Part shown: positions 1 through 64,000 of the stretch, piece after piece
Layout: each line of letters opens with the position of its first letter
Numbering within the stretch: position 1 is the first letter of the stretch
DNA from: Gelria sp. Kuro-4
GTDB taxonomy: Bacteria > Bacillota > DTU030 > DUMP01
Direction: 5' to 3'
DNA length: 64,000 bases
NCBI RefSeq assembly: GCF_019668485.1
Contig: NZ_AP024619.1
Span: forward strand, 743,001-807,000
Program-made: the position numbers and the translations under genes
The notes under the pieces: model-generated
What the model was told of the DNA's origin: nothing
Seen by the model: the letters and a program-made list of their open reading frames with translations, nothing else
The model's database searches: none

Positions 1-1013
1 GCGCGGTAATCAAAGGCCCCCGACCAGGCGTTGCTTTTGTCGTCCCAGGTTTTGGCGGGAACGGAAAGCGTCACCTGGTGACCGTCCCGCCCCAGCTCGG
101 CGGCGAGCTCCCGCACGAAGGCGGTGTAGTTGTTGCGGTCGCTGGCGGGGACGTTTTCAAAGTCGATGTTCACCCCGGCGTAGCCGCCGTCGCGCACCAG
201 GCGCGCGATGTTCTCCACCGTGGCCCGGCGCAGGCCTGGCTCCGCCAGCAGGGCATGAACTAGCTGGCGGTCGAAATCGCCGCCCTGGCTGATGTTGTGC
301 ACCAGCGCCAGCACAGGTTTTCCGGCCTGCTTGCAGGTCTCCATGAGCCTCGTGAAGGGCCGGCCGCTCACGCTGCCGTCCCAGTTCACGCTGTAGCTGA
401 ACGCCGCCAGGGTGGAGATGGCATCCCGGTGAGCGGCCAAGGACTGGAACGACAGGTCGTCGCCTTCGTAATACTCCACATAGTAACCCACCACCTCGAG
501 GCTCTGCCTGGGTGCCGGGGGCGGCGGCGTCTCCGCCGGCGGCGCGGGCGGGAAGGCGCGCGGGACGGCCAGCGCCTGGCCCGGGTAAATCCACTCCGAC
601 GTCAGCCCGTTGGCCTGGGAGATGGCTGCAACGGTGGTGCCGTAACGCTGGGCGATGTAGTACAGCGAATCCCCCGGCTGGACTATGTACCGCACGAAGC
701 CCGCTCCGGAACGCGAGGTGTTGCTGAGCGCCTTCTGGAGCGCGGTGAACGTCGCCGGGCCGGCCACGCCGTCGACGATCAGCCCCGCGCGGGCTTGGAA
801 CTGGCGGAGCGCCTGCTCGGTTTGGTAACCGAAGTCGCCGTCCACGGGGCCCACGTTGTAGCCCAGCCGGCTTAGGCCGGCCTGCAGTTCGGCCACGTCA
901 GCGCCCGTCAGGCCAAAGTAGAGCAGCCGGTTGCCGAGCGGGGCGGCCTGCGCCGGCAGGGCCGCCGTGAGAACGGTGAGGACGGCCATAAGCACCAGTA
1001 TGTTTTTTCTCAT
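1..1013 (-). CDS. Peptidoglycan-binding/LysM GH18 glycosidase, 3' end cut by window
   Basis: Only about 337 N-terminal residues are visible because the gene runs off the window start. It opens with a signal peptide (MRKNILVLMAVLTVLTAALP..). A peptidoglycan-binding type 1 domain follows at about residues 30-90 (LGYNVGPVDGDFGYQTE), then a LysM at about 108-152 (YIVQPGDSLYYIAQRYG), a Pro-rich linker and a GH18 fold from about 171. The motif GVNIDFEN near residue 283 carries the expected GH18 catalytic Glu. This order matches Firmicutes YaaH/YdhD-type spore-cortex or wall glucosidases acting on N-acetylglucosamine bonds. The ATG at 1011-1013 follows a gaggaggaa ribosome site. Confidence 0.85.
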   Translation of the reverse strand, partial: MRKNILVLMAVLTVLTAALPAQAAPLGNRLLYFGLTGADVAELQAGLSRLGYNVGPVDGDFGYQTEQALRQFQARAGLIVDGVAGPATFTALQKALSNTSRSGAGFVRYIVQPGDSLYYIAQRYGTTVAAISQANGLTSEWIYPGQALAVPRAFPPAPPAETPPPPAPRQSLEVVGYYVEYYEGDDLSFQSLAAHRDAISTLAAFSYSVNWDGSVSGRPFTRLMETCKQAGKPVLALVHNISQGGDFDRQLVHALLAEPGLRRATVENIARLVRDGGYAGVNIDFENVPASDRNNYTAFVRELAAELGRDGHQVTLSVPAKTWDDKSNAWSGAFDYR

Positions 1014-1141
1014 TCTATTCCTCCTCGGTGTGTTTTCGGTTCTTAGCGGACAGGCCACGTGGTCGTGGCCATTATAACCTGTTACCCGCGCCGGTGTCAT
1101 GCCGGTGAAAAGGGCGCAGCCTGTCCTGAGAGGAAAAGATA

Positions 1142-1174
1142 GCGCCAGCTGGAACTGTATCTGCCAGCTGGCGC
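1142..1174 (-). terminator. Terminator of the penicillin-binding protein gene
   Basis: An 11-bp perfect stem (GCGCCAGCTGG / CCAGCTGGCGC) with an 11-nt loop lies about 60 nt past the stop of the minus-strand PBP gene. In that direction it is followed by tatcttttcc, as expected of an intrinsic terminator. Confidence 0.7.
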
Positions 1175-1232
1175 AATTTGTGACATGCATGGTAACGGGA
1201 GGAAAGGTTGCCGGCCCGCCGAACAGCAGGGG

Positions 1233-3296
1233 CTAAGGTGTGGCCGGGGCCGGCCCGGGTGTCGCCGGCGGCGGAGGGGACGGCGCGCCCGGCCCGGGCG
1301 GCGTGCCCCCAAAGGGCCAGGGGAGCTGCCAGTTGCTCCAGGGCGTATGGATGTTGCAGGGCTGCCAGGGTTGGGTCCCCTGGATGAAAATCTCGCGCCG
1401 CACCGTTTCCGCCGGGCACCACTGGGTGGCCAGAAGGCCCGATTCGGTGCAGATCTCCGCTTCCACAATGCCGGCCGGCCGGGTAAACTCGTGGGGCGGG
1501 GTGCTCGCCAGGGCCGCCGTCAGGAAAGTGGCAAAAATTGGTGCGGCCAGACCGCCGCCGGTGCCGTAAATATCATGAGCCGGCTCATCGTTGCCCACGT
1601 ACACCGCCGCCACCAGGTCGGGGGTGAGGCCGATGAACCAGGCATTTCCCAGGCTGGTACCCGTTTTCCCGGCCACCGGGCGGTTAAGAAGCCGGCCGAC
1701 CGCGCTGCCGGTGCCGCCCGGGCGGGTAACGTCTTCCATTATATTGGTGACAATGTACACCGCCCGCGCATCGGCCGCTTGCTGCAGGCGGGGACGGTTT
1801 TCCTCCAGCACCCGCCCGTAGCGGTCCTCCACGCGCAGCACCGCCAGCGGCTCCACGCGCCTGCCCCCGTTGGCGAAGGCGCAGAAGGCGGCCGCCATCT
1901 CCAGCGGGGTCACCTCGTTGGTCCCCAGCACGGAGGAAAGGTGCGGGGTGAGGGGACTTGTAATACCCAGGTCGTGGGCCACCGCCACCCCTTTAGCGGG
2001 GCCCAGCTCGTAGTTGAGCCGTGCCGAGACCACGTTGTCCGAGATGGTGAGCGCCTCGCGCAACGTCAGCGGGCGGAAGTGGTAGTCCTGGCTGCCGTAA
2101 TCGGTGGGCGTCCAGGGCGGCTGGCCGGGCACCGGCAGGGCGATGGGTTCGCACATGAAGGTGCTGGCCGCTGTGTAGCCGTTTTCCATCGCCGCCAGGT
2201 AGACAAAAGGCTTAAAGGCTGAGCCCGGCTGGCGCGGGGCCACAGCCCGGTTGAGCTGGGTCTCGCTGAAGTCCCGCCCGCCGATCAGCGCGCGTATCGC
2301 GCCGCTCCTCGGGTCCAGCGCCACCAGCGCCCCCTGCGGCTGCGTTACGCCCCGCGCGTCGCGGAAGGAGACGGGCAGCCCCTGGCGGAAGGCGGCCTCG
2401 GCCGCTCCCTGCACAGTAAGGTCCAGGGTGGTGTAGATGTTAAGACCGCCCTTGTTGAGAACGTCCGCGCCGTAGCGCGGCTCCAGCTGCCGCACCACGT
2501 AATCCACAAAATAGGGTGCCCGCCCGGTACGCGCCTTCAGCCCCACAAGCCTGAGCGGCTCGTTTTCCGCCGCCCGGGCCTGCTCGGCGCTGATGTAACC
2601 CAGCTCCGCCATGCGCTCCAGTACCACCTTGCGGCGCTTCAGCGCGGCCGACGGGTCGATATACGGCGAGTAGCGGGCCGGGCTGCGGGGCAGGCCGGCC
2701 AGGAGCGCCGCCTCGCCCAGGGTCAGGTCGCGGGCGTGCTTGCCGAAGTAGGTTTGGGCGGCCACCTCGGCACCGTAAGCCCCGTGGCCGAAATAAATGG
2801 TATTGAGGTAGAGGCGCAGGATCTGCTCTTTGGAGTAGCGGGCCTCCAGCTTTAAGGTTAAGAGCAGCTCGCGGATTTTGCGCTCGAAGGTGCGCTCGGG
2901 CGTCAGGTAGAGGTTTTTCGCCAGCTGCTGGGTAATGGTGCTGCCGCCTTCCACCACGCGCCCGGCCCTGAGGTTGCGCACGGCTGCGCGCGCGACGGCT
3001 ACCGGGTCTACGCCGAAGTGTTCGTAGAAACGGTAATCCTCTATCGCCACGACGGCGTTCCTTAAATCCGGTGCGATGTCGGTAAGCGGGACGTCCACCC
3101 GGTTCTGGGTATAAAGGCTGGCCACCTGCTGCCCCTGGATGTCGAACAAGCGGCTGGCCAGCGGGACGGCCGCCTGCGGTAGGGGAGTAAAGAGGACGTA
3201 GGCGCCGAACGCCAGCGCCAGGACAAGAACGGCGGCCAGCGCCAGCTTAACCAGGGTGACGCTGGTTCTTCGTACATGCTTGGGCACAAGGATCAA
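1233..3296 (-). CDS. Class A penicillin-binding protein (glycosyltransferase/transpeptidase)
   Basis: The 687-residue bifunctional enzyme polymerises lipid II and cross-links peptidoglycan outside the membrane. It has an N-terminal membrane anchor at about residues 13-33. A GT51 transglycosylase domain follows, with EDYRFYEHFGVDP (catalytic Glu) and GGSTITQQLAKNLYL. The transpeptidase domain has SAFK (nucleophile Ser), SDN and KTGTS. The C-terminus is a Pro/Gly/Ala-rich tail. The start is uncertain between TTG 3296 and GTG 3287, both behind an aaggaaaaggg stretch. It is divergent from the MFS gene and ends at its own terminator. Confidence 0.93.
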   Translation of the reverse strand: MILVPKHVRRTSVTLVKLALAAVLVLALAFGAYVLFTPLPQAAVPLASRLFDIQGQQVASLYTQNRVDVPLTDIAPDLRNAVVAIEDYRFYEHFGVDPVAVARAAVRNLRAGRVVEGGSTITQQLAKNLYLTPERTFERKIRELLLTLKLEARYSKEQILRLYLNTIYFGHGAYGAEVAAQTYFGKHARDLTLGEAALLAGLPRSPARYSPYIDPSAALKRRKVVLERMAELGYISAEQARAAENEPLRLVGLKARTGRAPYFVDYVVRQLEPRYGADVLNKGGLNIYTTLDLTVQGAAEAAFRQGLPVSFRDARGVTQPQGALVALDPRSGAIRALIGGRDFSETQLNRAVAPRQPGSAFKPFVYLAAMENGYTAASTFMCEPIALPVPGQPPWTPTDYGSQDYHFRPLTLREALTISDNVVSARLNYELGPAKGVAVAHDLGITSPLTPHLSSVLGTNEVTPLEMAAAFCAFANGGRRVEPLAVLRVEDRYGRVLEENRPRLQQAADARAVYIVTNIMEDVTRPGGTGSAVGRLLNRPVAGKTGTSLGNAWFIGLTPDLVAAVYVGNDEPAHDIYGTGGGLAAPIFATFLTAALASTPPHEFTRPAGIVEAEICTESGLLATQWCPAETVRREIFIQGTQPWQPCNIHTPWSNWQLPWPFGGTPPGPGAPSPPPPATPGPAPATP

Positions 3297-3432
3297 CCCT
3301 TTTCCTTCATCTTTTCTTAGTATTGCCTCTGCTGGAAAACCTATACAGCAGAACCAGGCAGGAGATGGGCGCCGGCCGGCGAAGAAAATTAGAAACCGTG
3401 TGCGGCAAAAAACGAAGCAAAGAAGGGAAGCG

Positions 3433-4818
3433 ATGGTTAACCGGACGGCTTTGGAGGCGCGGCTCCTCCGCCGGCGCTGGCTGGTCTGGGGGATGCTGGC
3501 TTTTTCCTTTCTTATTGTTTTCTTTCACCGCATCGCCCTGGCGGTGGTGGCCGATCAGCTGATGGCCGAGTTCCACCTCGGCGCCGCCGCCCTGGGGAAT
3601 CTCGGGGCCGTGTACTTTTATGTCTACACCGTGATGCAAATCCCCAGCGGCGCCCTGGCCGATACGTTGGGCCCCCGGCTCACCGCCAGCGCCGGTACCC
3701 TGGTGGCGGGGATAGGCTCCATTGTGTTCGGCCTGGCGCCGCACCTGGGCGTGGCCCTCGCGGGGCGGTTCCTCGTCGGCCTGGGCGTTTCCGTGGTCTT
3801 CATTTCACTTCTTAAGATTCAAACCGAGTGGTTCCGGCCGCGCGAGTTTGCCACCATCACCGGCCTCACCTCCCTGGTGGGCAACAGCGGTAACGCCCTG
3901 GCGGCCGCGCCGCTGGCCCTCTCGGTGGCGGCCATCGGCTGGCGTAGCTCCTTTGTGGCGGTGGGTGTCCTGGGAAGCCTGGTGGCGGCGGGCTGCTGGC
4001 TGGTGGTGCGCAACCGGCCCCAGGACATGGGCCTGCCTTCCATCGCCCAGCTCGAGGCCAGAGAAACAGGGCGGCGCCCGCCGGCGACGGCACCGGGGGG
4101 CCGCATCTCCCTGATGCGGGCGCTGGGCTACGTGCGGAGAAGCCCGTACACCCTGCCGCTTTTCATTGCCGCCTTTGGTCTCAACGGCTCGCTCATGGTT
4201 ATCTCCGCCATGTGGGGCGTACCTTACCTCATGCAGGTTTACAGCCTCAGCCGGGGCGAGGCGGCGCTTTATACCCTGGGCACGGCCGTCGGCGTGATGC
4301 TGGCGGGACCCCTCACGGGGATCATCTCCGATGGCCTGCGGCGCCGCAAGGCCCCGCTCCTCGGCTTCACCCTCCTGACGGTGGCGCTGTGGACCCTGCT
4401 CGTTGCCTGGCCGGGCCCGCTTCCCCTGCCGCTGCTGCGCGTGCTCTTTTTCCTCCTCGGGCTGAGCTCGGGCGGCTACCTGCTGGTGATGTGCGTGGCC
4501 AAGGAAGTAAGCCCGCACGCCATCGCCGGGGTCTCCACTGGGACCATCAACACCGGCTCGTTTCTCGGCGCCGCAGTCCTGCAGCCGCTGGTGGGGCTCA
4601 TTCTCGATGCCACCTGGGAGGGGGAGCTGGCGAACGGCGTGCGCCTCTACCCGCTGGCCGGTTTTCGCTGGGGCTTCCTGCTTTGCCTGGTGGCTGTGAC
4701 GGCGGCGTGCGCGGCCGCCTTACGCCTGCCGGAGACGCGGGCCGAGAACATTGCGCCGGCCCTGCCTTTACAAGAATCTGCCTGCCGGCCGCCGGCACCG
4801 CCCGGCGCCACGGCCTGA
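3433..4818 (+). CDS. Major facilitator superfamily transporter
   Basis: This 461-residue protein has about 12 hydrophobic segments. The first loop, GALADTLGPRLTASAG, is an MFS motif A-like signature, and an equivalent segment starts the second half (GIISDGLRRRKAPLLG). ATG 3433 follows agaagggaagcg; the frame is open further upstream but that part is charged and lacks a ribosome site. Substrate cannot be read from sequence. Its position ahead of a DMT exporter and an N-acyl-D-amino-acid deacylase suggests uptake or efflux of an organic anion or amino-acid derivative (inference). Confidence 0.85.
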   Translation: MVNRTALEARLLRRRWLVWGMLAFSFLIVFFHRIALAVVADQLMAEFHLGAAALGNLGAVYFYVYTVMQIPSGALADTLGPRLTASAGTLVAGIGSIVFGLAPHLGVALAGRFLVGLGVSVVFISLLKIQTEWFRPREFATITGLTSLVGNSGNALAAAPLALSVAAIGWRSSFVAVGVLGSLVAAGCWLVVRNRPQDMGLPSIAQLEARETGRRPPATAPGGRISLMRALGYVRRSPYTLPLFIAAFGLNGSLMVISAMWGVPYLMQVYSLSRGEAALYTLGTAVGVMLAGPLTGIISDGLRRRKAPLLGFTLLTVALWTLLVAWPGPLPLPLLRVLFFLLGLSSGGYLLVMCVAKEVSPHAIAGVSTGTINTGSFLGAAVLQPLVGLILDATWEGELANGVRLYPLAGFRWGFLLCLVAVTAACAAALRLPETRAENIAPALPLQESACRPPAPPGATA

Positions 4819-4847
4819 AAGCATGGTCCAACTCTGGGAAGGGGGTT

Positions 4848-5783
4848 ATGAGCCCTATGCCGCTCAAGGTGGTTCTGGCGCTTCTTTTCGTCATCACCGT
4901 GTGGGGTGGTTCTTTCCCCGTGGCGAAACTGGCCCTGGCGGAGATCAGCCCCATCAACCTCGCCACCCTGCGCTTCACCCTGGCGAGCCTGCTCTTTTTG
5001 CCGGTGATGGGGCTGGGCCTGCGGCGAACGGGGGAGAGGTTGCCGCGCCCGGCGGGGCGCGACTTTATCATGTTCAACGTTCTGGCCCTCCTCGGCGTCA
5101 CCACCTACTTCATGGTGCAGTACACCGCCGTCAGCCTTACCACGGCCTCCAATGCCGGGATCCTCATCGGCATTGCGCCGCTTTTTGTGGCCGTGCTTTC
5201 GGCCCTCTGGTTGGGTGAACGCCTTACCGCGCGGAAAATCGCGGGGATCGCCGTGGCCATGGGCGGCGTGGCTGCGGTGATCAGCCGGGGCACATTCCGC
5301 TTCTCCTTCGGCAGCGCCGGCCTGGCCGGGGACCTGCTCATGGTCCTCAACGCCTTCTGCTGGGCGCTTTTTTCCATCCTGGGCAAACAGATGATGCGCC
5401 GCTACTCGCCGCTTATCACCACCTTTTACATCACCCTCCTGGGCACGCTCTGGTTCTATCCGGCGGCCCTTCCGTTGGGGGTGCTGCCGGCCGCAGCGCG
5501 CCTCACAGCGGGCGGCTGGCTGGCCGTGGCCTTCTTGGGGGCTTTCTGCTCCGTAGGGGGCTACTACTTCTGGTACTGGGGGCTCTCCCAGGTGGAGGCC
5601 AGCCGCGTAGCCGTCTTCCAGTACCTACAGCCGCTGGTGTCCTTTGCCCTCTCGGCGCTCATGCTGGGCGAACAGGTGAACCTCGCTACCCTGGGCGGAG
5701 GGCTCTTCATCATCGCCGGCGTGGTGCTGGTGACGCGGGCACCTGGCAGTGCCGGGGAAAAACGCGCCGCAGTCGATGCGTAA
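4848..5783 (+). CDS. DMT-superfamily (EamA) transporter
   Basis: The 311-residue membrane protein has the 10-helix, two-repeat EamA layout. Each half starts with a typical segment (VWGGSFPVAKLALAEI near residue 17 and FCWALFSILGKQMM near 170). ATG 4848 follows a gggaaggggg ribosome site, and only 29 nt separate it from the MFS stop, so the two are probably cotranscribed. EamA proteins usually export amino acids, purines or other metabolites; the substrate is unknown here. Confidence 0.85.
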   Translation: MSPMPLKVVLALLFVITVWGGSFPVAKLALAEISPINLATLRFTLASLLFLPVMGLGLRRTGERLPRPAGRDFIMFNVLALLGVTTYFMVQYTAVSLTTASNAGILIGIAPLFVAVLSALWLGERLTARKIAGIAVAMGGVAAVISRGTFRFSFGSAGLAGDLLMVLNAFCWALFSILGKQMMRRYSPLITTFYITLLGTLWFYPAALPLGVLPAAARLTAGGWLAVAFLGAFCSVGGYYFWYWGLSQVEASRVAVFQYLQPLVSFALSALMLGEQVNLATLGGGLFIIAGVVLVTRAPGSAGEKRAAVDA

Positions 5784-5799
5784 CCATGGAGGTGCAGAT

Positions 5800-7173
5800 A
5801 TGCTGGATTTAGCCATTGAAAACGTGGTCTTCGCCGACCCGGCGGGTGAGCTCAGCGGGGTGGGTGCGGTGGGCATCGCTGGCGGGCGCATCGCCGCCCT
5901 CGGCAGGAGCGTCCCGGCCGCCCGGCGCGTTATCGACGGGCGGGGGCTCACGCTGGCGCCCGGCTTCATCGACCTTCACATGCACGAGGATCCCCTGAGC
6001 GGCGAGGGGGCGTCGGCGGTCATCGGCTCAGAGGTGGCCGCCTGCCAGGCGCGCATGGGGGTTACCACCTCCGTCGGCGGCAACTGCGGCCTGGGCACGG
6101 GCCACACCGGGACTTACCTTACGCAGCTCGAGCGCCAAGGCAGCCTGGTGAACTACGCCACCTTCGTCGGTTATACGGCGCTGCGCCACGAGCTGGGCAT
6201 CGGCGACGAGTACCGGCCCGCTGCGGCGGGCGAAGTCGCCCGCCTGCGCGAGGCGGCGCGGGCGGCGCTGGCGGCGGGGGCCGTCGGCATCTCTTTTGGC
6301 ATCGAGTACACCCCGGGCGCACCCACCGACGAGCTGCTCGCCCTGGCCCGGGTGGCCACCGAGTTTCCAGCGCGCCTCTTGGCGGCGCACTTTCGCTCCG
6401 ACGCCGACCGGGCGCTCCCTTCCATCGAAGAGATGATCTACCTGGGCCGGGCGACGGGCCTGCCCTTTCAAATCTCCCACCTCGGAAGCTGCGCCGCCTT
6501 CGGCATGATGCCGGCGGCGCTGGAACTCATCGCAGCGGCGGCCGCCCGCGGCGAGCGCGTGCTGGCCGACTGCTACCCTTACGCCGCCTTCTGCACCTTC
6601 ATCGGTGCGGCCGGCTTTGACGGCGATTGCCTGGCCCGCTGGGGCGCCGACTACAGCGCCATTCAGGTAGCGGAGGGGCCCTACGCCGGGCGGCGCTGTG
6701 ACCGTGCCCTGTTTGCAAAGCTGCGCCGGGAAGCCCCGGAGACCCTGGTGGTGGCCTTCGTGTTGCGGGCCGATGAGGTGCTCCTGGCCCTTAAGCACCC
6801 GCTGGTCCTGGTGGGCAGCGATACCCTGCTGCGCGGCGGGCAGGGCCACCCGCGCAGCGCCGGCACCTTCCCACGCGTGCTGGGGCGCTTCGTGCGGGCA
6901 GGGAAAATGGCGTTTGCCGACGCCCTGTATAAGATGACCCTGGGCCCGGCTCGGCGCCTGGGCCTTACGGACCGCGGGCGCCTTACGGAAGGCGCCTGGG
7001 CGGACCTGGTCCTCTTCGACCCGGCGGTGCTCGCGGACCGGGCCACCTTTGCCGAACCGGCGCGCGCGCCGGAGGGCATCGAGCTGGTCCTGGTGAACGG
7101 CCGGGCGGTGGTGGAAAAAGGCCGGCTCACCGGCGCGCGTCCCGGCCACATCTTGCGCGCGCCGCAGCAGTGA
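5800..7173 (+). CDS. N-acyl-D-amino-acid deacylase-like amidohydrolase
   Basis: This 457-residue metal-dependent hydrolase belongs to the amidohydrolase superfamily. GFIDLHMHED near residue 55 carries the first metal-ligand pair in HxH form. Later candidate ligands lie in LLAAHFRSD and FQISHLGS, and a catalytic-type Asp in LVGSDTLL. The C-terminal half ends in the small beta-domain with the product-typical LVLVNGRAVVEKGRL. D-aminoacylases and related deacylases remove acyl groups from N-acyl amino acids. ATG 5800 follows ggaggtgcagat, 16 nt after the transporter stop, so it closes that operon. Exact substrate is unassigned. Confidence 0.8.
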   Translation: MLDLAIENVVFADPAGELSGVGAVGIAGGRIAALGRSVPAARRVIDGRGLTLAPGFIDLHMHEDPLSGEGASAVIGSEVAACQARMGVTTSVGGNCGLGTGHTGTYLTQLERQGSLVNYATFVGYTALRHELGIGDEYRPAAAGEVARLREAARAALAAGAVGISFGIEYTPGAPTDELLALARVATEFPARLLAAHFRSDADRALPSIEEMIYLGRATGLPFQISHLGSCAAFGMMPAALELIAAAAARGERVLADCYPYAAFCTFIGAAGFDGDCLARWGADYSAIQVAEGPYAGRRCDRALFAKLRREAPETLVVAFVLRADEVLLALKHPLVLVGSDTLLRGGQGHPRSAGTFPRVLGRFVRAGKMAFADALYKMTLGPARRLGLTDRGRLTEGAWADLVLFDPAVLADRATFAEPARAPEGIELVLVNGRAVVEKGRLTGARPGHILRAPQQ

Positions 7174-7205
7174 GCAGGCCGGCGATGCGCCGGCAGCGGC
7201 GCTCC

Positions 7206-7249
7206 TTCGCAGTATTGAGAAAAACTTTGATAAGTTGATACCTGACCCC
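7206..7249 (-). repeat. Family A REP, solo copy upstream of the yfcC unit
   Basis: Read on the minus strand this is GGGGTCAGGTATCAACTT followed by the conserved tail ending in TTTTTCTCAATACTGCGAA. The CCCC end faces the promoter that starts 11 bp downstream. Confidence 0.9.
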
Positions 7250-7260
7250 GGGGAAGGCGG

Positions 7261-7289
7261 TTGACAGGGGGGCGGGGGCGTGGTATCAT
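7261..7289 (+). promoter_or_regulatory. Sigma-A promoter of the lysine-riboswitch yfcC unit
   Basis: TTGACA at 7261-7266 and TATCAT at 7284-7289 are separated by 17 bp, close to the consensus. Transcription would start near 7297, just before the lysine riboswitch. Confidence 0.85.
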
Positions 7290-7337
7290 CACCGTGAAGA
7301 TTTGCTCAATCTCAATATGGGCCTCATCTCAGCCTTT

Positions 7338-7540
7338 CGCTGGGGTGAGGTAGAGGCGCGGTTGGTCAAGAGTAGCCGTCCAGAGCAGGGCAGCGAGGAG
7401 GGACGGGGAAAGGGGCCGCCGCCGAAGCCGGGGGCCGGCGCCGGGCACCCGAGCTGGGCCGGCGGGAAAGACCCGCCGGACTGTCGCCGGAGGCGTCCCC
7501 CAGCCGCCGGCGATGAGCTATCTCACCGCAAGGGGAAGGA
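7338..7540 (+). ncRNA. Lysine riboswitch (L box) 1
   Basis: The leader carries the conserved L-box blocks in order: GAGGTAGAGGCGCG, AAGAGTAG, GGGAAAGGGGCC with GCCGCCGAAG, then GGACTGTCGCC, and a closing GAGCTATC. These match the lysine riboswitch family (RF00168) as I know it. It lies between a sigma-A promoter and an intrinsic terminator ahead of a YfcC-family carrier. Lysine binding would be expected to stop transcription of the carrier and possibly the downstream amidohydrolase. Confidence 0.9.
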
Positions 7541-7561
7541 GGGGTGGAAGCAGTTTATCCT

Positions 7562-7590
7562 GCAGCCATCGAGGCTGCTTATTATTTTTC
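7562..7590 (+). terminator. Attenuator of lysine riboswitch 1
   Basis: The stem GCAGCC / GGCTGC with a 5-nt loop is followed by ttattattttt. It sits 17 nt before the GTG of the carrier gene, the usual place for a riboswitch-controlled terminator. Confidence 0.75.
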
Positions 7591-7606
7591 AGAAGGAGGA
7601 CAAGCC

Positions 7607-9025
7607 GTGGCTAACGATAGCACGGGACAGACCCGGCGGCGCCGGCGTCTCCATGTCCCACACGTTTACGTCCTGCTTTTTGCCATCCTCATCATCGCCG
7701 CCGTAGCCACCTGGGTGGTCACCCCTGGAGCTTACGACCAGGTGGAAGGCCCCCGCGGGCGCATGGTGGTCGACCCGAACTCTTTCCATGTGGTGGAGCG
7801 GGCCCCGGTGGGCTTCTTCGGCCTCTTCCAAGCCGTGCACAAAGGCATGGTGCAGTCGGCGGATATCATCTTCTTTATTTTTGTGGTTGGGGCTTCTTTT
7901 TCCGTCATCAATGCCACCGGAGCCATCGAGGCCGGGATTGAAGCGGCGGCGCGCGCCCTCAAGGGCAACGAGCGACTGGCCATCCCCGTCCTCGTCCTCC
8001 TCTTTTCGCTCGGCGGGGCCATATTCGGCATGGCGGAGGAGACCCTGGCTTTCATTCCGATCATTGTGCCCCTGATGCTGGCCCTGGGCTTCGATTCGGT
8101 GACGGCGGCGGGCATCGTGCTGGCCGGGGCCAACGCCGGTTTTTCCGCCGCCTTCATGAACCCCTTCACCGTCGGCGTGGCGCAGGGCATCGCCCAGCTG
8201 CCGCTCTTTTCGGGTATGGGCCTGCGCCTGGCCGCGTATGCTAGTTTCGTCCTGGTGACGGCGGGCTACATCTTTTGGTACGCCGGCCGGGTGAAGGCGA
8301 ACCCAACCCTCAGTTCCACTTACGCTGAAGACCGCGCCAAAGAGCAGGACCTGGGCCTGGATAAAGTGCGGGAATTCAAGCCGCAGCACTCGTTGGTGCT
8401 CCTGGTGCTGCTGGCCTCGGTGGTGACGTTGGTCTACGGCGTGGTGGAGCTCGGCTGGTATATCACCCAGATCTCAGGGCTGTTCCTGGCCATGGGCGTC
8501 CTCGGCGGGCTGGCGGGACGCCTCAGTCCGGACCAGATCGCGGAGGAATTCGTCAAGGGCGCCAAAGAACTGACCTACGGCGCCCTCCTCGTGGGCCTGG
8601 CGCGCTCGCTGCTCGTGGTGCTCTCCGACGGCCACATCATGGACACCCTGCTCCACGGCATGGCCACCGCCATCAGCGGTCTGCCCAGCCTCCTCACCGC
8701 CTGGGGGATGTACGGCGTCCAGTGCGTGCTGGACTTCGTGGTACCCTCGGGGAGCGGCCAGGCGGCCGTGTCCATGCCCATCATGGCGCCCCTGGCCGAC
8801 CTGGTGGGGGTCACCCGCCAGACCGCCGTGCTGGCGCTCCAGTTCGGCGACGGCATCTCCAACATCTACAGCCCCACCTCGGGCTACTTCATGGCCGGCC
8901 TCGCCCTGGCCGGTGTTACCTGGCCCAAGTGGCTGCGCTGGGTCGCCCCCCTCATCGCTATGCAGTACGTCATCGGGCTGACCTTCATGACCATCGCCCA
9001 GCTTACCCACTACGGCCCCTTCTAA
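7607..9025 (+). CDS. YfcC-family (C4-dicarboxylate/basic amino-acid type) membrane carrier under lysine control
   Basis: The 472-residue protein has a short basic N-terminus (RRRRRLHVPHVYVLL), about 12 membrane segments and the YfcC-family blocks FSLGGAIFGMAEETLAF and NPFTVGVAQGIAQ. The C-terminal half has VPSGSGQAAVSMPIMAPL and FGDGISNIYSPTSG. GTG 7607 follows an agaaggagg site right after the riboswitch terminator. Because a lysine riboswitch precedes it, the likely role is uptake of lysine or a lysine-yielding compound; this is inference. The stop codon is followed after 3 bp by a family A repeat. Some YfcC relatives transport arginine/ornithine-type substrates. Confidence 0.87.
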   Translation: MANDSTGQTRRRRRLHVPHVYVLLFAILIIAAVATWVVTPGAYDQVEGPRGRMVVDPNSFHVVERAPVGFFGLFQAVHKGMVQSADIIFFIFVVGASFSVINATGAIEAGIEAAARALKGNERLAIPVLVLLFSLGGAIFGMAEETLAFIPIIVPLMLALGFDSVTAAGIVLAGANAGFSAAFMNPFTVGVAQGIAQLPLFSGMGLRLAAYASFVLVTAGYIFWYAGRVKANPTLSSTYAEDRAKEQDLGLDKVREFKPQHSLVLLVLLASVVTLVYGVVELGWYITQISGLFLAMGVLGGLAGRLSPDQIAEEFVKGAKELTYGALLVGLARSLLVVLSDGHIMDTLLHGMATAISGLPSLLTAWGMYGVQCVLDFVVPSGSGQAAVSMPIMAPLADLVGVTRQTAVLALQFGDGISNIYSPTSGYFMAGLALAGVTWPKWLRWVAPLIAMQYVIGLTFMTIAQLTHYGPF

Positions 9026-9028
9026 CCC

Positions 9029-9073
9029 GGGGTCAGGTATCAACTTTCCACTGTTTTTCTCAAAACTGCAACG
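9029..9073 (+). repeat. Family A REP, solo copy after yfcC
   Basis: The core at 9029-9046 begins 3 nt after the TAA stop, in the phrase TAACCCGGGGTCAGG that also follows two other stops in this window. The tail TTTTTCTCAAAACTGCAA ends about 20 bp before the next start. Confidence 0.9.
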
Positions 9074-9093
9074 CGGGAGCGGGAGGTCGCAGA

Positions 9094-10278
9094 ATGGAGA
9101 ATGACTTGCGCACCCTCAAGCAAAAAGCCTGGGGGGAGGTAGAGCGGCTGAAGCCGCGCCTGGCAGAGATCTGCCTTGCCATCCATGCCCACCCGGAGCT
9201 GGGCGGGGAGGAGTTCTTCGCCCTCGACCTTCTGTCGCGGGAACTTGCGGCGGCCGGCTTCGCAGTGGAACGGGGGTATTTCGGCATCCCCACCGCCTTC
9301 CACGCGGTGCTGGCCGGCCGGGCGGCGCGCCCGGCGGTGGCCTTCCTGGCGGAGTACGATGCCCTGCCGGGCCTGGGCCACGCCTGCGGCCACAACATCA
9401 TCGGCACGGCGGCGCTGGGCGCGGCCCTGGCGCTGGCGCCGCTTCTTGCGGCTCTGCCGGGCGGCATCCACGTTTTCGGTACCCCGGCCGAGGAGACGAA
9501 CGGCGCCAAGGTGCCCCTGGCCGCCGGCGGGGCCTTCCGCGACATCGATGCCGCCATGATGATCCACCCCTCCGGCCGCACCGTGCTCACCGCCCCCTCG
9601 CTGGCCATGGACGCCCTGGAGTTCCGCTTCCGCGGGCGGGCGGCGCATGCCGCCTCCGCGCCGCACGAGGGGATCAACGCCCTGGATGCGGTCATCCTCA
9701 CCTTCAACGCGGTGAACGCGCTCCGCCAGCATGTGCGCCCCGATGTGCGCATCCACGGTATCATTACCAGGGGCGGCGAGGCCCCCAACATTGTCCCCGA
9801 GGAGGCCGTAGCGCGCTTTTACGTGCGGGCCGCGCGCCGCAAATACCTGGATGAGGTGGCGGGCCGGGTGGTGAACTGCGCCCGCGCCGGGGCGCTGGCC
9901 ACCGGGGCGGAGCTTACCGTGAACAACTTCGAGTACTCCTTCGACGAAATGCGCAACAACGCGGCCCTGGCGGGCGCCATGCAGGCCAACCTGACGGCGC
10001 TGGGGGAAGAGGTGGTACCCTGCGGTGAGGGTTTGGGCTCGCTGGACATGGGCAACGTGAGCCACGTGGTGCCGGCCGTTCATCCGTATATTTCTATAGG
10101 CACCGCGACCCTTGTCTCGCACACCCGCGAATTCGCCGCCGCCGCCGGCAGCGAAGGCGGCCTGCGCGCGATGGTGCTGGGGGCCAAGGCCCTGGCCGCC
10201 ACCGCGCTCGATGTTCTTCTCGACGCGGAGCTGCGGCAGGCGGTGCGGGCCGAGTTTGCCGCTGCCGACAGCCAGTAA
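9094..10278 (+). CDS. M20-family amidohydrolase (AbgB/aminoacylase-like)
   Basis: The 394-residue cytosolic enzyme has the M20D two-domain layout. EYDALPGLGHACGHN near residue 95 holds the Cys and His metal ligands. GTPAEE near 132 provides the catalytic-type Glu, and IHPSG near 160 a further His. A dimerisation domain follows from about 175 (RFRGRAAHAAS). It should hydrolyse an N-acyl or N-aminobenzoyl amino acid. ATG 9094 follows gggaggt. It lies 68 nt after the lysine-regulated carrier with no terminator I can see, so it may share that control and act on acyl-lysine-type compounds (inference). Confidence 0.85.
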   Translation: MENDLRTLKQKAWGEVERLKPRLAEICLAIHAHPELGGEEFFALDLLSRELAAAGFAVERGYFGIPTAFHAVLAGRAARPAVAFLAEYDALPGLGHACGHNIIGTAALGAALALAPLLAALPGGIHVFGTPAEETNGAKVPLAAGGAFRDIDAAMMIHPSGRTVLTAPSLAMDALEFRFRGRAAHAASAPHEGINALDAVILTFNAVNALRQHVRPDVRIHGIITRGGEAPNIVPEEAVARFYVRAARRKYLDEVAGRVVNCARAGALATGAELTVNNFEYSFDEMRNNAALAGAMQANLTALGEEVVPCGEGLGSLDMGNVSHVVPAVHPYISIGTATLVSHTREFAAAAGSEGGLRAMVLGAKALAATALDVLLDAELRQAVRAEFAAADSQ

Positions 10279-10304
10279 GAACCGCCGCCTGCGGGCGCTG
10301 CTGC

Positions 10305-10334
10305 TTGACACGCCGGCGGCGTCCATGATAAAAT
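10305..10334 (+). promoter_or_regulatory. Sigma-A promoter of the nhaC lysine-riboswitch unit
   Basis: TTGACA at 10305-10310 is followed after 18 bp by TAAAAT at 10329-10334. It directly precedes the second lysine riboswitch. Confidence 0.8.
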
Positions 10335-10369
10335 AAAGCAAATTCTATATAATACCTCATCTCTTGTCA

Positions 10370-10580
10370 AGGGGGATGGGGTAGAGGTCGCGGGAGGTCA
10401 TAAGTACCGGCAGGGAGCAGGGCAGCAGAGGAACTGCCGGGAAAGGGGCCACACCGCCGAAGTCCGGTCCTCGCCCCGAGGGCCGCGGCTGGGGCTGCAG
10501 CGAACAGCTGCAGAACTGTCACCCGGTTGGCTGACCCGGCGGCCGGGTGGAGCGCTATCTCATTCAGGGAGAGGAGGGGA
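10370..10580 (+). ncRNA. Lysine riboswitch (L box) 2
   Basis: The conserved blocks are GGGGTAGAGGTCGCG, CATAAGTACC, GGGAAAGGGGCC with ACCGCCGAAG, CTGGGGCTGCAG paired to CTGCAGAACTGTCACC, and GCGCTATCTCA. They occur in the L-box order and spacing. The downstream carrier belongs to the NhaC superfamily, members of which (LysW) were predicted as lysine transporters from the same association. I do not see an unambiguous terminator between the aptamer and the gene; control of translation is possible. Confidence 0.9.
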
Positions 10581-10678
10581 TGAGGGTGTATTTTGCCTTA
10601 CCACCCGTGAACCCGGTGCGCCGCAAACGCACTTAGCCGGCGGTTATTGCTGAGACCAAGAGCTAAGGAGGCGCAATC

Positions 10679-12250
10679 ATGGACAATTTCGGGTGGTTAT
10701 CTATTTTGCCGCCGCTGGTGGCCATTACCCTGGCCATCGTCACGCGCGAGGTACTCGTCTCCCTGGTGCTGGGCATCTTTACCGGCGCGCTCATCCTCAC
10801 CGCAGGCAGCCCCGTTGGCGCCTTTACCAAGGCCGTCGACATCATCATTAAGGCCGTGGGGGATCCGGAATGGAACGTGCGCGTGCTGCTCTTTGTGCTT
10901 CTTCTGGGCGGCATCGTGGGGCTCCTGGCCCGCTCCGGCAGCCCGGTTTCCTTCAGCTTATGGGCAGTCAAGCGGGTGAAGAGCCGCCCCCTGGCGCTTG
11001 TCACTACCTGGCTTTTAGGTATCATCATCTTTATGGACGACTACTTCAACTGCCTCACGGTAGGCACGGTGATGCGCCCCATCACCGACCGCTACCGCGT
11101 TTCCCGCGCCAAGCTGGCCTTTATTATCGACGCCACTGCTGCTCCGGTGTGCATCCTGGTGCCGCTTTCCACCTGGGTGGCCTATGTGATCTCGCTCTTG
11201 GTGCCGGAATTCGAGCACTACGGCATCACCCTGAATCCCTTCCAGGCCTTTTTGGCCATGGTGCCGTACAACCTTTATGCCTGGCTGATCCTCATTATGG
11301 TGCTCGCCACCTCTTTCACCGACCTCGAATACGGACCCATGGCCCGCCACGAACACCGCGCGCTCAGCGAGGGCGTCCTGTACGACGAGTCGCTGGGTTC
11401 CCCGCCGGGCGACGATTTCGCTTCCCTTGAGGTGGCGGAAAACAGCCGCCCGGTGGACCTGGTGGTGCCCATTGTCACCCTGGTGGTGAGCACCATCGCC
11501 GCCATGCTCGCCACCGGCGGTTACGGCGAGAAGGGCTTCTGGGACGCCATCATGAACACCGATTCGGCCACCTCCCTGGTTTACGGCGCCACCATCACCA
11601 TCATCGTCACCACCCTCTTCTACCACTTGCGGCGCGTGGTTCCCCTGCGCGCCTCTATGACGGCCATCGTGCAGGGCTTTAAGTCCATGATGGTGGCGGT
11701 GACCATCCTTGCCCTGGCCTGGAGCATCGGCGCCATCTGTAAGGAGCTCGGCACCGGCGCCTGGGTGGCCGGGGTGGTTTCCCAGGGCCTGCCGGCGGCC
11801 CTGGTACCGGCGGCGCTCTTTGCAGCCTCCGCCTTCATCGCCTTTGCCACCGGCACCTCCTGGGGCACCTTCGCCATCATGCTGCCCATCGCCGTGCCGC
11901 TGGCCAACACCATCGGGCTCTACCTGATCCCGTCGCTGGCTGCCGTGCTGGCCGGCGGGACCTTCGGCGACCACTGCTCCCCCATTTCCGACACCACCAT
12001 CATGTCCTCCACGGGCGGCGCCTGCCACCACGTGGACCACGTCAACACGCAGCTGCCCTACGCCGTAACGGCGGCCGGGGTGGCCCTCGTGGGCTTTCTC
12101 ACCGTCAGCTTTCTTCCCAGCGGCTGGCTCGTTTTGGCGGTGAGCACCGCGCTTTTTCTCGTGGTGCTGAAGCTCCTCCACTCCTTCTGGAACGAAGGGG
12201 CACCGGCACCGCTTACCGGCACGGTGCTGCGGGAGAGCGAAGGCCGCTGA
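10679..12250 (+). CDS. NhaC-superfamily antiporter, probable lysine transporter (LysW type)
   Basis: The 523-residue membrane protein has the NhaC-type repeats. DDYFNCLTVGTVMRPITD lies near residue 120, and ATGTSWGTFAIMLPIAVPLA with GGTFGDHCSPISDTT near 390-435 carries conserved Asp/His positions. ATG 10679 follows taaggagg. The lysine riboswitch in its leader makes lysine import the best role, although classical NhaC proteins exchange sodium for protons. Its own terminator lies at 12267-12294. Confidence 0.88.
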   Translation: MDNFGWLSILPPLVAITLAIVTREVLVSLVLGIFTGALILTAGSPVGAFTKAVDIIIKAVGDPEWNVRVLLFVLLLGGIVGLLARSGSPVSFSLWAVKRVKSRPLALVTTWLLGIIIFMDDYFNCLTVGTVMRPITDRYRVSRAKLAFIIDATAAPVCILVPLSTWVAYVISLLVPEFEHYGITLNPFQAFLAMVPYNLYAWLILIMVLATSFTDLEYGPMARHEHRALSEGVLYDESLGSPPGDDFASLEVAENSRPVDLVVPIVTLVVSTIAAMLATGGYGEKGFWDAIMNTDSATSLVYGATITIIVTTLFYHLRRVVPLRASMTAIVQGFKSMMVAVTILALAWSIGAICKELGTGAWVAGVVSQGLPAALVPAALFAASAFIAFATGTSWGTFAIMLPIAVPLANTIGLYLIPSLAAVLAGGTFGDHCSPISDTTIMSSTGGACHHVDHVNTQLPYAVTAAGVALVGFLTVSFLPSGWLVLAVSTALFLVVLKLLHSFWNEGAPAPLTGTVLRESEGR

Positions 12251-12266
12251 AGAAACGGCTGTACAG

Positions 12267-12294
12267 GGTCCGGAGAAATCCGGACCATTTTTTT
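12267..12294 (+). terminator. Terminator after the lysine transporter gene
   Basis: The perfect stem GGTCCGGA / TCCGGACC with a GAAA tetraloop is followed by ATTTTTTT, 17 nt past the stop codon. Confidence 0.9.
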
Positions 12295-12381
12295 GGGGCC
12301 GGGGGAGGAAAAATATGCTAGGGCGCGAATAACAACTAGAGACGTGACCGGCTGCCAAAGTTGGCATACTAGGGGGCGGAG

Positions 12382-12831
12382 GTGGCTCAGGCTTTGGAAC
12401 GGGCAGGAAAGGATAAGTCCGTGATTCAGCTTACCCTGGACCGGTGTTACGCGCTGCTGAAACAAAGCCGCGCGCCCATGAATTTTCGCGAGCTCTTAAG
12501 CGCCGGCTGGCAAGGGGCGCAGCCCGGGCGTGACCTTTCGCAGAGCGACCTGGCTACACTGTATACCAGCCTGAACCTGGATCCACGCTTTACACCCATG
12601 GGCAAGGGCAGCTGGGGCTTGGCCGAGTGGCGCCCGCGTTCTTCGCACTCCAGCGTGCCTGCAACCTCGCTCCTCGGCAAGAGCTACCAAGACGACCGCT
12701 GCCGTTTGAACGGCCGCACCGAGGACCAGGACCTGGAAGAGGCGGCTTCGGACACCCTGGGCGGCGACGAGGAAAAGGGCGCTTCCCTGGATGAGGACGA
12801 AGAGTGGTTTAGCGGCGATGGCGACGAATAG
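12382..12831 (+). CDS. rpoE: RNA polymerase delta subunit
   Basis: The 149-residue protein has an N-terminal HARE-HTH domain (RAPMNFRELLSAGWQG, TLYTSLNLDPRFTPMGKGSWGLAEW) and a strongly acidic disordered tail (GGDEEKGASLDEDEEWFSGDGDE). This is the classic delta-subunit plan, which helps RNA polymerase recycle and reduces non-specific binding. The start is GTG 12382 after gggggcggag. The order rpoE - (one gene) - pyrG resembles the conserved Bacillus arrangement. Confidence 0.9.
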   Translation: MAQALERAGKDKSVIQLTLDRCYALLKQSRAPMNFRELLSAGWQGAQPGRDLSQSDLATLYTSLNLDPRFTPMGKGSWGLAEWRPRSSHSSVPATSLLGKSYQDDRCRLNGRTEDQDLEEAASDTLGGDEEKGASLDEDEEWFSGDGDE

Positions 12832-12843
12832 GAGGCGATGGCG

Positions 12844-13482
12844 ATGAAAATCCGCTGGTGCGGGCATTCCTGCTTTTTGCTCACGGCCGACAGCGGCCTC
12901 AAACTGTTGACGGACCCCTTCGACGAGACGGTAGGCTACCCCCTGCCCACGGTGGCCCCCGACGTGGTCACCGTGAGCCACGAGCACTTTGACCACAACG
13001 CCGTCAAGGTGCTCCCGGGAACCCCGGACGTAGTGCGTGGGCCGGGCGAGCACACCGTGCGCGGGATCAGCATCGTCGGCCTGGCCACTCACCACGACGA
13101 CGCGGGTGGGGCGCGGCGCGGCGAAAACACCGTGTTCACCATGGCCTTGGACGGGCTGCGGGTGACGCACCTGGGTGACCTGGGCCACCCGCTGAGCGCG
13201 GCGCAGATCATGGCCCTGCGCCCCGTACACGTCCTCATGATCCCGGTGGGCGGCTATTACACCATTGACGCGCGGCAGGCCAAAGAGGTGGTGGATGCCC
13301 TGAACCCGAATCTGGTTCTCCCCATGCACTACAAAACCGATGTGATGGACTTCCCCATTGCCGGCGTGGAGCCCTTCCTCAACCTGGTAGGCGGAGGGGA
13401 GCGCCTGCGTTCCACCACCCTGGAGGTTACACCCGAAAGCCTGCCCGAGCGGCGCCGCGTGGTCGTTTTAGATTACATGTAA
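12844..13482 (+). CDS. UPF0173-type metal-dependent hydrolase (MBL fold)
   Basis: The 212-residue protein has the metallo-beta-lactamase fold. SHEHFDH near residue 46 is the HxHxDH metal site, a further His is in GLATHHDD, and an Asp is in HLGDLGH. PMHYKTD near 168 supplies the last His. It matches the short UPF0173/YtkL-type hydrolases with unknown substrate. Two in-frame ATGs occur (12838 and 12844). The second has the better 8-nt spacing from AGGAGG. Confidence 0.87.
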   Translation: MKIRWCGHSCFLLTADSGLKLLTDPFDETVGYPLPTVAPDVVTVSHEHFDHNAVKVLPGTPDVVRGPGEHTVRGISIVGLATHHDDAGGARRGENTVFTMALDGLRVTHLGDLGHPLSAAQIMALRPVHVLMIPVGGYYTIDARQAKEVVDALNPNLVLPMHYKTDVMDFPIAGVEPFLNLVGGGERLRSTTLEVTPESLPERRRVVVLDYM

Positions 13483-13485
13483 CCC

Positions 13486-13514
13486 TTGACACGCGGGACT
13501 TCGCTTACTAAAAT
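13486..13514 (+). promoter_or_regulatory. Sigma-A promoter of pyrG
   Basis: TTGACA (13486-13491) and TAAAAT (13509-13514) are separated by 17 bp and start 3 nt after the stop of the hydrolase gene. Confidence 0.85.
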
Positions 13515-13516
13515 AG

Positions 13517-15229
<1,713 letters not shown>

Positions 15230-15283
15230 GCAGGTCAGGCGCCTGGTCTGCCGGCGGCCCGCCCGGGAGAGGAGGTAAAGCGC

Positions 15284-16798
15284 ATGGCGGAACTTGTGGC
15301 GATTAAAGAGACGGTCCAGAATGTGGCCGAGGCCATCGCCGCCGTTCTGGACCTGGACGTGAGCATCATCGACCGGTCCTATGTGCGCCTGGGGGCCACC
15401 GGACAGTATGCGCGGGAGCTTTATGCCCAGGCGGCTCGCGACTCCCTCTTCGACCACATCTTAAAATCCGGCCGCCCCGGCTTTATCGAGGATGCCGGCT
15501 CAAGCGAGCTCTGCCAAAGGTGCCAGGGGCGCGAAAACTGCCGCGAACTCGCCACCTTGGGCCAGCCCATCTCCTGCCGCGGGCGCGTGGTGGGCGTCAT
15601 CGGCGTGGTGGCCTTTACCCCGGCCCAGCGCGAGCGCCTTAAGGCCGGCGCCGGACAGCTGCTCAACTTCTTGAGCCGCATGGCCGGCCTTCTGGAAAGC
15701 AAGCTCCTGCTTACCGAGGCGCTGCTGGAAGAGACGCGGCGCAACCAAGAAGTGCGGGAAAACCACATCTCCTCGAGCTCCCTGAGCCCCATCAGCTTTG
15801 ACGACATCCTGGGGCAGGCCCCGGCCCTCCTGGCCGCCAAGGAGCTGGCGCGCCGCGTGGCCGCCTCAAGCTCCACCGTGCTCATCCGCGGCGAAAGCGG
15901 CACCGGCAAGGAGATGTTCGCCCGCGCCATCCACAGCGCCGGCCCGCGGGCGGAGCACCCCTTTGTGGCGGTAAACTGCGCCTCCATCCCGGAGAGCCTG
16001 CTGGAGAGCGAACTCTTCGGCTACGAGGCCGGCGCCTTTACCGGCGCCAAAAGGAGCGGCAAGGTGGGCAAGTTCGAGCTGGCGCAAGGCGGCACCCTCT
16101 TTTTGGACGAGATCGGCGACCTGCCGCTGCACCTGCAACCCAAGCTCCTGCGCGTTCTCCAGGAGCGGCAGGTGGAGCGGGTGGGGGGGACGCACCCCAT
16201 CGCCGTGGATGTGCGCATCATCGCCGCCACCAACCAGGACCTGGAGGAACTCATCGCCAGCCGCTCCTTCAGGAGCGACCTGTACTACCGCTTAAACGTA
16301 ATACCCCTGGCCATCCCGCCGCTGAGGGAGCGGGACGGTGACATCCTCTTCCTGACGCGTTTTTTCATTAATAAATACTGCCACCTGCTGGAGCGGCCCC
16401 TCCTTGAGCTCAGCCCGGCGGCCGTGCAGGCCCTCGCCGGCCACACCTGGCCGGGCAACGTGCGCGAGCTCGAGAACTGCGTGGAGTACGCGGTGAACGT
16501 GGCTGCCGGGAGCAGCATCACGCCGGCGGACCTGCCCACCTACCTGCGCCGCGAAAACGCCCGGGCGGCCGCAGCCGGGGAAAAAGGTGCGGGCGCCGGC
16601 GTGGCTGCCGCCGCCCTACCGCAGGGCAGCCTGGAACAGCTGGTGGGCGCCTACGAGAACCAGATCCTCTCCCAGTACCTCGCCGCCTACGGCACTTCCG
16701 CCGAGGCCAAGGCCGAGATCGCCTCCCGCCTCGGCATCTCCCTCGCCACCTTATACCGCCGCCTCCACAAGTATCGGGGTCAGGTATCAACTTCTTAA
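15284..16798 (+). CDS. Sigma-54-dependent transcriptional activator, probable regulator of the cysteine desulfidase gene
   Basis: The 504-residue protein has an N-terminal sensory region of about 165 residues with a Cys cluster (CQRCQGRENC). An AAA+ domain follows with Walker A GESGTGKE, the sigma-54 contact loop GAFTGA, Walker B GTLFLDEIGDL and the arginine-finger region. A Fis-type HTH (SRLGISLATLYRRLHKY) closes it. The Cys cluster could sense a thiol, metal or redox signal (inference). The following gene, an L-cysteine desulfidase, has a good sigma-54 promoter, so it is the likely target. The last residues GQVSTS and the stop TAA are supplied by a family A repeat. Confidence 0.92.
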   Translation: MAELVAIKETVQNVAEAIAAVLDLDVSIIDRSYVRLGATGQYARELYAQAARDSLFDHILKSGRPGFIEDAGSSELCQRCQGRENCRELATLGQPISCRGRVVGVIGVVAFTPAQRERLKAGAGQLLNFLSRMAGLLESKLLLTEALLEETRRNQEVRENHISSSSLSPISFDDILGQAPALLAAKELARRVAASSSTVLIRGESGTGKEMFARAIHSAGPRAEHPFVAVNCASIPESLLESELFGYEAGAFTGAKRSGKVGKFELAQGGTLFLDEIGDLPLHLQPKLLRVLQERQVERVGGTHPIAVDVRIIAATNQDLEELIASRSFRSDLYYRLNVIPLAIPPLRERDGDILFLTRFFINKYCHLLERPLLELSPAAVQALAGHTWPGNVRELENCVEYAVNVAAGSSITPADLPTYLRRENARAAAAGEKGAGAGVAAAALPQGSLEQLVGAYENQILSQYLAAYGTSAEAKAEIASRLGISLATLYRRLHKYRGQVSTS

Positions 16799-16820
16799 AG
16801 TTCTTCTCACATCTGCGAAA
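16776..16820 (+). repeat. Family A REP overlapping the end of the activator gene
   Basis: The core at 16776-16793 is read in frame as the last residues of the activator. The following CTTAA gives the stop codon, and the tail ends CTGCGAAA. Confidence 0.9.
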
Positions 16821-16845
16821 AATTCTCAGCTGTGATAAAAGGAGT

Positions 16846-16879
16846 GGCGCCTGGTTCGCAATACTGCGAAGCAGGCGCC
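16846..16879 (+). promoter_or_regulatory. 34-bp palindrome, candidate activator site or hairpin
   Basis: GGCGCCTG g TTCGCA atac TGCGAA g CAGGCGCC is perfectly self-complementary apart from one central-flank mismatch per arm. It lies 34 bp upstream of a sigma-54 promoter. It could be the binding site of the neighbouring activator or a transcript hairpin; no T-run follows. Confidence 0.5.
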
Positions 16880-16912
16880 TTGGCGTATACGGCCGGCGGC
16901 ATCTCACCGCCC

Positions 16913-16928
16913 TGGCATGGAATGTGCA
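16913..16928 (+). promoter_or_regulatory. Sigma-54 (-24/-12) promoter of the cysteine desulfidase gene
   Basis: TGGCATGGAATGTGCA has GG and GC in the exact sigma-54 register (12 bp between them). It sits about 100 bp before the desulfidase start and next to a sigma-54 activator gene. Confidence 0.65.
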
Positions 16929-17025
16929 TAAGAAATGTGCATAAGAAAAGGGAAAAGCCGCGGCAGCCACCCTGGAGCGCGGGAGCCAGGGGGCGGGCGG
17001 CCGGGCCGCGAAGGGGTGAGGCAAG

Positions 17026-18345
17026 GTGGAACAAGGCCGGCTGGTGGCGCTCCTTAAGGAGCAGGTGGCGCCTGCCTTCGGCTGCACGGAACCGGTGGCC
17101 TGCGCCCTGGCGGTGGCGCGGGCGCGCGAGGCGCTGGGTGCCCCGGTGCAGAAGATCAGGCTGGTAACGAGCCCGGGAGTGTATAAGAACGGCTTGGGCG
17201 TGGGTATTCCTGGGACGGGGGCGCGGGGGATCCCCATTGCCGCTGCACTGGGCGCCCTCATCGGCGAGGCGCGGCGTGGGCTGGAGGTTTTGGCGCCGAC
17301 CACTGCCGAGGCCGTGCGCGCGGCCGGAGCCATGGTGGCGGCGGGGGCGGTCACAGTGAGCTACGATCCGGCCCGGACAGGGGTGTACGTCGACGCCTGC
17401 GTGTACAGCGCCGGCGGCAGCGCCCGGGCAGTCATTGAAGGGAGCCACACCAACATCGTGTACGTAGAGCGGGACGGCGAGGCGCTCCTGGGGACGCGTC
17501 CGGAGGCGGCGCAGATGCGGGAAGGAGGAGGCACGGCTGCCGGTGAAGTGGGAACCCCCGCTTTAGCGGGCCTCACCCTGGCGGACCTGGTGCACTTTGC
17601 CGCCGCGGTTCCTTTCGCCGAGATCGAGTTTCTGCTGACGGGCGCCCAAATGAATCGGGAGGCGGCCCACCAAGGCCTCACCGCCGGTGCGGGACTGGGG
17701 GTGGGCCGGCAGCTGGCCAGTCTGGTGGAAGCGGGCAAACTGCCGGACGGCCTGATCACCCAGGCCAAGCTGCTTACCGCCGCGGCGGCCGACGCGCGCA
17801 TGGGCGGGCTGCCCATCCCGGTGATGTCGAGTGCCGGCAGCGGCAATCACGGCATCACGGCCATCGTTCCCGTTACCGTAGTGGCGGAGCGCACCGGGGC
17901 CGGTGCCGAAAAGCTGGCGCGCGCCCTGGCCTTGAGCCATCTCGTTACAATCTACGTCAAGGAGTTCACCGGCCGGCTTTCACCCATTTGCGGCTGCTCC
18001 GTGGCTGCGGGTGCCGGGGCGGCGGCCGCTATCTGCTGGCTGCTGGGGGGCGATGCCGGCGCGGTGGGCACGGCCGTTAAAAACCTCATCGCCAACCTGG
18101 CCGGCATGCTCTGCGACGGCGGCAAGAACGGCTGTGCCCTCAAACTCGCCACCACGGCCGCCGAGGCTATCCTGGCGGCGGAGCTGGCGCTCGGCGGCGC
18201 CGGCGTCGACGGCTACGACGGCATTGTGGGCGACACGCCCGAGGAGACCATCCGCAACCTGGGTTACGTCAGCAGCCACGGCCTCGCCCAGGCCGATGCC
18301 GCCATCCTCACCGTCCTCACCCGGGGTCAGGTATCAACTTTTTAA
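17026..18345 (+). CDS. L-cysteine desulfidase / UPF0597 family
   Basis: The 439-residue protein has the [4Fe-4S] cysteine desulfidase (CyuA/CdsB, serine dehydratase alpha-like) signatures. FGCTEPVACALAVA is near residue 20, VYKNGLGVGIPGTG near 50, GSHTNIVYVE near 142, SPICGCSVAAGAGAAAA near 320 and CDGGKNGCALKL near 362. The Cys residues in these blocks are the cluster ligands in the family. It should split cysteine to pyruvate, ammonia and sulfide. GTG 17026 is preceded by ggggtgaggcaag. The last residues RGQVSTF and the TAA come from a family A repeat. The adjacent sigma-54 activator is its probable regulator. Confidence 0.88.
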   Translation: MEQGRLVALLKEQVAPAFGCTEPVACALAVARAREALGAPVQKIRLVTSPGVYKNGLGVGIPGTGARGIPIAAALGALIGEARRGLEVLAPTTAEAVRAAGAMVAAGAVTVSYDPARTGVYVDACVYSAGGSARAVIEGSHTNIVYVERDGEALLGTRPEAAQMREGGGTAAGEVGTPALAGLTLADLVHFAAAVPFAEIEFLLTGAQMNREAAHQGLTAGAGLGVGRQLASLVEAGKLPDGLITQAKLLTAAAADARMGGLPIPVMSSAGSGNHGITAIVPVTVVAERTGAGAEKLARALALSHLVTIYVKEFTGRLSPICGCSVAAGAGAAAAICWLLGGDAGAVGTAVKNLIANLAGMLCDGGKNGCALKLATTAAEAILAAELALGGAGVDGYDGIVGDTPEETIRNLGYVSSHGLAQADAAILTVLTRGQVSTF

Positions 18346-18364
18346 AGTAAACTGCAAAAATGAG

Positions 18365-18411
18365 AAAAGCCCCTTCGTAGGCCAATTCGTGGCTTAAGAA
18401 AGGGGCTTTTT
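18365..18411. terminator. Bidirectional-looking terminator inside the RAYT element
   Basis: AAAAGCCCCTT pairs perfectly with AAGGGGCTTTT across a 24-nt loop, with T-runs on both strands. It ends transcription coming from the desulfidase gene. Confidence 0.75.
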
Positions 18412-18514
18412 GCATTAGCCGCACCTTTCACCCGTCTTTACTCCGCAAAAAAGCAGGAATTATGGCTCGAAAAGTCGTAGTTCAAGGGGGAGAAACGAGA
18501 AGGCTGGTGAAAAG

Positions 18515-19480
18515 GTGGCTCGGCAGCCTCGCATTCACGTTCCCAATACTTACTATCATGTTACTGCGCGCGGCAACAACAAAGAAAAAGTCTTCCTTTC
18601 TACCAGCGACTATGAACGTTACCTCAAATGTCTGGGCGAATACAAAGAGCGGTTTGACTTTCATATTCTCGCTTATGCCCTAATGCCGAATCACGTGCAT
18701 TTTCTTTTTCATATCGGGGAAGTCCCGCTTTCCCATATCATGCATGGCCTGCAGGTCAGCTACACGCAGTATTTCAACCGCAAGTACGAGCGCGTGGGCC
18801 ATGTCTTCCAAGGACGCTATTTTGCGCGCCTCATCGATTCGGATAGTTACCTGCTGCAGGCCGTCCGGTATATTAACCAGAATCCTTTGCGCGCCGGTAT
18901 TGTTCCGAACCTGGCTGCGTATAAGTGGTGTAGTCATACAGAAATGCTAGCGAAGAGAGCGAGCTTGGTCGACCGGGAGAAGGTGCTACGCTGGTTTGCG
19001 GAGGACCCGCGTAAGGCCCTTCAGCTTTATTGCCGCTTTATGGCGGTGCGGGTGGAAGAAGAACCGAAGTGGCCGCAACCGAGCGTGCTCAGACAGGCGC
19101 AGGCCCTAGGCCGGCGCGAAGAGGAGCAGAGCGCGTCGCCGGTGGAGGCCGGTGGGCGTTTCAACCCGGAGAACCGTCCGCCCTTGAGCCGCCTCCTCGC
19201 CGCCGTGGCCTGGCATTACGGCCTGACGCCGGCTCAGCTCTGCAGTCAGCAGCGTTGGCGCGATTATGTGGAAGCACGGGCTGTGTTCTCTTATCTCGCC
19301 ACCCGCCTTTACCTTTACTCTTATCGGGAAGTGGCGTGCATGCTGGCGAAGAGCCCGACGCACGTAGGCAACGCGGCGCACCGCATCGACGAAGTGAAGC
19401 GCGAAGGCAAGTGGCCCGCCACCATCGCCGCCATTCAGAGGCAGGTCGAGGATTTGTCCGGGTTGCAGTCGGAAGGCTGA
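18515..19480 (+). CDS. REP-associated Y1 transposase (RAYT) with DnaA-like C-terminal HTH
   Basis: The 321-residue protein starts RIHVPNTYYHVTARGNNKE, the usual RAYT opening. It carries the HUH motif as MPNHVHFLF near residue 60 and the nucleophile Tyr in the helix YLLQAVRYINQNPLRAGIV near 110-128. The C-terminal 130 residues resemble a DnaA domain IV-like DNA-binding module (HYGLTPAQLC, YLYSYREVACMLAKSPTHVGNA), common in this RAYT group. It should nick and join single-stranded REP hairpins. The start GTG 18515 has only a weak ggtgaaaag site. It lies inside inverted family A repeats. Confidence 0.9.
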   Translation: MARQPRIHVPNTYYHVTARGNNKEKVFLSTSDYERYLKCLGEYKERFDFHILAYALMPNHVHFLFHIGEVPLSHIMHGLQVSYTQYFNRKYERVGHVFQGRYFARLIDSDSYLLQAVRYINQNPLRAGIVPNLAAYKWCSHTEMLAKRASLVDREKVLRWFAEDPRKALQLYCRFMAVRVEEEPKWPQPSVLRQAQALGRREEEQSASPVEAGGRFNPENRPPLSRLLAAVAWHYGLTPAQLCSQQRWRDYVEARAVFSYLATRLYLYSYREVACMLAKSPTHVGNAAHRIDEVKREGKWPATIAAIQRQVEDLSGLQSEG

Positions 19481-19538
19481 GTTTGCTGCGGCCGAAACCG
19501 GACCGACTAAAAACCGACTAAAATGAGGGGTGACGCGG

Positions 19539-20528
19539 ATGTGGCCCTTTCGCAGAACTGAGAATAACAGTGGAAAGTTGATACCTGACCCCGTGGGGGT
19601 GGTGCTGGTGCTGGGGGTGCTGGCCTCGCTGGTGGTGGGGCTGGCGACGGCGCCGCGGGCGGGCCGCCCGGCGGCGCGCGCAGTGGGCTCCCGGGCGGTG
19701 GGGCTTATCTATGTGGATGGGGTGATCACCGGCGGGGAGAGCGCAGCGGGCTTCTTCGGCGCCAGCACCGGCTCGGACAGCGTCCTTGCCCAACTTAAGG
19801 AAGCGCGGGAGGACCCGGGTGTTAAGGCCGTGGTGCTGCGCATCAACAGCCCGGGCGGCAGCGCCCCCGCCGCCCAGGAGATCGGTGACGAAATCGAGCG
19901 CCTGCGCAAAGCAGGCAAGCTGGTAGTGGCCTCCATGGGTGATGTGGCCGCCTCCGGCGGCTACTGGATCGCCGCTACGAGCGACCGCATCATCGCCGAA
20001 CCGGCCACCCTTACCGGCAGCATCGGCGTCATCATGCAGCTCACCAACATGCAGAACTTCTACGGCAAGATCGGTTTTAGTTACGAAACCTTCAAAAGCG
20101 GGCCGCACAAGGATATGGGCTCCTCCGTCCGCCCGGTTTCCCCGGAGGAGCGGGCCATCTTCCAGAGCATGATCGACGACATCTACGGCCAGTTCATAAA
20201 CGTAGTGGCCCAAGGCCGCAACATGCCCGTGGAGCGGGTACGGGCCATCGCCGACGGCCGCGTTTTCACCGGGCGGCAGGCCAAAACGGCCGGGCTGGTG
20301 GATGAGCTGGGCAACTTCAACTATGCCCTGGACCGGGCGGCCGCCCTGGCCGGGCTGGGTAAAGACTACGAGGTGCGCGAGTTCGGCAAGCTTACACCCA
20401 TCGAACGCCTCCTCAACCAGCTGGCCGGCGCTGCTTCCCTGCGCCTGCCGTTTGCCGCAGGCTCCGTGCCGGCCGCCCCCGGCCCCGCCGGCCTTTACCT
20501 TCTCTTTGTCCCACCCGCCATGCAGTAG
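19539..20528 (+). CDS. sppA: Signal peptide peptidase SppA
   Basis: The 329-residue membrane-bound serine protease degrades cleaved signal peptides. After a membrane anchor (VGVVLVLGVLASLVVGLA) come the short-type SppA blocks: GVITGG, RINSPGGSAPAAQEI, catalytic Ser in VAASGGYWIA, TGSIGV, and catalytic Lys in FKSGPHKDM. The first residues include SGKLIPDP, which is encoded by a family A repeat (19575-19592). The N-terminus therefore appears to have been rewritten by the RAYT element. ATG 19539 is 8 nt after gagggg; a GTG at 19530 is an alternative. Its own promoter may have been displaced. Confidence 0.9.
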   Translation: MWPFRRTENNSGKLIPDPVGVVLVLGVLASLVVGLATAPRAGRPAARAVGSRAVGLIYVDGVITGGESAAGFFGASTGSDSVLAQLKEAREDPGVKAVVLRINSPGGSAPAAQEIGDEIERLRKAGKLVVASMGDVAASGGYWIAATSDRIIAEPATLTGSIGVIMQLTNMQNFYGKIGFSYETFKSGPHKDMGSSVRPVSPEERAIFQSMIDDIYGQFINVVAQGRNMPVERVRAIADGRVFTGRQAKTAGLVDELGNFNYALDRAAALAGLGKDYEVREFGKLTPIERLLNQLAGAASLRLPFAAGSVPAAPGPAGLYLLFVPPAMQ

Positions 20529-20540
20529 AAAGGGGGCGCA

Positions 20541-21128
20541 GTGTTGATTTACCTGGATCTTTTCGTCGGCGTCCTTACCGCACCTTTCGCGACATTGCGC
20601 GCCCTGGCGGCCCAGCCGCGTCCGGGCGCGGCTGTGGTGGTCCACGCACTCATCATCCTTATCACCGCTCTAGCCGGCGCCTACGCGGCACCCGGCGCGC
20701 CGCCGCTTCCTCTCACGCCGGGCGCGGGCCTGGCCGTTGTTTTCGGGCTCCTGGGCCTCTTTCTTTATGCTGCTTGTCTGCACCTCAGTGCCGCGTTTCT
20801 CGGCGGCGAGGGCTGCGGTCGCGCCCTCGGCCTGTTCACCGCCCTGGCCTTCGCTTCCTCTCCCAGCGTACTCATCGCGCCCTTCGGCCTGGCCATGCGC
20901 GCAGCGCCGCCGGTGTTCTACTATCTGGTCAGCGCCGCCCTGGGCTTCTGGGTGCTGGTCCTGCAAATCCTCAGCATTCAGGCCACCTACCGCTTTTCCT
21001 TTTGGCGCGCCCTGGCCGCTTTGCTGCTGCCTTTCCTTCTTGTCCTGGCCGCCGTGCTCCTGAGCGTGGTCCTGGGTGTGGCCGCCCTGCTGCCCCAGCT
21101 GAAGGGCCTCCTGCCGCCCACATTATGA
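20541..21128 (+). CDS. Yip1-domain-type membrane protein
   Basis: This 195-residue protein has about five hydrophobic segments and a Yip1-like plan. It opens with a short amphipathic start (LFVGVLTAPFATLRALAAQP), as in many bacterial YIP1-family proteins of unknown role. GTG 20541 follows agaaagggggcgca, 12 nt after sppA, so the two are probably one operon. No catalytic motif is visible. Confidence 0.65.
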   Translation: MLIYLDLFVGVLTAPFATLRALAAQPRPGAAVVVHALIILITALAGAYAAPGAPPLPLTPGAGLAVVFGLLGLFLYAACLHLSAAFLGGEGCGRALGLFTALAFASSPSVLIAPFGLAMRAAPPVFYYLVSAALGFWVLVLQILSIQATYRFSFWRALAALLLPFLLVLAAVLLSVVLGVAALLPQLKGLLPPTL

Positions 21129-21164
21129 ATTTGTTCCAGTATTCCAGAGAAGGAGTTACAGAGA

Positions 21165-22598
21165 ATGCACCTGCGCCGCCCCTTGTGCTGCCTTCTGGCT
21201 GTACTTTTTCTTTTCGGACAAGCCCTGCTCGGCCGCCCTGCCGCCGCCCGGCTCCGGCCGGCCCCTGTTCCCACCGCGCCCGTAACCCGTGCCGACTTCG
21301 CGGGTTACTTGGCCGCCGCACTCGAGCTGCCACCGGCACCGCCCGGCGCCTGCCCCTTCCTTGACGTCAGCGGGGAGCCGGCCCGGGAGGCGGTTGCCCA
21401 GGTGCATCAGGCCGGCGTCATGAGCGGCTTTCCCGGGGGAGCGTTCCGGCCCGGGGAGGCTGTTACCCGGGCCCAGGCCGTGGCAGTGCTCCTCAGTGCC
21501 GCGCGGCGGCTGCCGGCGGCCCCGGCGTGCATGCTGCCCGGGCTGCCGGCGCGGCGCGGTGCCGCGCTGCCCTTTGCCGACGTGCCACCGGCGCACTGGG
21601 CGCACGCCGCCATCGCCTCCGCCTGGGAAAAGGGGCTGGCGGCGGGGACGGGCGAGGGGCGCTTTCTGCCCGATCGGCCCGTTAGCGCCTGGGAGCTGCG
21701 GCTGTTCTTTGAACGGTTCCTGGGCGCCGAAGCCGCAGCGCGTGCCGGGCTTAACGCCGTGCCCGCGCCGCAGCCGCCGCGCCCCGCGCCGGCGCCCACC
21801 CCCGGCTCCGCGGCCAGCGCCATCCCCATTCTCCTTTACCACCACCTGGCTCCCAGGGGCACCGGCTGGGACCAAAACGGCGCCACCCTCACCCCCGAGG
21901 AATTCGCCTGGCAGATGGACCGCCTGGCGCTGCTCGGCTACAAGGTCCTGAGCGCCGGCGAACTGGAGCAGTTTCTCAGCGGCCGCCTCAGTGTGCCGGC
22001 CCGCACGGCGGCCATCACCTTCGACGACGGCTACGCCAGCAACCTGCACTATGCCTTTCCCGTGCTCAAGCGGCACGGCTTTCCCGCCATCATTAATGTT
22101 ATCACCGGCACTGTGCCGGACGCGCCGCTCGTTCCCTACGATCCCCGCTGCCTCCAGCGCCTCTCCTGGCCGGAGCTGCGCCGGCTGTCCGCCTCGGGCC
22201 TCATCACCCTGGGCTCCCACAGCGAGGACCTGCACGCATACGTGCCCTCCGGCCCCCAGGGCGTGAGGCGACCGGCCCTGGTGGCACGCCTGTATAACCC
22301 CACTACCCGGTCCGTGGAGACCGAAGCCGCCTACCGCGCGCGCATCAGGGCCGATCTTACAGCCTCGCGCGACAAGCTGGCCCGCGAGCTGGGGGCGCCG
22401 CCCCACATCTTCGCTTATCCCTACGGGGTGAGCGACCCCCTCTCCCGGCGGCTGGTGGCCGAGGCCGGCTTCACCTTCACCTTTGGTACGCGCCCTGCCC
22501 TGGCGCGGCGCGGCGGCGGCCTCACCGACGTGCCGCGCCTGGTGGTGCGCCCCGGCCTCACCCCGGCCCAGTTCGATGCGCTCCTTGTGGGGAAGTAG
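21165..22598 (+). CDS. SLH-domain polysaccharide deacetylase
   Basis: The 477-residue exported protein has a signal peptide ending near AAA(RL). Two S-layer homology repeats follow: TRADFAGYLAAALEL..GVMSGFPGGAFRPGEAVTRAQ, and FADVPPAHWAHAAIASAWEKG..FLPDRPVSAWE. A Pro/Ala linker leads to a NodB-type deacetylase (ILLYHHLA, AITFDDGYASN with the catalytic and metal Asp pair, GSHSEDLHAY, HIFAYPYG). It would bind secondary wall polymer and deacetylate a wall or surface polysaccharide. ATG 21165 follows gaaggagttacagag. A shared terminator with the convergent gene follows. Confidence 0.9.
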   Translation: MHLRRPLCCLLAVLFLFGQALLGRPAAARLRPAPVPTAPVTRADFAGYLAAALELPPAPPGACPFLDVSGEPAREAVAQVHQAGVMSGFPGGAFRPGEAVTRAQAVAVLLSAARRLPAAPACMLPGLPARRGAALPFADVPPAHWAHAAIASAWEKGLAAGTGEGRFLPDRPVSAWELRLFFERFLGAEAAARAGLNAVPAPQPPRPAPAPTPGSAASAIPILLYHHLAPRGTGWDQNGATLTPEEFAWQMDRLALLGYKVLSAGELEQFLSGRLSVPARTAAITFDDGYASNLHYAFPVLKRHGFPAIINVITGTVPDAPLVPYDPRCLQRLSWPELRRLSASGLITLGSHSEDLHAYVPSGPQGVRRPALVARLYNPTTRSVETEAAYRARIRADLTASRDKLARELGAPPHIFAYPYGVSDPLSRRLVAEAGFTFTFGTRPALARRGGGLTDVPRLVVRPGLTPAQFDALLVGK

Positions 22599-22623
22599 CG
22601 GCAATTGGCTTGGTCCCGCTGCA

Positions 22624-22677
22624 AAAAGAGCTGAGCGAAAAAAGCTGAGTGGGGAGTACCCCGCCCAGCTCTTTTCT
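22624..22677. terminator. Bidirectional terminator between convergent genes
   Basis: AAAAGAGCTG pairs with CAGCTCTTTT around an inner GGGG/CCGC stem. The A and T tracts serve both the deacetylase gene (+) and the glycosidase-like gene (-). Confidence 0.8.
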
Positions 22678-22689
22678 CATCCCGGCCTC

Positions 22690-23742
22690 CTAACCCTGTT
22701 TCGCAGGTTTGAGAAATACTTCGGGAAGTTGATACCTGACCCCGGAGAGGAGGAAGGCCAGGAGGGACTCGGCGCCCTGGTTGGCGTTGACGCCCGTGGC
22801 GGTGAGGCCGTCGTGGCAGCCGCCGGTGGCGGGGTCGTAGAGGGGTTCACCGCGGGCGTTGCGGCCCAGGAACCACTCGAAGGCGGCCTCGGCGCGTTTC
22901 TTGTACATGGCGCTGCCGGTGGCCCGGTAGGCTTCGCTGTAGGCCAGCACCAGGCAGCCGGCGTCTTCCGGCTGCTCGTCCCAGGCGGCCGGTTCGCCGC
23001 CCTTGATGTACCACCCGTGGCAGCCTACCAGCTTAAAGTAGTGCCCGCGCCAGAGGACGTCGGTGAGAAAGGCCAGCGCGCGCTCGCCCACCTCGAGAAG
23101 CTCGTGGCCTCCCAGGCGCCGGTACGCCGCGAGGAGCGCTCCCGGCAGGACGCCGTTGGAGTAGGTGAGCCGGTCTTCAAACCAGGCCCAATCCTGGCTC
23201 GCTTCCCGGTGGTAGGCGGCGACCAGCTTTTGGGCCAGCGTGGCCGCCGCGCTTTTCACCGGCGGCTCGGCGTACGCGCCCAGGTACTCCACCAGCCCCA
23301 GCAGGGAAAAGGCCTGCGCCCGCAGGGCCTTCAGGCGCACCGTCCAGGGCAGCGCCCGCAGGAAGAGCTCCCGCGCCAGCGCCCCGCCGCCCTTGCCGGG
23401 CAGGGCCGCGGCCGTGCCGCCCAGCGCCCACACGGCGCGGCCGAAGGCGTCCTGCGACCCCACCTTGTCGGCCCAGGTGCGGTCGTAGTGCATAAAGTTG
23501 TGGAAGCGTCCGCTGGGCAGCTGGGCGTAGTGGAGAAACGCCAGGTACACCTCCGCCAGCTGCAGTGCCTCCTCGTTTCCCGTGGCCTGGTACGCCTCCA
23601 CCGCCGTAAGCAGCGCCCGCGCGTTGTCGTCGGTGGTGTAGCCGGTGGCGCGGTTCGGCAGGTGGTACTTGGCGTGCTGAATGATTCCTGTATCGTCGGT
23701 GAGGCGCACCATGTGCGCCAGCGTAAGCTCCGGATACTCCAT
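22690..23742 (-). CDS. (Alpha/alpha)6-type glycosidase-like protein linked to a glycosyltransferase
   Basis: The 350-residue protein is rich in paired helices with the repeats TTDDNARALLTAVEAY, QDAFGRAVWALGG, LPGALLAAYRRLGG and YIKGGEPAAWDEQPEDAG. This suggests a six-hairpin barrel as in several glycoside-active families; the precise family is not assigned. ATG 23742 starts 2 nt after the stop of the glycosyltransferase, with gggaggt overlapping that gene, so the two are coupled. The last 17 residues (GVRYQLPEVFLKPAKQG) and the stop lie within or just beyond a family A repeat, so the C-terminus may not be ancestral. Confidence 0.7.
   Translation of the reverse strand: MEYPELTLAHMVRLTDDTGIIQHAKYHLPNRATGYTTDDNARALLTAVEAYQATGNEEALQLAEVYLAFLHYAQLPSGRFHNFMHYDRTWADKVGSQDAFGRAVWALGGTAAALPGKGGGALARELFLRALPWTVRLKALRAQAFSLLGLVEYLGAYAEPPVKSAAATLAQKLVAAYHREASQDWAWFEDRLTYSNGVLPGALLAAYRRLGGHELLEVGERALAFLTDVLWRGHYFKLVGCHGWYIKGGEPAAWDEQPEDAGCLVLAYSEAYRATGSAMYKKRAEAAFEWFLGRNARGEPLYDPATGGCHDGLTATGVNANQGAESLLAFLLSGVRYQLPEVFLKPAKQG
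22699..22743 (-). repeat. Family A REP in the 3' end of the glycosidase-like gene
   Basis: On the minus strand the core (22726-22743) reads GVRYQL in the gene's frame. The tail ATTTCTCAAACCTGCGAA is also translated before a TAG. Confidence 0.9.
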
Positions 23743-23744
23743 GT

Positions 23745-24929
23745 TTACCTCCCAACTCCCATCGGCGCGCGGCGCTCGGCTGCCGCCTGCAGCGCCGCTT
23801 GTTCCATAAGCTCTACGTAACTTTGAGCCACGGCCCGCCAGCTGAGCGTCTCCCCAAAGGCGCCCGCCCGCTCGGCGAGCTCGGCCCGCCGCGCCGGGTC
23901 GGCGAGCAGCCCGGCCAGCTCGGTCCCGATGGCCGTGCTGTTCTGAAACGGCACCAGGATTCCCCGCCCGCGCGCCAAAAGCTCCCGCGCGCACAGGTAC
24001 GGCGTGGCGATTACCGCCTTCCCCAGCGCCACCGCGTAGGCCAGCGGTCCGCTGGAGATCTGCTCCGGGTCGAGGTAGGGCGTAATGTAAATGTCCGTGA
24101 GCTTCAGGTACTCCATCAGCTCTTCCTGCGACAGGTAGTGGTTCACAAAGCGCACGTGCTCCGCGAGCCCCAGCCCGTCCACCTTACCGTGCAGGTACTC
24201 GCGGTACGCCTCCCCGGAGTGCTTCTTTACCTCCGGGTGCGTCTGCCCCAGGATGAGGTAGACGGCCTCCGGGTGCCGGCGCACCACCCCCGGCAGCGCC
24301 TCCAGCACGTACTCGATCCCCTTGCCCGGGTGCAGCAGCCCGAAGGTAGAGATCACCGTGCGCCCGGCCAGCCCGTACTTTTCCTTGAGCTCCTCCGCCG
24401 TGGCCGCCGGCGCCGCCGGCACGCCGTGGCGGATCATGTGGATCTTCTCGCCCGGGATGCCGTAGCGGCGTACCAGGAGGTCGCGCCCCTTGTGGGCCAG
24501 CACCACCAGGCCTTCGCTCCCTGCCGCCAGCGCCCGGATAATGTCCGCCCGCGCCCGGTCGGGCCGCGGCAGCACCGTGTGCAGCGTCACCAGCGCCGGC
24601 TTCTTAAGGTGCTTAAGGAGCGTCAGCACATAGGCCCCGTTCGTCCCGCCGAAAATCCCGTACTCATGTTCAATCATCACCACATCCACCGGCGTGCGGT
24701 TCAGCCAGTTGGCCGCCGCCGCGTAGGACGACTCTTCTTCTTGGATAATCTCAAAGCGCACCCGGTGGTCGTACTCCAGTTGGTTATCGGCGTGGGTAAT
24801 GGCCACCGCCTGCGGCTCGGGCCACACCCCCAGCCCGGCAATGGCCTGCATAAGATCTGCGGTAAAAGTGGCCAGCCCGCACTTGCGGGGCGGGAACGTG
24901 CTTACAAAAGCGGCCTGCAATTGTGCCAT
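23745..24929 (-). CDS. GT4-type glycosyltransferase
   Basis: The 394-residue protein has a GT-B fold with the N-terminal FVSTFPPRKCGLATFTADL and EHEYGIFGG, typical of retaining GT4 enzymes acting on mannose- or inositol-type acceptors. The C-terminal nucleotide-sugar half has STFGLLHPGKGIEYVLEA and the motif ITPYLDPEQISSGPLAYAVALGKAVIAT, with the E(x7)E-like region. ATG 24929 is followed directly by the coupled (alpha/alpha)6-type gene. The donor is unknown; GDP-mannose genes lie 2-5 kb away. Confidence 0.87.
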   Translation of the reverse strand: MAQLQAAFVSTFPPRKCGLATFTADLMQAIAGLGVWPEPQAVAITHADNQLEYDHRVRFEIIQEEESSYAAAANWLNRTPVDVVMIEHEYGIFGGTNGAYVLTLLKHLKKPALVTLHTVLPRPDRARADIIRALAAGSEGLVVLAHKGRDLLVRRYGIPGEKIHMIRHGVPAAPAATAEELKEKYGLAGRTVISTFGLLHPGKGIEYVLEALPGVVRRHPEAVYLILGQTHPEVKKHSGEAYREYLHGKVDGLGLAEHVRFVNHYLSQEELMEYLKLTDIYITPYLDPEQISSGPLAYAVALGKAVIATPYLCARELLARGRGILVPFQNSTAIGTELAGLLADPARRAELAERAGAFGETLSWRAVAQSYVELMEQAALQAAAERRAPMGVGR

Positions 24930-25001
24930 ACAACTTCACCTCCATGAGTCATATTTTGGTCATTTCCCAACGGAATTAACCGTATGCTGCAGTATGGGTT
25001 C

Positions 25002-26030
25002 CTATGTCCCGCCGCCCAGCTTGGCGGCCGCCCGCACCAGCTTGTCGCGGATGGGAAGGTCGTAGGGGCAGCGCCGCTCGCAGGTGCCGCAGCGCACGCA
25101 CGCCTCCGGCAGTACCTTAAGCTCCCGGTAGAGCGCCTGCGCCTCGCGCTTTCTTTCGTAGCGGTCGTACATCCCTTCCAGGCGGAACACCTCACGGATG
25201 TCGATCCCCTCCGGGCAGGGGAGGCAGTACCCGCACTGGCGGCACACCTCGCGCCCCAGCGCCTTCACCTCCCGCACCAGCCCTTCATACTCCGCCGGCG
25301 TCAGCGGCTCAAAGCTGCCCGCCAGCCGCACGTTCTCTTCCACCTCCGCCGCCGAGCCCATCCCCGGGATGGCGATGTCCACGGCCTGGCTTAAAGTGTA
25401 GCGCAGCGCCAGCGGCGGCTCCTTGATCACCCCGCCGCCCAAGGGCTTCATGGCGATCACGCCCACGTCCAGTTCCCGCGCCAGCGGCAGCAGCGTTTCC
25501 TCGGCCCGGAAAATGAAACGGTCCAGGATATTCACCGGGACCATCACCGTATCGAACTCCCCGGTTTTAAGCGCCGTGCGCAAAAGGCGCGGGTTGTGTC
25601 CCGTGATGCCGATAAAGCGCACCCGCCCTTCCCGCCGCGCCTCCCGGAGCGCCTCCAGCGCCCCGCCCGGCGCCAGGCAGCGCGTCAGGTCCTCTTCCTC
25701 GTCCACGCCGTGCAGCTGGTAAAGGTCCAGGTAGTCCGTTTTCAGCTCCCGCAGGCTGGTCATGAGGTCGCGCCGCGCGCCGGCGGCAGAGCGCGCCGGC
25801 GTTTTGCTGGCCAGGTACACCTCGCTGCGACGGCCCGCCAGCGCCGCGCCGATCTTGGCCTCGCTGTCGCCGTAGCCGCGCGCCGTATCGATAAAGTTAA
25901 TACCGCGGTCGAGCGCCAGCTTAACCACCTGGAGCGCTGTGTCCCAGTCCCGGTCGCGCACCGGAATCCCGCCCAGCCCCAGGGACCGCACCTTAAGTCC
26001 GGTGCGGCCCAGGCGCCGCTCAGGCAGCAT
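25002..26030 (-). CDS. Aldo/keto reductase with C-terminal ferredoxin domain
   Basis: The 342-residue protein has an AKR barrel with the usual tetrad: Asp and Tyr in INFIDTARGYGDSE, Lys in LASKTPA, His in YQLHGVDEEED. After about residue 270 there are two cysteine groups, CRQCGYCLPCPEG and CVRCGTCERRCPYDLP, of the 4Fe-4S type. Such fusions are common in anaerobic Clostridia and are thought to couple ferredoxin to carbonyl reduction. No physiological substrate can be read. It is a single gene, divergent from the sugar-nucleotide cluster. Confidence 0.9.
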   Translation of the reverse strand: MLPERRLGRTGLKVRSLGLGGIPVRDRDWDTALQVVKLALDRGINFIDTARGYGDSEAKIGAALAGRRSEVYLASKTPARSAAGARRDLMTSLRELKTDYLDLYQLHGVDEEEDLTRCLAPGGALEALREARREGRVRFIGITGHNPRLLRTALKTGEFDTVMVPVNILDRFIFRAEETLLPLARELDVGVIAMKPLGGGVIKEPPLALRYTLSQAVDIAIPGMGSAAEVEENVRLAGSFEPLTPAEYEGLVREVKALGREVCRQCGYCLPCPEGIDIREVFRLEGMYDRYERKREAQALYRELKVLPEACVRCGTCERRCPYDLPIRDKLVRAAAKLGGGT

Positions 26031-26366
26031 CTTGTTTCCCCCTTAGAAGATGTGGCTTCGCATATTTTGCTACCGCCGAAGAAAAAATATCAGCGGGACA
26101 TTTAACTCCCTGAAAGCAACGTATCCCTGCGGTACGTTACCTTTTGTTACTATTCTAGCGAAAGCAGTCCGCGCGGGGCAAATGTTGGCACGCCTCGTGC
26201 AAGGGAGCAATCCGCTCTTAGCAAAAGTGAGAAGGCCAAATCTTGTGACTAGTTGCCGGAGAAGGCAACTCATCGCCGGCTTACCAGTTGCATGCAGGCC
26301 ATGCTGTACTTGCTGGAACAGGGAGATTACGGTAAGATTGAAATTAAGAGAGGAGGGGCCGTCGGA
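26031..26366. other. Divergent intergenic region with a sigma-54-like promoter
   Basis: No gene is evident in this 336-nt stretch. On the plus strand it holds a sigma-54-like site (26186-26201) and, just before the cupin gene, a strong agaggaggggcc ribosome site. An imperfect palindrome (ttgccggagaaggcaa) lies near 26254. Confidence 0.5.
26186..26201 (+). promoter_or_regulatory. Sigma-54 (-24/-12) promoter candidate for the sugar-nucleotide cluster
   Basis: TGGCACGCCTCGTGCA has the full TGGCACG -24 element and GC at -12 in exact register. It lies 165 bp before the cupin gene. It also contains the palindrome GCACG cct CGTGC, so a repressor or activator site is an alternative reading. Confidence 0.5.
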
Positions 26367-26714
26367 ATGCGCACAGTGGAAAAACCCTGGGGCCGTGAAC
26401 TCTGGTGGGCCCAGACGCCGGCTTACGTCGCCAAAATCCTCCAGGTAAAAGCCGGCCAGCGCCTGTCGCTCCAGTACCACAAGGAGAAACTCGAGAGCAT
26501 GTACTTCGCCGCCGGCAGCGGCACCCTTATCCTCGGCGCTGAAACCAAAGAGATCGAGCCGGGTCTGGCCGTCACCATCGAGCCCGGCACCATCCACCGC
26601 ATCATCGCCTCAAGCGACGTCACCGTGTTCGAAGTTTCCACCCCGCAGGTGGAGGATGTGGTGCGTGTGGAGGACGCCTACGGCCGCACGCTCGACCCGC
26701 CCCGAGCGGTCTAA
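26367..26714 (+). CDS. Cupin, mannose-6-phosphate isomerase type II-like domain
   Basis: The 115-residue single-domain cupin starts MRTVEKPWGRELWWAQ and has LSLQYHKEKLESMYFAAGSG and IEPGTIHRII. These are the two cupin boxes with the His/Glu metal ligands seen in the isomerase half of bifunctional PMI-GMP enzymes. The separate GMP gene lies 330 nt downstream, so the two activities are split here. ATG 26367 follows gaggagggg. Probable role: fructose-6-P to mannose-6-P for GDP-mannose. Confidence 0.8.
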   Translation: MRTVEKPWGRELWWAQTPAYVAKILQVKAGQRLSLQYHKEKLESMYFAAGSGTLILGAETKEIEPGLAVTIEPGTIHRIIASSDVTVFEVSTPQVEDVVRVEDAYGRTLDPPRAV

Positions 26715-27041
26715 GCAAGGTTGCGCGGCTGTGGGGATTCCCGCTCGCTCCTGAAGACTCGCGGAGAGCCTTATGCCCGGCTCCGCTCTTCGGCGGGGTT
26801 CCGGCCGATTCAGGCATCCGGCCCTCAAGCGGCCGCCTCGCACGTCCTGTGCTCGGCCCCCGCCTTCGAGCGTTCGCCTCGCTGTAGGCTCTCAGCCGCT
26901 CGCCTTAAAGCCGCTTCGCTCCCCACAGCCTCCTCAGCTAACGCTGAGTCGTTGGCCTGTTTCAAGCGTTGCAGCTGCTTCAAAAACCCCTGATGGTTCG
27001 GAAACAAGGCAGGTCGACTATCCCGTTTGGAGGTGGTGCCT
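26715..27041. other. Intergenic region, no recognisable gene
   Basis: The 327 nt between the cupin and GDP-mannose genes is GC-rich and broken by stops in all frames that would be expected to code. I see no promoter or terminator with confidence. It may be an eroded gene or a long transcript leader. Confidence 0.4.
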
Positions 27042-28154
27042 TTGCGCCAAGTCGCTGCCATTATGGCCGGCGGCCGGGGCGAGCGCTTCTGGCCCCTCAG
27101 CCGCCAGAGCTGTCCTAAACAGTTTCTCCCTCTTATCAGCGAGAAAACCATGCTGCAGGAAACGGTAGGGCGCCTTGCGCCGCTCCTCGGCCCGGAGGAC
27201 ATCTACGTGGTCACCGGCGCCCAGTACGCCGCGCGCGTGGCCGAGCAGCTGCCGGACCTCCCCCGCGAAAACATCATCCTTGAACCCGAGGGCCGCGACA
27301 CGGCCCCCTGTATCGCCCTCACCGCGGCCTACCTGGCGCACCGCTATCCCGGCGAGGACGCGGTGCTGGCCGTGCTCCCGGCCGACCACCTTATCACCAA
27401 GCCGGACCTCTTCCGCCAAATCCTGGCCGGAGCCTTCGCCCTGGCTGCCGCCGAACCCGTGCTCGTCACCATCGGCATGAGCCCCAGCCGGCCCGAGACC
27501 GGCTACGGCTACATCAAGTGCGGTGAGAAGGTGCCCTGGAGCGGCCGCCACTTCGTCTACCGCGTCCAGCGCTTCACCGAAAAGCCAGACCGCGCCGCCG
27601 CCGAAGCCTTCCTCAAGGAAGGCGGTTATCTTTGGAACAGCGGCATGTTCGTCTGGCGCCTCTCCACCCTGCGCGAGGCCTTCCAGCGCCACCTGCCCGA
27701 GGTGGCCGCCGCCCTGCCCACCCTCACCGCCGCTTGCGGCGGGCCGGCCGAGGCCCTGGCCGCAACCTTCCATTCCCTGCCGCGCATCTCCATCGACTAC
27801 GGCGTCATGGAGAAGGCCGACAACGTGTACGTGATCCCCGGCGACTTCGGCTGGGACGACGTGGGCACCTGGTCCGCCCTGGCGCGCCTCCTTACCGCCG
27901 ACGCCGACGAAAACGTCACCATCGTAAACGCCCCCGCCGCCCACGGCGCTGCCGCGGTCCAGGAGCCCATCCTGCTCGGCTCCAAGCGCTGCGTGGTCTC
28001 CGGGAACGGCCGCCTGGTGGCCGCCCTGGGCGTGGAGGACCTCATCATCGTCGATACCGACGACGCCCTCCTCATCTGCCGCCGCGGCCAGGAGCAGAAC
28101 TTAAAATCCGTCCTCGAGCAGCTCCGCCGCGACCACCGCACGGCGTACCTATAG
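27042..28154 (+). CDS. manC: Mannose-1-phosphate guanylyltransferase
   Basis: The 370-residue nucleotidyltransferase makes GDP-mannose from mannose-1-P and GTP. The signature AAIMAGGRGERFWPLSRQSC at the start and PKQFLPLI are the nucleotide-binding loop, and FTEKPD, LWNSGMFVW and GWDDVGTW are family blocks. The C-terminus ends near residue 370 and lacks the fused isomerase domain, which is encoded separately at 26367. TTG 27042 is 7 nt after GGAGGT; upstream GTG codons are closer to that site and less likely. It probably feeds surface glycan synthesis. Confidence 0.92.
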   Translation: MRQVAAIMAGGRGERFWPLSRQSCPKQFLPLISEKTMLQETVGRLAPLLGPEDIYVVTGAQYAARVAEQLPDLPRENIILEPEGRDTAPCIALTAAYLAHRYPGEDAVLAVLPADHLITKPDLFRQILAGAFALAAAEPVLVTIGMSPSRPETGYGYIKCGEKVPWSGRHFVYRVQRFTEKPDRAAAEAFLKEGGYLWNSGMFVWRLSTLREAFQRHLPEVAAALPTLTAACGGPAEALAATFHSLPRISIDYGVMEKADNVYVIPGDFGWDDVGTWSALARLLTADADENVTIVNAPAAHGAAAVQEPILLGSKRCVVSGNGRLVAALGVEDLIIVDTDDALLICRRGQEQNLKSVLEQLRRDHRTAYL

Positions 28155-28223
28155 CCCCGGCCTGCAAGCGGGATACGCAGGAGAGGCGGCCGGAAAAAGC
28201 CTCGGGACCAAGGGGGTAAGAAG

Positions 28224-28398
28224 GTGAAGTACAAGCTGCCGGTTACCATTACGCCGTTAGGTAAGAAAGAGTACATGGTTGAAACATGGTTCGACGCGCA
28301 AGTTTCCGCCGCAGCTTGTTGAAGCGGTGGCGAAAGATCTCGGCGTTTCACCCGAAGAATTTCTATCCTGGTATGATGGTATTGAAGGCATGGAATAG
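28224..28398 (+). pseudogene. Small HicB-like gene remnant
   Basis: GTG 28224 opens KYKLPVTITPLGKKEYMVE, similar to the start of HicB antitoxins, but the frame stops at TGA 28319. A second frame continues KFPPQLVEAVAKDLGVSPE to a TAG at 28396-28398. The two halves look like one small protein broken by a frameshift. The assignment to HicB is weak. It lies between the GDP-mannose and phosphomannomutase genes. Confidence 0.4.
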
Positions 28399-28427
28399 CT
28401 TCGCATGCTTATGGAGGAGGGATGCTT

Positions 28428-29903
28428 ATGGTTGCTGTACATCCCGGCGTCTTCCGCGAATACGACCTGCGCGGCCTCGCCGCCACAGAACTTACCCCCG
28501 ACTGGGTGCGCGCCTTCGGCGGCGCGCTTTCCCGTTACTTCCGCCGCCATGGACTCACCACCGTGCTTGTCGGCCGCGACAACCGCTTAAGTTCCACCCC
28601 CATCCGCGACGCCCTCGTCGCGGGCCTCACCGCCGCCGGCCTGGACGTGGTGGACATCGGCACCGTCACCACCCCGCTTTTTTATTTTGCCCGCATCCAC
28701 CTCGACATCGATGCCGGCGTGATGATCACCGCCAGCCACAACCCGCCCGAGTACAACGGCTTCAAAATCGCCCGCGGCCCCGCCACCATTTACGGCGCGG
28801 AAATCCAGGAGCTCAGGCGCATCTTCGCCGCCTACATAGATGAGCTCCAGCCCGCCCCGGCCCGCGCCGGCCAGCCGGCTCCGGGAGCTGCCGCTGCCCC
28901 CGCACCTGGCGCGGCCGCGCACCCCACCGCGCCCGCCCCGCGCCCCGGCACCGTCCGCAGCGTGGACGTTGCCCCCGCCTACCTCGCCATGCTCGCCGGA
29001 AAAATAAAGCTCGGCCCGCGCCGCCTTAAAGTGGCCGTGGACTGCGGCAACGGCACCACCAGCTTCTTCGCCGCCGAGTTTCTCACGCGCCTCGGCTGTG
29101 AGGTGCTGCCCCTTTACTGCGAGTCCGACCCCACCTTCCCGCACCACGCCCCCGACCCGGTAAAGTCCGCCAACCTCACGGACCTGCGCGCCCTGGTCGC
29201 CCGCTCCGGAGCGGACCTGGGCCTCGGCTTCGACGGCGACGGCGACCGCCTGGGCGTCGTGGACGAGCAGGGCAACATCCTCTGGGGCGACCAGCTCATG
29301 ATCCTCTTCTGGCGCGAGATCCTCCCGCGCCACCCCGGTGCCACCGCCCTGGTGGAGGTGAAGTGCTCCCAGGCCCTGGTGGACGAGATCCGCCGCCTGG
29401 GCGGCCGCCCCGAGTTCTCCCGCACCGGCCACTCCCTCATCAAGGCGCGCATGCGCGAGATCGGCGCCGTGTTCACCGGCGAGATGAGCGGCCACCTCTT
29501 CTTCGCCGACGAATACTACGGCTACGACGACGCCTTTTACGCCGCCGGGCGCCTGCTGCGCATCCTCTCGCACACCGAAAGGCCCCTTTCCGCGCTCCTG
29601 GCCGACGCCCCGCGCTACTACAGCACCGCCGAGACCCGCGTTCCCTGCCCGGATGAGGATAAGTTCCGCATCGTCGCCGAGCTTACCCGCCGCTTCAAGG
29701 AGCGCTACAACGTGGTCGACGTGGACGGCGCCCGCGTCCTCTTCCCCGAGGGCTGGGGCCTCGTGCGCGCCTCCAACACCCAGCCCGTCCTCGTCGCCCG
29801 CTGTGAGGGCAAAACCCCCGCCGCCCTGGCCGCCATCTGCGCCGCCGTGCAAGACGCCCTCGCCGCCTTCCCCGAAGTGGGCGAGTTCGAATGGGAATAC
29901 TAG
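28428..29903 (+). CDS. Phosphomannomutase/phosphoglucomutase with an inserted Pro/Ala linker
   Basis: The 491-residue alpha-D-phosphohexomutase has the phosphoserine loop TASHNPPEYNGFK near residue 105. The metal loop GFDGDGDRLGVVD is near 265, the sugar loop GEMSGHLFF near 350 and the phosphate loop near 445 (ASNTQPVLVARCE). Domain 1 is joined to domain 2 by an unusual stretch of about 45 residues rich in Pro and Ala (PAPGAAAAPAPGAAAHP) that the family usually lacks. ATG 28428 is 7 nt after GGAGGAGG, better than ATG 28422. It should interconvert mannose-6-P and mannose-1-P for the adjacent GMP enzyme. Confidence 0.92.
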   Translation: MVAVHPGVFREYDLRGLAATELTPDWVRAFGGALSRYFRRHGLTTVLVGRDNRLSSTPIRDALVAGLTAAGLDVVDIGTVTTPLFYFARIHLDIDAGVMITASHNPPEYNGFKIARGPATIYGAEIQELRRIFAAYIDELQPAPARAGQPAPGAAAAPAPGAAAHPTAPAPRPGTVRSVDVAPAYLAMLAGKIKLGPRRLKVAVDCGNGTTSFFAAEFLTRLGCEVLPLYCESDPTFPHHAPDPVKSANLTDLRALVARSGADLGLGFDGDGDRLGVVDEQGNILWGDQLMILFWREILPRHPGATALVEVKCSQALVDEIRRLGGRPEFSRTGHSLIKARMREIGAVFTGEMSGHLFFADEYYGYDDAFYAAGRLLRILSHTERPLSALLADAPRYYSTAETRVPCPDEDKFRIVAELTRRFKERYNVVDVDGARVLFPEGWGLVRASNTQPVLVARCEGKTPAALAAICAAVQDALAAFPEVGEFEWEY

Positions 29904-29964
29904 GATTGCCGCAAAGTACCTACCGTGATAGAATCAAACCGGCCGAACACGGGAGGTGGCGGAC

Positions 29965-30171
29965 ATGCGTCAGGTTATCCTTTATCCTGGTGAAGATGGC
30001 TGGTGGGTAGTGGAGTGCCCGAGCCTTCCCGGCTGCGTGAGCCAGGGTAAGACAAAGGAAGAAGCCCTGCGCAATATTCGCGAGGCCGGCGGAGCCTATA
30101 TAGAAGCATTGGAGCAGGATGGTTTACCCGTTCCGCAAGAACGGTTTGATGTCATGGTGGTTGCAGTATGA
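29965..30171 (+). CDS. hicB: HicB-family antitoxin
   Basis: The 68-residue protein has the short HicB fold: YPGEDGWWVVECPSLPGCVSQGKTKEEALRNIREA. ATG 29965 is 7 nt after GGAGGT; the upstream GTG overlaps that site. Its stop overlaps the start of the hicA-like gene by 4 nt, the usual coupled arrangement. It would bind HicA and its own promoter. Confidence 0.85.
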   Translation: MRQVILYPGEDGWWVVECPSLPGCVSQGKTKEEALRNIREAGGAYIEALEQDGLPVPQERFDVMVVAV

Positions 30172-30388
30172 CTGCACTACCTGAGTCTCCAGTGCCGACT
30201 GTGCCAGCGCGCTCTGCAAAGTCGGGTTTCGCGCAGTTCGCCAGAAAGGAAGTCATGTTGTACTGCGCCGGGATGACCCGTTTGCACAAACGGTTGTGCC
30301 GAAGCATCTCGAGCTCGACCGGGGGACATTGAAGGCGATTCTCAGGCAAGCTGGGCTAACGGTCGAAGAGTTCTGTCGACAGTTATAG
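30168..30388 (+). pseudogene. hicA: HicA-like toxin with a frameshift near codon 5
   Basis: From about 30185 the frame reads VSSADCASALCKVGFRAVRQ, GSHVVLRRDDPFAQTVVP and LDRGTLKAILRQAGLTVEEF, a complete HicA RNase fold with the catalytic His in GSH. The ATG at 30168 that overlaps hicB is one base out of this frame (CCTGAGTC at 30180-30187). This is either a true inactivating deletion or a sequencing error; no other start with a ribosome site is obvious. Confidence 0.7.
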
Positions 30389-30455
30389 GATGACGTATTG
30401 GAGGCTAATATTAGCCGCCAAGGGTTTACTTTTTCTCTGAAACTGGTACAATAAA

Positions 30456-30488
30456 GGCAGAAGGCTTCTGAGAGCGAAGCCTTCTGCC
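30456..30488 (-). terminator. Terminator of the small minus-strand peptide gene
   Basis: A 13-bp perfect stem GGCAGAAGGCTTC / GAAGCCTTCTGCC has a 7-nt loop. On the minus strand it is followed by TTTATT, 52 nt past the stop of the 32-residue peptide. Confidence 0.75.
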
Positions 30489-30524
30489 GGAGGGTGTTGC
30501 AGCCCGAGGCAGCTGGAGTTGGCT

Positions 30525-30555
30525 GACGCTAGTTACAAGCTAGCGTCCCTTTTTT
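30525..30555 (+). terminator. Plus-strand terminator overlapping the peptide gene's 3' end
   Basis: GACGCTAG / CTAGCGTC with a 7-nt loop is followed by CCTTTTTT. It ends plus-strand transcription from hicBA, or an antisense RNA, inside the last codons of the minus-strand peptide gene. Confidence 0.8.
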
Positions 30556-30638
30556 AGGTACCACCGTAGCAATTGCAGCAGTGAGAGCGCAACTATAGGC
30601 GCGATTACCACCGACATACTGCCAACATGCAGTTCCAT
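30540..30638 (-). CDS. 32-residue membrane peptide, candidate type I toxin
   Basis: The peptide MELHVGSMSVVIAPIVALSL continues LQLLRWYLKKGR: one membrane helix followed by a basic tail, like many type I toxins. It has a strong ribosome site (gggggtgggagg). The 12 bases GGAGGATGGAAC that contain this site and the ATG (30632-30643) are matched perfectly by GTTCCATCCTCC (minus strand of 30699-30710) upstream. The mRNA could therefore close its own start. A -10 TATAAT lies at 30749-30754 on the minus strand (weak -35), and a terminator follows at 30456-30488. It is unannotated by homology; function is inference. Confidence 0.5.
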   Translation of the reverse strand: MELHVGSMSVVIAPIVALSLLQLLRWYLKKGR

Positions 30639-30914
30639 CCTCCCACCCCCTTCCAAGAGCATTACTGCTCCTGAGCCACAACACCCGATGGCAGGTGTGG
30701 AGGATGGAACCAACTGCCTGAACTGCCGGGTTATTCCCGTCCAGATTCATTATACAGACGCATAGAACATAAGTGCTAGAGATTTTTGGTTGCCGGCGCC
30801 GCCGGCTTTTTCTTTTGCTTCCCGGCAGGAAAATCCCTCCGCCTGGCGAAGATCCTGGAGAAAGTGACAATTTCCCGGGAAATAAGTAAAACCTGCGCGA
30901 AAGGAGCCGCCTTC
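30639..30914. other. Peptide-gene leader and galU upstream region
   Basis: The minus strand holds the -10 element and the sequestering arm (30699-30710) of the small peptide gene. The plus strand leads into galU with an AAAGGAG ribosome site; I see no clear plus-strand promoter. Confidence 0.45.
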
Positions 30915-31823
30915 ATGTCGCACCCTGAGCCCCGCGTGCGTAAGGCCATCATCCCCGCGGCCGGCCTGGGCACCCGCTTCCTGCCCGCCACCAAGGCCCA
31001 GCCCAAAGAGATGCTCCCCATCGTGGACAAGCCGGCCATCCAGTACATAGTCGAGGAGGCCGTCGCCTCCGGCATCGAGGACATCCTCATCATCACCGGC
31101 CGCGGTAAGCGCGCCATCGAAGACCACTTCGACCGCTCCCTGGAGCTGGAGGAGGCCCTCGCCCAAAAGGGGGCCGAAGGCCTGCTCGACCTCGTCCGCG
31201 AGATCGCCGCCGTGGACATCCACTACATCCGCCAGAAAGAGCCGCGCGGCCTGGGCCACGCCGTTTACTGCGCCCGTAAGTTCATCGGCGACGAGCCCTT
31301 CGCCGTCCTCCTGGGCGACGACATCGTCACAAGCCGCACCCCCTGCCTCAAGCAGATGCTGGACCTGTACGCTGAGCTGGGCGGCTCCCTGGTCGCCGTC
31401 CAGGAGGTGCCCCCCGCCGAGGTCTCCCGCTACGGCGTCGTCCGCCCCGCGCCCCTCGGCCCCCGCCTTTACCGCGCCCTGGACCTCATCGAGAAGCCCC
31501 GCCCCGCCGAGGCTCCCTCCCGCCTCGCCATCATCGGCCGCTACATCTTAAGCCCCGGCATCTTCTCCCTCCTTGAGACCACCGCCCCCGGTGCCGGCGG
31601 CGAGATCCAGCTCACCGACGCCCTGCGCCGCCTGGCCGTAAGCGAGCCCATCTACGCCTACGCCTTCCAAGGCCGCCGCTACGACATAGGCGACAAACTC
31701 GGCTTCCTTGAGGCCACCGTGGAGTTCGCCCTCGCCCGCCCCGACCTCGGTCCCCCCTTCCGGGAGTACTTGGAGGAGTTGCTGCGAAAAGGGAACCTTT
31801 CCGCCCCCTCGCGCGTCATATAA
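30915..31823 (+). CDS. galU: UTP-glucose-1-phosphate uridylyltransferase
   Basis: The 302-residue enzyme makes UDP-glucose. The signature KAIIPAAGLGTRFLPATKAQ is at residues 10-29. PKEMLPIVDKPAIQYIVEEA, QKEPRGLGHAVYCA, VLLGDDI and GRYILSPGIF are GalU blocks. ATG 30915 is 9 nt after AAGGAG. Upstream codons in frame lack a site. It belongs with the GDP-mannose genes as a supplier of activated sugars for wall and surface polymers. Confidence 0.95.
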   Translation: MSHPEPRVRKAIIPAAGLGTRFLPATKAQPKEMLPIVDKPAIQYIVEEAVASGIEDILIITGRGKRAIEDHFDRSLELEEALAQKGAEGLLDLVREIAAVDIHYIRQKEPRGLGHAVYCARKFIGDEPFAVLLGDDIVTSRTPCLKQMLDLYAELGGSLVAVQEVPPAEVSRYGVVRPAPLGPRLYRALDLIEKPRPAEAPSRLAIIGRYILSPGIFSLLETTAPGAGGEIQLTDALRRLAVSEPIYAYAFQGRRYDIGDKLGFLEATVEFALARPDLGPPFREYLEELLRKGNLSAPSRVI

Positions 31824-32028
31824 GCGGGTTCCCTAGAATACCCGTCCAGTCCTGGAAGGCCCGTCCACCTGAGAAAGATTTACCCTTCCTGGCGCGAAGA
31901 ATATCTAAGGCGAAAGTTCACCCGCGCCGGGTCTCATTCGGCCTGCTGCCGCATACAATGTTTCTGGCATAGTACGGCCTTGTCCCCGTGAGGCCTTACA
32001 GATCCTTACAGGGAGCTGCTGGGACTTA

Positions 32029-32057
32029 TTGACGCTCCAGGTACCCGATGCTATAAT
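32029..32057 (+). promoter_or_regulatory. Sigma-A promoter of the S-layer gene
   Basis: TTGACG and TATAAT with 17-bp spacing are near consensus, fitting a highly expressed gene. The predicted transcript has an unusually long leader of about 280 nt before the ATG. The stretch 31824-32028 before it holds no gene that I can see. Confidence 0.85.
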
Positions 32058-32344
32058 AGGTAATAGCTTAGTGGGAAGGACAAACCTTACAGCGTCTGAA
32101 GTTCCTGGCGTTCGCGGCACATCCTGGGAAAAAATTTCTCTCTTCCCGAGCAGGAAAAAACCAGCCGTGCAGCGAACAATATACAGAGCTTACAGACATA
32201 TGCTTCCGAGGTTAGTTCTTCCTGTTGCTATCCTACTCCGCTTGTTCGTTTTGTGAACCATTGAAAGGGGGGATCACAGGACACCACCCCAGAGGAAGGG
32301 TTCTTAACCTGGTCTTTGACAACTGTACAAAGGAGGATTTGTAG

Positions 32345-34912
32345 ATGCAAGGTTTCAAGAAAGTCCTTGTGGCCCTGCTGGTGGTTGCAACCATCCTCGG
32401 GACCATAGGACCTGTATTCGCCGCCGAGAATACTAATGCGCCTAGCGAAGCTGCTACGCGGCTTCAAGCTATTGGTATCGCGAAAGGTGACGAAAAAGGT
32501 AATCTGAACGAGGACCAGCCCGTGACTCGTGCAGAGGCAGCTGCTCTTGTTGTTCGCGCCCTCGGCATGGAGAAGTCGGCGGAGCTTATGGGCGGAGCAA
32601 CAAAATTCGCAGATGTCAACGCTGATCCTGGGCTGCAGTGGGCGACTGGCGCGATTAACATTGCTGTGTCCCAGGGCATCATCAACGGCTATCCTGATGG
32701 CCGCTTTGGTGGGCGGGACCAGGTGACTTACGCTCAGTTCGCAAAGATGATGCTTTATGCTCTTAACTACGGTGTTACCGTTGAGGGCGGTATCTGGCCA
32801 ACCGCCGTATTGGCCAAGGCGGATGATATCAAACTCACAGATGGTCTAACAGTTGTGGCCAACGCTCCCATGATCCGGGGCGCTGTCTTCAAGATGGTTG
32901 ACAACGCTCTTGACGTGAAACCGCTTGTACAGTATGGTTACGGTTCTTCGACTCTTTATCAGCCGGGGGACCAAAAGCTTATTCAGAAACTCGGCTATGA
33001 TGAGCTAGAGGCACAGGTCACGGCTATCCCGGCGGCAGACAGCACGCTCAAAGATGATCAAGTGACGGTGACTTTGCAGAAAAAGAATGGCGCTGATGCT
33101 AGCGGGGATAAGACCTATACTGTTGGGCAAGGCGTAGATGTTAATGGACTGTTCGGTACGGTAGCGAAACTCTGGGTGAAGGACGACACAGTTATATATG
33201 CCCAACAAAAGACGAGCGACAGCGATGTTTACTATGATACCATAAAGTCTTACAGCAGCAGTCAGGTAAAACTGCTGGCACTTGACAAGACCATCGACCT
33301 CAAGTCCGGGGTAAAGACATATGTAAACTACGACGGCACGGCAACCCCAGCTGCAGACGAATACGGGCGTTTTGTCAAGGATAATAATCAGGTCAGCTTT
33401 ATTAATGTGTTCAGGTTCGACAAGATCAACGGCGGCATCGTAACCTCGGTGAGTGACAACGAGATCAAGTACTTTGCTGGTGCTAGCGCAACAACTCGCA
33501 CGCTGCGTCTTAGCCAGTTTGATAATGTGCATGTGTTATCTCCTAAGTTTGCTGAACTCAGCTTGAGCGACGTTAAGGCCGACAGCGTTATCTATGCCTG
33601 GGCTGACGGAACCGACGATCTATACATCGTAGTTGTTGGTGAGAAAGTAGAGGGCAAGCTGGACCGTGTGTCTACCGACAAAGTTAGGATTGACGGTAAG
33701 GACTACAAGGTGGTCCAGAAGGCAGACGGTACGGTTCTCGCTACTGTGTCGACTGACGAAGATGTCACCGTAAATAGTTACACGACTGATAATGCCAAGG
33801 GCCTGGTTGGCGAGGACGTAGTAGCTCTGCTGGGGCTCAACGGTCGGGTACAACACCTGCGCGGTGCCAGCGCAAAGACGACGGGCTGGAATTACGGCGT
33901 TGTCACCAATGCCTACTACAGTAACGGTACTCTTGCTCTCAAGGTGTTTACCAAGGACGGCGAGTCCGTAGTTTACGAACTGGAGAAGGAAGCTAATTGG
34001 CCAACTGACAACGCACACCTTAACTTTGGGGCAGACAATGGAAAGTTCTACGGAATTGCCTACAAGTTGAATTCGGACGGTCAGATCGCGAAGGATAAGC
34101 TAGTGATACTGCCGAGTATGAGTGGTACAGTTACATTAGACAGCGACACGTACGACGTCTACGTTGGCAACGTGAAGAAGGCTGACAAGGATCAACAGTA
34201 TGTTACTGAGGATGCGGCGACTGCGACTCGTTACTACGTTGATTCCGGTACCGTGCTAATGAAGGTTTATGATGGTACTGACAAAGATCCGGCGCTCGTT
34301 GACTGGAAGGTTGATCTCGACGGTACAACGTTGACTGGTAGTGATCCGCGGCAAGCGATCGTGGTTGGGACAAAAGATCAGTCTGCGAAGTTTATTCTGT
34401 TCACGTCCGAGAACTTCCAGGTGGCTTCTGCCGATTACTACTTCGGCGTAGCGGTTACGGACGAAACGTTCGATAGTGATAATGGGTATGCCACAATTGA
34501 TGTGGCTGGACAGGGCGAAAAGGAGTACACCTTCGATTCGTCGGCTGTCAGTGACATTACGAAGGGCGATTTGCTAGCGTTCCGCGTTACTGGTGACAAG
34601 GCGAAGAATGTCACGCATATCGACGTGCAGGCTTCGTCGCTGACTGTTGGAGCTACGTTGGCGAATTATGGTACTGCCAGTGTCGGTAAGGCAGTCTATG
34701 ATGTCGTCCAGGCTGTTTACAACAGTGGGCGTTATGTGAAATTCAGCGGTGTAACGTATACTGTTGACGCTGACGCAGTGGTGTACCTACTGAAGTCGGA
34801 CCAGAAGTTTGATATGGCAGGTGGCGTTGCCGACATCGAAACTGGTAAGCATGCCATCTTCCTCACCAAAGATAACGATGATAAGCTAATCAAGGCTATC
34901 GTTATCTGGTAG
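32345..34912 (+). CDS. S-layer protein with SLH anchoring domains
   Basis: The 855-residue exported protein has a signal peptide (FKKVLVALLVVATILG..VFAAE). SLH repeats occupy about residues 30-190 (GIAKGDEKGNLNEDQPVTRAEAA, FADVN..WATGAINIAVSQGIINGYPDGRFGGRDQVTYAQ). A long Asp/Lys/Thr-rich beta-type region without cysteine follows. The size, the SLH domains binding pyruvylated wall polymer and the strong promoter indicate the main S-layer lattice protein. Codon use is visibly less GC-rich than in its neighbours, which is usual for a highly expressed or horizontally varied surface gene. ATG 32345 follows aaaggagg. The accessory island begins directly after its terminator. Confidence 0.88.
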   Translation: MQGFKKVLVALLVVATILGTIGPVFAAENTNAPSEAATRLQAIGIAKGDEKGNLNEDQPVTRAEAAALVVRALGMEKSAELMGGATKFADVNADPGLQWATGAINIAVSQGIINGYPDGRFGGRDQVTYAQFAKMMLYALNYGVTVEGGIWPTAVLAKADDIKLTDGLTVVANAPMIRGAVFKMVDNALDVKPLVQYGYGSSTLYQPGDQKLIQKLGYDELEAQVTAIPAADSTLKDDQVTVTLQKKNGADASGDKTYTVGQGVDVNGLFGTVAKLWVKDDTVIYAQQKTSDSDVYYDTIKSYSSSQVKLLALDKTIDLKSGVKTYVNYDGTATPAADEYGRFVKDNNQVSFINVFRFDKINGGIVTSVSDNEIKYFAGASATTRTLRLSQFDNVHVLSPKFAELSLSDVKADSVIYAWADGTDDLYIVVVGEKVEGKLDRVSTDKVRIDGKDYKVVQKADGTVLATVSTDEDVTVNSYTTDNAKGLVGEDVVALLGLNGRVQHLRGASAKTTGWNYGVVTNAYYSNGTLALKVFTKDGESVVYELEKEANWPTDNAHLNFGADNGKFYGIAYKLNSDGQIAKDKLVILPSMSGTVTLDSDTYDVYVGNVKKADKDQQYVTEDAATATRYYVDSGTVLMKVYDGTDKDPALVDWKVDLDGTTLTGSDPRQAIVVGTKDQSAKFILFTSENFQVASADYYFGVAVTDETFDSDNGYATIDVAGQGEKEYTFDSSAVSDITKGDLLAFRVTGDKAKNVTHIDVQASSLTVGATLANYGTASVGKAVYDVVQAVYNSGRYVKFSGVTYTVDADAVVYLLKSDQKFDMAGGVADIETGKHAIFLTKDNDDKLIKAIVIW

Positions 34913-34953
34913 CATCGAATGGTGCCGGACGCCTAGCAACTGATGGGACCTCT

Positions 34954-35013
34954 GGTGCCAGGCACCTGGGAACGAATGGAAGAAGGCTCCAGCCTCTTGG
35001 CTGGGGCCTTTTT
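34954..35013 (+). terminator. Family C repeat joined to the S-layer terminator
   Basis: GGTGCCAGGCACC (34954-34966) is followed by cctgggaacgaatggaag and then by a terminator stem GGCTCCAGCC / GGCTGGGGCC plus TTTTT (34985-35013). The same repeat-plus-hairpin arrangement recurs at 42241-42304. Confidence 0.75.
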
Positions 35014-35017
35014 CATG

Positions 35018-35060
35018 TGCGCCCGGCATGGGCGCTGTCTCTAGGGTGCAAGTCCCGTGG
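35018..35060 (+). pseudogene. Group II intron 5' fragment
   Basis: GTGCGCCCGGCATGGGCG followed by tctagggtgcaagtcccg is the kind of sequence that opens bacterial group II introns (GUGYG start, GGUGCAAGUCCCG block). Only about 43 nt remain before a family B repeat, so it is a truncated remnant. Confidence 0.45.
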
Positions 35061-35061
35061 G

Positions 35062-35672
35062 CTGCCGCGGGGACGGTTCTTGTGGCAGGTCCTGATGAAG
35101 GGCCTAGGTGGAGAGGCACAAGAACCTCCTGAGCTGCCATGGGGACCGGAGCTGTCACGGGGACGGTTCTCTTGGCAGGTAAGTGGCAACCGAAAAGCCT
35201 CGCGGAGGGCGACTCAGCCTCACTGCGAGGCCTTTCTTTTTTTTCCGCATCTGCCTGCCCTCTGGGGCGGCCGCGGGGGGCCGGCTGCCACCGGGGGCTG
35301 CCATGGGGACGGTTCTTGTGGCAGGTCCTGATGAAGGGCCTAGGTAGAGAGGCACAAGAACCTCCTGACATTCAGATCGAAGGGGACCGGACGGTGCCGG
35401 GCACCTGGAAAGGAGTGGAAGAAGGCCCCTGCCGTTGTGGCGGAGGCCTTCAGTACTCAAGGGCAGATGTGGTGGGCGATCTGAGGAAGGAGAGGGAGTA
35501 CTTGTTAGGCGCCGAGGAATAAACGGTGTCTGCAGCTGGTTGGGACTTCTTGGAACCTGCGGGTTACTTCTTAGCATACCAAGCGAGGAAATCTTCCCGC
35601 GTTACCTCAGCATCTCGAAGGATTTTACTAGTTATCCCTCGGTCTGCCGCGGGGACGGTTCTTGCGGCAGGT
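35062..35672 (+). repeat. Cluster of four family B REP copies
   Basis: The copies are at 35062-35090, 35152-35180, 35298-35326 and 35644-35672. The consensus is CTGCC-rYG-GGGACGGTTCTTGTGGCAGGT, with CTGCC/GGCAG able to pair. The stretch 35062-35133 is repeated at 35298-35369. The segment 34913-35728 carries no gene I can support. Confidence 0.85.
35346..35384 (+). pseudogene. DUF4160 gene fragment
   Basis: The frame reads REAQEPPDIQIEGD, corresponding to the REAQEPPHIHVEAGD segment of the intact DUF4160 gene at 38159. A shorter piece lies at 35111-35131. Both follow a family B repeat. Confidence 0.6.
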
Positions 35673-35728
35673 CTCGGGCTGGTAGGAAAGCGCGGGGAAA
35701 GGTATAATGATACAGGGGCGATAGGGAT

Positions 35729-36496
35729 ATGCCGAGAACAGTAAGAGAAAAGAGTAATACCGGTGTCTATCACGCGATCCTGCGTGGCATTAACCGCCAG
35801 ACCATCTTCGAGGATGAGGAGGACGCCACGAAGTTTGTGGAGACACTGGGCGAGTGCCGGAAGAAAAGTGAATTCAGGCTGTACGCCTACTGTCTGATGG
35901 GCAATCATGCGCACTTCTTGGTAAAGGAGGGGAGAGAAGATTTAGGCGTCACTGTTAAGCGCGTGAGGGCCAGCTATGTTTACTGGTATAACAGGAAATA
36001 CGGACGCTGTGGTCATCTCTTCCAGGACCGGTATAAAAGCGAACCCGTGGAGGACGACAAATACTTTTTAGCAGTTCTACGGTACATACACCAGAACCCT
36101 GTAAAGGCCGGGATAGTTAAGGAACTGGTCGACTATCCATGGAGCAGTTACAGGGAGTATCTGAACAATGGTAGACTTGTAGAGACGGACTTTGCCCTTG
36201 GGTTATTCAGTGATGACAGGCTGAAGGCTGTGGAGGCTTTCAAGCGGTTCCACGAAATCGAAGGACAGGAAAACTGTTTAGACATAGACGAAAAGAGGAA
36301 GCCGACAGATGCCGAGGCGATTGAGTTGATCAGGCGCATTTGCCAGGTGGCGAACTGCAAAGAAGTGCAGAAGCTGGACAAAGCGCAGCGAAGCCGGTAT
36401 TTTAGGTTACTAGCCGATGAGGGATTATCAGCCCGGCAGATCAGCCGGATCACCGGTATCGGTAGGTGGGTGATCCTGAATGCTCTTGAAAACTGA
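35729..36496 (+). CDS. REP-associated Y1 transposase (RAYT) 2
   Basis: The 255-residue protein begins with the RAYT-like NTGVYHAILRGINRQTIFED. It has an HUH variant in LMGNHAHFLVKEG near residue 57 and the nucleophile Tyr in YFLAVLRYIHQNPVKAGIVKE near 110-130. The C-terminal tail has a helix-turn-helix-like end (LSARQISRITGIGRWVILNAL). It is a different subfamily from the copy at 18515: shorter, without the DnaA-like domain. A family B repeat lies 57 bp upstream, so families B or C are its likely substrates (inference). ATG 35729 follows ggggcgatagggat. Confidence 0.88.
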   Translation: MPRTVREKSNTGVYHAILRGINRQTIFEDEEDATKFVETLGECRKKSEFRLYAYCLMGNHAHFLVKEGREDLGVTVKRVRASYVYWYNRKYGRCGHLFQDRYKSEPVEDDKYFLAVLRYIHQNPVKAGIVKELVDYPWSSYREYLNNGRLVETDFALGLFSDDRLKAVEAFKRFHEIEGQENCLDIDEKRKPTDAEAIELIRRICQVANCKEVQKLDKAQRSRYFRLLADEGLSARQISRITGIGRWVILNALEN

Positions 36497-36660
36497 TGCC
36501 TGCCAGGGCGTCTGGTGCTCGGTGCCTGGAGTACTGCGTGCGAGGCACCTCAGAACGGATAAAAGAAGGCTGGCGAATTCATAGCAAGATGGTGACCCTG
36601 TACGGCTGATCCCGGACGCGGGCGGCGAGATGGAAAGGGCCCCTGCCTGAGGAGCAGGGT
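36497..36660. other. Intergenic stretch after RAYT 2 with a degenerate family C repeat
   Basis: A degenerate family C palindrome lies at 36514-36527 (GGTGCTCGGTGCC). No gene is visible before the hicA remnant. Confidence 0.5.
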
Positions 36661-36812
36661 TCACAAGACGACAGCCCGGCGGAGGTTCCAGCCACTACAT
36701 ATACGCCAAAGGAGAGGCAAGACTAAGCGTCCCCTATCGTCAGCCCCACATCAAGGCCGTCTACGTGCAGCGAGTCATTTCCGTCCTAGAGGAGGAGATG
36801 GACGATGAGTGA
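36661..36812 (+). pseudogene. hicA: HicA-like toxin, 5' truncated
   Basis: The frame reads GGGSSHYIYAKGEARLSVPY, then PHIKAVYVQRVISVLEEEM, and stops at 36810-36812, overlapping the hicB start by 8 nt. This is the second half of a HicA/YcfA-type RNase fold with its GSSH histidine. The N-terminal third and start are missing, so it is probably inactive. Confidence 0.6.
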
Positions 36813-37074
36813 GAAGGATATAGAGTACTATCTGGCGCTTCCCTACAAGGTGGTTCTGCATCCCGCCCAGGAAGGCGGCTATGTCGCGGAAATCCCGGAT
36901 CTCCCCGGATGCCTGACGCAGGGCGAAACTATTGAGGAAGCCATTAATATGATCCAGGACGCGAAGGTCTGCTGGCTACGGTCGGCTCTGGAAGACGGCG
37001 TGGAAATACCGGAGCCCGGCCAAACCCTGGACGAGTATTCCGGCGGCTCAACATTCGTAGGGAGCCAGAAGTGA
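36805..37074 (+). CDS. hicB: HicB-family antitoxin
   Basis: The 89-residue protein has VVLHPAQEGGYVAEIPDLPGCLTQGETIEEAINMIQDA, the HicB RNase H-like fold. Its partner hicA upstream is truncated, so this antitoxin may be an orphan. ATG 36805 lies 10 nt after gaggaggag. A 36-bp stretch coding EAINMIQDA recurs at 40711. Confidence 0.85.
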   Translation: MSEKDIEYYLALPYKVVLHPAQEGGYVAEIPDLPGCLTQGETIEEAINMIQDAKVCWLRSALEDGVEIPEPGQTLDEYSGGSTFVGSQK

Positions 37075-37205
37075 AACCATCTAAAGTTTCTCCAAAAGCG
37101 CATCTGGCTTTTCATGTGGAAACAACGCCTGTCCTGGTAAGGAATTCACGATTAGATGAACTTAAGGTATAATTAGCCCAGGGGGCGCGAGGAATCCGAA
37201 GGAAG

Positions 37206-37472
37206 GTGAAGAGCGTGATTCGGGAATATATTCAGGAGGCCCTCGAGCGGGCCAAGTACGAGCTGATAAACAACCCAGGAGAACCGTACTATGCAGAGGT
37301 ACCCGGGTTAGCAGGGGTGTGGGCAACGGGGGAGACGTTGGAACAGTGTCGCCGGAACCTGGCCGATGTTATCGAAGGATGGCTCCTCCTTAGGTTGCGG
37401 AAAGGGTTCGATGTACCGCCCTTAGGCCAATATCGTATCGAAATTCCCCATCAGGTGGAAATCCATGGGTAA
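37206..37472 (+). CDS. hicB: HicB-family antitoxin of an intact pair
   Basis: The 88-residue protein has INNPGEPYYAEVPGLAGVWATGETLEQCRRNLADVIEGWLLLRLR, the HicB core. It overlaps hicA by 8 nt. The start is GTG 37206 or GTG 37215 after gaaggtgaag. It should neutralise the following HicA. Confidence 0.85.
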   Translation: MKSVIREYIQEALERAKYELINNPGEPYYAEVPGLAGVWATGETLEQCRRNLADVIEGWLLLRLRKGFDVPPLGQYRIEIPHQVEIHG

Positions 37473-37647
37473 GCTTGGCCCGATAACCTGGTTAGAGCTT
37501 GTCCGCCGCCTTAGGAAGCTTGGCTTCGAGGGACCATACCAGAGCGGAAAGCACCCTTACATAGTAAAGGATGACCGAACTGTTACAATCCCCAATAGAC
37601 ACGCTGAGGAAATTGGTGTCGACCTGTTGGCGCGTATTCTCAGGTAA
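37465..37647 (+). CDS. hicA: HicA-family mRNA-interferase toxin
   Basis: The 60-residue protein has ITWLELVRRLRKLGFEGPYQ, SGKHPYIVKDDRTVTIPNRHAEEIGVDLLARIL. This is the small dsRBD-like HicA fold with the catalytic His in SGKHPY. Length is normal. It is translationally coupled to hicB. Confidence 0.87.
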   Translation: MGKLGPITWLELVRRLRKLGFEGPYQSGKHPYIVKDDRTVTIPNRHAEEIGVDLLARILR

Positions 37648-37705
37648 GCTGGTATAGACAGGGAAACTTGGCTGAAGGAAGAGTGAGGCTTAGTTTGGGG
37701 CTTAG

Positions 37706-37758
37706 GCTGCCACGGGGACGGCAGGCTGTTTGTCACACAGTCTGACGGTTCTTGTGGG
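37706..37758 (+). repeat. Family B REP split by a small palindromic insert
   Basis: GCTGCCACGGGGACG and GTTCTTGTGGGAG are separated by 27 nt (37721-37747). The insert has a CAGGCTGT / ACAGTCTG hairpin and is flanked by GACG on both sides, like a 4-bp target duplication. Confidence 0.7.
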
Positions 37759-37901
37759 AGATCGAAGCTCTGGTGCTGGGACACCTGCGGCTTCCGGTGC
37801 CGCGCACCTGTGCACGCATAAAAGAAGGCTCCTGCCGGTGGGCCTCTAGTACCGGACACCTGGAACACATAAGACACGTCTAAGATCGCATGTTAAAATG
37901 G
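37747..37901 (+). repeat. 155-bp duplicated segment, copy 1
   Basis: It is nearly identical to 42662-42814. It carries a family C repeat (37796-37808) and ends at gcatgttaaaatgg. Group II intron debris follows this copy. Confidence 0.85.
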
Positions 37902-38073
37902 ACTCCCGCCGGGAAAGGGCCAGCCACCCACCCGTAGCCAGCCTTGGAGCCAAACTGGCAACAGCTTGGTTCAAGCGTAGGTAGGCCAGGGAGCGGGCTG
38001 AAAGCGAAAGCAGAAGACGATGAACCACGAAATGCTGAAGGGGAAGCCAGCTGCAGCTCTAGAGCAGATGAAG
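37901..38073 (+). pseudogene. Group II intron domain I-like fragment, copy 1
   Basis: The segment includes CTCCCGCCGGGAAAGGGCCA, cccgtagccagcc, aacagcttggttcaag and gggctgaaagcgaaag, which resemble domain I of bacterial group II introns. No reverse transcriptase or 3' end follows. A near copy lies at 43515-43690. Confidence 0.45.
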
Positions 38074-38158
38074 GACCTGAGAATCTGGCGGCTATTGTAT
38101 GAGTGCGCTTCACACGCTATAATCAAGACGGGAAGCCGGGTGGAGAAGGGGTGCGCCC

Positions 38159-38401
38159 ATGCCCACAGTGCTGCGGGTAGGTCGATACAGGTTCTTCTTC
38201 TTCAGCCGAGAGGCACAAGAACCTCCTCACATTCACGTCGAAGCAGGTGATCAGTACGCAAAGTATTGGTTGCAGCCGGTAGTGCTAGCTGCCTCATACG
38301 GCTTTCGTGCCCGTGAGCTTAAGGAATTACAAAAGCTGGTGGAGGAGAACTTGAGCTTCTTTAGGAGGAGATGGGATGAGTACTTCGGTAACCAAGTCTA
38401 A
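38159..38401 (+). CDS. DUF4160 protein
   Basis: The 80-residue protein has the DUF4160 core RVGRYRFFFFSREAQEPPHI followed by HVEAGDQYAKYWL. ATG 38159 is preceded by agaaggggtgcgccc. It overlaps the DUF2442 gene by 26 nt. DUF4160-DUF2442 pairs are common and behave like toxin-antitoxin or regulatory pairs; function is not proven. Several fragments of this gene lie in the island. Confidence 0.85.
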   Translation: MPTVLRVGRYRFFFFSREAQEPPHIHVEAGDQYAKYWLQPVVLAASYGFRARELKELQKLVEENLSFFRRRWDEYFGNQV

Positions 38402-38648
38402 GCCAGTCTTGGTAATAAGCCTTTGGTTCACGGAAGATAAGTTGTGCGTTTTTCTGGATGACGGGCGTGAGGTGGCAGTGCCCTTGGAGTGGTTTCCACG
38501 TTTGCGTGATGCCAGTCCAGCGGAAAGGGAAAATTGGCGGCTCATCGGGGGCGGCATTGGTATCAACTGGCCTGTTTTAGATGAGGATATTGCTGTAGAG
38601 AGCCTGCTGCAACCGGAGACATGGTGCCTGGTACCAGCGAGAGATTGA
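38376..38648 (+). CDS. DUF2442 protein
   Basis: The 90-residue protein has ISLWFTEDKLCVFLDDGREVAVPLEWFPRLRDASPAERENW and GGGIGINWPVLDEDIAVESLL, the DUF2442 pattern. ATG 38376 follows taggaggagatggg inside the DUF4160 gene, which indicates coupling. The last residues (ETWCLVPARD) run into repeat-like DNA. Confidence 0.87.
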   Translation: MSTSVTKSKPVLVISLWFTEDKLCVFLDDGREVAVPLEWFPRLRDASPAERENWRLIGGGIGINWPVLDEDIAVESLLQPETWCLVPARD

Positions 38649-38701
38649 TCGTCAGCCTTTGGGGACTCCGGTGCCAGGCACCTGGGAACGCTGGTACTGC
38701 C

Positions 38702-38917
38702 TTATGCGCCGATCTCAATCTGCTGAACCCCTACGAACTCCATGGGCACTGGATCTTGCTCTTCCAAACAGAGTCCGATTGCCTCTTTGATCCGCGGGTA
38801 GAGCTCTTCCAAGGTCCTGGCCTGGGTGTAGCAGCTCTTTAGCGCAGGGACAGTGGCCACGTAGTAGCCGTCCTCGTCTTTTTCGATAAGCACCGTTAGG
38901 GTACGGCCTTTAGACAC
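38702..38917 (-). CDS. Orphan HicB-family antitoxin
   Basis: The 71-residue protein MSKGRTLTVLIEKDEDGYYV..VPALKSCYTQARTLEELYPRIKEA has the HicB-like fold. No hicA partner is seen on either side. GTG 38917 follows ggaggaagggtt. It may be a solitary regulator or the remnant of a pair. Confidence 0.75.
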   Translation of the reverse strand: MSKGRTLTVLIEKDEDGYYVATVPALKSCYTQARTLEELYPRIKEAIGLCLEEQDPVPMEFVGVQQIEIGA

Positions 38918-38965
38918 AACCCTTCCTCCTTCAGCCGCCTTCTCAGGCCGATGGCATTGTCAGAC

Positions 38966-38994
38966 CGCCATGGGGACGGTTCTTGTGACAGGTC
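38966..38994 (+). repeat. Family B REP
   Basis: ccgccatggggacggttcttgtgac-aggt; the outer bases can pair as TGTCA / TGACA. Confidence 0.8.
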
Positions 38995-39073
38995 CTTGCT
39001 CTTCCAACAAACGGATTCAAGTTTCCTTGGCCAAGGTGTGCCCGGCGTCATCTGCATTTAGAACTGCCAAATG

Positions 39074-39490
39074 CTACCGATCAATTACATGAGAAACCTT
39101 TTCTATTAGCTCGGATGGGTTGAGAACAGGTGTCTCATCGGTTACAGAAGCCGGAAAGTGTCTCTTGTTCCCGGTCACCAAAGGAACCCGAGCTGCCAAC
39201 GCGATTTCCAGGAACGGGGCATCGGTGGGGTCAGGCAGAGCTTTTGTATCCACTGGCTCGGCCGTTATTAGGATGCCGTCGGCCTCAATTTGAGCTAGGA
39301 GTACTTCCACACTGTCAGAGTTGAACCCGAACTTTGGGCGCCGAAGCACTTCCCGGTACTCAGCCAGGATGCGTGCGTCATAGAGTACGTGGATTCTTCC
39401 TTCAACCACCAAGCGGAGGATGGTTCCAGCAGCGCTGAAGGGCCTCAGCAAGCCGGAGACCAGAACGTTGGTGTCGAGTACAATCAGCAT
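39074..39490 (-). CDS. PIN-domain toxin (VapC-like, COG1569 type)
   Basis: The 138-residue nuclease has the four acidic PIN positions: LIVLDTNVLVSG (Asp), LAEYREVLRR (Glu), LPDPTDAPFLEIAL (Asp) and a final TGNKRHF strand. Such enzymes cleave RNA when free of antitoxin. It overlaps the upstream antitoxin gene by 7 nt on the minus strand. Confidence 0.87.
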   Translation of the reverse strand: MLIVLDTNVLVSGLLRPFSAAGTILRLVVEGRIHVLYDARILAEYREVLRRPKFGFNSDSVEVLLAQIEADGILITAEPVDTKALPDPTDAPFLEIALAARVPLVTGNKRHFPASVTDETPVLNPSELIEKVSHVIDR

Positions 39491-39774
39491 TTCCTTAGAC
39501 TCCTACGTACGGCCGCAATTTCTGCTTTGATTTCATCATCGGTTAGCTTATCAGTGCCTTGCGCAACGGACTGCGTCTGCAAGTTCTTTACTGCCAAAAC
39601 GGCACGTGCCCGCCTCAAAGCGGCCAGAGCTTCATCAACATTGTCTGGCTCTATGCTGCTGAGAATGGCCATTGGACGACCATTAGAGGTGAGAACCAGG
39701 TCCTTTTCTTTTGCCAGATCGTTCCAAACTTCGCTGGCGCGGTTCCGGAGATCGCGGATGCTAATGTACTTCAC
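39484..39774 (-). CDS. Phd/YefM-family antitoxin
   Basis: The 96-residue protein MKYISIRDLRNRASEVWNDL, then VLTSNGRPMAILSSI, is a Phd/YefM DNA-binding domain followed by a helical toxin-binding tail. It precedes and overlaps the PIN toxin. ATG 39774 follows gaagggaggaaggcac. Confidence 0.87.
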   Translation of the reverse strand: MKYISIRDLRNRASEVWNDLAKEKDLVLTSNGRPMAILSSIEPDNVDEALAALRRARAVLAVKNLQTQSVAQGTDKLTDDEIKAEIAAVRRSLRKC

Positions 39775-39851
39775 TGTGCCTTCCTCCCTTCACTCCTATT
39801 ATACACAGCTGTGCCACGCTAATGCTACATAATTGTCCCGGCTAGCTCCGG

Positions 39852-39877
39852 GCTGCTACGGGGGCATTGTGGCAGGT
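39852..39877 (+). repeat. Degenerate family B REP
   Basis: gctgctacgggggcattgtg-gcaggt keeps both arms but has lost the central ACGGTTC. The stretch 39775-39964 has no gene. Confidence 0.6.
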
Positions 39878-39964
39878 CGCAGGGTGCATGCTAAGGGGTG
39901 GCCCACTGGGGGCGAAAGGAACGTCAAGCGAGAAAGCTTCTAGGTCCGGGTGGTAAGGGTAGGC

Positions 39965-40372
39965 TTACGGAAGTTCGTTTACGAGTTGAAATCCCTGCTC
40001 AGCAAAATGCTGATCAAAAGCAAACGCTTCGTTGAGCCCTAGGTATCTCATGGTGACAAAGCTTGTACAATCCACTAGGCTTAGATGACGACGATTTGCC
40101 GTCAGCAGTGCGCTGACTGCCTGCATGTGGAGGGGCTCGCTTACCCATTCCACCCGTAACACAGGAGAGACGTTTTCGCTAAAAGATCTTAAAGCGTCCA
40201 TCCCCAAACGGCGCTGAATAAGGGCGTAGGTTTCAACTAGAACGTAGCTATTACAAATCATGGTTGTACGTTGTTGTAGGAGCCGAACCCAGGTGGACTT
40301 AGCTGCAGCATTATTTAAGTCATCACTGTCAAGAACGGCTAGAAAGGCTGACGTATCTACATATACAGCCAC
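39965..40372 (-). CDS. PIN-domain toxin (VapC-like)
   Basis: The 135-residue protein has VYVDTSAFLAVLD (Asp), YVLVETYALIQRRLG (Glu), HLSLVDCTSFVTMRYLG (Asp) and AFAFDQHFAEQGF (Asp), the PIN catalytic set. It is coupled to a ribbon-helix-helix antitoxin gene whose stop it overlaps by one base. Confidence 0.88.
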   Translation of the reverse strand: MAVYVDTSAFLAVLDSDDLNNAAAKSTWVRLLQQRTTMICNSYVLVETYALIQRRLGMDALRSFSENVSPVLRVEWVSEPLHMQAVSALLTANRRHLSLVDCTSFVTMRYLGLNEAFAFDQHFAEQGFQLVNELP

Positions 40373-40617
40373 TACTCCTCATCCTCCGTGAAGTAGCGGT
40401 CGTGGTTAGTGGAAAGGTCAGGTACTCCAGAACTAAAACGCCCGGCAACAGCTATGGCACGTTTTATTCTTTCTTCTGCGTCGCCACCGTTTGCAGAAGC
40501 TAGGACCAGGTCTACGCCGCGCCGAACAAGCTCCGCCATGGAAACCCCTTCTTGAGCGGCTCTTGACTTAAGTGCAACCAGCTGCTTTTCGTCCAACTGT
40601 ATTTGTGTACGGACCAC
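40372..40617 (-). CDS. Ribbon-helix-helix antitoxin
   Basis: The 81-residue protein MVRTQIQLDEKQLVALKSRA, then AQEGVSMAELVRRGVDL, is a CopG-type DNA-binding domain. The C-terminal tail LSTNHDRYFTEDEE is the toxin-binding end typical of VapB. The ribosome site on the minus strand is agaggagggatag. Confidence 0.87.
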   Translation of the reverse strand: MVRTQIQLDEKQLVALKSRAAQEGVSMAELVRRGVDLVLASANGGDAEERIKRAIAVAGRFSSGVPDLSTNHDRYFTEDEE

Positions 40618-40685
40618 AACTATCCCTCCTCTTCCTACATCATTACCTATGCTAATGATAACATGACATCAGAGCGGGAGCAAGA

Positions 40686-40745
40686 GCCACCGCGGGGACG
40701 GTTCTTGCGTGGAAGCCATTAATATGATCCAGGACGCAAACAAGA
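40686..40745 (+). repeat. Family B REP fused to a hicB fragment
   Basis: The family B unit at 40686-40712 runs straight into gaagccattaatatgatcca at 40713, the same DNA as in hicB at 36937. It looks like a junction made during repeat-linked rearrangement. The stretch 40746-40997 shows no supported gene, although a short frame NGFVQLVDKLGCGLRHAREA is present near 40840. Confidence 0.6.
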
Positions 40746-40997
40746 TGGTTATCGACGACCAGCACCCGATGCTCATCCTCCAGCCGGTACTTGTTCGCAT
40801 AACGATGGCCGGAAAACGGGAACTGCTCCGAGAAATGGCTTCGTCCAGCTTGTCGACAAGCTTGGCTGCGGCCTACGTCACGCGAGAGAAGCCGTCCGTG
40901 AGGGGCGGCTTGTTTTACGCGGGTGCAAGGGCGGAGCTCGATAAGAGGGTCATCTTCAGGGCACACTAAACGTAGTCTACGAAAGGAAGGTGCCAAA

Positions 40998-41387
40998 ATG
41001 AACGGCGATGTAGACAGGCTTATTAAAGAAGGACTTGTGCCCATGAAAAAGCGCGCCGTCGAGTCTTTCGGCCGGAACCACCCCCACATCATGGCACTAT
41101 TCAAGAGTTTTTTCGGAGGGCAAAAGAACCGCGTGGGTATTCGCGTGACCGAAAACGGGAAAACGGTCGGCGAATATACCATCCACATGGAGGGTACGGA
41201 CATCACCGAAGTGGAGGACGGAGTGCTGTCTTCTGAGCTGCACCACCCGCTTGGGATAGTAAGGCCTTACGCCGTTATCGAGCGGAGCGCTTTGGAGAGA
41301 ATGCTGGCGGATGAAGAGAACATCGCTTCCGATCCAGTAGGTGCACTGCGAAAGTATCTGCCGGACCTGACTTTGAAGTTTATGTAG
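40998..41387 (+). CDS. Conserved hypothetical protein, lipid-binding-like
   Basis: The 129-residue protein has KNRVGIRVTENGKTVGEYTIHMEGTDITEVEDGVL, and then LHHPLGIVRPYAVIERSALERMLADEE. The beta-rich first half loosely resembles SCP2-type proteins. I do not recognise the family with certainty. ATG 40998 follows aaaggaaggtgcc. It stands alone between toxin-antitoxin genes. Confidence 0.65.
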   Translation: MNGDVDRLIKEGLVPMKKRAVESFGRNHPHIMALFKSFFGGQKNRVGIRVTENGKTVGEYTIHMEGTDITEVEDGVLSSELHHPLGIVRPYAVIERSALERMLADEENIASDPVGALRKYLPDLTLKFM

Positions 41388-41535
41388 TCAGGGGAGGTTC
41401 GGCGCCGGGCACCTGGGAAGGAATGGAAGAGGCCCTTGCCGGCGTGGCAGCAGTCTGCGGTGCCCGGAATCCTGGAAATAACGGGAGAAGAGTCTCGCCT
41501 GTTGTAAGTGCGTCTTTTCGTATGATTCAGGTTTC

Positions 41536-41564
41536 TTGCAGCTTATATTTAGCGATGGTAAAAT
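41536..41564 (+). promoter_or_regulatory. Sigma-A promoter of the third VapBC-type pair
   Basis: TTGCAG and TAAAAT are separated by 17 bp, about 50 bp before the antitoxin start. Confidence 0.7.
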
Positions 41565-41612
41565 GAGATAAGAGACTGCATTGACGCTGCACGTCGTAGG
41601 GGGGCCTGTGAG

Positions 41613-41834
41613 GTGGCAAGCGAACTCGAAAGACTCTGCAAAGAGATTATGCGACTTACTCCAACTGACCGTGCCAAGCTACGGCTTCTCTTGGAGAGAA
41701 GTGAGGGCAAAAAGGTAAAGGAAGTGCGGTTTCATCGCGCTGCAGGTTCCTGGTCTGACATTGATGCCGAAAAATTCATTGCGGAAACGTATGCCAATCG
41801 GTCGGCAGGCCGGTCACAGGAGGTCCTGTGGTGA
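41613..41834 (+). CDS. Antitoxin partner of a PIN toxin
   Basis: This 73-residue helical protein (LERLCKEIMRLTPTDRAKLRLLLERSEG) has a tail that would bind the toxin. It overlaps the PIN gene by 7 nt, and GTG 41613 follows ggggggcctgtgag. Its DNA-binding fold is not obvious. Confidence 0.75.
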   Translation: MASELERLCKEIMRLTPTDRAKLRLLLERSEGKKVKEVRFHRAAGSWSDIDAEKFIAETYANRSAGRSQEVLW

Positions 41835-42235
41835 GGCCAAAGTACCTGGTGGATACGGACTGGGTGATCTTTTACTTGCGTGGCAAGGAGCCGTTCGTGA
41901 GCACCCTTAAAGAATATCAGAAGGACAGTTTGGCAATAAGCGTTGTTTCTTTGGCCGAGCTTTACGAGGGAGTATACCGTTCCGATAACCCCATAAGTAG
42001 AGAGAAGGGACTGAAGGATTTTCTTGCTGGAGTAGAGATACTTGATGTTGACAGGCACATCGCCTGGCTTTTTGGCAAACACAGGGCCGACCTAAGAAGG
42101 CAGGGCCTACCTCTTGCGGACTTCGACATCCTTATAGGATGTACCGCACTTCATCATAAGTTGGTGCTGTTGACAAATAACCGTCGTCACTATGAGAGGA
42201 TAGCGGGTCTTTCTATGAGAAGCTTAGGATTGTAG
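41828..42235 (+). CDS. PIN-domain toxin (VapC-like)
   Basis: The 135-residue protein has KYLVDTDWVIFYLRGK (Asp), SLAELYEGVYRS (Glu), LPLADFDILIGCTALHH (Asp pair) and LLTNNRRHYERI, all PIN blocks of the VapC type. GTG 41828 is coupled to the antitoxin gene. Family C and a terminator-like hairpin follow the stop. Confidence 0.9.
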   Translation: MVRPKYLVDTDWVIFYLRGKEPFVSTLKEYQKDSLAISVVSLAELYEGVYRSDNPISREKGLKDFLAGVEILDVDRHIAWLFGKHRADLRRQGLPLADFDILIGCTALHHKLVLLTNNRRHYERIAGLSMRSLGL

Positions 42236-42240
42236 GATCC

Positions 42241-42304
42241 TAGCCGGGCACCTGGGAACGTAGAGGAACAGGACTCCAGCCCCCGTGGTTGGGGCCTTTT
42301 CCTT
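42241..42304 (+). terminator. Family C repeat plus terminator-like hairpin
   Basis: GCCGGGCACCTGGGAACG is followed by CCAGCCCC / TTGGGGCC and TTTTCC. This is the same arrangement as after the S-layer gene. Confidence 0.6.
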
Positions 42305-42381
42305 GTGGAGTCTTTGGTATCGGGCACCGGAGAATATTTAGGAATATTTAGTGCCAGGCACCTGGGAAAAGATGGAAGGGG

Positions 42382-42410
42382 CTGCCGCGGGGACGGTTCT
42401 TTTGGCAGGT
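42382..42410 (+). repeat. Family B REP next to a family C copy
   Basis: ctgccgcggggacggttctt-ttggcaggt follows the family C palindrome at 42350-42362 by 19 bp. Confidence 0.8.
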
Positions 42411-42605
42411 AATGACGGCGGACCGAAGGGTCTTGGTGGGGGGAGTGCGGCGAAAACCGAAGAAAATGGCGGAGGCCGGCGGCGCTGTGCGCCTGGGCGA
42501 AAACCTTTGACTATTGTCTGAGCATGCTTCCCAAGCTATACAAGACAAGAGGTTTGGATGGATCAGGGATGCTTCCGCGCCCTCAATCCTGCCAATATGC
42601 CTCTA

Positions 42606-42675
42606 CAAATTCTTCTTCAGCCGAGAGACATAAGAACCTTCTCATCGGACCACGGGGACGATTCTTGTGGGAGGT
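42606..42675 (+). repeat. DUF4160 fragment and variant family B REP
   Basis: attcttcttcagccgagaga at 42609 matches the start of the DUF4160 gene. A variant family B unit (42647-42675, ccacggggacgattcttgtgg) follows and leads into the 155-bp duplicated segment. Confidence 0.6.
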
Positions 42676-42814
42676 TGAAGCTCTGGTGCTGGGACACCTG
42701 CGGCTTCCGGTGCCGCGCACCTGCGAACGCACAAAAGAAGGCTCCTGCCGGTGAGCCTCCAGTACCGGACACCTGGAACACATAAGACACGTCTAAGATC
42801 GCATGTTGAAATGG
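42662..42814 (+). repeat. 155-bp duplicated segment, copy 2
   Basis: It is nearly identical to 37747-37901, including the family C repeat (42709-42721). After it the sequences diverge: a membrane-protein gene follows here and intron debris follows copy 1. Confidence 0.85.
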
Positions 42815-42856
42815 CCGAATAGATTAGTAAGTGCAGCAACATAACATGTGAAAGGG

Positions 42857-43450
42857 ATGTCAAAGGTGTGCTTCTGGCAGTGCATTGAACGCAAGCGAGA
42901 TAATACCAGGCGCAAGGCTGTGGAGGAACGAATTAAAGAGTATTCGATTTTATCGACCGACGAACTTGAACTGACAATTGCAGGACTGGAAGCCGCCTTT
43001 GGCGATGCTAAGCACCGGACAGATATCATAGGCCCGTTCATAAATATCATGTCATTTACTATCATTGCAACAATTACTCTACTGACGGCTCAGGTCCAGG
43101 GATCCAAGAGTCCGGAAGGAATTGTGCTGCTGGGCTTCATAGGCCGGGCATACGCATATGGAGTTGTTGCCCTTATCACACTAGGCTTTATCGGAAATCT
43201 GATATTTGACAATAGAGAGTATGAGCTTGCACTGCGTCTGCAAGCTGCCAGAATGATACTTCGACAACGCCTTGGCGAAGCTGCCGGAATCAGGAAGAAT
43301 GGAAAGGCGGAAGGAGGAGAACGGCACACCGAAACAAGAAACAACAAATCGAACTTGGGCGCACTAGAAAATATCTGCGGTGGGGTTAACATTAACTTGA
43401 GAATTCATAACGTCCTTGGCGTGCGCAGCGGGCTACGCAGAAAAGAATAG
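42857..43450 (+). CDS. Hypothetical two-helix membrane protein
   Basis: The 197-residue protein has an N-terminal charged helix (RRKAVEERIKEYSILSTDELELTIAGLEAAF). Two membrane segments follow (IGPFINIMSFTIIATITLL and YAYGVVALITLGFIGNLIF), then a basic, low-complexity tail. I do not recognise the family. The ATG at 42857 seems better than GTG 42848. Lower GC than the flanking core genes suggests recent acquisition. Confidence 0.6.
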   Translation: MSKVCFWQCIERKRDNTRRKAVEERIKEYSILSTDELELTIAGLEAAFGDAKHRTDIIGPFINIMSFTIIATITLLTAQVQGSKSPEGIVLLGFIGRAYAYGVVALITLGFIGNLIFDNREYELALRLQAARMILRQRLGEAAGIRKNGKAEGGERHTETRNNKSNLGALENICGGVNINLRIHNVLGVRSGLRRKE

Positions 43451-43514
43451 AAGGGCTTCGGGCCTCCAGTGCCGGGCAGTGCGGCCGAGCAAGGTCACGT
43501 CATATGGTGGGTGC

Positions 43515-43690
43515 GACTCCCGCCGGGAAAGGGCCAGCTACCTACCCGTAGCCAGCCTTGGAACCAAGCTGGTAACAGCTTGGTTCAAGTGTAGGCAGAC
43601 CAGGGGGCAGGCTGAAAGCGAAAGTAGAAGACGATGAGCCACGAAATGCTGAAGGGGAAGCCAGCTGCTGCAGCTCTAGAGCAGATGAAG
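43515..43690 (+). pseudogene. Group II intron domain I-like fragment, copy 2
   Basis: It aligns with 37901-38073 at high identity (CTCCCGCCGGGAAAGGGCCA, then gaaagcgaaagtagaagacg). No intron-encoded protein is present. Confidence 0.45.
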
Positions 43691-43795
43691 AACTGCCCAC
43701 AGTGCTGCGGGTAGGTGGAGGCAGGTTCTTCTTCAGCCGAGAAAGCACAAGATTGGTATCAACTGGCCTGATTTAGATGAAGATATTGCTGATGG
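43691..43795 (+). pseudogene. Fusion remnant of DUF4160 start and DUF2442 end
   Basis: actgcccacagtgctgcggg (43691) corresponds to the DUF4160 start at 38159, and attggtatcaactggcctg (43752) to the end of DUF2442 near 38559. The 350 bp between them in the intact copy are missing, so this is an internal-deletion derivative. Confidence 0.7.
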
Positions 43796-43944
43796 CTGGA
43801 GTAGATGCGACCTCCAGTTCCGGGCACCTGGGAACAAATGGAAGAACGTGGCAGGGAGGTCTTGGGGAGAGCGGAATTCATTTGTGAGCCGGCGGCGCTC
43901 TACGGCTAAGCGGGAAGCCGACTGGAGGGCAGGAAAAGGTCCGC

Positions 43945-44190
43945 TTATTTGCCCATGACTGCCGTTATGACCGTGAATACTGCGATGGTAATCACGGCCA
44001 GGAGCACGGCGACTGCGTACCCCTCGACCTTGCGCGCGTGGAGTGCGAGAGCTGAATTATCGCCCTGCTGTAGGGCTTCCCGAAGTCGCCGGCTGTGGAC
44101 GGCTATCTTGAATACCCAGTAGAGAGCCGCCAAGTCGAGCACGACCATTGCCGATAGGACTGTGGCTAAAGCCGGTACAACTCTTTGCAC
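43945..44190 (-). CDS. Small two-helix membrane protein
   Basis: The 81-residue protein has two hydrophobic segments (LSAMVVLDLAALYWVFKIAV and YAVAVLLAVITIAVFTVITAV) joined by a charged loop. GTG or ATG near 44190 follows acaagggaggtcacac on the minus strand, a strong ribosome site. The family is not recognised. It lies at the edge of the accessory island. The stretch 44191-44439 holds only a family C copy (44351-44363). Confidence 0.6.
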   Translation of the reverse strand: MQRVVPALATVLSAMVVLDLAALYWVFKIAVHSRRLREALQQGDNSALALHARKVEGYAVAVLLAVITIAVFTVITAVMGK

Positions 44191-44439
44191 CGTGTGACCT
44201 CCCTTGTAATATAGTTCTTATAGTTCTTGGACAGACTTCCAACGGCGTTGCGGCGGACTGATTAGAGTAGATTGGGGCCGGGGCGCGAGTTGATCCACCG
44301 CAGGCCTGGTGCTATGGGTATTCCACCTGATCTGCCGGACAAGCGCTTCTGGTGCCGGGCACCGGGGAAAGAAAAGAATGGAAGAAAGGCTTGACGACTG
44401 CACGGATCAGCCCGGCCGCCCACCGGCGGAGAAAAACCG

Positions 44440-44889
44440 CTACTGCTCCTGATCGTCTATGAGCTTCATAACTTCAACCAGCTTGCGTACCGTCTCCGGC
44501 TTCAGGTTGCGCGCCTCGCGGACCATAAGCTGCAGGTCTTCGCGTTGCGCGATTTCACGGGAGTACTGGACCAACCCGGGGTTGTCTTTAATGATGTCCG
44601 CCAAAGCCCGAACTTCCCTGCTGACTTCCTCGTCGCCGCCGGCGGCGTTCTTCAGGTTCAAATGTGTTCCCCGGGGGTTATCTGTCAGCCCCATGAGGTA
44701 GTCGATCGAAACCGCAAAGAGCCTGCCCATCTCCGCGAGAGTATCGTAGCCCGGCTGCTTGCGGCCGGATTCGTAGTAAGATATCAGGCTCTGGCTCACG
44801 TTGAGCTCCCTGGCTAAGCCTTCTTGTGACAAGCCTTTTTCTTTGCGGAGCCGCACCAAACGATCTGCCCGGAAAGGCAAAGATAGCAC
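44440..44889 (-). CDS. XRE-family helix-turn-helix regulator
   Basis: The 149-residue protein has an N-terminal HTH (LVRLRKEKGLSQEGLARELNVSQSLISYYESGRKQPGYDTL). Its C-terminal helical half probably serves dimerisation or ligand binding. It is divergent from the Wzz operon, whose promoter lies 75 bp away, so it may repress that operon (inference). The start is GTG 44889 or TTG 44880. Confidence 0.85.
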   Translation of the reverse strand: MLSLPFRADRLVRLRKEKGLSQEGLARELNVSQSLISYYESGRKQPGYDTLAEMGRLFAVSIDYLMGLTDNPRGTHLNLKNAAGGDEEVSREVRALADIIKDNPGLVQYSREIAQREDLQLMVREARNLKPETVRKLVEVMKLIDDQEQ

Positions 44890-44964
44890 CCCTTTCACCC
44901 TTATTATTATGCAGGGGCAGGTGCATGTCCAATATCTGACAGTCATATGCGGCGCGGCCGTCTA

Positions 44965-44993
44965 TTGACAACATGCCGCCGGGTCATTACAAT
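44965..44993 (+). promoter_or_regulatory. Sigma-A promoter of the Wzz operon
   Basis: TTGACA and TACAAT are separated by 17 bp. The transcript would begin near 45000, exactly where a 10-bp closing stem of a structured leader starts. Confidence 0.85.
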
Positions 44994-44999
44994 AAGAAC

Positions 45000-45162
45000 G
45001 GCAGGGTGATCATGGAAACCCAGCCGTGTCGCGACTGGGCTGGTGCGGGGTTGTAACTGAGCGGAACCGGAAGACTCCCGCAGCCGCCGGCAGCTTCACC
45101 CTGCCCAGCGGAGCGGTGAGCATGGAAGGCCACCCGGGAAAGATTATCCGGGGTGGCTTTCC
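45000..45162 (+). ncRNA. Structured 5' leader of the Wzz operon, class unknown
   Basis: GGCAGGGTGA (45000-45009) pairs perfectly with TCACCCTGCC (45096-45105). Inside are CCAGCC / GGCTGG (45020-45025 with 45038-45043) and GCGGG / CCCGC (45045-45049 with 45077-45081), giving a multi-arm fold. A second strong hairpin (45124-45162, core GCCACCC / GGGTGGC) follows without a T-run. The leader is about 290 nt. It does not match the lysine, c-di-GMP, cobalamin or SAM motifs I know. Confidence 0.5.
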
Positions 45163-45289
45163 TGTTGCTTCAGGGGGCAGCCGCGAAGAACCGGAAGAGC
45201 CGCCTCGCCGGCAGGATTTACATTCCCCCGTGTCGAAGACAAAAATGCGGGACACAAAGCACGATCAACGTGCTCCGGGAGGTAGAGTT

Positions 45290-46579
45290 GTGGAAGAGGA
45301 GATCAGCCTGCGCGACATGATTGAGGTGCTGCTGCGCGGCAAGGTGACCATAGCCGTGATCACGGCGGCAGCCGTGCTGGTGGCCGGGGTTCTGAGCTTT
45401 TTTGTTTTGCCGCCTACATATGAGGCCGTGGCGACGGTGATGGTGAACCAGCCGGCGCAGCAGGCGCCGCCGGAACAGGGTACGCCGGAGTTTTTGGCCT
45501 CGCTCACGCGGCTTCCGCAGATGACCATTGCCACCTACGCCGCCCAGGTGAAGAACCCCGTTATCCTGAAGAAAGTCCTGGAACAGCTCGAGCTGCAGGA
45601 GAAGTACACCATCGCCCAGTTCGCCAACAAGATCAGCGTGGGCACGCCGAAAGACACGAACCTGATGGAGATAAAGGTGGAGGACGAAGACCCCCAGCTG
45701 GCGGCGAATATCGCCAACGCCGTGGCGAGCGAACTGGTAAGCTTTGTCTCCGACATGAACCAGCAGCGGGTCAGCATGTCGGCCCGGATGCTCAAGAATC
45801 AGATTGCGGCCGAGGACCAGAGCATCGCCCAGGGTGCCGAAGAGCTGAAGAGCTTTCTTAAACAGCCGCAAAGCGTGACGGAACTGCAGGCGGATTTAGA
45901 TGCCAAGCTCAAACTGCTCACCAACCTCAAGGCGCAGGCGGCGGCCGCCCGCATTGACCTGGCCGGGGCCCAGGCCGGGCTGGCGGCGGCGGAAGAAGCG
46001 CTCGCGAACACGCTGCCCGTCATTAAGACCAACAAGTCGCTGGCCGACGACTCCTTCCTCTCTCAGGTGGCGGCGGCCGCCAGCGGTAAGTCGCCCGCCG
46101 CCCTCGGCGGGCTTAAGATGGAGAGCGAAGAGCCCAACAAGGCCTACATGGCGCTCCAGGAAGACGTAGCCACCCGCCGCGCTGCGGTGGCTTCCTTGAG
46201 AAACCAGATTGCCGCCACCGAGGCTACAATCAGCAGCCTGCAGAACGACATTCAGGATATCCAGGTGAAGCTGGTGGACAAGCAGCTTAAGTACGACCAG
46301 TTGCAGCAGAAGATAGACACCGCCCGGCAGAACTACAAGCTCTACAACTCCAAGTACGCCGAGGCCTTAAGCGCCAGCTCCCTTTCCGCCGGCGAAGCGA
46401 ACCTCATGCTCCTCAGCCAGGCGTACATCCCCCGCCGCCCGGTCGGCCCGCGCAAGATGCTCAACATGGCCGTGGCCGGCGTACTGGGCCTTATGGTAAG
46501 CGTCTTCCTCGTCTTCTTCCAAGAATACTGGCGCACCAGCGCCGCTCCCCCCACCCGGGGTCAGGTATCAACTTCTTAA
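45290..46579 (+). CDS. Wzz/GumC-type chain-length determinant protein
   Basis: The 429-residue inner-membrane protein has a Wzz N-terminal domain (ISLRDMIEVLLRGK, TM1 VTIAVITAAAVLVAGVLSFFVL). A long coiled-coil periplasmic-type region follows, rich in Ala/Gln/Glu. TM2 is near the end (MLNMAVAGVLGLMVSVFLVFF) after the PRRPVGPRK motif. It should set polysaccharide chain length with the following ligase/polymerase. GTG 45290 follows GGGAGG; earlier starts in frame lie in the structured leader. The last residues GQVSTS and the stop are supplied by a family A repeat. Confidence 0.87.
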   Translation: MEEEISLRDMIEVLLRGKVTIAVITAAAVLVAGVLSFFVLPPTYEAVATVMVNQPAQQAPPEQGTPEFLASLTRLPQMTIATYAAQVKNPVILKKVLEQLELQEKYTIAQFANKISVGTPKDTNLMEIKVEDEDPQLAANIANAVASELVSFVSDMNQQRVSMSARMLKNQIAAEDQSIAQGAEELKSFLKQPQSVTELQADLDAKLKLLTNLKAQAAAARIDLAGAQAGLAAAEEALANTLPVIKTNKSLADDSFLSQVAAAASGKSPAALGGLKMESEEPNKAYMALQEDVATRRAAVASLRNQIAATEATISSLQNDIQDIQVKLVDKQLKYDQLQQKIDTARQNYKLYNSKYAEALSASSLSAGEANLMLLSQAYIPRRPVGPRKMLNMAVAGVLGLMVSVFLVFFQEYWRTSAAPPTRGQVSTS

Positions 46580-46600
46580 AGTTTTTCTCAACTCTGCGAC
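46557..46600 (+). repeat. Family A REP overlapping the end of the Wzz gene
   Basis: The core at 46557-46574 is read as RGQVST and CTTAA gives the stop. The tail GTTTTTCTCAACTCTGCGA is complete. Confidence 0.9.
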
Positions 46601-46660
46601 AAGCCTGCCCCCTGCGGCAGGCTTCACCTGGCATTGGGAACTTCCCAGTGCTTTCTTTTT
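46601..46660 (+). terminator. Double hairpin after the Wzz gene
   Basis: AAGCCTGCC / GGCAGGCTT is followed by a second stem (CATTGGG / CCCAGTG) and ctttcttttt. It would stop or attenuate transcription before the ligase gene. Confidence 0.65.
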
Positions 46661-46755
46661 GCCGGCGCTGCGTTGAGAGGGAAGGATTAGACCGGGTTCT
46701 GTCGAAACAAGAAATGTCTATGGTATAACCAACGGATAAAGAAAAGGTGATCTGC

Positions 46756-49155
46756 TTGGCCAAGAAAAAGAAGCTCTCTTGGAATAAGGCTGCGGCGCCG
46801 GGCGCGAGCGGCGAAGAGGCAGCCACGCCTCAAGCCGGCCCGGCCGGGCCGGCAAAGCGGACAGGTGGCACTGGCACCACCGGCGCCGGCGCGGCGGCTG
46901 CCATCTACTGGCTGGTCTACGCCGGCGTGCTGGGCCTGCTGGTGGTGCCGCCCTTCTTCCGCGGGCTTTTCTTCCCGCGCGAGCAGCTGATTGCCCTGCT
47001 TGTTACGCTGGGCCTTTTTATCCTCTGGTGGGTGCGGCGCTTCCTGCTGCGCGCGGGCGGCTTCTTCAACGGGCCGGTGGATTTGGCGGCGCTGGCCCTG
47101 GTGGCGGCGTACGGCCTTTCTTTCTTCGTGGCCGTTAACCCGCGCGCTGCGATAGGCGAACTTCTGAAGAACCTGAACTACTTCCTTCTTCTTTGGCTGG
47201 CGCTGGAGCTGGTACGGGAAAAGCGGGACCTGGGCATTTTCCTGCGGGTACTGGTGCTCGCCGGCGTGGCCACGGCCGTGCTGGGTGTGGGCGTTGCGGC
47301 CGGGACCTTTGCTTACAAAGGCGCCTTCGAAGGCGGCCGCCTTTCTTCCAGCTTCCAGTACCCCAACACCTTTGCTTCGTACCTGGCCACCCTGACCCTC
47401 CTGGCTGTGGCGCTGGCGGCGGAGACGCCGCGCCTGTGGGAGAAGCCGCTTTTCAGCGGCGCCGCGGGCTTTATGCTCCTCACCTTCCTCTTTACCCAGT
47501 CGCGCGGTGCGCTCCTTATCCTGCCGCCGGCGGCGCTTGCCCTTCTTATTGCTGCACCGCGCGGGACGCGGCCGGCGGTGTTTTGGCACCTCCTGGCGGC
47601 GGGGGCGGGTGCCCTGGCTTGTGCCGGCCCCTTTGGGACGGCGCTGGCCGCCAAGGGCGGAGGAGGCGCACTCCTCTGGCAGTGGTCGGCCCTGGCGGCT
47701 GGCCTGGCTGCGGCCCTGTCGCTTCTGGCCCTGCCGCTCGCGCGGCTTTCGGCCGGGCCTTACCGCCGGGCGGCGGCGGTGGCGCTCGCCGGGGTGCTTG
47801 TAGCCGTGCTGGCCGTTGCAGTGGTGAAGGTTGGCCCGGCCAAGCTTCTGCCGGCCAACCTGCTCGCACGTTTTAAGACCATCAGCCTGAGTACCCACGG
47901 GGCGGCCGAGCGCATCTGGTGGACGCGTGACGCCTTCCGCATGGTACAGGACCGGCCCATTCTGGGTGCCGGCGGTGGCGGTTGGGACGCCCTCTACCAC
48001 CAATACCAGTACTACCTCTACTGGTCCAACCAGGTGCACAACCACTGGCTGCAGACGTGGGTAGAAGTGGGTACGGTGGGCTTCCTGGCCTTTCTCGCCC
48101 TTTGGGGGGCGGCGCTCTATTGCGCCCTGCGCGTCCTTGTGCTGAGCCGGGACACCGGCCTGCGCCTTCTCACGGCGGGAATCCTGGCCGCTGCCCTTAA
48201 CCTGGGTGCGCACAGCTTCATCGATTTTAACCTTTCTCTTTCCGCCGTCTCTTTCACCCTGTGGACGCTGCTGGCGCTGGCGCAGGCGGCTGCGCAGCAG
48301 GGGGATTGCCTGCCGGCCCTTTCCTTTGCCTGCACCCGTGCTGCCTGGCCGGGGGCGGTGGCGGCGCTCCTCGCCGCGCTGACCATGGCCGGAGCCGGTT
48401 CGCTCCTGGTAGGCTTCAACTACGGCCAGCAGGGCGCCAAGTTCCTGGAGTACAACAACATTCCGTTTGCGGTCCAGCGCTTTGAGCAGGCGGTAAAGTA
48501 CGATCCGCTCACGGCTTCTTATAAGATCGACCTGGCCCAGTGCCTGGAGAAGACAGGCCAGAAAAAGAAAGATGAGAAGCTTATCCGGCGCGCGCTGGAT
48601 CTGGTCCGCCGAGGTCAGCAGCAGGAACCCACCAATGCCACCTTTGCCGCCATCCGTGCGGCCATGGTATTCCGCCACGGCTTTGTAGACGAGGGGCTTA
48701 CGTACGCCGAGCGGGTGGTGGAGCTGATGCCTCGGCGCGCGGCAGACTACGAGAGCCTGGCCCAGGCCTACGTGGAGGCGGCGCGCTACTACCAGCAGAA
48801 GGGCGAGACGGCCCGGGCGGACGAACTCCTGGCCAAGCTTGATGCCCTTCCGAGCCGCATCGAAAAGCTCCTCGCCGCCACGCCTGAGAGGTACCGGAGC
48901 CTGGGCGAGCCGCCACTCGCCGTGACCCCGCGCCTTAATATTTACGTGGGCGCAGGCAAGTACCTGGCCGGTCGGTACGACGAAGCGCAGGCTCAGTTGG
49001 CGCCGCTGGCTGAAAGCAAGGACAAGAACCTCCAGGCCGAGGCGCGCCTCTGGCTGGGCCTCACCGCTGCCAAACAGGGCGACCGCGCCGGCGCGCAAAA
49101 ACTCATTCAGGAGGCGCTCCAGGCCTGGCCCGATCTGGCCGCCCAGCTGCAGTAA
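46756..49155 (+). CDS. O-antigen ligase/polymerase-type membrane protein with TPR tail
   Basis: The 799-residue protein has about 12 membrane segments and Wzy/WaaL-family signatures, SSSFQYPNTFASYLATLTLLA and DRPILGAGGGGWDALYHQYQ..QVHNHWLQTWVEVG (conserved Arg/His loop region). From about residue 570 a TPR-like soluble domain follows (FAVQRFEQAVKYDPLTASYK, RALDLVRRGQQQEP). It would join or polymerise surface glycans with Wzz. TTG 46756 after aaaggtgat seems a better start than GTG 46747. An extended family A pair begins 14 bp after the stop. Confidence 0.85.
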   Translation: MAKKKKLSWNKAAAPGASGEEAATPQAGPAGPAKRTGGTGTTGAGAAAAIYWLVYAGVLGLLVVPPFFRGLFFPREQLIALLVTLGLFILWWVRRFLLRAGGFFNGPVDLAALALVAAYGLSFFVAVNPRAAIGELLKNLNYFLLLWLALELVREKRDLGIFLRVLVLAGVATAVLGVGVAAGTFAYKGAFEGGRLSSSFQYPNTFASYLATLTLLAVALAAETPRLWEKPLFSGAAGFMLLTFLFTQSRGALLILPPAALALLIAAPRGTRPAVFWHLLAAGAGALACAGPFGTALAAKGGGGALLWQWSALAAGLAAALSLLALPLARLSAGPYRRAAAVALAGVLVAVLAVAVVKVGPAKLLPANLLARFKTISLSTHGAAERIWWTRDAFRMVQDRPILGAGGGGWDALYHQYQYYLYWSNQVHNHWLQTWVEVGTVGFLAFLALWGAALYCALRVLVLSRDTGLRLLTAGILAAALNLGAHSFIDFNLSLSAVSFTLWTLLALAQAAAQQGDCLPALSFACTRAAWPGAVAALLAALTMAGAGSLLVGFNYGQQGAKFLEYNNIPFAVQRFEQAVKYDPLTASYKIDLAQCLEKTGQKKKDEKLIRRALDLVRRGQQQEPTNATFAAIRAAMVFRHGFVDEGLTYAERVVELMPRRAADYESLAQAYVEAARYYQQKGETARADELLAKLDALPSRIEKLLAATPERYRSLGEPPLAVTPRLNIYVGAGKYLAGRYDEAQAQLAPLAESKDKNLQAEARLWLGLTAAKQGDRAGAQKLIQEALQAWPDLAAQLQ

Positions 49156-49168
49156 CCGAGGGTGACTT

Positions 49169-49239
49169 GGGTCAGGTACCGAGTTGCGTTTGTTGTTCTC
49201 AATCTTGAAAGTTACGCATGAAAGTTGATACCTGACCCC
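49169..49239 (+). mobile_element. Empty family A element (paired REP, 71 bp)
   Basis: GGGTCAGGTA (49169) pairs with TACCTGACCC at the right end, forming a 71-bp hairpin-like pair of inverted half-units. The right half is the standard core. It fills the intergenic space between the ligase gene and the next gene. Confidence 0.75.
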
Positions 49240-49245
49240 AAAGGA

Positions 49246-50004
49246 ATGAAACGTTTGCGGCTGGCGGCTCTTGTTCTGGTGGCCTTGGTCCTCGGTACAT
49301 ACAGTGTGGCCCAGGGCGCCTCGGCGGCGAAAACCTTGAAAGCGGTTTACCGCAACATCACGGTGGTGGTGAATGACAAAGCGGCGCCGGCGGCGGAAGA
49401 GGAGCCTTTTATTGTGGACGGGCGGGTGTATGTGCCGCTCAGGTATGTGGCGCAGCTTGTGGGTGCCCAGGTGAACTGGGATGGCGTCAACAACCGCGTG
49501 CTGATCGCCACGGCTCCGGCGGCGCCGAAGAGCGACCCGGCCAAAGAGCAGGCTAAGTGGCAGGAGGGCTACAACGCCGGACTAGTGCAGGGCCAGCTCA
49601 TGGCCAGCAAGAGCGCTTACGACGAGGGTTATGAAGATGGCTACGACGAGGGGTACGAGAAGGGGAAGGACGAAGGTTACGACGAGGGCTACGAAGAAGG
49701 TAAAGACGACGCCCGCAGCAGTCGGGACGATGAAGAAGAGGGTTACGACGACGGCTACGACGAAGGCCTGGATTACGGAGAAGAGGCCGCGGACTACTAC
49801 AACGACCGGGGCGAAGAGGGTCTGGATTGGGAGGAAGCGCTGGAGGGCCGCTTCAACATCGACCCGAACGACGAGGACGATGTAGTCGACGAGTTCGAGG
49901 CTGATTATAACCTCAATCCGGACATCGACGACTACACCGACGGTTTCATCCAAGGCTTTTACGATGGCTTCGAAGAGGCTTTCAACGACTACTATGAAGG
50001 TTAA
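49246..50004 (+). CDS. Exported copper-amine-oxidase-N-like protein with acidic DEGY repeats
   Basis: The 252-residue protein has a signal peptide (LRLAALVLVALVLGTYSVAQGASA). A copper amine oxidase N-terminal-like domain follows (VVVNDKAAPAAEEEPFIVDG, RVYVPLRYVAQLVGAQVNWD). The next 100 residues are tandem units such as DEGYEDGYDEGYEKGKDEGY, and the tail is Asp/Glu/Tyr-rich. The first domain is typical of Firmicutes surface stalk proteins. The acidic repeats could bind cations or wall polymers (inference). ATG 49246 directly follows AAAGGA at the REP edge; TTG 49225 lies inside the REP. Confidence 0.7.
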   Translation: MKRLRLAALVLVALVLGTYSVAQGASAAKTLKAVYRNITVVVNDKAAPAAEEEPFIVDGRVYVPLRYVAQLVGAQVNWDGVNNRVLIATAPAAPKSDPAKEQAKWQEGYNAGLVQGQLMASKSAYDEGYEDGYDEGYEKGKDEGYDEGYEEGKDDARSSRDDEEEGYDDGYDEGLDYGEEAADYYNDRGEEGLDWEEALEGRFNIDPNDEDDVVDEFEADYNLNPDIDDYTDGFIQGFYDGFEEAFNDYYEG

Positions 50005-50011
50005 CTAAATC

Positions 50012-50082
50012 GGGTCGGGTATCCGGTTATGTTCGTTATTCTCAATCCTGCAAGTTACGCATGGAAGTTGATACCTGACCCC
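50012..50082 (+). mobile_element. Empty family A element (paired REP, 71 bp)
   Basis: It has the same layout as 49169-49239 with base changes: GGGTCGGGTATCC on the left and the perfect core on the right. The interior ttctcaatcctgcaagttac is shared. The right end is followed by the AAGGAGG of cobO. Confidence 0.75.
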
Positions 50083-50096
50083 AAGGAGGGGCGGCT

Positions 50097-50690
50097 GTGG
50101 AACAAAAGGAAAGCCGGGGCTACGTGCAGGTATACACCGGCGACGGCAAAGGCAAGACCACCGCAGCCATAGGCCTGGCCGTCCGTGCGCTGGGGGCGGG
50201 CAAGCGCGTGCTCTTTCTCCAGTTCATGAAACGGCCTGACTACAGCGAGCACCGCATCCTCACCACCCTGCCCGGGCTTAAGGTGATTGCCCTGGGGAAG
50301 CCCTACTTCGTGGCGCGGGCGGACCGGATCTCGCCTGAAGCGGCTGCGGCCATGGGCCGAGGGCTGGTGGTATTTGAGCCGGGGAAGCCGCCGGAAGACT
50401 ACGTGCGCCTGCTCGAGGGAGGGTTGGAAGCGGCTCGCGTCGCCCTTACGGGCGGCGAGTACGACCTGGTGGTGCTCGATGAGCTGAACGTGGCGCTCAG
50501 CCTGGGCCTGGTGGAACTGGACGAGGTTCTTAAGCTCCTCGACGCCCGCGCGGCGAACGTGGAAGTGGTGATTACCGGGCGCGGCGCGCCACCTGCGCTC
50601 CTCGAGCGCGCCGACCTGGTGACCGAGATGCGCGAGGCGAAGCACTACTTCCGCCAGGGTGTCCCCGCCCGCCGCGGCATCGAAAACTAA
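50097..50690 (+). CDS. cobO: Cob(I)alamin adenosyltransferase (CobO/BtuR type)
   Basis: The 197-residue enzyme adenosylates corrinoids. The P-loop GDGKGKTTAAIGLAVRA is near residue 16. KRVLFLQFMKRPDYSEHRI, YDLVVLDELNVALSLGLV and VVITGRGAPPALLERADLVTEM are CobO blocks. GTG 50097 follows AAGGAGG right after a family A element. The stop is followed by TAACCCGGGGTCAGG. So the whole gene lies between two family A copies. Confidence 0.93.
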   Translation: MEQKESRGYVQVYTGDGKGKTTAAIGLAVRALGAGKRVLFLQFMKRPDYSEHRILTTLPGLKVIALGKPYFVARADRISPEAAAAMGRGLVVFEPGKPPEDYVRLLEGGLEAARVALTGGEYDLVVLDELNVALSLGLVELDEVLKLLDARAANVEVVITGRGAPPALLERADLVTEMREAKHYFRQGVPARRGIEN

Positions 50691-50693
50691 CCC

Positions 50694-50737
50694 GGGGTCA
50701 GGTATCAACTTTTTACTGTAATTTTAGTTGACTAAAG
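50694..50737 (+). repeat. Family A REP after cobO
   Basis: The core starts 4 nt after the cobO stop. The tail (actgtaattttagttgac) is divergent from the consensus. Confidence 0.85.
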
Positions 50738-51113
50738 TGCCGGGTGCTGTGTACCGTTGCCAGCGCACCCGGCTATCCTTCAGCTCCGAAAATCCTTGCA
50801 TGCCGCCTCGGGGCAAACCCGGCGAGTAATTGGAAACTGAGCCGATCTGATGCCTATAATATTTTACCGGCCACCTGCTGCGTTAAAAGCAGCTCCTTTT
50901 TTCTGTTCTTAGGACCGCGCGGGCCTGAACCCCACTCCTTTCATAGGTGTCGTAGACTAAGCCAGCGGACTGAGTCAGGTGAGTCCGGACAGAAGAACTG
51001 CTTCAACTTGTTCTTCCTAGGGTCAACAAATAATGGAACTTTACCAGCACTTGGTGCGTCATACATAAGGTAAGGGAAAGGAAGGGTGCAGCGAAAGGAG
51101 CGACGCGAGGGAG
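50738..51113. other. Leader region of the exporter operon with hairpins and a terminator
   Basis: GCCGGGTGC pairs with GCACCCGGC around 50738-50773. An intrinsic terminator lies at 50877-50903 (GCTGC / GCAGC then TCCTTTTTT). No gene is visible. A riboswitch is possible but I match no known class. The gagggag ribosome site of the adaptor gene ends the region. Confidence 0.4.
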
Positions 51114-52709
51114 ATGAGGAAGCGACTGGTTATCGGGCTGGTGGTGGCGTTGGTGCTCGCGGGGGGCGGGCTTTTCGGCTGGCGCGCGCTCAAAGGCAAG
51201 GGAGCGGACAAGGCAGCGCGGCCGGATGTTATTGCCACGGGCCGGGTGGAGCGCGGCGACGTGCGCCTCACCGTGGAAGGCTGGGGGCCGCTGGCGGCCG
51301 GCGAGGAGAAGGAGGTAGCCCCGCTTACCGAGGGGCTGGTGGACCAGGTTTTCGTAAAAGAAGGGCAGGAGGTTAAGGAGGGTGACCCGCTCCTATCCCT
51401 CTACAATGCCACCCTGGGCATGGAGGTGGAGAAGGCACAGCTGGAGCTGGATCAGGCGCGCCTTGACCTGACGAAGGTCCTGGGGGTGCCCCCCGAAAAG
51501 GTGGACGGCGCCGACCCGGACCTGGCCCTTTCGGTGCGCGCACCGGTGGCGGGACGCGTGGCGGAGCTGAAGGTGAAAGAAGGCGACCAGATCGGCGCCA
51601 AGCAGGACCTTTTGCGCCTGGTGGACGACAGCGAGGTGTTGGTGGAGCTTTTCCTGGACGAAGGGTCGGCCCGCAGCGTGAAGGTGGGGCAGCCGGCCGA
51701 GCTGCAGTTCCATGACTTCTCCGGCAGCACCCCCGGCCGCGTGCGCGAGGTGGACCCGAACCGCTACCCGCAGGGGAGCGCGTTTATGCGCCGTGTGGTG
51801 ATCGGCGTGCCCAACCCGGGCCTTTTGGCGCCGGAGATGAAGGCCGAGGTGAACATAGATACAGGCGGCGGGCTGGTGGCCGGGACGGGCACGGCCGCCA
51901 AGTGGAAGGAAGATGCCTGGGTGACGAGCGGTGTGGGGGGCCGCCTGGAGAAACTCCTGGTGAAGGAAGGCAGCCGTGTGCAGGCCGGCCAGGTGCTGGC
52001 CCGGCTGGAGAAAAGCTCGGCCTTGCTCGATGTATACAGCAAGATCCTGGGCCTGCAGCAGACGCGCGTGGAGCTGGAGCGCAAACAGGAAGAGCTGGCC
52101 GGCCTTACCCTGCGCGCCCCTATCGCCGGGCGGGTGATCGAGCTGAATACGGCGCCGGGACAGAAGGTGGAGGCCGGCAAGACGGTGGTGAAGCTGGCCA
52201 GCTACGTCAAGATGAGCACGGAGATTATGATCGATGAGCTCGATATCGTGCACGTGAAGCCGGGGATGGACGCTACGGTGCGCGTGGACGCCCTCCCGGG
52301 AAAAACATTCGCCGCCAAGGTGGCGGAGGTGGCCAGCCAGGGTACGCAGAAGGAAGGCATGCCCGGCTTTCCGGTGAAGGTGGAGGTGCTTGAGCCGGGC
52401 GAGCTGCGCGCCGGCATGACGGCCAATGTTTCCATCTTTGTGGATGAGCGCAAGGGCGTTCTCACGGTGCCCATTGAGGCCGTCTACGAGGAGGGCGGCC
52501 AGACCTTTGTCCAGGTCCAGGAGGCAGGCAAGCTGCGCGAGGTGCCGGTAAAGCTCGGCCTGCAGGACCGGCGCGTGGCCGAGGTGCTGGAAGGTCTCAC
52601 CGAAGGGCAGGAAGTGATTACCGGTAGCTCGGGTGACCAGGAACGCTTCTTCGGCGCTCCGGGCGGGCGGCCGGCGAGACGTGTCGGTGCCGTGCGCGTG
52701 GTACCTTAA
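51114..52709 (+). CDS. MacA/HlyD-type efflux adaptor with duplicated lipoyl-type domains
   Basis: The 531-residue membrane-anchored adaptor has an N-terminal anchor (LVIGLVVALVLAGGGLFGW). A first biotinyl-lipoyl-like domain follows (APLTEGLVDQVFVKEGQEVKEGDPL, then APVAGRVAELKVKEGDQIGAK). A second set is GGRLEKLLVKEGSRVQAGQVL and APIAGRVIELNTAPGQKVEAG, giving two adaptor units in one chain. It is longer than usual MacA (about 370-390). ATG 51114 follows gagggag. The ABC genes follow at 12 nt, so this is a tripartite-type exporter adapted to a one-membrane cell. Confidence 0.88.
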   Translation: MRKRLVIGLVVALVLAGGGLFGWRALKGKGADKAARPDVIATGRVERGDVRLTVEGWGPLAAGEEKEVAPLTEGLVDQVFVKEGQEVKEGDPLLSLYNATLGMEVEKAQLELDQARLDLTKVLGVPPEKVDGADPDLALSVRAPVAGRVAELKVKEGDQIGAKQDLLRLVDDSEVLVELFLDEGSARSVKVGQPAELQFHDFSGSTPGRVREVDPNRYPQGSAFMRRVVIGVPNPGLLAPEMKAEVNIDTGGGLVAGTGTAAKWKEDAWVTSGVGGRLEKLLVKEGSRVQAGQVLARLEKSSALLDVYSKILGLQQTRVELERKQEELAGLTLRAPIAGRVIELNTAPGQKVEAGKTVVKLASYVKMSTEIMIDELDIVHVKPGMDATVRVDALPGKTFAAKVAEVASQGTQKEGMPGFPVKVEVLEPGELRAGMTANVSIFVDERKGVLTVPIEAVYEEGGQTFVQVQEAGKLREVPVKLGLQDRRVAEVLEGLTEGQEVITGSSGDQERFFGAPGGRPARRVGAVRVVP

Positions 52710-52721
52710 GGAGCGCTCACC

Positions 52722-53486
52722 ATGGCGGAAAGGATTATGCTCGACGTGAGCGAGGTTACCAAGACGTACCGCTTGGGCCGCATCCAGGTGCCGGCCCTGC
52801 GCGGGGTGACGCTGGGGATCCGCCCGGGAGAGATGGTGGCCATCATGGGGCCGTCCGGCTCGGGTAAATCCACGCTGATGAACATCCTGGGTTGCTTGGA
52901 CCGGCCGACCGGCGGCGCCTACCGCCTGGACGGCGAGGAGGTCGGCAAAAAGAGCGACCGGGACCTGGCGGCCATCCGCAACCGCAAGATCGGCTTTATC
53001 TTTCAGAGCTTCAACCTCCTTCCGCAGCTTACGGCGCTGGAGAACGTGGAACTGCCCCTTATTTACCGGGGGCTCGCTTCCCGGGAGCGGCGCGAGCGTG
53101 CCGAGGCGGCCCTGGTGCGCCTGGGGCTTAAGGAGCGGCTCCGCCACAGCCCGCGCGAGCTTTCCGGCGGCCAGCAGCAGCGTGTGGCCATCGCCCGGGC
53201 GGTGGCGGCGCGGCCCGAGGTGATCCTGGCCGATGAGCCCACGGGAAACCTGGACTCGCGCGCGGGCGAGGAGATCCTGGCCGTCTTCCAAGAGCTGCAC
53301 GGCGAGGGGATTACGCTGGTTATGGTGACGCACGACCTGAACGTGGCCCGGCACTGCGAACGCGTGCTGCGCCTGGCCGATGGGCACATCGTGAGCGACG
53401 AGCGCGTGCGGCCGGAGGAGCGCCTCCTGGCGCGCGAGGTGCTGGCCACGCTGCCGGCGGCCGAGGAAGGGGTGAACGGGCAGTGA
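52722..53486 (+). CDS. ABC transporter ATPase, MacB/LolD type
   Basis: The 254-residue ATPase has Walker A GPSGSGKST, Q-loop FQSFNLLPQL, signature LSGGQQQRVAIARA, Walker B ILADEPTGNLDS and the H-loop His in VMVTHD. It powers the adjacent FtsX-type permease. The ATG follows taaggagcgctcacc. Its stop overlaps the permease start by 4 nt. Confidence 0.95.
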   Translation: MAERIMLDVSEVTKTYRLGRIQVPALRGVTLGIRPGEMVAIMGPSGSGKSTLMNILGCLDRPTGGAYRLDGEEVGKKSDRDLAAIRNRKIGFIFQSFNLLPQLTALENVELPLIYRGLASRERRERAEAALVRLGLKERLRHSPRELSGGQQQRVAIARAVAARPEVILADEPTGNLDSRAGEEILAVFQELHGEGITLVMVTHDLNVARHCERVLRLADGHIVSDERVRPEERLLAREVLATLPAAEEGVNGQ

Positions 53487-54643
53487 CTTTCCTTCTCAGC
53501 ATGAAGTTGGCCTGGCGCAGTATCCTGGGCAACAAGGTGCGCTCCTTCCTTACCATGCTGGGCGTGATCATCGGCGTGGCTTCGGTGATTGCCTTGGTCT
53601 CGGTGGGCCAGGGGGCGCGGCTCGACATCCAGCGGCACCTGGAGAGCCTGGGGTCGAACGTCATCGAGGTGCACAGCCAAGGGTGGGACGTGCGTTTTAC
53701 TCCCGAACTGGTCGAGGATCTGAAAACGCGCGTGACCGGTGTTAAGTACGTGATGCCTGTGGTAGGCATGGGCGGGAACCTTAAATGGCGCAACAGCTTC
53801 ATTGATACCTCGGCCCAGGGGGTCACGCAGGACTTCATCGCGATCCGGGAGTTTCAGCTGGCGGGCGGCCGCAACCTTTCCGAGGTGGACGTGCGCGAGC
53901 GGCGGCGGGTGATGGTGGTGGGCGCCGCCGTTCGTGATCAGCTGTTCCGCGGCGTAAACCCGGTGGGCCAGGAGGTCTACTTCAACAACCAGCGCTTCAC
54001 GGTGGTGGGGGTGCTGGAGGCAAAGATGCCGGACCAGGAGTACGGCATCGACCGCACCATCTACTTACCGTACACCACCGCCCAGCGCCTCATGGGGGGA
54101 AACGCCCGCATCGACAGCCTGAACATTAAAGCCGCCGGCGCCAAGGAGGCCTCCCAGGCGGCCCTGCAGCTCAAGCGCATCTTCTTTAAAATGTACCGGC
54201 GCCCCGACGCCGCCTACGTGATGAGCCGGGACGATATGTTAAAGCAGGTGGCTGAGATGAACCGCGTGATGACCCTGATGCTGGGGGCCATCGCCGGCAT
54301 CTCGCTCCTCGTGGGCGGTATCGGCATCATGAACATCATGCTCGTCTCCGTCACGGAGCGCACGCGTGAGATCGGCATCCGCAAGGCCGTGGGCGCGAAA
54401 AATTCGCAGATTCTGGGCCAGTTCCTCATTGAGGCCGCCATCTTAAGCGGCGCCGGCGGCATCGTGGGCATCCTGGTGGGGGCGGGGGCGTCACTGCTCA
54501 TCCGCCGCTTCGGCCCGCCTACCGCCCTTTCCCCCTTCTCCATCATCGTCGCTTTCGGCTTTGCCCTGCTCGTCGGCGCGGCCTCCGGGGTGTGGCCCGC
54601 CGCCAAAGCCGCCTCCCTCCAACCCACCGACGCCCTCCGCTAA
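53483..54643 (+). CDS. MacB-type FtsX-domain ABC permease
   Basis: The 386-residue permease has TM1 (SFLTMLGVIIGVASVIALVSV), a MacB periplasmic-core domain, and three C-terminal helices of the FtsX domain (ISLLVGGIGIMNIMLVSVTERTREIGIRKAVGAK). With the adaptor and ATPase it forms a peptide, lipid or antibiotic exporter; substrate unknown. GTG 53483 is coupled to the ATPase gene. A family A repeat begins 4 nt after the stop. Confidence 0.93.
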   Translation: MTFLLSMKLAWRSILGNKVRSFLTMLGVIIGVASVIALVSVGQGARLDIQRHLESLGSNVIEVHSQGWDVRFTPELVEDLKTRVTGVKYVMPVVGMGGNLKWRNSFIDTSAQGVTQDFIAIREFQLAGGRNLSEVDVRERRRVMVVGAAVRDQLFRGVNPVGQEVYFNNQRFTVVGVLEAKMPDQEYGIDRTIYLPYTTAQRLMGGNARIDSLNIKAAGAKEASQAALQLKRIFFKMYRRPDAAYVMSRDDMLKQVAEMNRVMTLMLGAIAGISLLVGGIGIMNIMLVSVTERTREIGIRKAVGAKNSQILGQFLIEAAILSGAGGIVGILVGAGASLLIRRFGPPTALSPFSIIVAFGFALLVGAASGVWPAAKAASLQPTDALR

Positions 54644-54646
54644 CCC

Positions 54647-54900
54647 GGGGTCAGGTATCAACTTATCAAAGTAATTATCAACCCTGCGAAAATGAAGAAC
54701 TGACAGGGCTCACCCTTTGAGGGGCGAGCCCTTTGCCCATTTTGCTTGCTCGTTCAGGAGTCACGATGATACAATTGCCTTTGGAGTAAATCGCTGGGGC
54801 CTGCTTTCTTGCCTTGAGATTGGCCGTTGGGACAGTCCCGCAGTTAACCTTGGCTGGTCGCAATTCTGAGAGTTACTTTGGAAAGTTGATACCTGACCCC
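54647..54900 (+). mobile_element. Family A bracketed intergenic element
   Basis: Inverted cores at 54647-54664 and 54883-54900 enclose 218 bp with no gene. The interior holds a terminator-like stem (AGGGCTC / GAGCCCT, 54705-54734). The left end follows the permease stop and the right end precedes the murJ ribosome site. Confidence 0.7.
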
Positions 54901-54915
54901 GAGGAGGATGAGCGA

Positions 54916-56517
54916 GTGAGCCGGTGGGAAGCGGCGAAGGCGGCCGGGGTGATCCTGGCGGCGACGATTGTGAGCAAGATACTGGGTTTTGGGCGCGAGG
55001 CGGCGCTGGCGGCCGGGTTTGGGGCCAGCGCCGCTATGGATGCCTACCTGGTGGCGCAAATGGTGCCGATGATGCTCCTCGGCCTGGTGGGGTCGGCGCT
55101 CACCACGGCGGCCATCCCGGTTTTCACCGCCTACGGGACGGGCACGAAAAAAGAGGAGTTGCCCCGCGTGATCTGGAGCACGTTTCATGTGGTACTCCTG
55201 GCCTTGTCCGGCCTTACGGCCGTGGGGGTGCTGGCGTCCCCCCTGGTAATCCGCCTGGTTGCGCCCGGCTTTTCGCCGGCGCAGGCAGCGCTGGCTACCC
55301 GCCTCAGCCGCATTATCATGCCGACGATGCTGCTCCTGGGGCTTGCCGGGTGGGCCACAGCTGTCCTCCAGGCGCGCAAGAGCTTTTTGGCGCCGGCCAT
55401 AGTGGGCATACCCAACAACATCTGCCTGATCGTTTTCGCCCTCTGGGCGGCTCACCACGGCGGCATCGCTACGCTGGCGTGGTTCACGCTGCTCGCTACC
55501 AGCACTCAGCTTCTTGTGCAGGTGCCCGCTCTGCTGCGCTCCGGCCTGCGCTACCAACCGGCCCTGGAACTTACGCACCCGGCCGTGCGCCGCATCGGGA
55601 TTCTGATGGCCCCGGTGGTTCTGGGTGTGGCGGTGGGACAGATCAACACGGTGGTGGACCGCATCCTGGCTTCCGGGCTGCCGGCGGGGAGCATCGCGGC
55701 GCTCAATTACGCCAACCGGGCTGCCATGTTGCCCATCGGCTTTCTCATTACGCCAGTCCTCACCGTGTTTTACCCCAGCCTGGCGGCCCGCTGGTCGGCG
55801 GGGGACCAGGCCCGCTTTCGCGAACTGGTAGAAGAGGGCCTTATTATCTGCCTCTTTCTCCTTGTCCCCGTAACTGTAGGGCTGGCCCTGCTCCGCGTGG
55901 ACGTGGTGCGCTTTATCTTCGAGCGCGGTGCCTTCGATGCCCGGGCCACCCAGGCCACGGCTGTCGCCACCCTGTGTTACGGATTGGCGCTCCTGCCCAT
56001 CGCCTGGCGGGACCACCTAAGCCGTGCCTTTTACGCCCTGCAGGATACCTCCACCCCAATGCTCACCGGCTTTGCCGCCATCGCGGCCAACATCGTTCTC
56101 AACCTCGTCCTGGTGCGTTACCTGGCGCACGCCGGGCTTGCCCTCGCCACGGCCCTGGCGAATACTTTGGGTTGCGTTTTGTTGCTGCTGCTGCTGCGCC
56201 GTCGCCTGGGCGGTCTGGGCGGCCGCAGGCTGGCCGAGAATGCCGTTCGAATCTGTGCTTCGTCGGTGGTGATGGCGGTGGTAGTGGCTCTCCTGCAGCA
56301 CCTTTTCCCCTTTGGGGGACCGGCCTTCATAAAATTGGCCGGCCTGCTGCCGCTGCCGGCCGGCCTGGCCTCCTTTGCGGCCCAGGCGCTGCGGCTGGCT
56401 CTCCTCATCGGCGCCGGCGCCCTGGTCTACGCCTTCGGGGTCAGGTATCAACTTCGCACGCTTTTTCTCAAACATGCGAAGCGGCCCTTTCCCGGCATAC
56501 TGACATCGCGCCACTAG
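54916..56517 (+). CDS. murJ: Lipid II flippase MurJ
   Basis: The 533-residue protein has 14 hydrophobic segments and MurJ/MviN blocks: SRWEAAKAAGVILAATIVSKILGFGREAALAAGFG, AYLVAQMVPMMLLGL, and FSPAQAALATRLSRIIMPTMLLLGLAGWATAVLQARKSF. It flips lipid II for peptidoglycan synthesis. GTG 54916 is 8 nt after GAGGAGG, which abuts a family A repeat. The last 26 residues (VRYQLRTLFLKHAKRP.. to TSRH) are encoded by a second family A copy and the DNA after it, so the native C-terminus is lost or extended. Confidence 0.92.
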   Translation: MSRWEAAKAAGVILAATIVSKILGFGREAALAAGFGASAAMDAYLVAQMVPMMLLGLVGSALTTAAIPVFTAYGTGTKKEELPRVIWSTFHVVLLALSGLTAVGVLASPLVIRLVAPGFSPAQAALATRLSRIIMPTMLLLGLAGWATAVLQARKSFLAPAIVGIPNNICLIVFALWAAHHGGIATLAWFTLLATSTQLLVQVPALLRSGLRYQPALELTHPAVRRIGILMAPVVLGVAVGQINTVVDRILASGLPAGSIAALNYANRAAMLPIGFLITPVLTVFYPSLAARWSAGDQARFRELVEEGLIICLFLLVPVTVGLALLRVDVVRFIFERGAFDARATQATAVATLCYGLALLPIAWRDHLSRAFYALQDTSTPMLTGFAAIAANIVLNLVLVRYLAHAGLALATALANTLGCVLLLLLLRRRLGGLGGRRLAENAVRICASSVVMAVVVALLQHLFPFGGPAFIKLAGLLPLPAGLASFAAQALRLALLIGAGALVYAFGVRYQLRTLFLKHAKRPFPGILTSRH

Positions 56518-56748
56518 ACGCTGAAGGGAATAGGAACCCGCCCTAAAGAGCAGGTTCCTTTTTTGATGCTCCACCATTGACAGGCGGCAACCTGCAGCAA
56601 GATAGGAGGTTCCGCCCTTAAGAGGTGAACTCCATCTGTCTCAGCTTCGGCGTTTGTTTGCTGGAAAGCGAAATACGCGAAGAAGTTGATACCAGGTCCC
56701 CGGTTTCGCAGAACTGAGAAAAACAGTAAAAAGTTGATACCTGACCCC
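56437..56748 (+). mobile_element. Family A bracketed element between murJ and the NYN gene
   Basis: Cores at 56437-56454 (+) and 56731-56748 (-) face outward, with an extra variant copy at 56683-56701 (aagttgataccaggtcccc). The interior carries the terminator AGGAACC / GGTTCCT plus TTTTTT (56532-56566). It lies between two convergent genes. Confidence 0.7.
56532..56566 (+). terminator. Terminator after murJ
   Basis: AGGAACC pairs with GGTTCCT across 14 nt and is followed by a TTTTTT run, 15 nt past the murJ stop. Confidence 0.8.
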
Positions 56749-56750
56749 GA

Positions 56751-57479
56751 TCAGGAGGAGGCGACGGCGAGGGTGGGAATTTTGAGGACGCGGACATCGG
56801 CCTGCGGGGTGTGCTCGATGACCTGGATGAAGATGCCCTCGTCAATGAGGGTGGCCAGGGCCTTGCGGACGGCTACTTCATCGACCTGGCGCACCTTGCT
56901 GTAGATGGCCACGGTTTTGTTGAAGGTGACGAAGGGGTGGGTGTGAATGGAGTTGGTGACAAAGGCCACCAGGTCGTCCCGGTCCACGGGGGCGGCATCG
57001 GCGTCCACCGCCAGCTCGCGTACCTCGGAGGCGCTCTGGTAAAGCTCGCGGTTGATGAAGTGCGGCAGCCCTACCACCACAATATTCTTCTTGCAGCGGA
57101 CGCGCAGCCGGGCCACCACGCTGGAGAAATGCCCGTCGCCGGTGACAATCACGAAGGTGTTAATGTCTTCCTGATCCAGGTAGGTGCCGTAGATGGCGTC
57201 CAGCATGGCAAAGTCGGTGTAGTTTTTAGCCCGTTCCCGGGTGCGGTCGGCGGCGGCATCCACCATCTCGATGCTCTGAGTCCGAAGGAGGTACGCGGCA
57301 CGGCGCAGCTCCTCCGAGCTGGCCAGGTCGGCGAAGGCCTTAGCGACCTTGAGCTCGCCGTACTCGGAGGCGATGCGGATGAGTTCTTCCGGGCGCGGGG
57401 AGACGCCGTACTGGTTGCACAAGGTGAAGAAGAGATACTCAAAGTCGATAAACAAGGCTACTTTTTGTTCCTTGGCCAT
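56751..57479 (-). CDS. NYN-domain (LabA/DUF88-type) ribonuclease-like protein
   Basis: The 242-residue protein has a PIN-like NYN domain: VALFIDFEYLFFTLCN (Asp), KNYTDFAMLDAIYGTYLD (Asp pair) and TFVIVTGDGHFSSVVARLR (Asp), the catalytic set. The C-terminal 90 residues (VRQVDEVAVRKALATLIDEGIF) look like a winged-helix/OST-HTH-type RNA-binding module. The role is likely RNA processing or decay. ATG 57479 follows aaaggatgactctta. A family A copy starts 2 nt past the stop. The upstream 57480-57692 has no gene. Confidence 0.82.
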   Translation of the reverse strand: MAKEQKVALFIDFEYLFFTLCNQYGVSPRPEELIRIASEYGELKVAKAFADLASSEELRRAAYLLRTQSIEMVDAAADRTRERAKNYTDFAMLDAIYGTYLDQEDINTFVIVTGDGHFSSVVARLRVRCKKNIVVVGLPHFINRELYQSASEVRELAVDADAAPVDRDDLVAFVTNSIHTHPFVTFNKTVAIYSKVRQVDEVAVRKALATLIDEGIFIQVIEHTPQADVRVLKIPTLAVASS

Positions 57480-57692
57480 TAAGAGTCATCCTTTCTTTTT
57501 CTTGAATCTTCTTTTACTAGTTTCTCATTGGACCGCTTCCTATATACTACCATGCACAAATCTCCGCCCTGCCCCGGCCTCCCCGTTCCCGCACCAGGGC
57601 CTTCCGACCCACCCCGTGCACCTGCCGTCGACCCACAGCTCACCCGGCTTTAAGCGGCCCATAACCCCACATTATTGTGCGACAAAAAAGAC

Positions 57693-57721
57693 TTGACGCC
57701 CGTTTCCAACCGTTATATAAT
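57693..57721 (+). promoter_or_regulatory. Sigma-A promoter of the exported amidohydrolase cluster
   Basis: TTGACG and TATAAT are separated by 17 bp, about 70 bp before the ATG of the amidohydrolase. The first transcribed bases are likely near 57728. Confidence 0.9.
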
Positions 57722-57797
57722 GTACCACAACTAACCGGCGCGCAGGTTAGGTGACGGCCTCGGGGGTCCAAAACTATGAGGGCAAGGGGGAGAAACC

Positions 57798-59126
57798 ATG
57801 CTGGCAGGCAGGAGGTACCGGCAGGTTCTGGCGCTTAGTTCGGCGCTGGTTCTGCTCGTTTCTGTGACGGCTCAGGCAGCGCCGCGCGCGAGCCAAGTGC
57901 GGGCCGCGGCAGTGAAACTGGTGGAGGCACAGGCGGAAAAGCTGTATTCCATGGGCGACTGGATGTACAAGAACCCCGAACCTGGTTACAACGAGTTTGA
58001 GGCGGTGCAGCTTTTAACCGGCTACCTTAAGGACAACGGCTTCAACGTGGAGACCGGCGTGGCCGAGCTGGAGACGGCATTCAAAGCCACTTTTCAGCAG
58101 GGGAGCGGCGGCCCCACCGTGGCCTACATTGTGGAGTATGACGCCCTGCGCGGCCCCGGCGGCACGGCCTTCCACGGCTGCCAGCACAACCTGCAGGGAC
58201 CGGCCGGGCTCGGCGCCGCTGTGGCCCTCAAGCAGGTAATGGAGCAGAACAAAATAAACGGCAGCGTGTGGGTGGTGGGTACCCCGGCCGAGGAGATTCC
58301 CCCGCCGGCCAAGGGTAAAATGCTGGCGGCGGGCGTTTTTGACGGCGCGGACGTCATCCTGATGTTCCACGGGAGCGGCACCACCAACCGCCTGGCCGCC
58401 GGTTGGTCCGGCGTAACCTTGGACTCCACGCGCTACCTCTTTAAGGGTAAGAGCGCCCACGCCTCCGGCGACCCCTGGAACGGCCTCGACGCCCTCGACG
58501 CGGCCCGCCTGATGTTCGCCGGGGTGGACGCCTACCGCGAGCACATCCTGCCCGATGCCCGCATTCACGGGGTGATCACCAAAGGTGGCGACGCCCCCAA
58601 CGTGATCCCGTCCATTGCCGAAACCGATTTCTTCTACCGCCACCCCACCCGCGAGTACGTGGATAAGATGGGCCAGCGCCTGGAGGCTATCGCCAAGGCG
58701 GCGGCCATGATGACGGGCACCGAGGTGGAGATCACCAACTACGGCAAGTACTACAACACCCTGGGCCTGGCTGCCCTGGAGGAACGCGCCTTCACCTACG
58801 CCAAGGAGTACGGGGCGCAGGCCATCGATGAAGAGCCGAAAGCAGGCGGTTCCACCGACTTTGCCGAGCTTTCCGGGCACATCCCGGCCATCTCCCTCAG
58901 CATCGCCAGTAAGCCCAAAACCGCGGCGGGCCACTCCATCGAGGCGGCCGACGCCACGGTGGCCGAAATCGGCCGCCAGGGAATGCTTACCGCTTCCAAG
59001 GTGCTGGCTTCCCTGGGCGTTGACATCCTGACGGATGCCAAGTACCTAAAGAGCATCAAGGACGAGTTCACCAAGGCCGGCCCGCCCCCTACCCTGGCTA
59101 CGTACAAAAAGGTGGTCCGCTGGTAG
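57798..59126 (+). CDS. Exported M20-family amidohydrolase
   Basis: The 442-residue protein has a signal peptide (VLALSSALVLLVSVTAQAAP). The M20D fold follows: YNEFEAVQLLTGYLK, metal site AFHGCQHN with the EYDALRG just before it, GTPAEEIPPPAKGK, FHGSGTTN and AHASGDPWNG. It should hydrolyse N-acyl- or aminobenzoyl-type amino acids outside the membrane. ATG 57798 follows ggcaagggggagaaacc. It probably feeds free amino acids to the transporter downstream (inference). Confidence 0.87.
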   Translation: MLAGRRYRQVLALSSALVLLVSVTAQAAPRASQVRAAAVKLVEAQAEKLYSMGDWMYKNPEPGYNEFEAVQLLTGYLKDNGFNVETGVAELETAFKATFQQGSGGPTVAYIVEYDALRGPGGTAFHGCQHNLQGPAGLGAAVALKQVMEQNKINGSVWVVGTPAEEIPPPAKGKMLAAGVFDGADVILMFHGSGTTNRLAAGWSGVTLDSTRYLFKGKSAHASGDPWNGLDALDAARLMFAGVDAYREHILPDARIHGVITKGGDAPNVIPSIAETDFFYRHPTREYVDKMGQRLEAIAKAAAMMTGTEVEITNYGKYYNTLGLAALEERAFTYAKEYGAQAIDEEPKAGGSTDFAELSGHIPAISLSIASKPKTAAGHSIEAADATVAEIGRQGMLTASKVLASLGVDILTDAKYLKSIKDEFTKAGPPPTLATYKKVVRW

Positions 59127-59153
59127 AGGGAACCCGGCTAAATACGGCCCAGC

Positions 59154-59188
59154 AACCAGATCCGCCCCTCGTGGTGGATCTGGTTTTT
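59154..59188 (+). terminator. Terminator after the exported amidohydrolase
   Basis: AACCAGATCC / GGATCTGGTT with a 12-nt loop is followed by TTTGTT, 28 nt past the stop. The 59189-59355 stretch has no gene. Confidence 0.8.
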
Positions 59189-59355
59189 GTTGGATTGAAA
59201 AGATATTTTTCTAACAATGAAGGAAAGCGGGGCGATGACAGCTAATATGTATGGTGTGAAGACAACAGCAGCATATAGCAAAGATGGTGCAGCTGCATCA
59301 GTCGCAAAATTAGCACACACCCACTCAAGAATAGTGTAGAGCGAGGGGAGATTTC

Positions 59356-60216
59356 ATGAACAAAGCCCAGGAAGCCTTCAGCCGGCGCCTGAAAGAGAAG
59401 TGCAGGGAGCTTACGCCGGCCCAGCGCCGCGTGGCGGACTACCTCCTGGAGCACCTGGAGGAGGTGGCCTATACCTCGGCGGCACAGCTCGGCCGGCAGG
59501 CGGGGGTGAGCGAGTCCAGTGTACTGCGCCTCCTCAGCCGACTGGGGTACGATGGGTTTGCCACCTTCCAGAAATCGGTACAGAAAAATCTCACCACCCC
59601 CATCACCCTGGAGCGCTTCAACCGGAGCGCCAGCGGTGCGGGTGCGGAAGGGCCGGCCTGGGAAAAATCCTTTACCCTGGATATGGACAACCTCCACGCC
59701 GCCCTGGCGCAAGTCACCCCGGCGGACTTCGAAAGGGCCGCCGGCTACCTGGCGGCGGCGCGCCAGGTCTACGTGATCGGCCTGCGCTCTTCCTACGCCG
59801 CCGCCTACTTTCTGGCTTTTACCCTGAATGCGGTGCGCGGCAACGCCCGCTGCCTTACCCCGGGCGTGGGCGACCTGGCCGAGGGCCTGCGCGCCATCGG
59901 CCCGGAAGACGTTGTCCTTGGCATAGCCTTTCCGCGCTACACCCGGGACACCGTACGCGTTCTAGAGTTCGCCCGCACACGCGGGGCGCGCGTAATCGCT
60001 CTTACGGACGGCGTTTCCTCGCCGCTCGCGCCCCTGGCCGACGTGGTCTTTTTCCTGCCCAACGCCTCGCTGCACCCCATCGGCTCTGCTGTGCCGGCGT
60101 TGGCGCTCGGCAATGCCCTGGCGGGTGCGGTGGCGCTGGCCCAAAAGAAGGAGGTGATGGCCACCCTGAGCGCCGCCGAGGAGGCCTTTGACCAGTTGGA
60201 GACCTTTATTCACTAG
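59356..60216 (+). CDS. RpiR-family transcriptional regulator with SIS domain
   Basis: The 286-residue protein has an N-terminal HTH_6 (LTPAQRRVADYLLEHLEEVAYTSAAQLGRQAGVSESSVLRLLSRLGYDGFATFQ). The C-terminal SIS domain (VYVIGLRSSYAAAYFLAFTL, VLGIAFPRYTRDTVRVLEFA, VIALTDGVSSPLAPLADVVF) usually senses a phosphosugar or amino-sugar. It lies between the exported amidohydrolase and the opine dehydrogenase and probably controls them. ATG 59356 follows agcgaggggagatttc. Confidence 0.9.
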   Translation: MNKAQEAFSRRLKEKCRELTPAQRRVADYLLEHLEEVAYTSAAQLGRQAGVSESSVLRLLSRLGYDGFATFQKSVQKNLTTPITLERFNRSASGAGAEGPAWEKSFTLDMDNLHAALAQVTPADFERAAGYLAAARQVYVIGLRSSYAAAYFLAFTLNAVRGNARCLTPGVGDLAEGLRAIGPEDVVLGIAFPRYTRDTVRVLEFARTRGARVIALTDGVSSPLAPLADVVFFLPNASLHPIGSAVPALALGNALAGAVALAQKKEVMATLSAAEEAFDQLETFIH

Positions 60217-60236
60217 CACCGGACCATAAGAAGGGG

Positions 60237-61346
60237 ATGTTGAGAGTGCATTTAAGTCCCAGCAAAGTGGCCGTGATTGGCGGCGGAAACGGGGCGCGCG
60301 CCTTCGCCGGCCACCTGGCCTTAAAAGGCGCCCAGGTGCGCCTGGGCAGTAGTCTTCCAGGGGAGCTGAACGGCATCGCCGCCGCCGGCGGCGTCACCTT
60401 GGAAGGAGCTGTAACCGGCTTCGGTCCCGTGGAGGTGACCGGCGACGACTTCGCCCGCGCCCTGGAGGGAGCCGCCCTCATCCTGGTGGTGGTGCCTGCT
60501 TTTGCCCACCGGGACATCGCCCGCGCCCTGGCCCCGCACCTGGTGGACGGGCAAACCGTTATCCTCAACCCGGGCCGCACGGGTGGCGCGCTGGAGTTCG
60601 CGCACGTCCTCAAGGCCGCCGGGTGCCGCGCTCAGGTGCACCTGGCCGAAACCCAGACCCTGCTGTATGCCTGCCGCGCCGTCGGGGCGTCCGGGGTGAG
60701 CGTCAAGGGGGTTAAGCACGCCGTCACCCTGGCTGCTTTTCCGGCCGCGGGCACGCCGGCCGTGCTGGCCGCCCTGGAGCCCTACTTTACGGAGTTCAAG
60801 CCGGCGCCCACCGTGCTCGATACCAGCCTTATGAACATCGGAGCCGTGTTCCACCCCGCCACGGTGCTGCTTAATGCCGGGCGCGTGGAGGCCGGCGAGG
60901 ACTTTGAATTCTACCGCGATGGGATGACCCCTGCCGTTACGGCCGTCTTGGAGCGCATCGACGCCGAGCGCGTGGCGGTGGCCCAGAGCCTGGGTGCCCG
61001 CGTGCTCACGGCCAAGGAGTGGCTGGCGGCTGTGTACGACGCGCGCGGTGCCACCTTGCACGAAGCCCTCCTCAGCAACTCGGCCTATCACGAGATTAAG
61101 GCGCCTACCAGCCTCAAGGTGCGCTACCTCCTGGAAGACCTGCCCACCGGTCTCGTGCCCATTGCCTCCCTGGGCGCGGTGGCGGGGGTACCCACGCCCG
61201 TCTGCCGCGCGGTGGTGGAGCTCGGCAACGCCGCCCTGGGGGCGGACTTCTGGCACAGCGGCCGCACGGCCGAGAACCTGGGTCTGAGCGGCCTCGACCG
61301 CGCCGGGCTGCGCACCTACCTTGAGACAGGAAGAAAGGGGAGTTAA
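60237..61346 (+). CDS. NAD(P)-dependent opine dehydrogenase family protein
   Basis: The 369-residue protein has a Rossmann start KVAVIGGGNGARAFAGHLALKGAQVRLGS and a C-terminal octopine/nopaline dehydrogenase domain (NIGAVFHPATVLLNAGRVEA, DFEFYRDGMTPAVTAVLERI, ATLHEALLSNSAYHEIKAP). It oxidises or forms a secondary-amine opine from an amino acid and a keto acid. The start is ATG 60237 (ribosome site too close) or GTG 60246 (9 nt from aagggg). The gltS-type gene starts 3 nt after its stop. Confidence 0.88.
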   Translation: MLRVHLSPSKVAVIGGGNGARAFAGHLALKGAQVRLGSSLPGELNGIAAAGGVTLEGAVTGFGPVEVTGDDFARALEGAALILVVVPAFAHRDIARALAPHLVDGQTVILNPGRTGGALEFAHVLKAAGCRAQVHLAETQTLLYACRAVGASGVSVKGVKHAVTLAAFPAAGTPAVLAALEPYFTEFKPAPTVLDTSLMNIGAVFHPATVLLNAGRVEAGEDFEFYRDGMTPAVTAVLERIDAERVAVAQSLGARVLTAKEWLAAVYDARGATLHEALLSNSAYHEIKAPTSLKVRYLLEDLPTGLVPIASLGAVAGVPTPVCRAVVELGNAALGADFWHSGRTAENLGLSGLDRAGLRTYLETGRKGS

Positions 61347-61349
61347 GTT

Positions 61350-62717
61350 GTGAAGTTTACTGCCTGGAGCGTCTTTATCGATTTTTCCCTTATGGGTGGC
61401 CTCTTGGTGGCGGCCCAGATCCTGCGCGCTAAAGTAAAGCTCTTCCAGGACCTGCTCCTGCCGGCCGCCCTTATCGCCGGCCTCCTGGCCTGGGCGCTCG
61501 GCCCCAACGGGTTGGGCTGGCTGCCCTTCTCCGGCTCGGTGGGCACCTATTCCAGCATCCTTATCATCCTGGTTTTTGCCTCCATGCCCATCGGGGACAA
61601 GCCGGTGGACTGGCGCCAGAGCGGCCGCGGCATCGGTGAGATGTTCTCCAATTACACGGGGATCGCCCTGGCTCAGTACGGCCTAGGAATGGCTCTTTCC
61701 CTTTACGTGCTGGGCGCCATCTGGAAGCTGCACCCCGGGTTTGGCCTGATGCTGGCCACCGGCTTTTACGGCGGGCACGGAACGGCTGCTGCGGTGGGGG
61801 CCGCCTTTAAGGGGCTAGGCTGGGATGAGGCGCTGGGCCTAGGCATGACCTCCGCCACGGTGGGTATCGTGGGCGGCATCGTCGGCGGCGTCGCCTTCAT
61901 CAACTGGGCCACCCGCCGGGGCGTTACCAGTTTCCTTGACTCGCCGGCCGAGCTGCCGCGCGAGCTGCGCACCGGCCTGGTGGCGCCCCAGGACCAGAAA
62001 GCCCTGGGGAAAGCTACGGTGGCCTCCATCTCCATTGACCCGCTCAGCTTCCACCTCGCACTCATCCTCATCCCTTCCCTTATTGGTTACTACCTGTCCA
62101 AGTGGGTCCTCGTTCTTAACAAGAACCTCCAAATCCCGGAGTTCGCCTGGGCGCTCCTGGTCGCATACCTGCTCCAGTATCTACTCATCCAGACGGGGAC
62201 GAACAAGTACGTGGACCGCGCCACCGTTACCCGTATCAGCGGCACGGCCACCGACCTGCTCATCGTGGCCGGCATGGAATCCATCAAACTTTCAGTGATC
62301 ATCAAATACGCAGCCCCGCTCGCCCTCCTCTTCGCCTTCGGCTTTGCTCTCAACTGGGTGTGGTTTATGTACCTTGGCTCTCACATGTCGCGGGAACACT
62401 GGTTTGAACGCAACATGATCGTGTGGGGCAGCGCCTGCGGGGTGCTCACCACAGGCATCATGCTGCTCAGGGTGGTGGACCCGGAGTTCAACTCCCGGGC
62501 CATGGAGGACACGGCGGCAGCCCTGGTGCTGAACCGCCCCATCGTCATCGCCCTCACCGCCCTGCCGCCCCTTCTTATCATGAACGGCCTGGCAGGCCAG
62601 TTTACCTGGGCAACCATCGGCGGCTTGGCGGTGCTCCTGGTGGCGGCCCGCATCTTCGGCTGGTGGACGCCACAGCTGCCTGTGCCCCGGGCGCGGGCCG
62701 GCAAACACCCGGCCTGA
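61350..62717 (+). CDS. GltS-family sodium/glutamate-type symporter
   Basis: The 455-residue membrane protein has the GltS inverted-repeat fold with about 12 segments. GFYGGHGTAAAVGAAFKGLGW and GMTSATVGIVGGIVGGVAFINW resemble the reentrant-loop regions. A cognate half is GTATDLLIVAGMESIKLSVI. It would import glutamate or a related amino acid, perhaps an opine, with sodium. GTG 61350 follows ggagttaa. It is coupled to the opine dehydrogenase gene, so the pair suggests opine use (inference). Confidence 0.88.
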   Translation: MKFTAWSVFIDFSLMGGLLVAAQILRAKVKLFQDLLLPAALIAGLLAWALGPNGLGWLPFSGSVGTYSSILIILVFASMPIGDKPVDWRQSGRGIGEMFSNYTGIALAQYGLGMALSLYVLGAIWKLHPGFGLMLATGFYGGHGTAAAVGAAFKGLGWDEALGLGMTSATVGIVGGIVGGVAFINWATRRGVTSFLDSPAELPRELRTGLVAPQDQKALGKATVASISIDPLSFHLALILIPSLIGYYLSKWVLVLNKNLQIPEFAWALLVAYLLQYLLIQTGTNKYVDRATVTRISGTATDLLIVAGMESIKLSVIIKYAAPLALLFAFGFALNWVWFMYLGSHMSREHWFERNMIVWGSACGVLTTGIMLLRVVDPEFNSRAMEDTAAALVLNRPIVIALTALPPLLIMNGLAGQFTWATIGGLAVLLVAARIFGWWTPQLPVPRARAGKHPA

Positions 62718-62758
62718 TCTGCCCGGCGCCCTTTCCCTGCTGCTGCACTTGGCGTTGC

Positions 62759-62793
62759 GGCCCGCGGGAGCCCTCGGCGGGCCGTTTTTCTTT
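62759..62793 (+). terminator. Terminator of the opine/glutamate operon
   Basis: GGCCCGC / GCGGGCC around an 11-nt loop is followed by GTTTTTCTTT, 40 nt past the stop. The 62794-62981 stretch before sigI has no clear gene. Confidence 0.85.
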
Positions 62794-62981
62794 CCCCCCA
62801 GAAATGTACCCTTCCCTGCGAATAACACTGGTGAGAGGATGATGCGGCGGGACCTAGTACCTTGGAGCAGGATAAGAGGGAAGGAGGCGCAGTTACCAGG
62901 AAGCTCCAGCAGGGCAGGAATAACCCCGGGCAGGTCGAATACATAAGTAGGTAACACGAAGGCCTGGGGAGGGGGTAAGGA

Positions 62982-63713
62982 GTGGCCGCGCGGGAAGAAG
63001 TAAGCAGCCTGGTGGAGCGTGCCCGGCAGGGCGATGCGGCGGCCCGCCATGAACTCCTCGCCTCTCACCAGGAGTACATACTGAAGGTGGTTTCCTGGCG
63101 CTGTGGCCGCCCGGTGGACTGTCACAGCGATGAATACAGCATCGGCCTCATGGCTTTCAACGAGGCCATCGAGAGCTATGACCCGGCGCGCGGCGCCGCC
63201 TTCTTAAGCTACGCCCGCCGGGTAATCGCCGCCCGCCTGGCGGACCACTACCGGCGCGACCGGGCGCGGGGACGGGAGGTGCCGCTTGAGGTCACCGGCC
63301 CCGAAGGGGAGACCGAGACCCACCCCGGGGTGATCTCAGCGGCCGAGGAGGCAAGCGCCCGCGAACGGGAGCGGCGCGAACGGTTGGAAGAGATCACCGC
63401 CTTCTGCGCGGAGCTGGCGGCCTACGGGCTTACCCTGGAGGACGTGGCCGCGGCCTGCCCCCGCCACCGCGACGCGCGCGCCCGGCTTCTGAAAGCGGGC
63501 GCCGCCCTGGCGGCGAGCCCCGCCCTGCTGGCGCACCTAAAGCGCACGCGCCAGGTACCGCTCAAGGAGCTGGCGGAGCTTACCGGCCTGAGCTACAAGT
63601 TGTTGGAACGCGGGCGGCGCTATCTCTTGGCGGTGGCCCTGATCCGGGCCAACCCGGACTACGCGCACCTGGCCGGCTACGTCGAGCCGTACGAGAGGGG
63701 GTGGCAGGGGTGA
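62982..63713 (+). CDS. sigI: Sigma factor SigI
   Basis: The 243-residue protein has a sigma-70 region 2 (LLASHQEYILKVVSWRCGRPVDCHSDEYSIGLMAFNEAIESYDPARGAAFLSYARRVIAARLADHYRRDR). The C-terminal region has an HTH (VPLKELAELTGLSYKLLERGRRYLLAVAL), the SigI-specific plan. It should transcribe envelope or heat-stress genes and is held by the membrane anti-sigma factor next to it. The start is GTG 62982 after gggggtaaggagtg. It overlaps rsgI by 4 nt (GTGA). Confidence 0.93.
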   Translation: MAAREEVSSLVERARQGDAAARHELLASHQEYILKVVSWRCGRPVDCHSDEYSIGLMAFNEAIESYDPARGAAFLSYARRVIAARLADHYRRDRARGREVPLEVTGPEGETETHPGVISAAEEASARERERRERLEEITAFCAELAAYGLTLEDVAAACPRHRDARARLLKAGAALAASPALLAHLKRTRQVPLKELAELTGLSYKLLERGRRYLLAVALIRANPDYAHLAGYVEPYERGWQG

Positions 63714-64000
63714 AACACGGCAAGGCCCTAGTGCTAAAGACCTATGAGGACGGACTGCTCGTCCTAACGGCCGGGGGCGAGTTCCGCCGCCTCAAGCAGC
63801 GCCCCCCGCTCCCCCTGCCGGGTGAAGAGATTGAAGTCACCCCGGCCCGCCACGCCCGCTGGCTGCCGCTGGCCCTGGCGGCGGCCGTATTCCTGGCGGC
63901 GGTGTTGCCCCTGGGCGCCCTGGCCCTGCGCCCGGCGGCGTACATTGCTCTTGACATCAACCCCAGCATTGGACTTACCATCGCCCGCAGCGGCACCGTA
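63710..64000 (+). CDS. rsgI: Anti-sigma factor RsgI, 3' end cut by window
   Basis: The 97 visible residues have the RsgI N-terminal domain (ALVLKTYEDGLLVLTAGGEFRRL), a membrane helix (WLPLALAAAVFLAAVLPLGALAL), and the start of the outer domain (AAYIALDINPSIGLTI). GTG 63710 is translationally coupled to sigI. The rest of the ectodomain, which would name the signal it senses, lies beyond the window. Confidence 0.88.
   Translation, partial: MKHGKALVLKTYEDGLLVLTAGGEFRRLKQRPPLPLPGEEIEVTPARHARWLPLALAAAVFLAAVLPLGALALRPAAYIALDINPSIGLTIARSGTV

What the first reader, a model, noticed from the sequence alone, without database searches (positions are those of the whole stretch)
30432..30754. Candidate type I toxin gene with built-in start sequestration
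A 32-residue single-helix basic-tailed peptide (30540-30638, minus) has its ribosome site and ATG inside a 12-base segment that pairs perfectly with an arm about 55 nt upstream in the same mRNA. It has a -10 element and a T-tailed terminator, and an opposing terminator overlaps its 3' end, which would allow an antisense RNA. This organisation matches known type I toxins but I recognise no family.
Basis: partly seen in the sequence, partly recalled or inferred. Interest (0 to 1): 0.7.

Follow-up and report, generated by a model that had tools for sequence, protein, structure and literature searches.

The report
Multi-copy type I toxin-antitoxin family
This short stretch is one of eight copies in the chromosome of a small self-poisoning gene whose message hides its own start signal and is opposed by an antisense RNA; the same module recurs in a distantly related bacterium and looks like a new branch of the Fst-like toxin-antitoxin systems.

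Summary
The 12-bp arm pairing with the start region is the only perfect 12-bp inverted repeat with a 20-120 nt loop in the 64-kb window. The mRNA folds 7.4 s.d. below shuffles. An antisense promoter exists as well as the opposing terminator, predicting a ~97-nt antisense RNA inside the ~294-nt mRNA.

The genome holds eight antisense genes of this kind: five with an intact 31-32-residue toxin ORF, three with the ORF broken or deleted. A second genome of another family has twelve antisense places; a third has one with an unrelated peptide. The ORF is under purifying selection (dN/dS 0.24 and 0.40). The start-hiding helix shows compensatory changes. A leader segment that mimics the antisense RNA pairs with the mRNA's own 3' UTR in nearly all copies.

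I read it as a type I toxin-antitoxin family, experimentally untested. The peptide resembles Fst/Ldr toxins by profile but lacks their PXXXG motif, and the par direct repeats are absent. Verdict: new variant of a known kind.

The parts
30749..30754 (-). -10 element TATAAT of the toxin mRNA; predicted start near 30742; no good -35 here (TTGCGA, 17-18 nt spacer, in four G179 copies)
30449..30742 (-). predicted toxin mRNA, about 294 nt
   Evidence: promoter and terminator positions; ends inferred
30727..30739 (-). 5'-end hairpin CGGGAATAACCCG; counterpart of ACAGGT..ACCTG in the other copies
30699..30710 (-). start-sequestering arm GTTCCATCCTCC, extended by CACC at 30697-30694
30668..30686 (-). 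leader mimic of the antisense core motif (GGGTGTTGTGGCTCAGGAG); pairs with the 3' UTR at 30512-30492
30632..30652 (-). SD (AAGGGGGTG) and start region; GGAGGATGGAAC at 30643-30632 is the paired arm
30540..30638 (-). toxin ORF, 32 residues, one hydrophobic helix (residues 8-24) and a basic tail
30492..30512 (-). 3' UTR fold-back target CTGCCTCGGGCTGCAACACCC
30456..30488 (-). intrinsic terminator of the toxin mRNA; its complement is the 5' hairpin of the antisense RNA
30425..30452 (+). antisense promoter TTTACT-16-TACAAT with TG upstream of the -10
30459..30556 (+). predicted antisense RNA antitoxin, about 97 nt, wholly inside the mRNA and reaching the last codons of the ORF
   Evidence: ends inferred
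30489..30509 (+). conserved core motif of the antisense RNA (GGAGGGTGTTGCAGCCCGAGG)
30525..30556 (+). intrinsic terminator of the antisense RNA, overlapping the toxin stop codon

Best explanation
This is a chromosomal type I toxin-antitoxin module and one member of a multi-copy family. The minus-strand mRNA (~294 nt) encodes a 31-35-residue membrane peptide with one hydrophobic helix and a basic tail, distantly similar to Fst/Ldr toxins. Translation is held off by a leader helix that covers the SD or start codon. A ~97-nt antisense RNA from the opposite strand lies entirely within the 3' part of the mRNA. I infer that it pairs there and silences the mRNA, probably through RNase III cleavage as in txpA/RatA and also by acting on the structure around the SD as in bsrG/SR4. 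The leader segment between the arms copies the antisense core motif and can pair with the 3' UTR instead. In the model this alternative fold tends to open the SD, and antisense binding at the 3' end would remove the partner and close it again. Shown by sequence: the parts, their conservation, the covariation and the purifying selection. Inferred: transcription, toxicity, RNase III action and the switch.
For:: anatomy in the window; five paralogous peptides in the genome (profile E 6e-17 to 2e-20, but these are the rows the profile was built from; the first pairwise search gave E 0.001-0.1); eight antisense genes; three have toxins broken or deleted with the antisense kept; two independent models, peptide and antisense RNA, meet at the same place in another family's genome (G179 contig 63); ten peptide places and twelve antisense places in G179; all fifteen peptide places found (five plus ten) have the antisense gene beside them; dN/dS 0.24 (own) and 0.40 (G179); 114 of 117 cells of the RBS helix paired, T-A to C-G double changes at four of nine pairs, 3 of 20,000 permutations reach the observed pairing. 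RNAalifold picked the leader/3'-UTR pairing unprompted; 18-22 pairs in every copy, beyond shuffles in most; antisense promoters 8-11 of 12 consensus matches (TTGACA-17-CATAAT in four G179 copies); type II toxin-antitoxin genes beside several copies.
Against: There are no RNA data and no toxicity test. The window copy is the most diverged: its fold-back state is 19 kcal/mol worse than the closed state, and its 12-bp arm is in another register than in the other copies. Copy own2838 has lost its recognisable mRNA promoter and part of the arm. The G179 leader helices alone are not beyond chance by length, so the case there rests on covariation and position. A conserved small peptide with a basic tail need not be toxic.
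Confidence: 0.88

Rival explanations
1. A small membrane regulatory peptide (subunit or modulator of a membrane complex) under antisense control, not a toxin.
For: Many single-helix bacterial peptides of this size are not toxic (general knowledge), and nothing here tests toxicity.
Against: Multi-copy, patchily distributed and decaying, with the antisense kept where the ORF is lost; a start-hiding leader plus antisense in the intact copies; neighbours are toxin-antitoxin genes; profile similarity to Fst/Ldr and not to unrelated single-helix peptides.
Confidence: 0.08
2. The ORF is incidental and the conserved thing is a repeated non-coding RNA element (MITE-like or riboregulator).
For: Copies are repeated and the RNA is better conserved than the peptide across genomes; G121 has the RNA with a different peptide.
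Against: dN/dS 0.24 and 0.40; start codons vary among ATG, GTG and TTG at one position with an SD kept; G121 also has an ORF with hydrophobic helix and basic tail behind the same leader.
Confidence: 0.03
3. A chance arrangement of an ORF, a repeat and two terminators.
For: Any one feature alone could be chance; the scan expects about one terminator-like site by chance in this region.
Against: Recurs in full in at least ten further copies in two genomes, plus decayed ones.
Confidence: 0.01

Closest known systems
par/Fst (Fst/Ldr superfamily; Enterococcus faecalis pAD1)
   Same: Convergent toxin mRNA and antisense RNA, a ~33-residue one-helix peptide with charged tail and an IAP core, a 5' helix, and an intramolecular stem hiding the SD (PMC7472228). 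Profile comparison with four Fst toxins: probability 82%, E 1.1e-5; 0 of 200 column-permuted controls score as high.
   Different: No PXXXG motif (P-x-x-x-L/I here), tryptophan only in the window peptide, no Pfam Fst_toxin hit, no direct repeats between leader and 3' UTR but an inverted one. Each RNA has its own terminator, and the antisense is about 97 nt rather than about 40.
txpA/RatA (Bacillus subtilis)
   Same: Convergent RNAs whose 3' parts overlap by ~120 nt (PMC3531473; ~97 nt here); txpA mRNA of ~270 nt.
   Different: The TxpA toxin has 59 residues and no Pfam toxin family matched here. RatA extends beyond txpA, whereas this antisense lies inside the mRNA.
bsrG/SR4 (Bacillus subtilis)
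   Same: Antisense binding at the mRNA 3' end alters structure around the SD and promotes cleavage (PMC8167048); this is the mechanism I infer here.
   Different: No sequence relationship was found; the antisense-mimicking leader segment is a distinct feature of this family.
hok/Sok and aapA/IsoA
   Same: A 5'-3' long-distance interaction within the toxin mRNA (PMC6733600).
   Different: There the fold-back makes the mRNA inert; in the model here it tends to open the SD. The antisense overlaps the 3' rather than the 5' part (hok/Sok and IsoA topology from general knowledge).

Membership tests
type I toxin-antitoxin system | short hydrophobic peptide, usually under 60 residues, one helix and charged residues | tested here: met
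   31-35 residues, Kyte-Doolittle maximum 2.1-2.8 over 17 residues, net charge +2 to +6
type I toxin-antitoxin system | cis antisense RNA gene with its own promoter and terminator, complementary to the mRNA | tested here: met
   conserved in 8 and 12 places; sequence evidence only, transcription not shown
type I toxin-antitoxin system | mRNA structure that limits translation | tested here: met
   predicted fold and covariation
type I toxin-antitoxin system | peptide toxic when expressed, RNA neutralises it | not testable with these tools
   needs expression assays
Fst/Ldr superfamily | sequence relationship to Fst toxins | tested here: inconclusive
   profile-profile probability 82%, E 1.1e-5, 0 of 200 permuted controls; but Pfam Fst_toxin does not hit any copy
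Fst/Ldr superfamily | P/D/S/TXXXG(C) motif in the membrane helix | tested here: not met
   PxxxL or PxxxI in all but own2740, which has no such proline
Fst/Ldr superfamily | tryptophan between helix and charged tail | tested here: not met
   only in the window peptide; pAD1 Fst itself lacks it
par locus (Fst regulation) | direct repeats DRa/DRb and shared bidirectional terminator | tested here: not met
   direct-repeat scores at shuffle level; separate terminators
txpA/BsrG family toxins, Hok, Ldr, Ibs, TisB (Pfam/NCBIfam models) | match to a family model | tested here: not met
   no toxin-family match at E up to 5-10
Rfam RNA families | match at gathering score | tested here: not met
   nothing at gathering score over the module; nothing up to E 1 in the G179 and G121 loci

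The most novel reading that the evidence does not exclude
The mRNA is a two-state switch with a built-in decoy of its antitoxin: a leader strand that copies the antisense RNA core competes with it for the same 3' UTR site. Leader bound means the SD is freed; antisense bound means the RBS helix closes, so repression acts from ~150 nt away. The RNA chassis may also be reused with unrelated peptides (G121).
Probability: 0.35. Interest if true: 0.72.

Novelty: new variant of a known kind. Interest (0 to 1): 0.62.

Why it matters
Type I systems are hard to find because both parts are tiny. This one is found by its RNA, is present in up to a dozen places per genome, and shows decay in which the toxin is lost and the antisense kept. 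Its covarying fold-back, shared by three families of bacteria, makes the question of how a 3'-end antisense RNA controls a distant ribosome site directly testable. It also adds a possible bridge between Fst/Ldr peptides and a different RNA control.

Tried and rejected
DNA-level search of 61 relatives: only chance matches. Pattern scan of genome contigs with the antisense core: 16 matches against about 15 expected by my own estimate, none followed. Peptide searches of plasmids, phages and viral contigs: nothing. Weaker RNA-model hits in G274, G089, G372, G025 and others: those read lack the peptide and the core motif, and none returned with model R2; treated as chance. Unrestricted leader x 3'-UTR duplex energies were no better than shuffles in most copies because of high G+C; the restricted test is the one relied on. 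An identity-only scoring of the fold-back was weak because many pairs are G-U. MAFFT misaligned the RBS arms, so pairs were counted from hand-set arms. A first reading that no known toxin family is related was revised after the Fst comparison.

Full report
What was checked. The repeat is unique of its kind in 64 kb and the mRNA is far more structured than shuffles. A plus-strand promoter (30425-30452) and terminator (30525-30547) predict a ~97-nt antisense RNA lying inside the mRNA.

Relatives in the same genome. A peptide search gave four weak hits in the window's own genome. They are real paralogues: MEVHIGPLDIVIAPLVALVLLRYILANIRKKK, MELHIGPLEIVIALLVAIVLLRLYFQHRSRK, MELKIGPIEVAIAPLVAIVLLRMYFQHRSRK and MELKIGPIEFAVAPLVAIVLLRLYFQYKSKK, with start codons GTG, ATG, GTG and TTG. 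Each has the convergent antisense gene. A covariance model of the antisense RNA finds eight genes in the chromosome. In three of them the toxin is broken: a frameshift at 2835047, loss of the N-terminal half at 572210, and deletion of the ORF at 2865400. No toxin copy lacks the antisense.

Relatives elsewhere. In 399 genomes of the phylum the antisense model found G179, of a different family. One of those places coincides with an independent weak hit of the peptide profile. G179 has ten peptide places and twelve antisense places, seven with an intact ORF, for example MEIHLFGISIVVAPVVALVAISLATKMLQRTKQKR. G121 has one locus with the same antisense core, RBS helix and fold-back but a different peptide, MTQIIAAVISGVFQVIVALIRRSGNGAKKEEGRSRKRPSSRRK. 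A retrained sequence-only model found only these three genomes. The distribution is patchy: high copy number where present in two of the three, and absent from the two other genomes of the genus that were searched.

Evidence that the ORF is a gene. Pooled dN/dS is 0.24 among three own copies and 0.40 among seven G179 copies. All peptides have one hydrophobic helix and a basic tail.

Evidence for the start-hiding helix. Nine homologous pairs in thirteen copies (the window excluded because its arm is in another register): 114 of 117 cells paired, T-A to C-G double changes at pairs 3, 6, 7 and 8. Only 3 of 20,000 random re-pairings of the eight distinct arm pairs reach the observed Watson-Crick count. 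The arms were set by hand, so part of the pairing is by construction; the re-pairing test addresses that.

Evidence for the fold-back. RNAalifold on five copies chose a leader/3'-UTR pairing unprompted. The leader strand is a near-copy of the antisense core motif, usually one base shorter, and most of its differences keep pairing as G-U. Local duplexes have 18-22 pairs in all fourteen copies. Against dinucleotide shuffles of the 3' UTR or leader, twelve of fourteen copies stand out; the two that do not (C63a, C63c) have longer 3' UTRs or targets cut by the 62-nt test window. Energy models put the fold-back within about 4 kcal/mol of the free ensemble in nine of eleven copies, raise SD accessibility in most, and lower it again in most copies when the 3' end is taken up by antisense. 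The window copy is the clear exception at 19 kcal/mol. Crossing pairs cannot be modelled, so the mutual exclusion of the two helices is inferred.

Relation to known systems. No Pfam, NCBIfam, PADLOC or Rfam family matches. Recalling Fst, I fetched four Fst toxins or homologues from plasmids and compared profiles: probability 82%, E 1.1e-5. Permuting the Fst core columns never reached that score in 200 trials, and Fst members and LdrD score above unrelated single-helix peptides (the control sequences other than Fst are from memory). The Fst hallmark PXXXG is not met and par direct repeats are absent. So it works like par, txpA/RatA and bsrG/SR4 in outline, is a probable distant cousin of Fst/Ldr in the peptide, and is not filed as a member.

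Neighbourhood. Several copies lie beside type II toxin-antitoxin genes: HicB and a frame-broken HicA in the window, nucleotidyltransferase/HepT and PIN at 2838 kb, Fic/Doc at 572 kb, a DUF5615 PIN-like gene at 2835 kb and PIN at 2865 kb. This fits islands where such modules collect, and is suggestive only.

Limits. Nothing here shows transcription or toxicity. RNA ends are inferred from promoters and terminators.

Noticed in passing
window 29956-30390 (+): HicB-like antitoxin gene followed by a HicA-like toxin sequence whose frame is broken near its 5' end, directly beside the type I module.
   Followed up: partly
L036, L054, L056, L058, L059: Other copies or antisense remnants lie next to type II toxin-antitoxin genes (MNT/HepT, PIN, DUF5615, Fic/Doc, HicAB).
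   Followed up: partly
G000:C1, eight places: All eight antisense genes are on the same strand, and none lies between 0.78 and 2.62 Mb of the 2.88-Mb chromosome.
   Followed up: no
L117 (G179 C22:14815), L118 (G179 C84:9231), L120 (G179 C40:3195): Two decayed toxin ORFs carry the same ~60-nt insert at the same place; a third has the middle of the ORF inverted in place.
   Followed up: partly
L056 near 1441-1484: This antisense copy begins just downstream of what looks like a tRNA 3' end, a usual integration site.
   Followed up: no
window 34900-36496: A transposase-like ORF of the REP-associated kind (35729-36496) beside repeated GGGGACGGTTC-type sequences; by eye only.
   Followed up: no
window 7343-7528, 10374-10565, 37900-38066, 43514-43683: Two lysine riboswitches 3 kb apart and two group II intron ends.
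   Followed up: no
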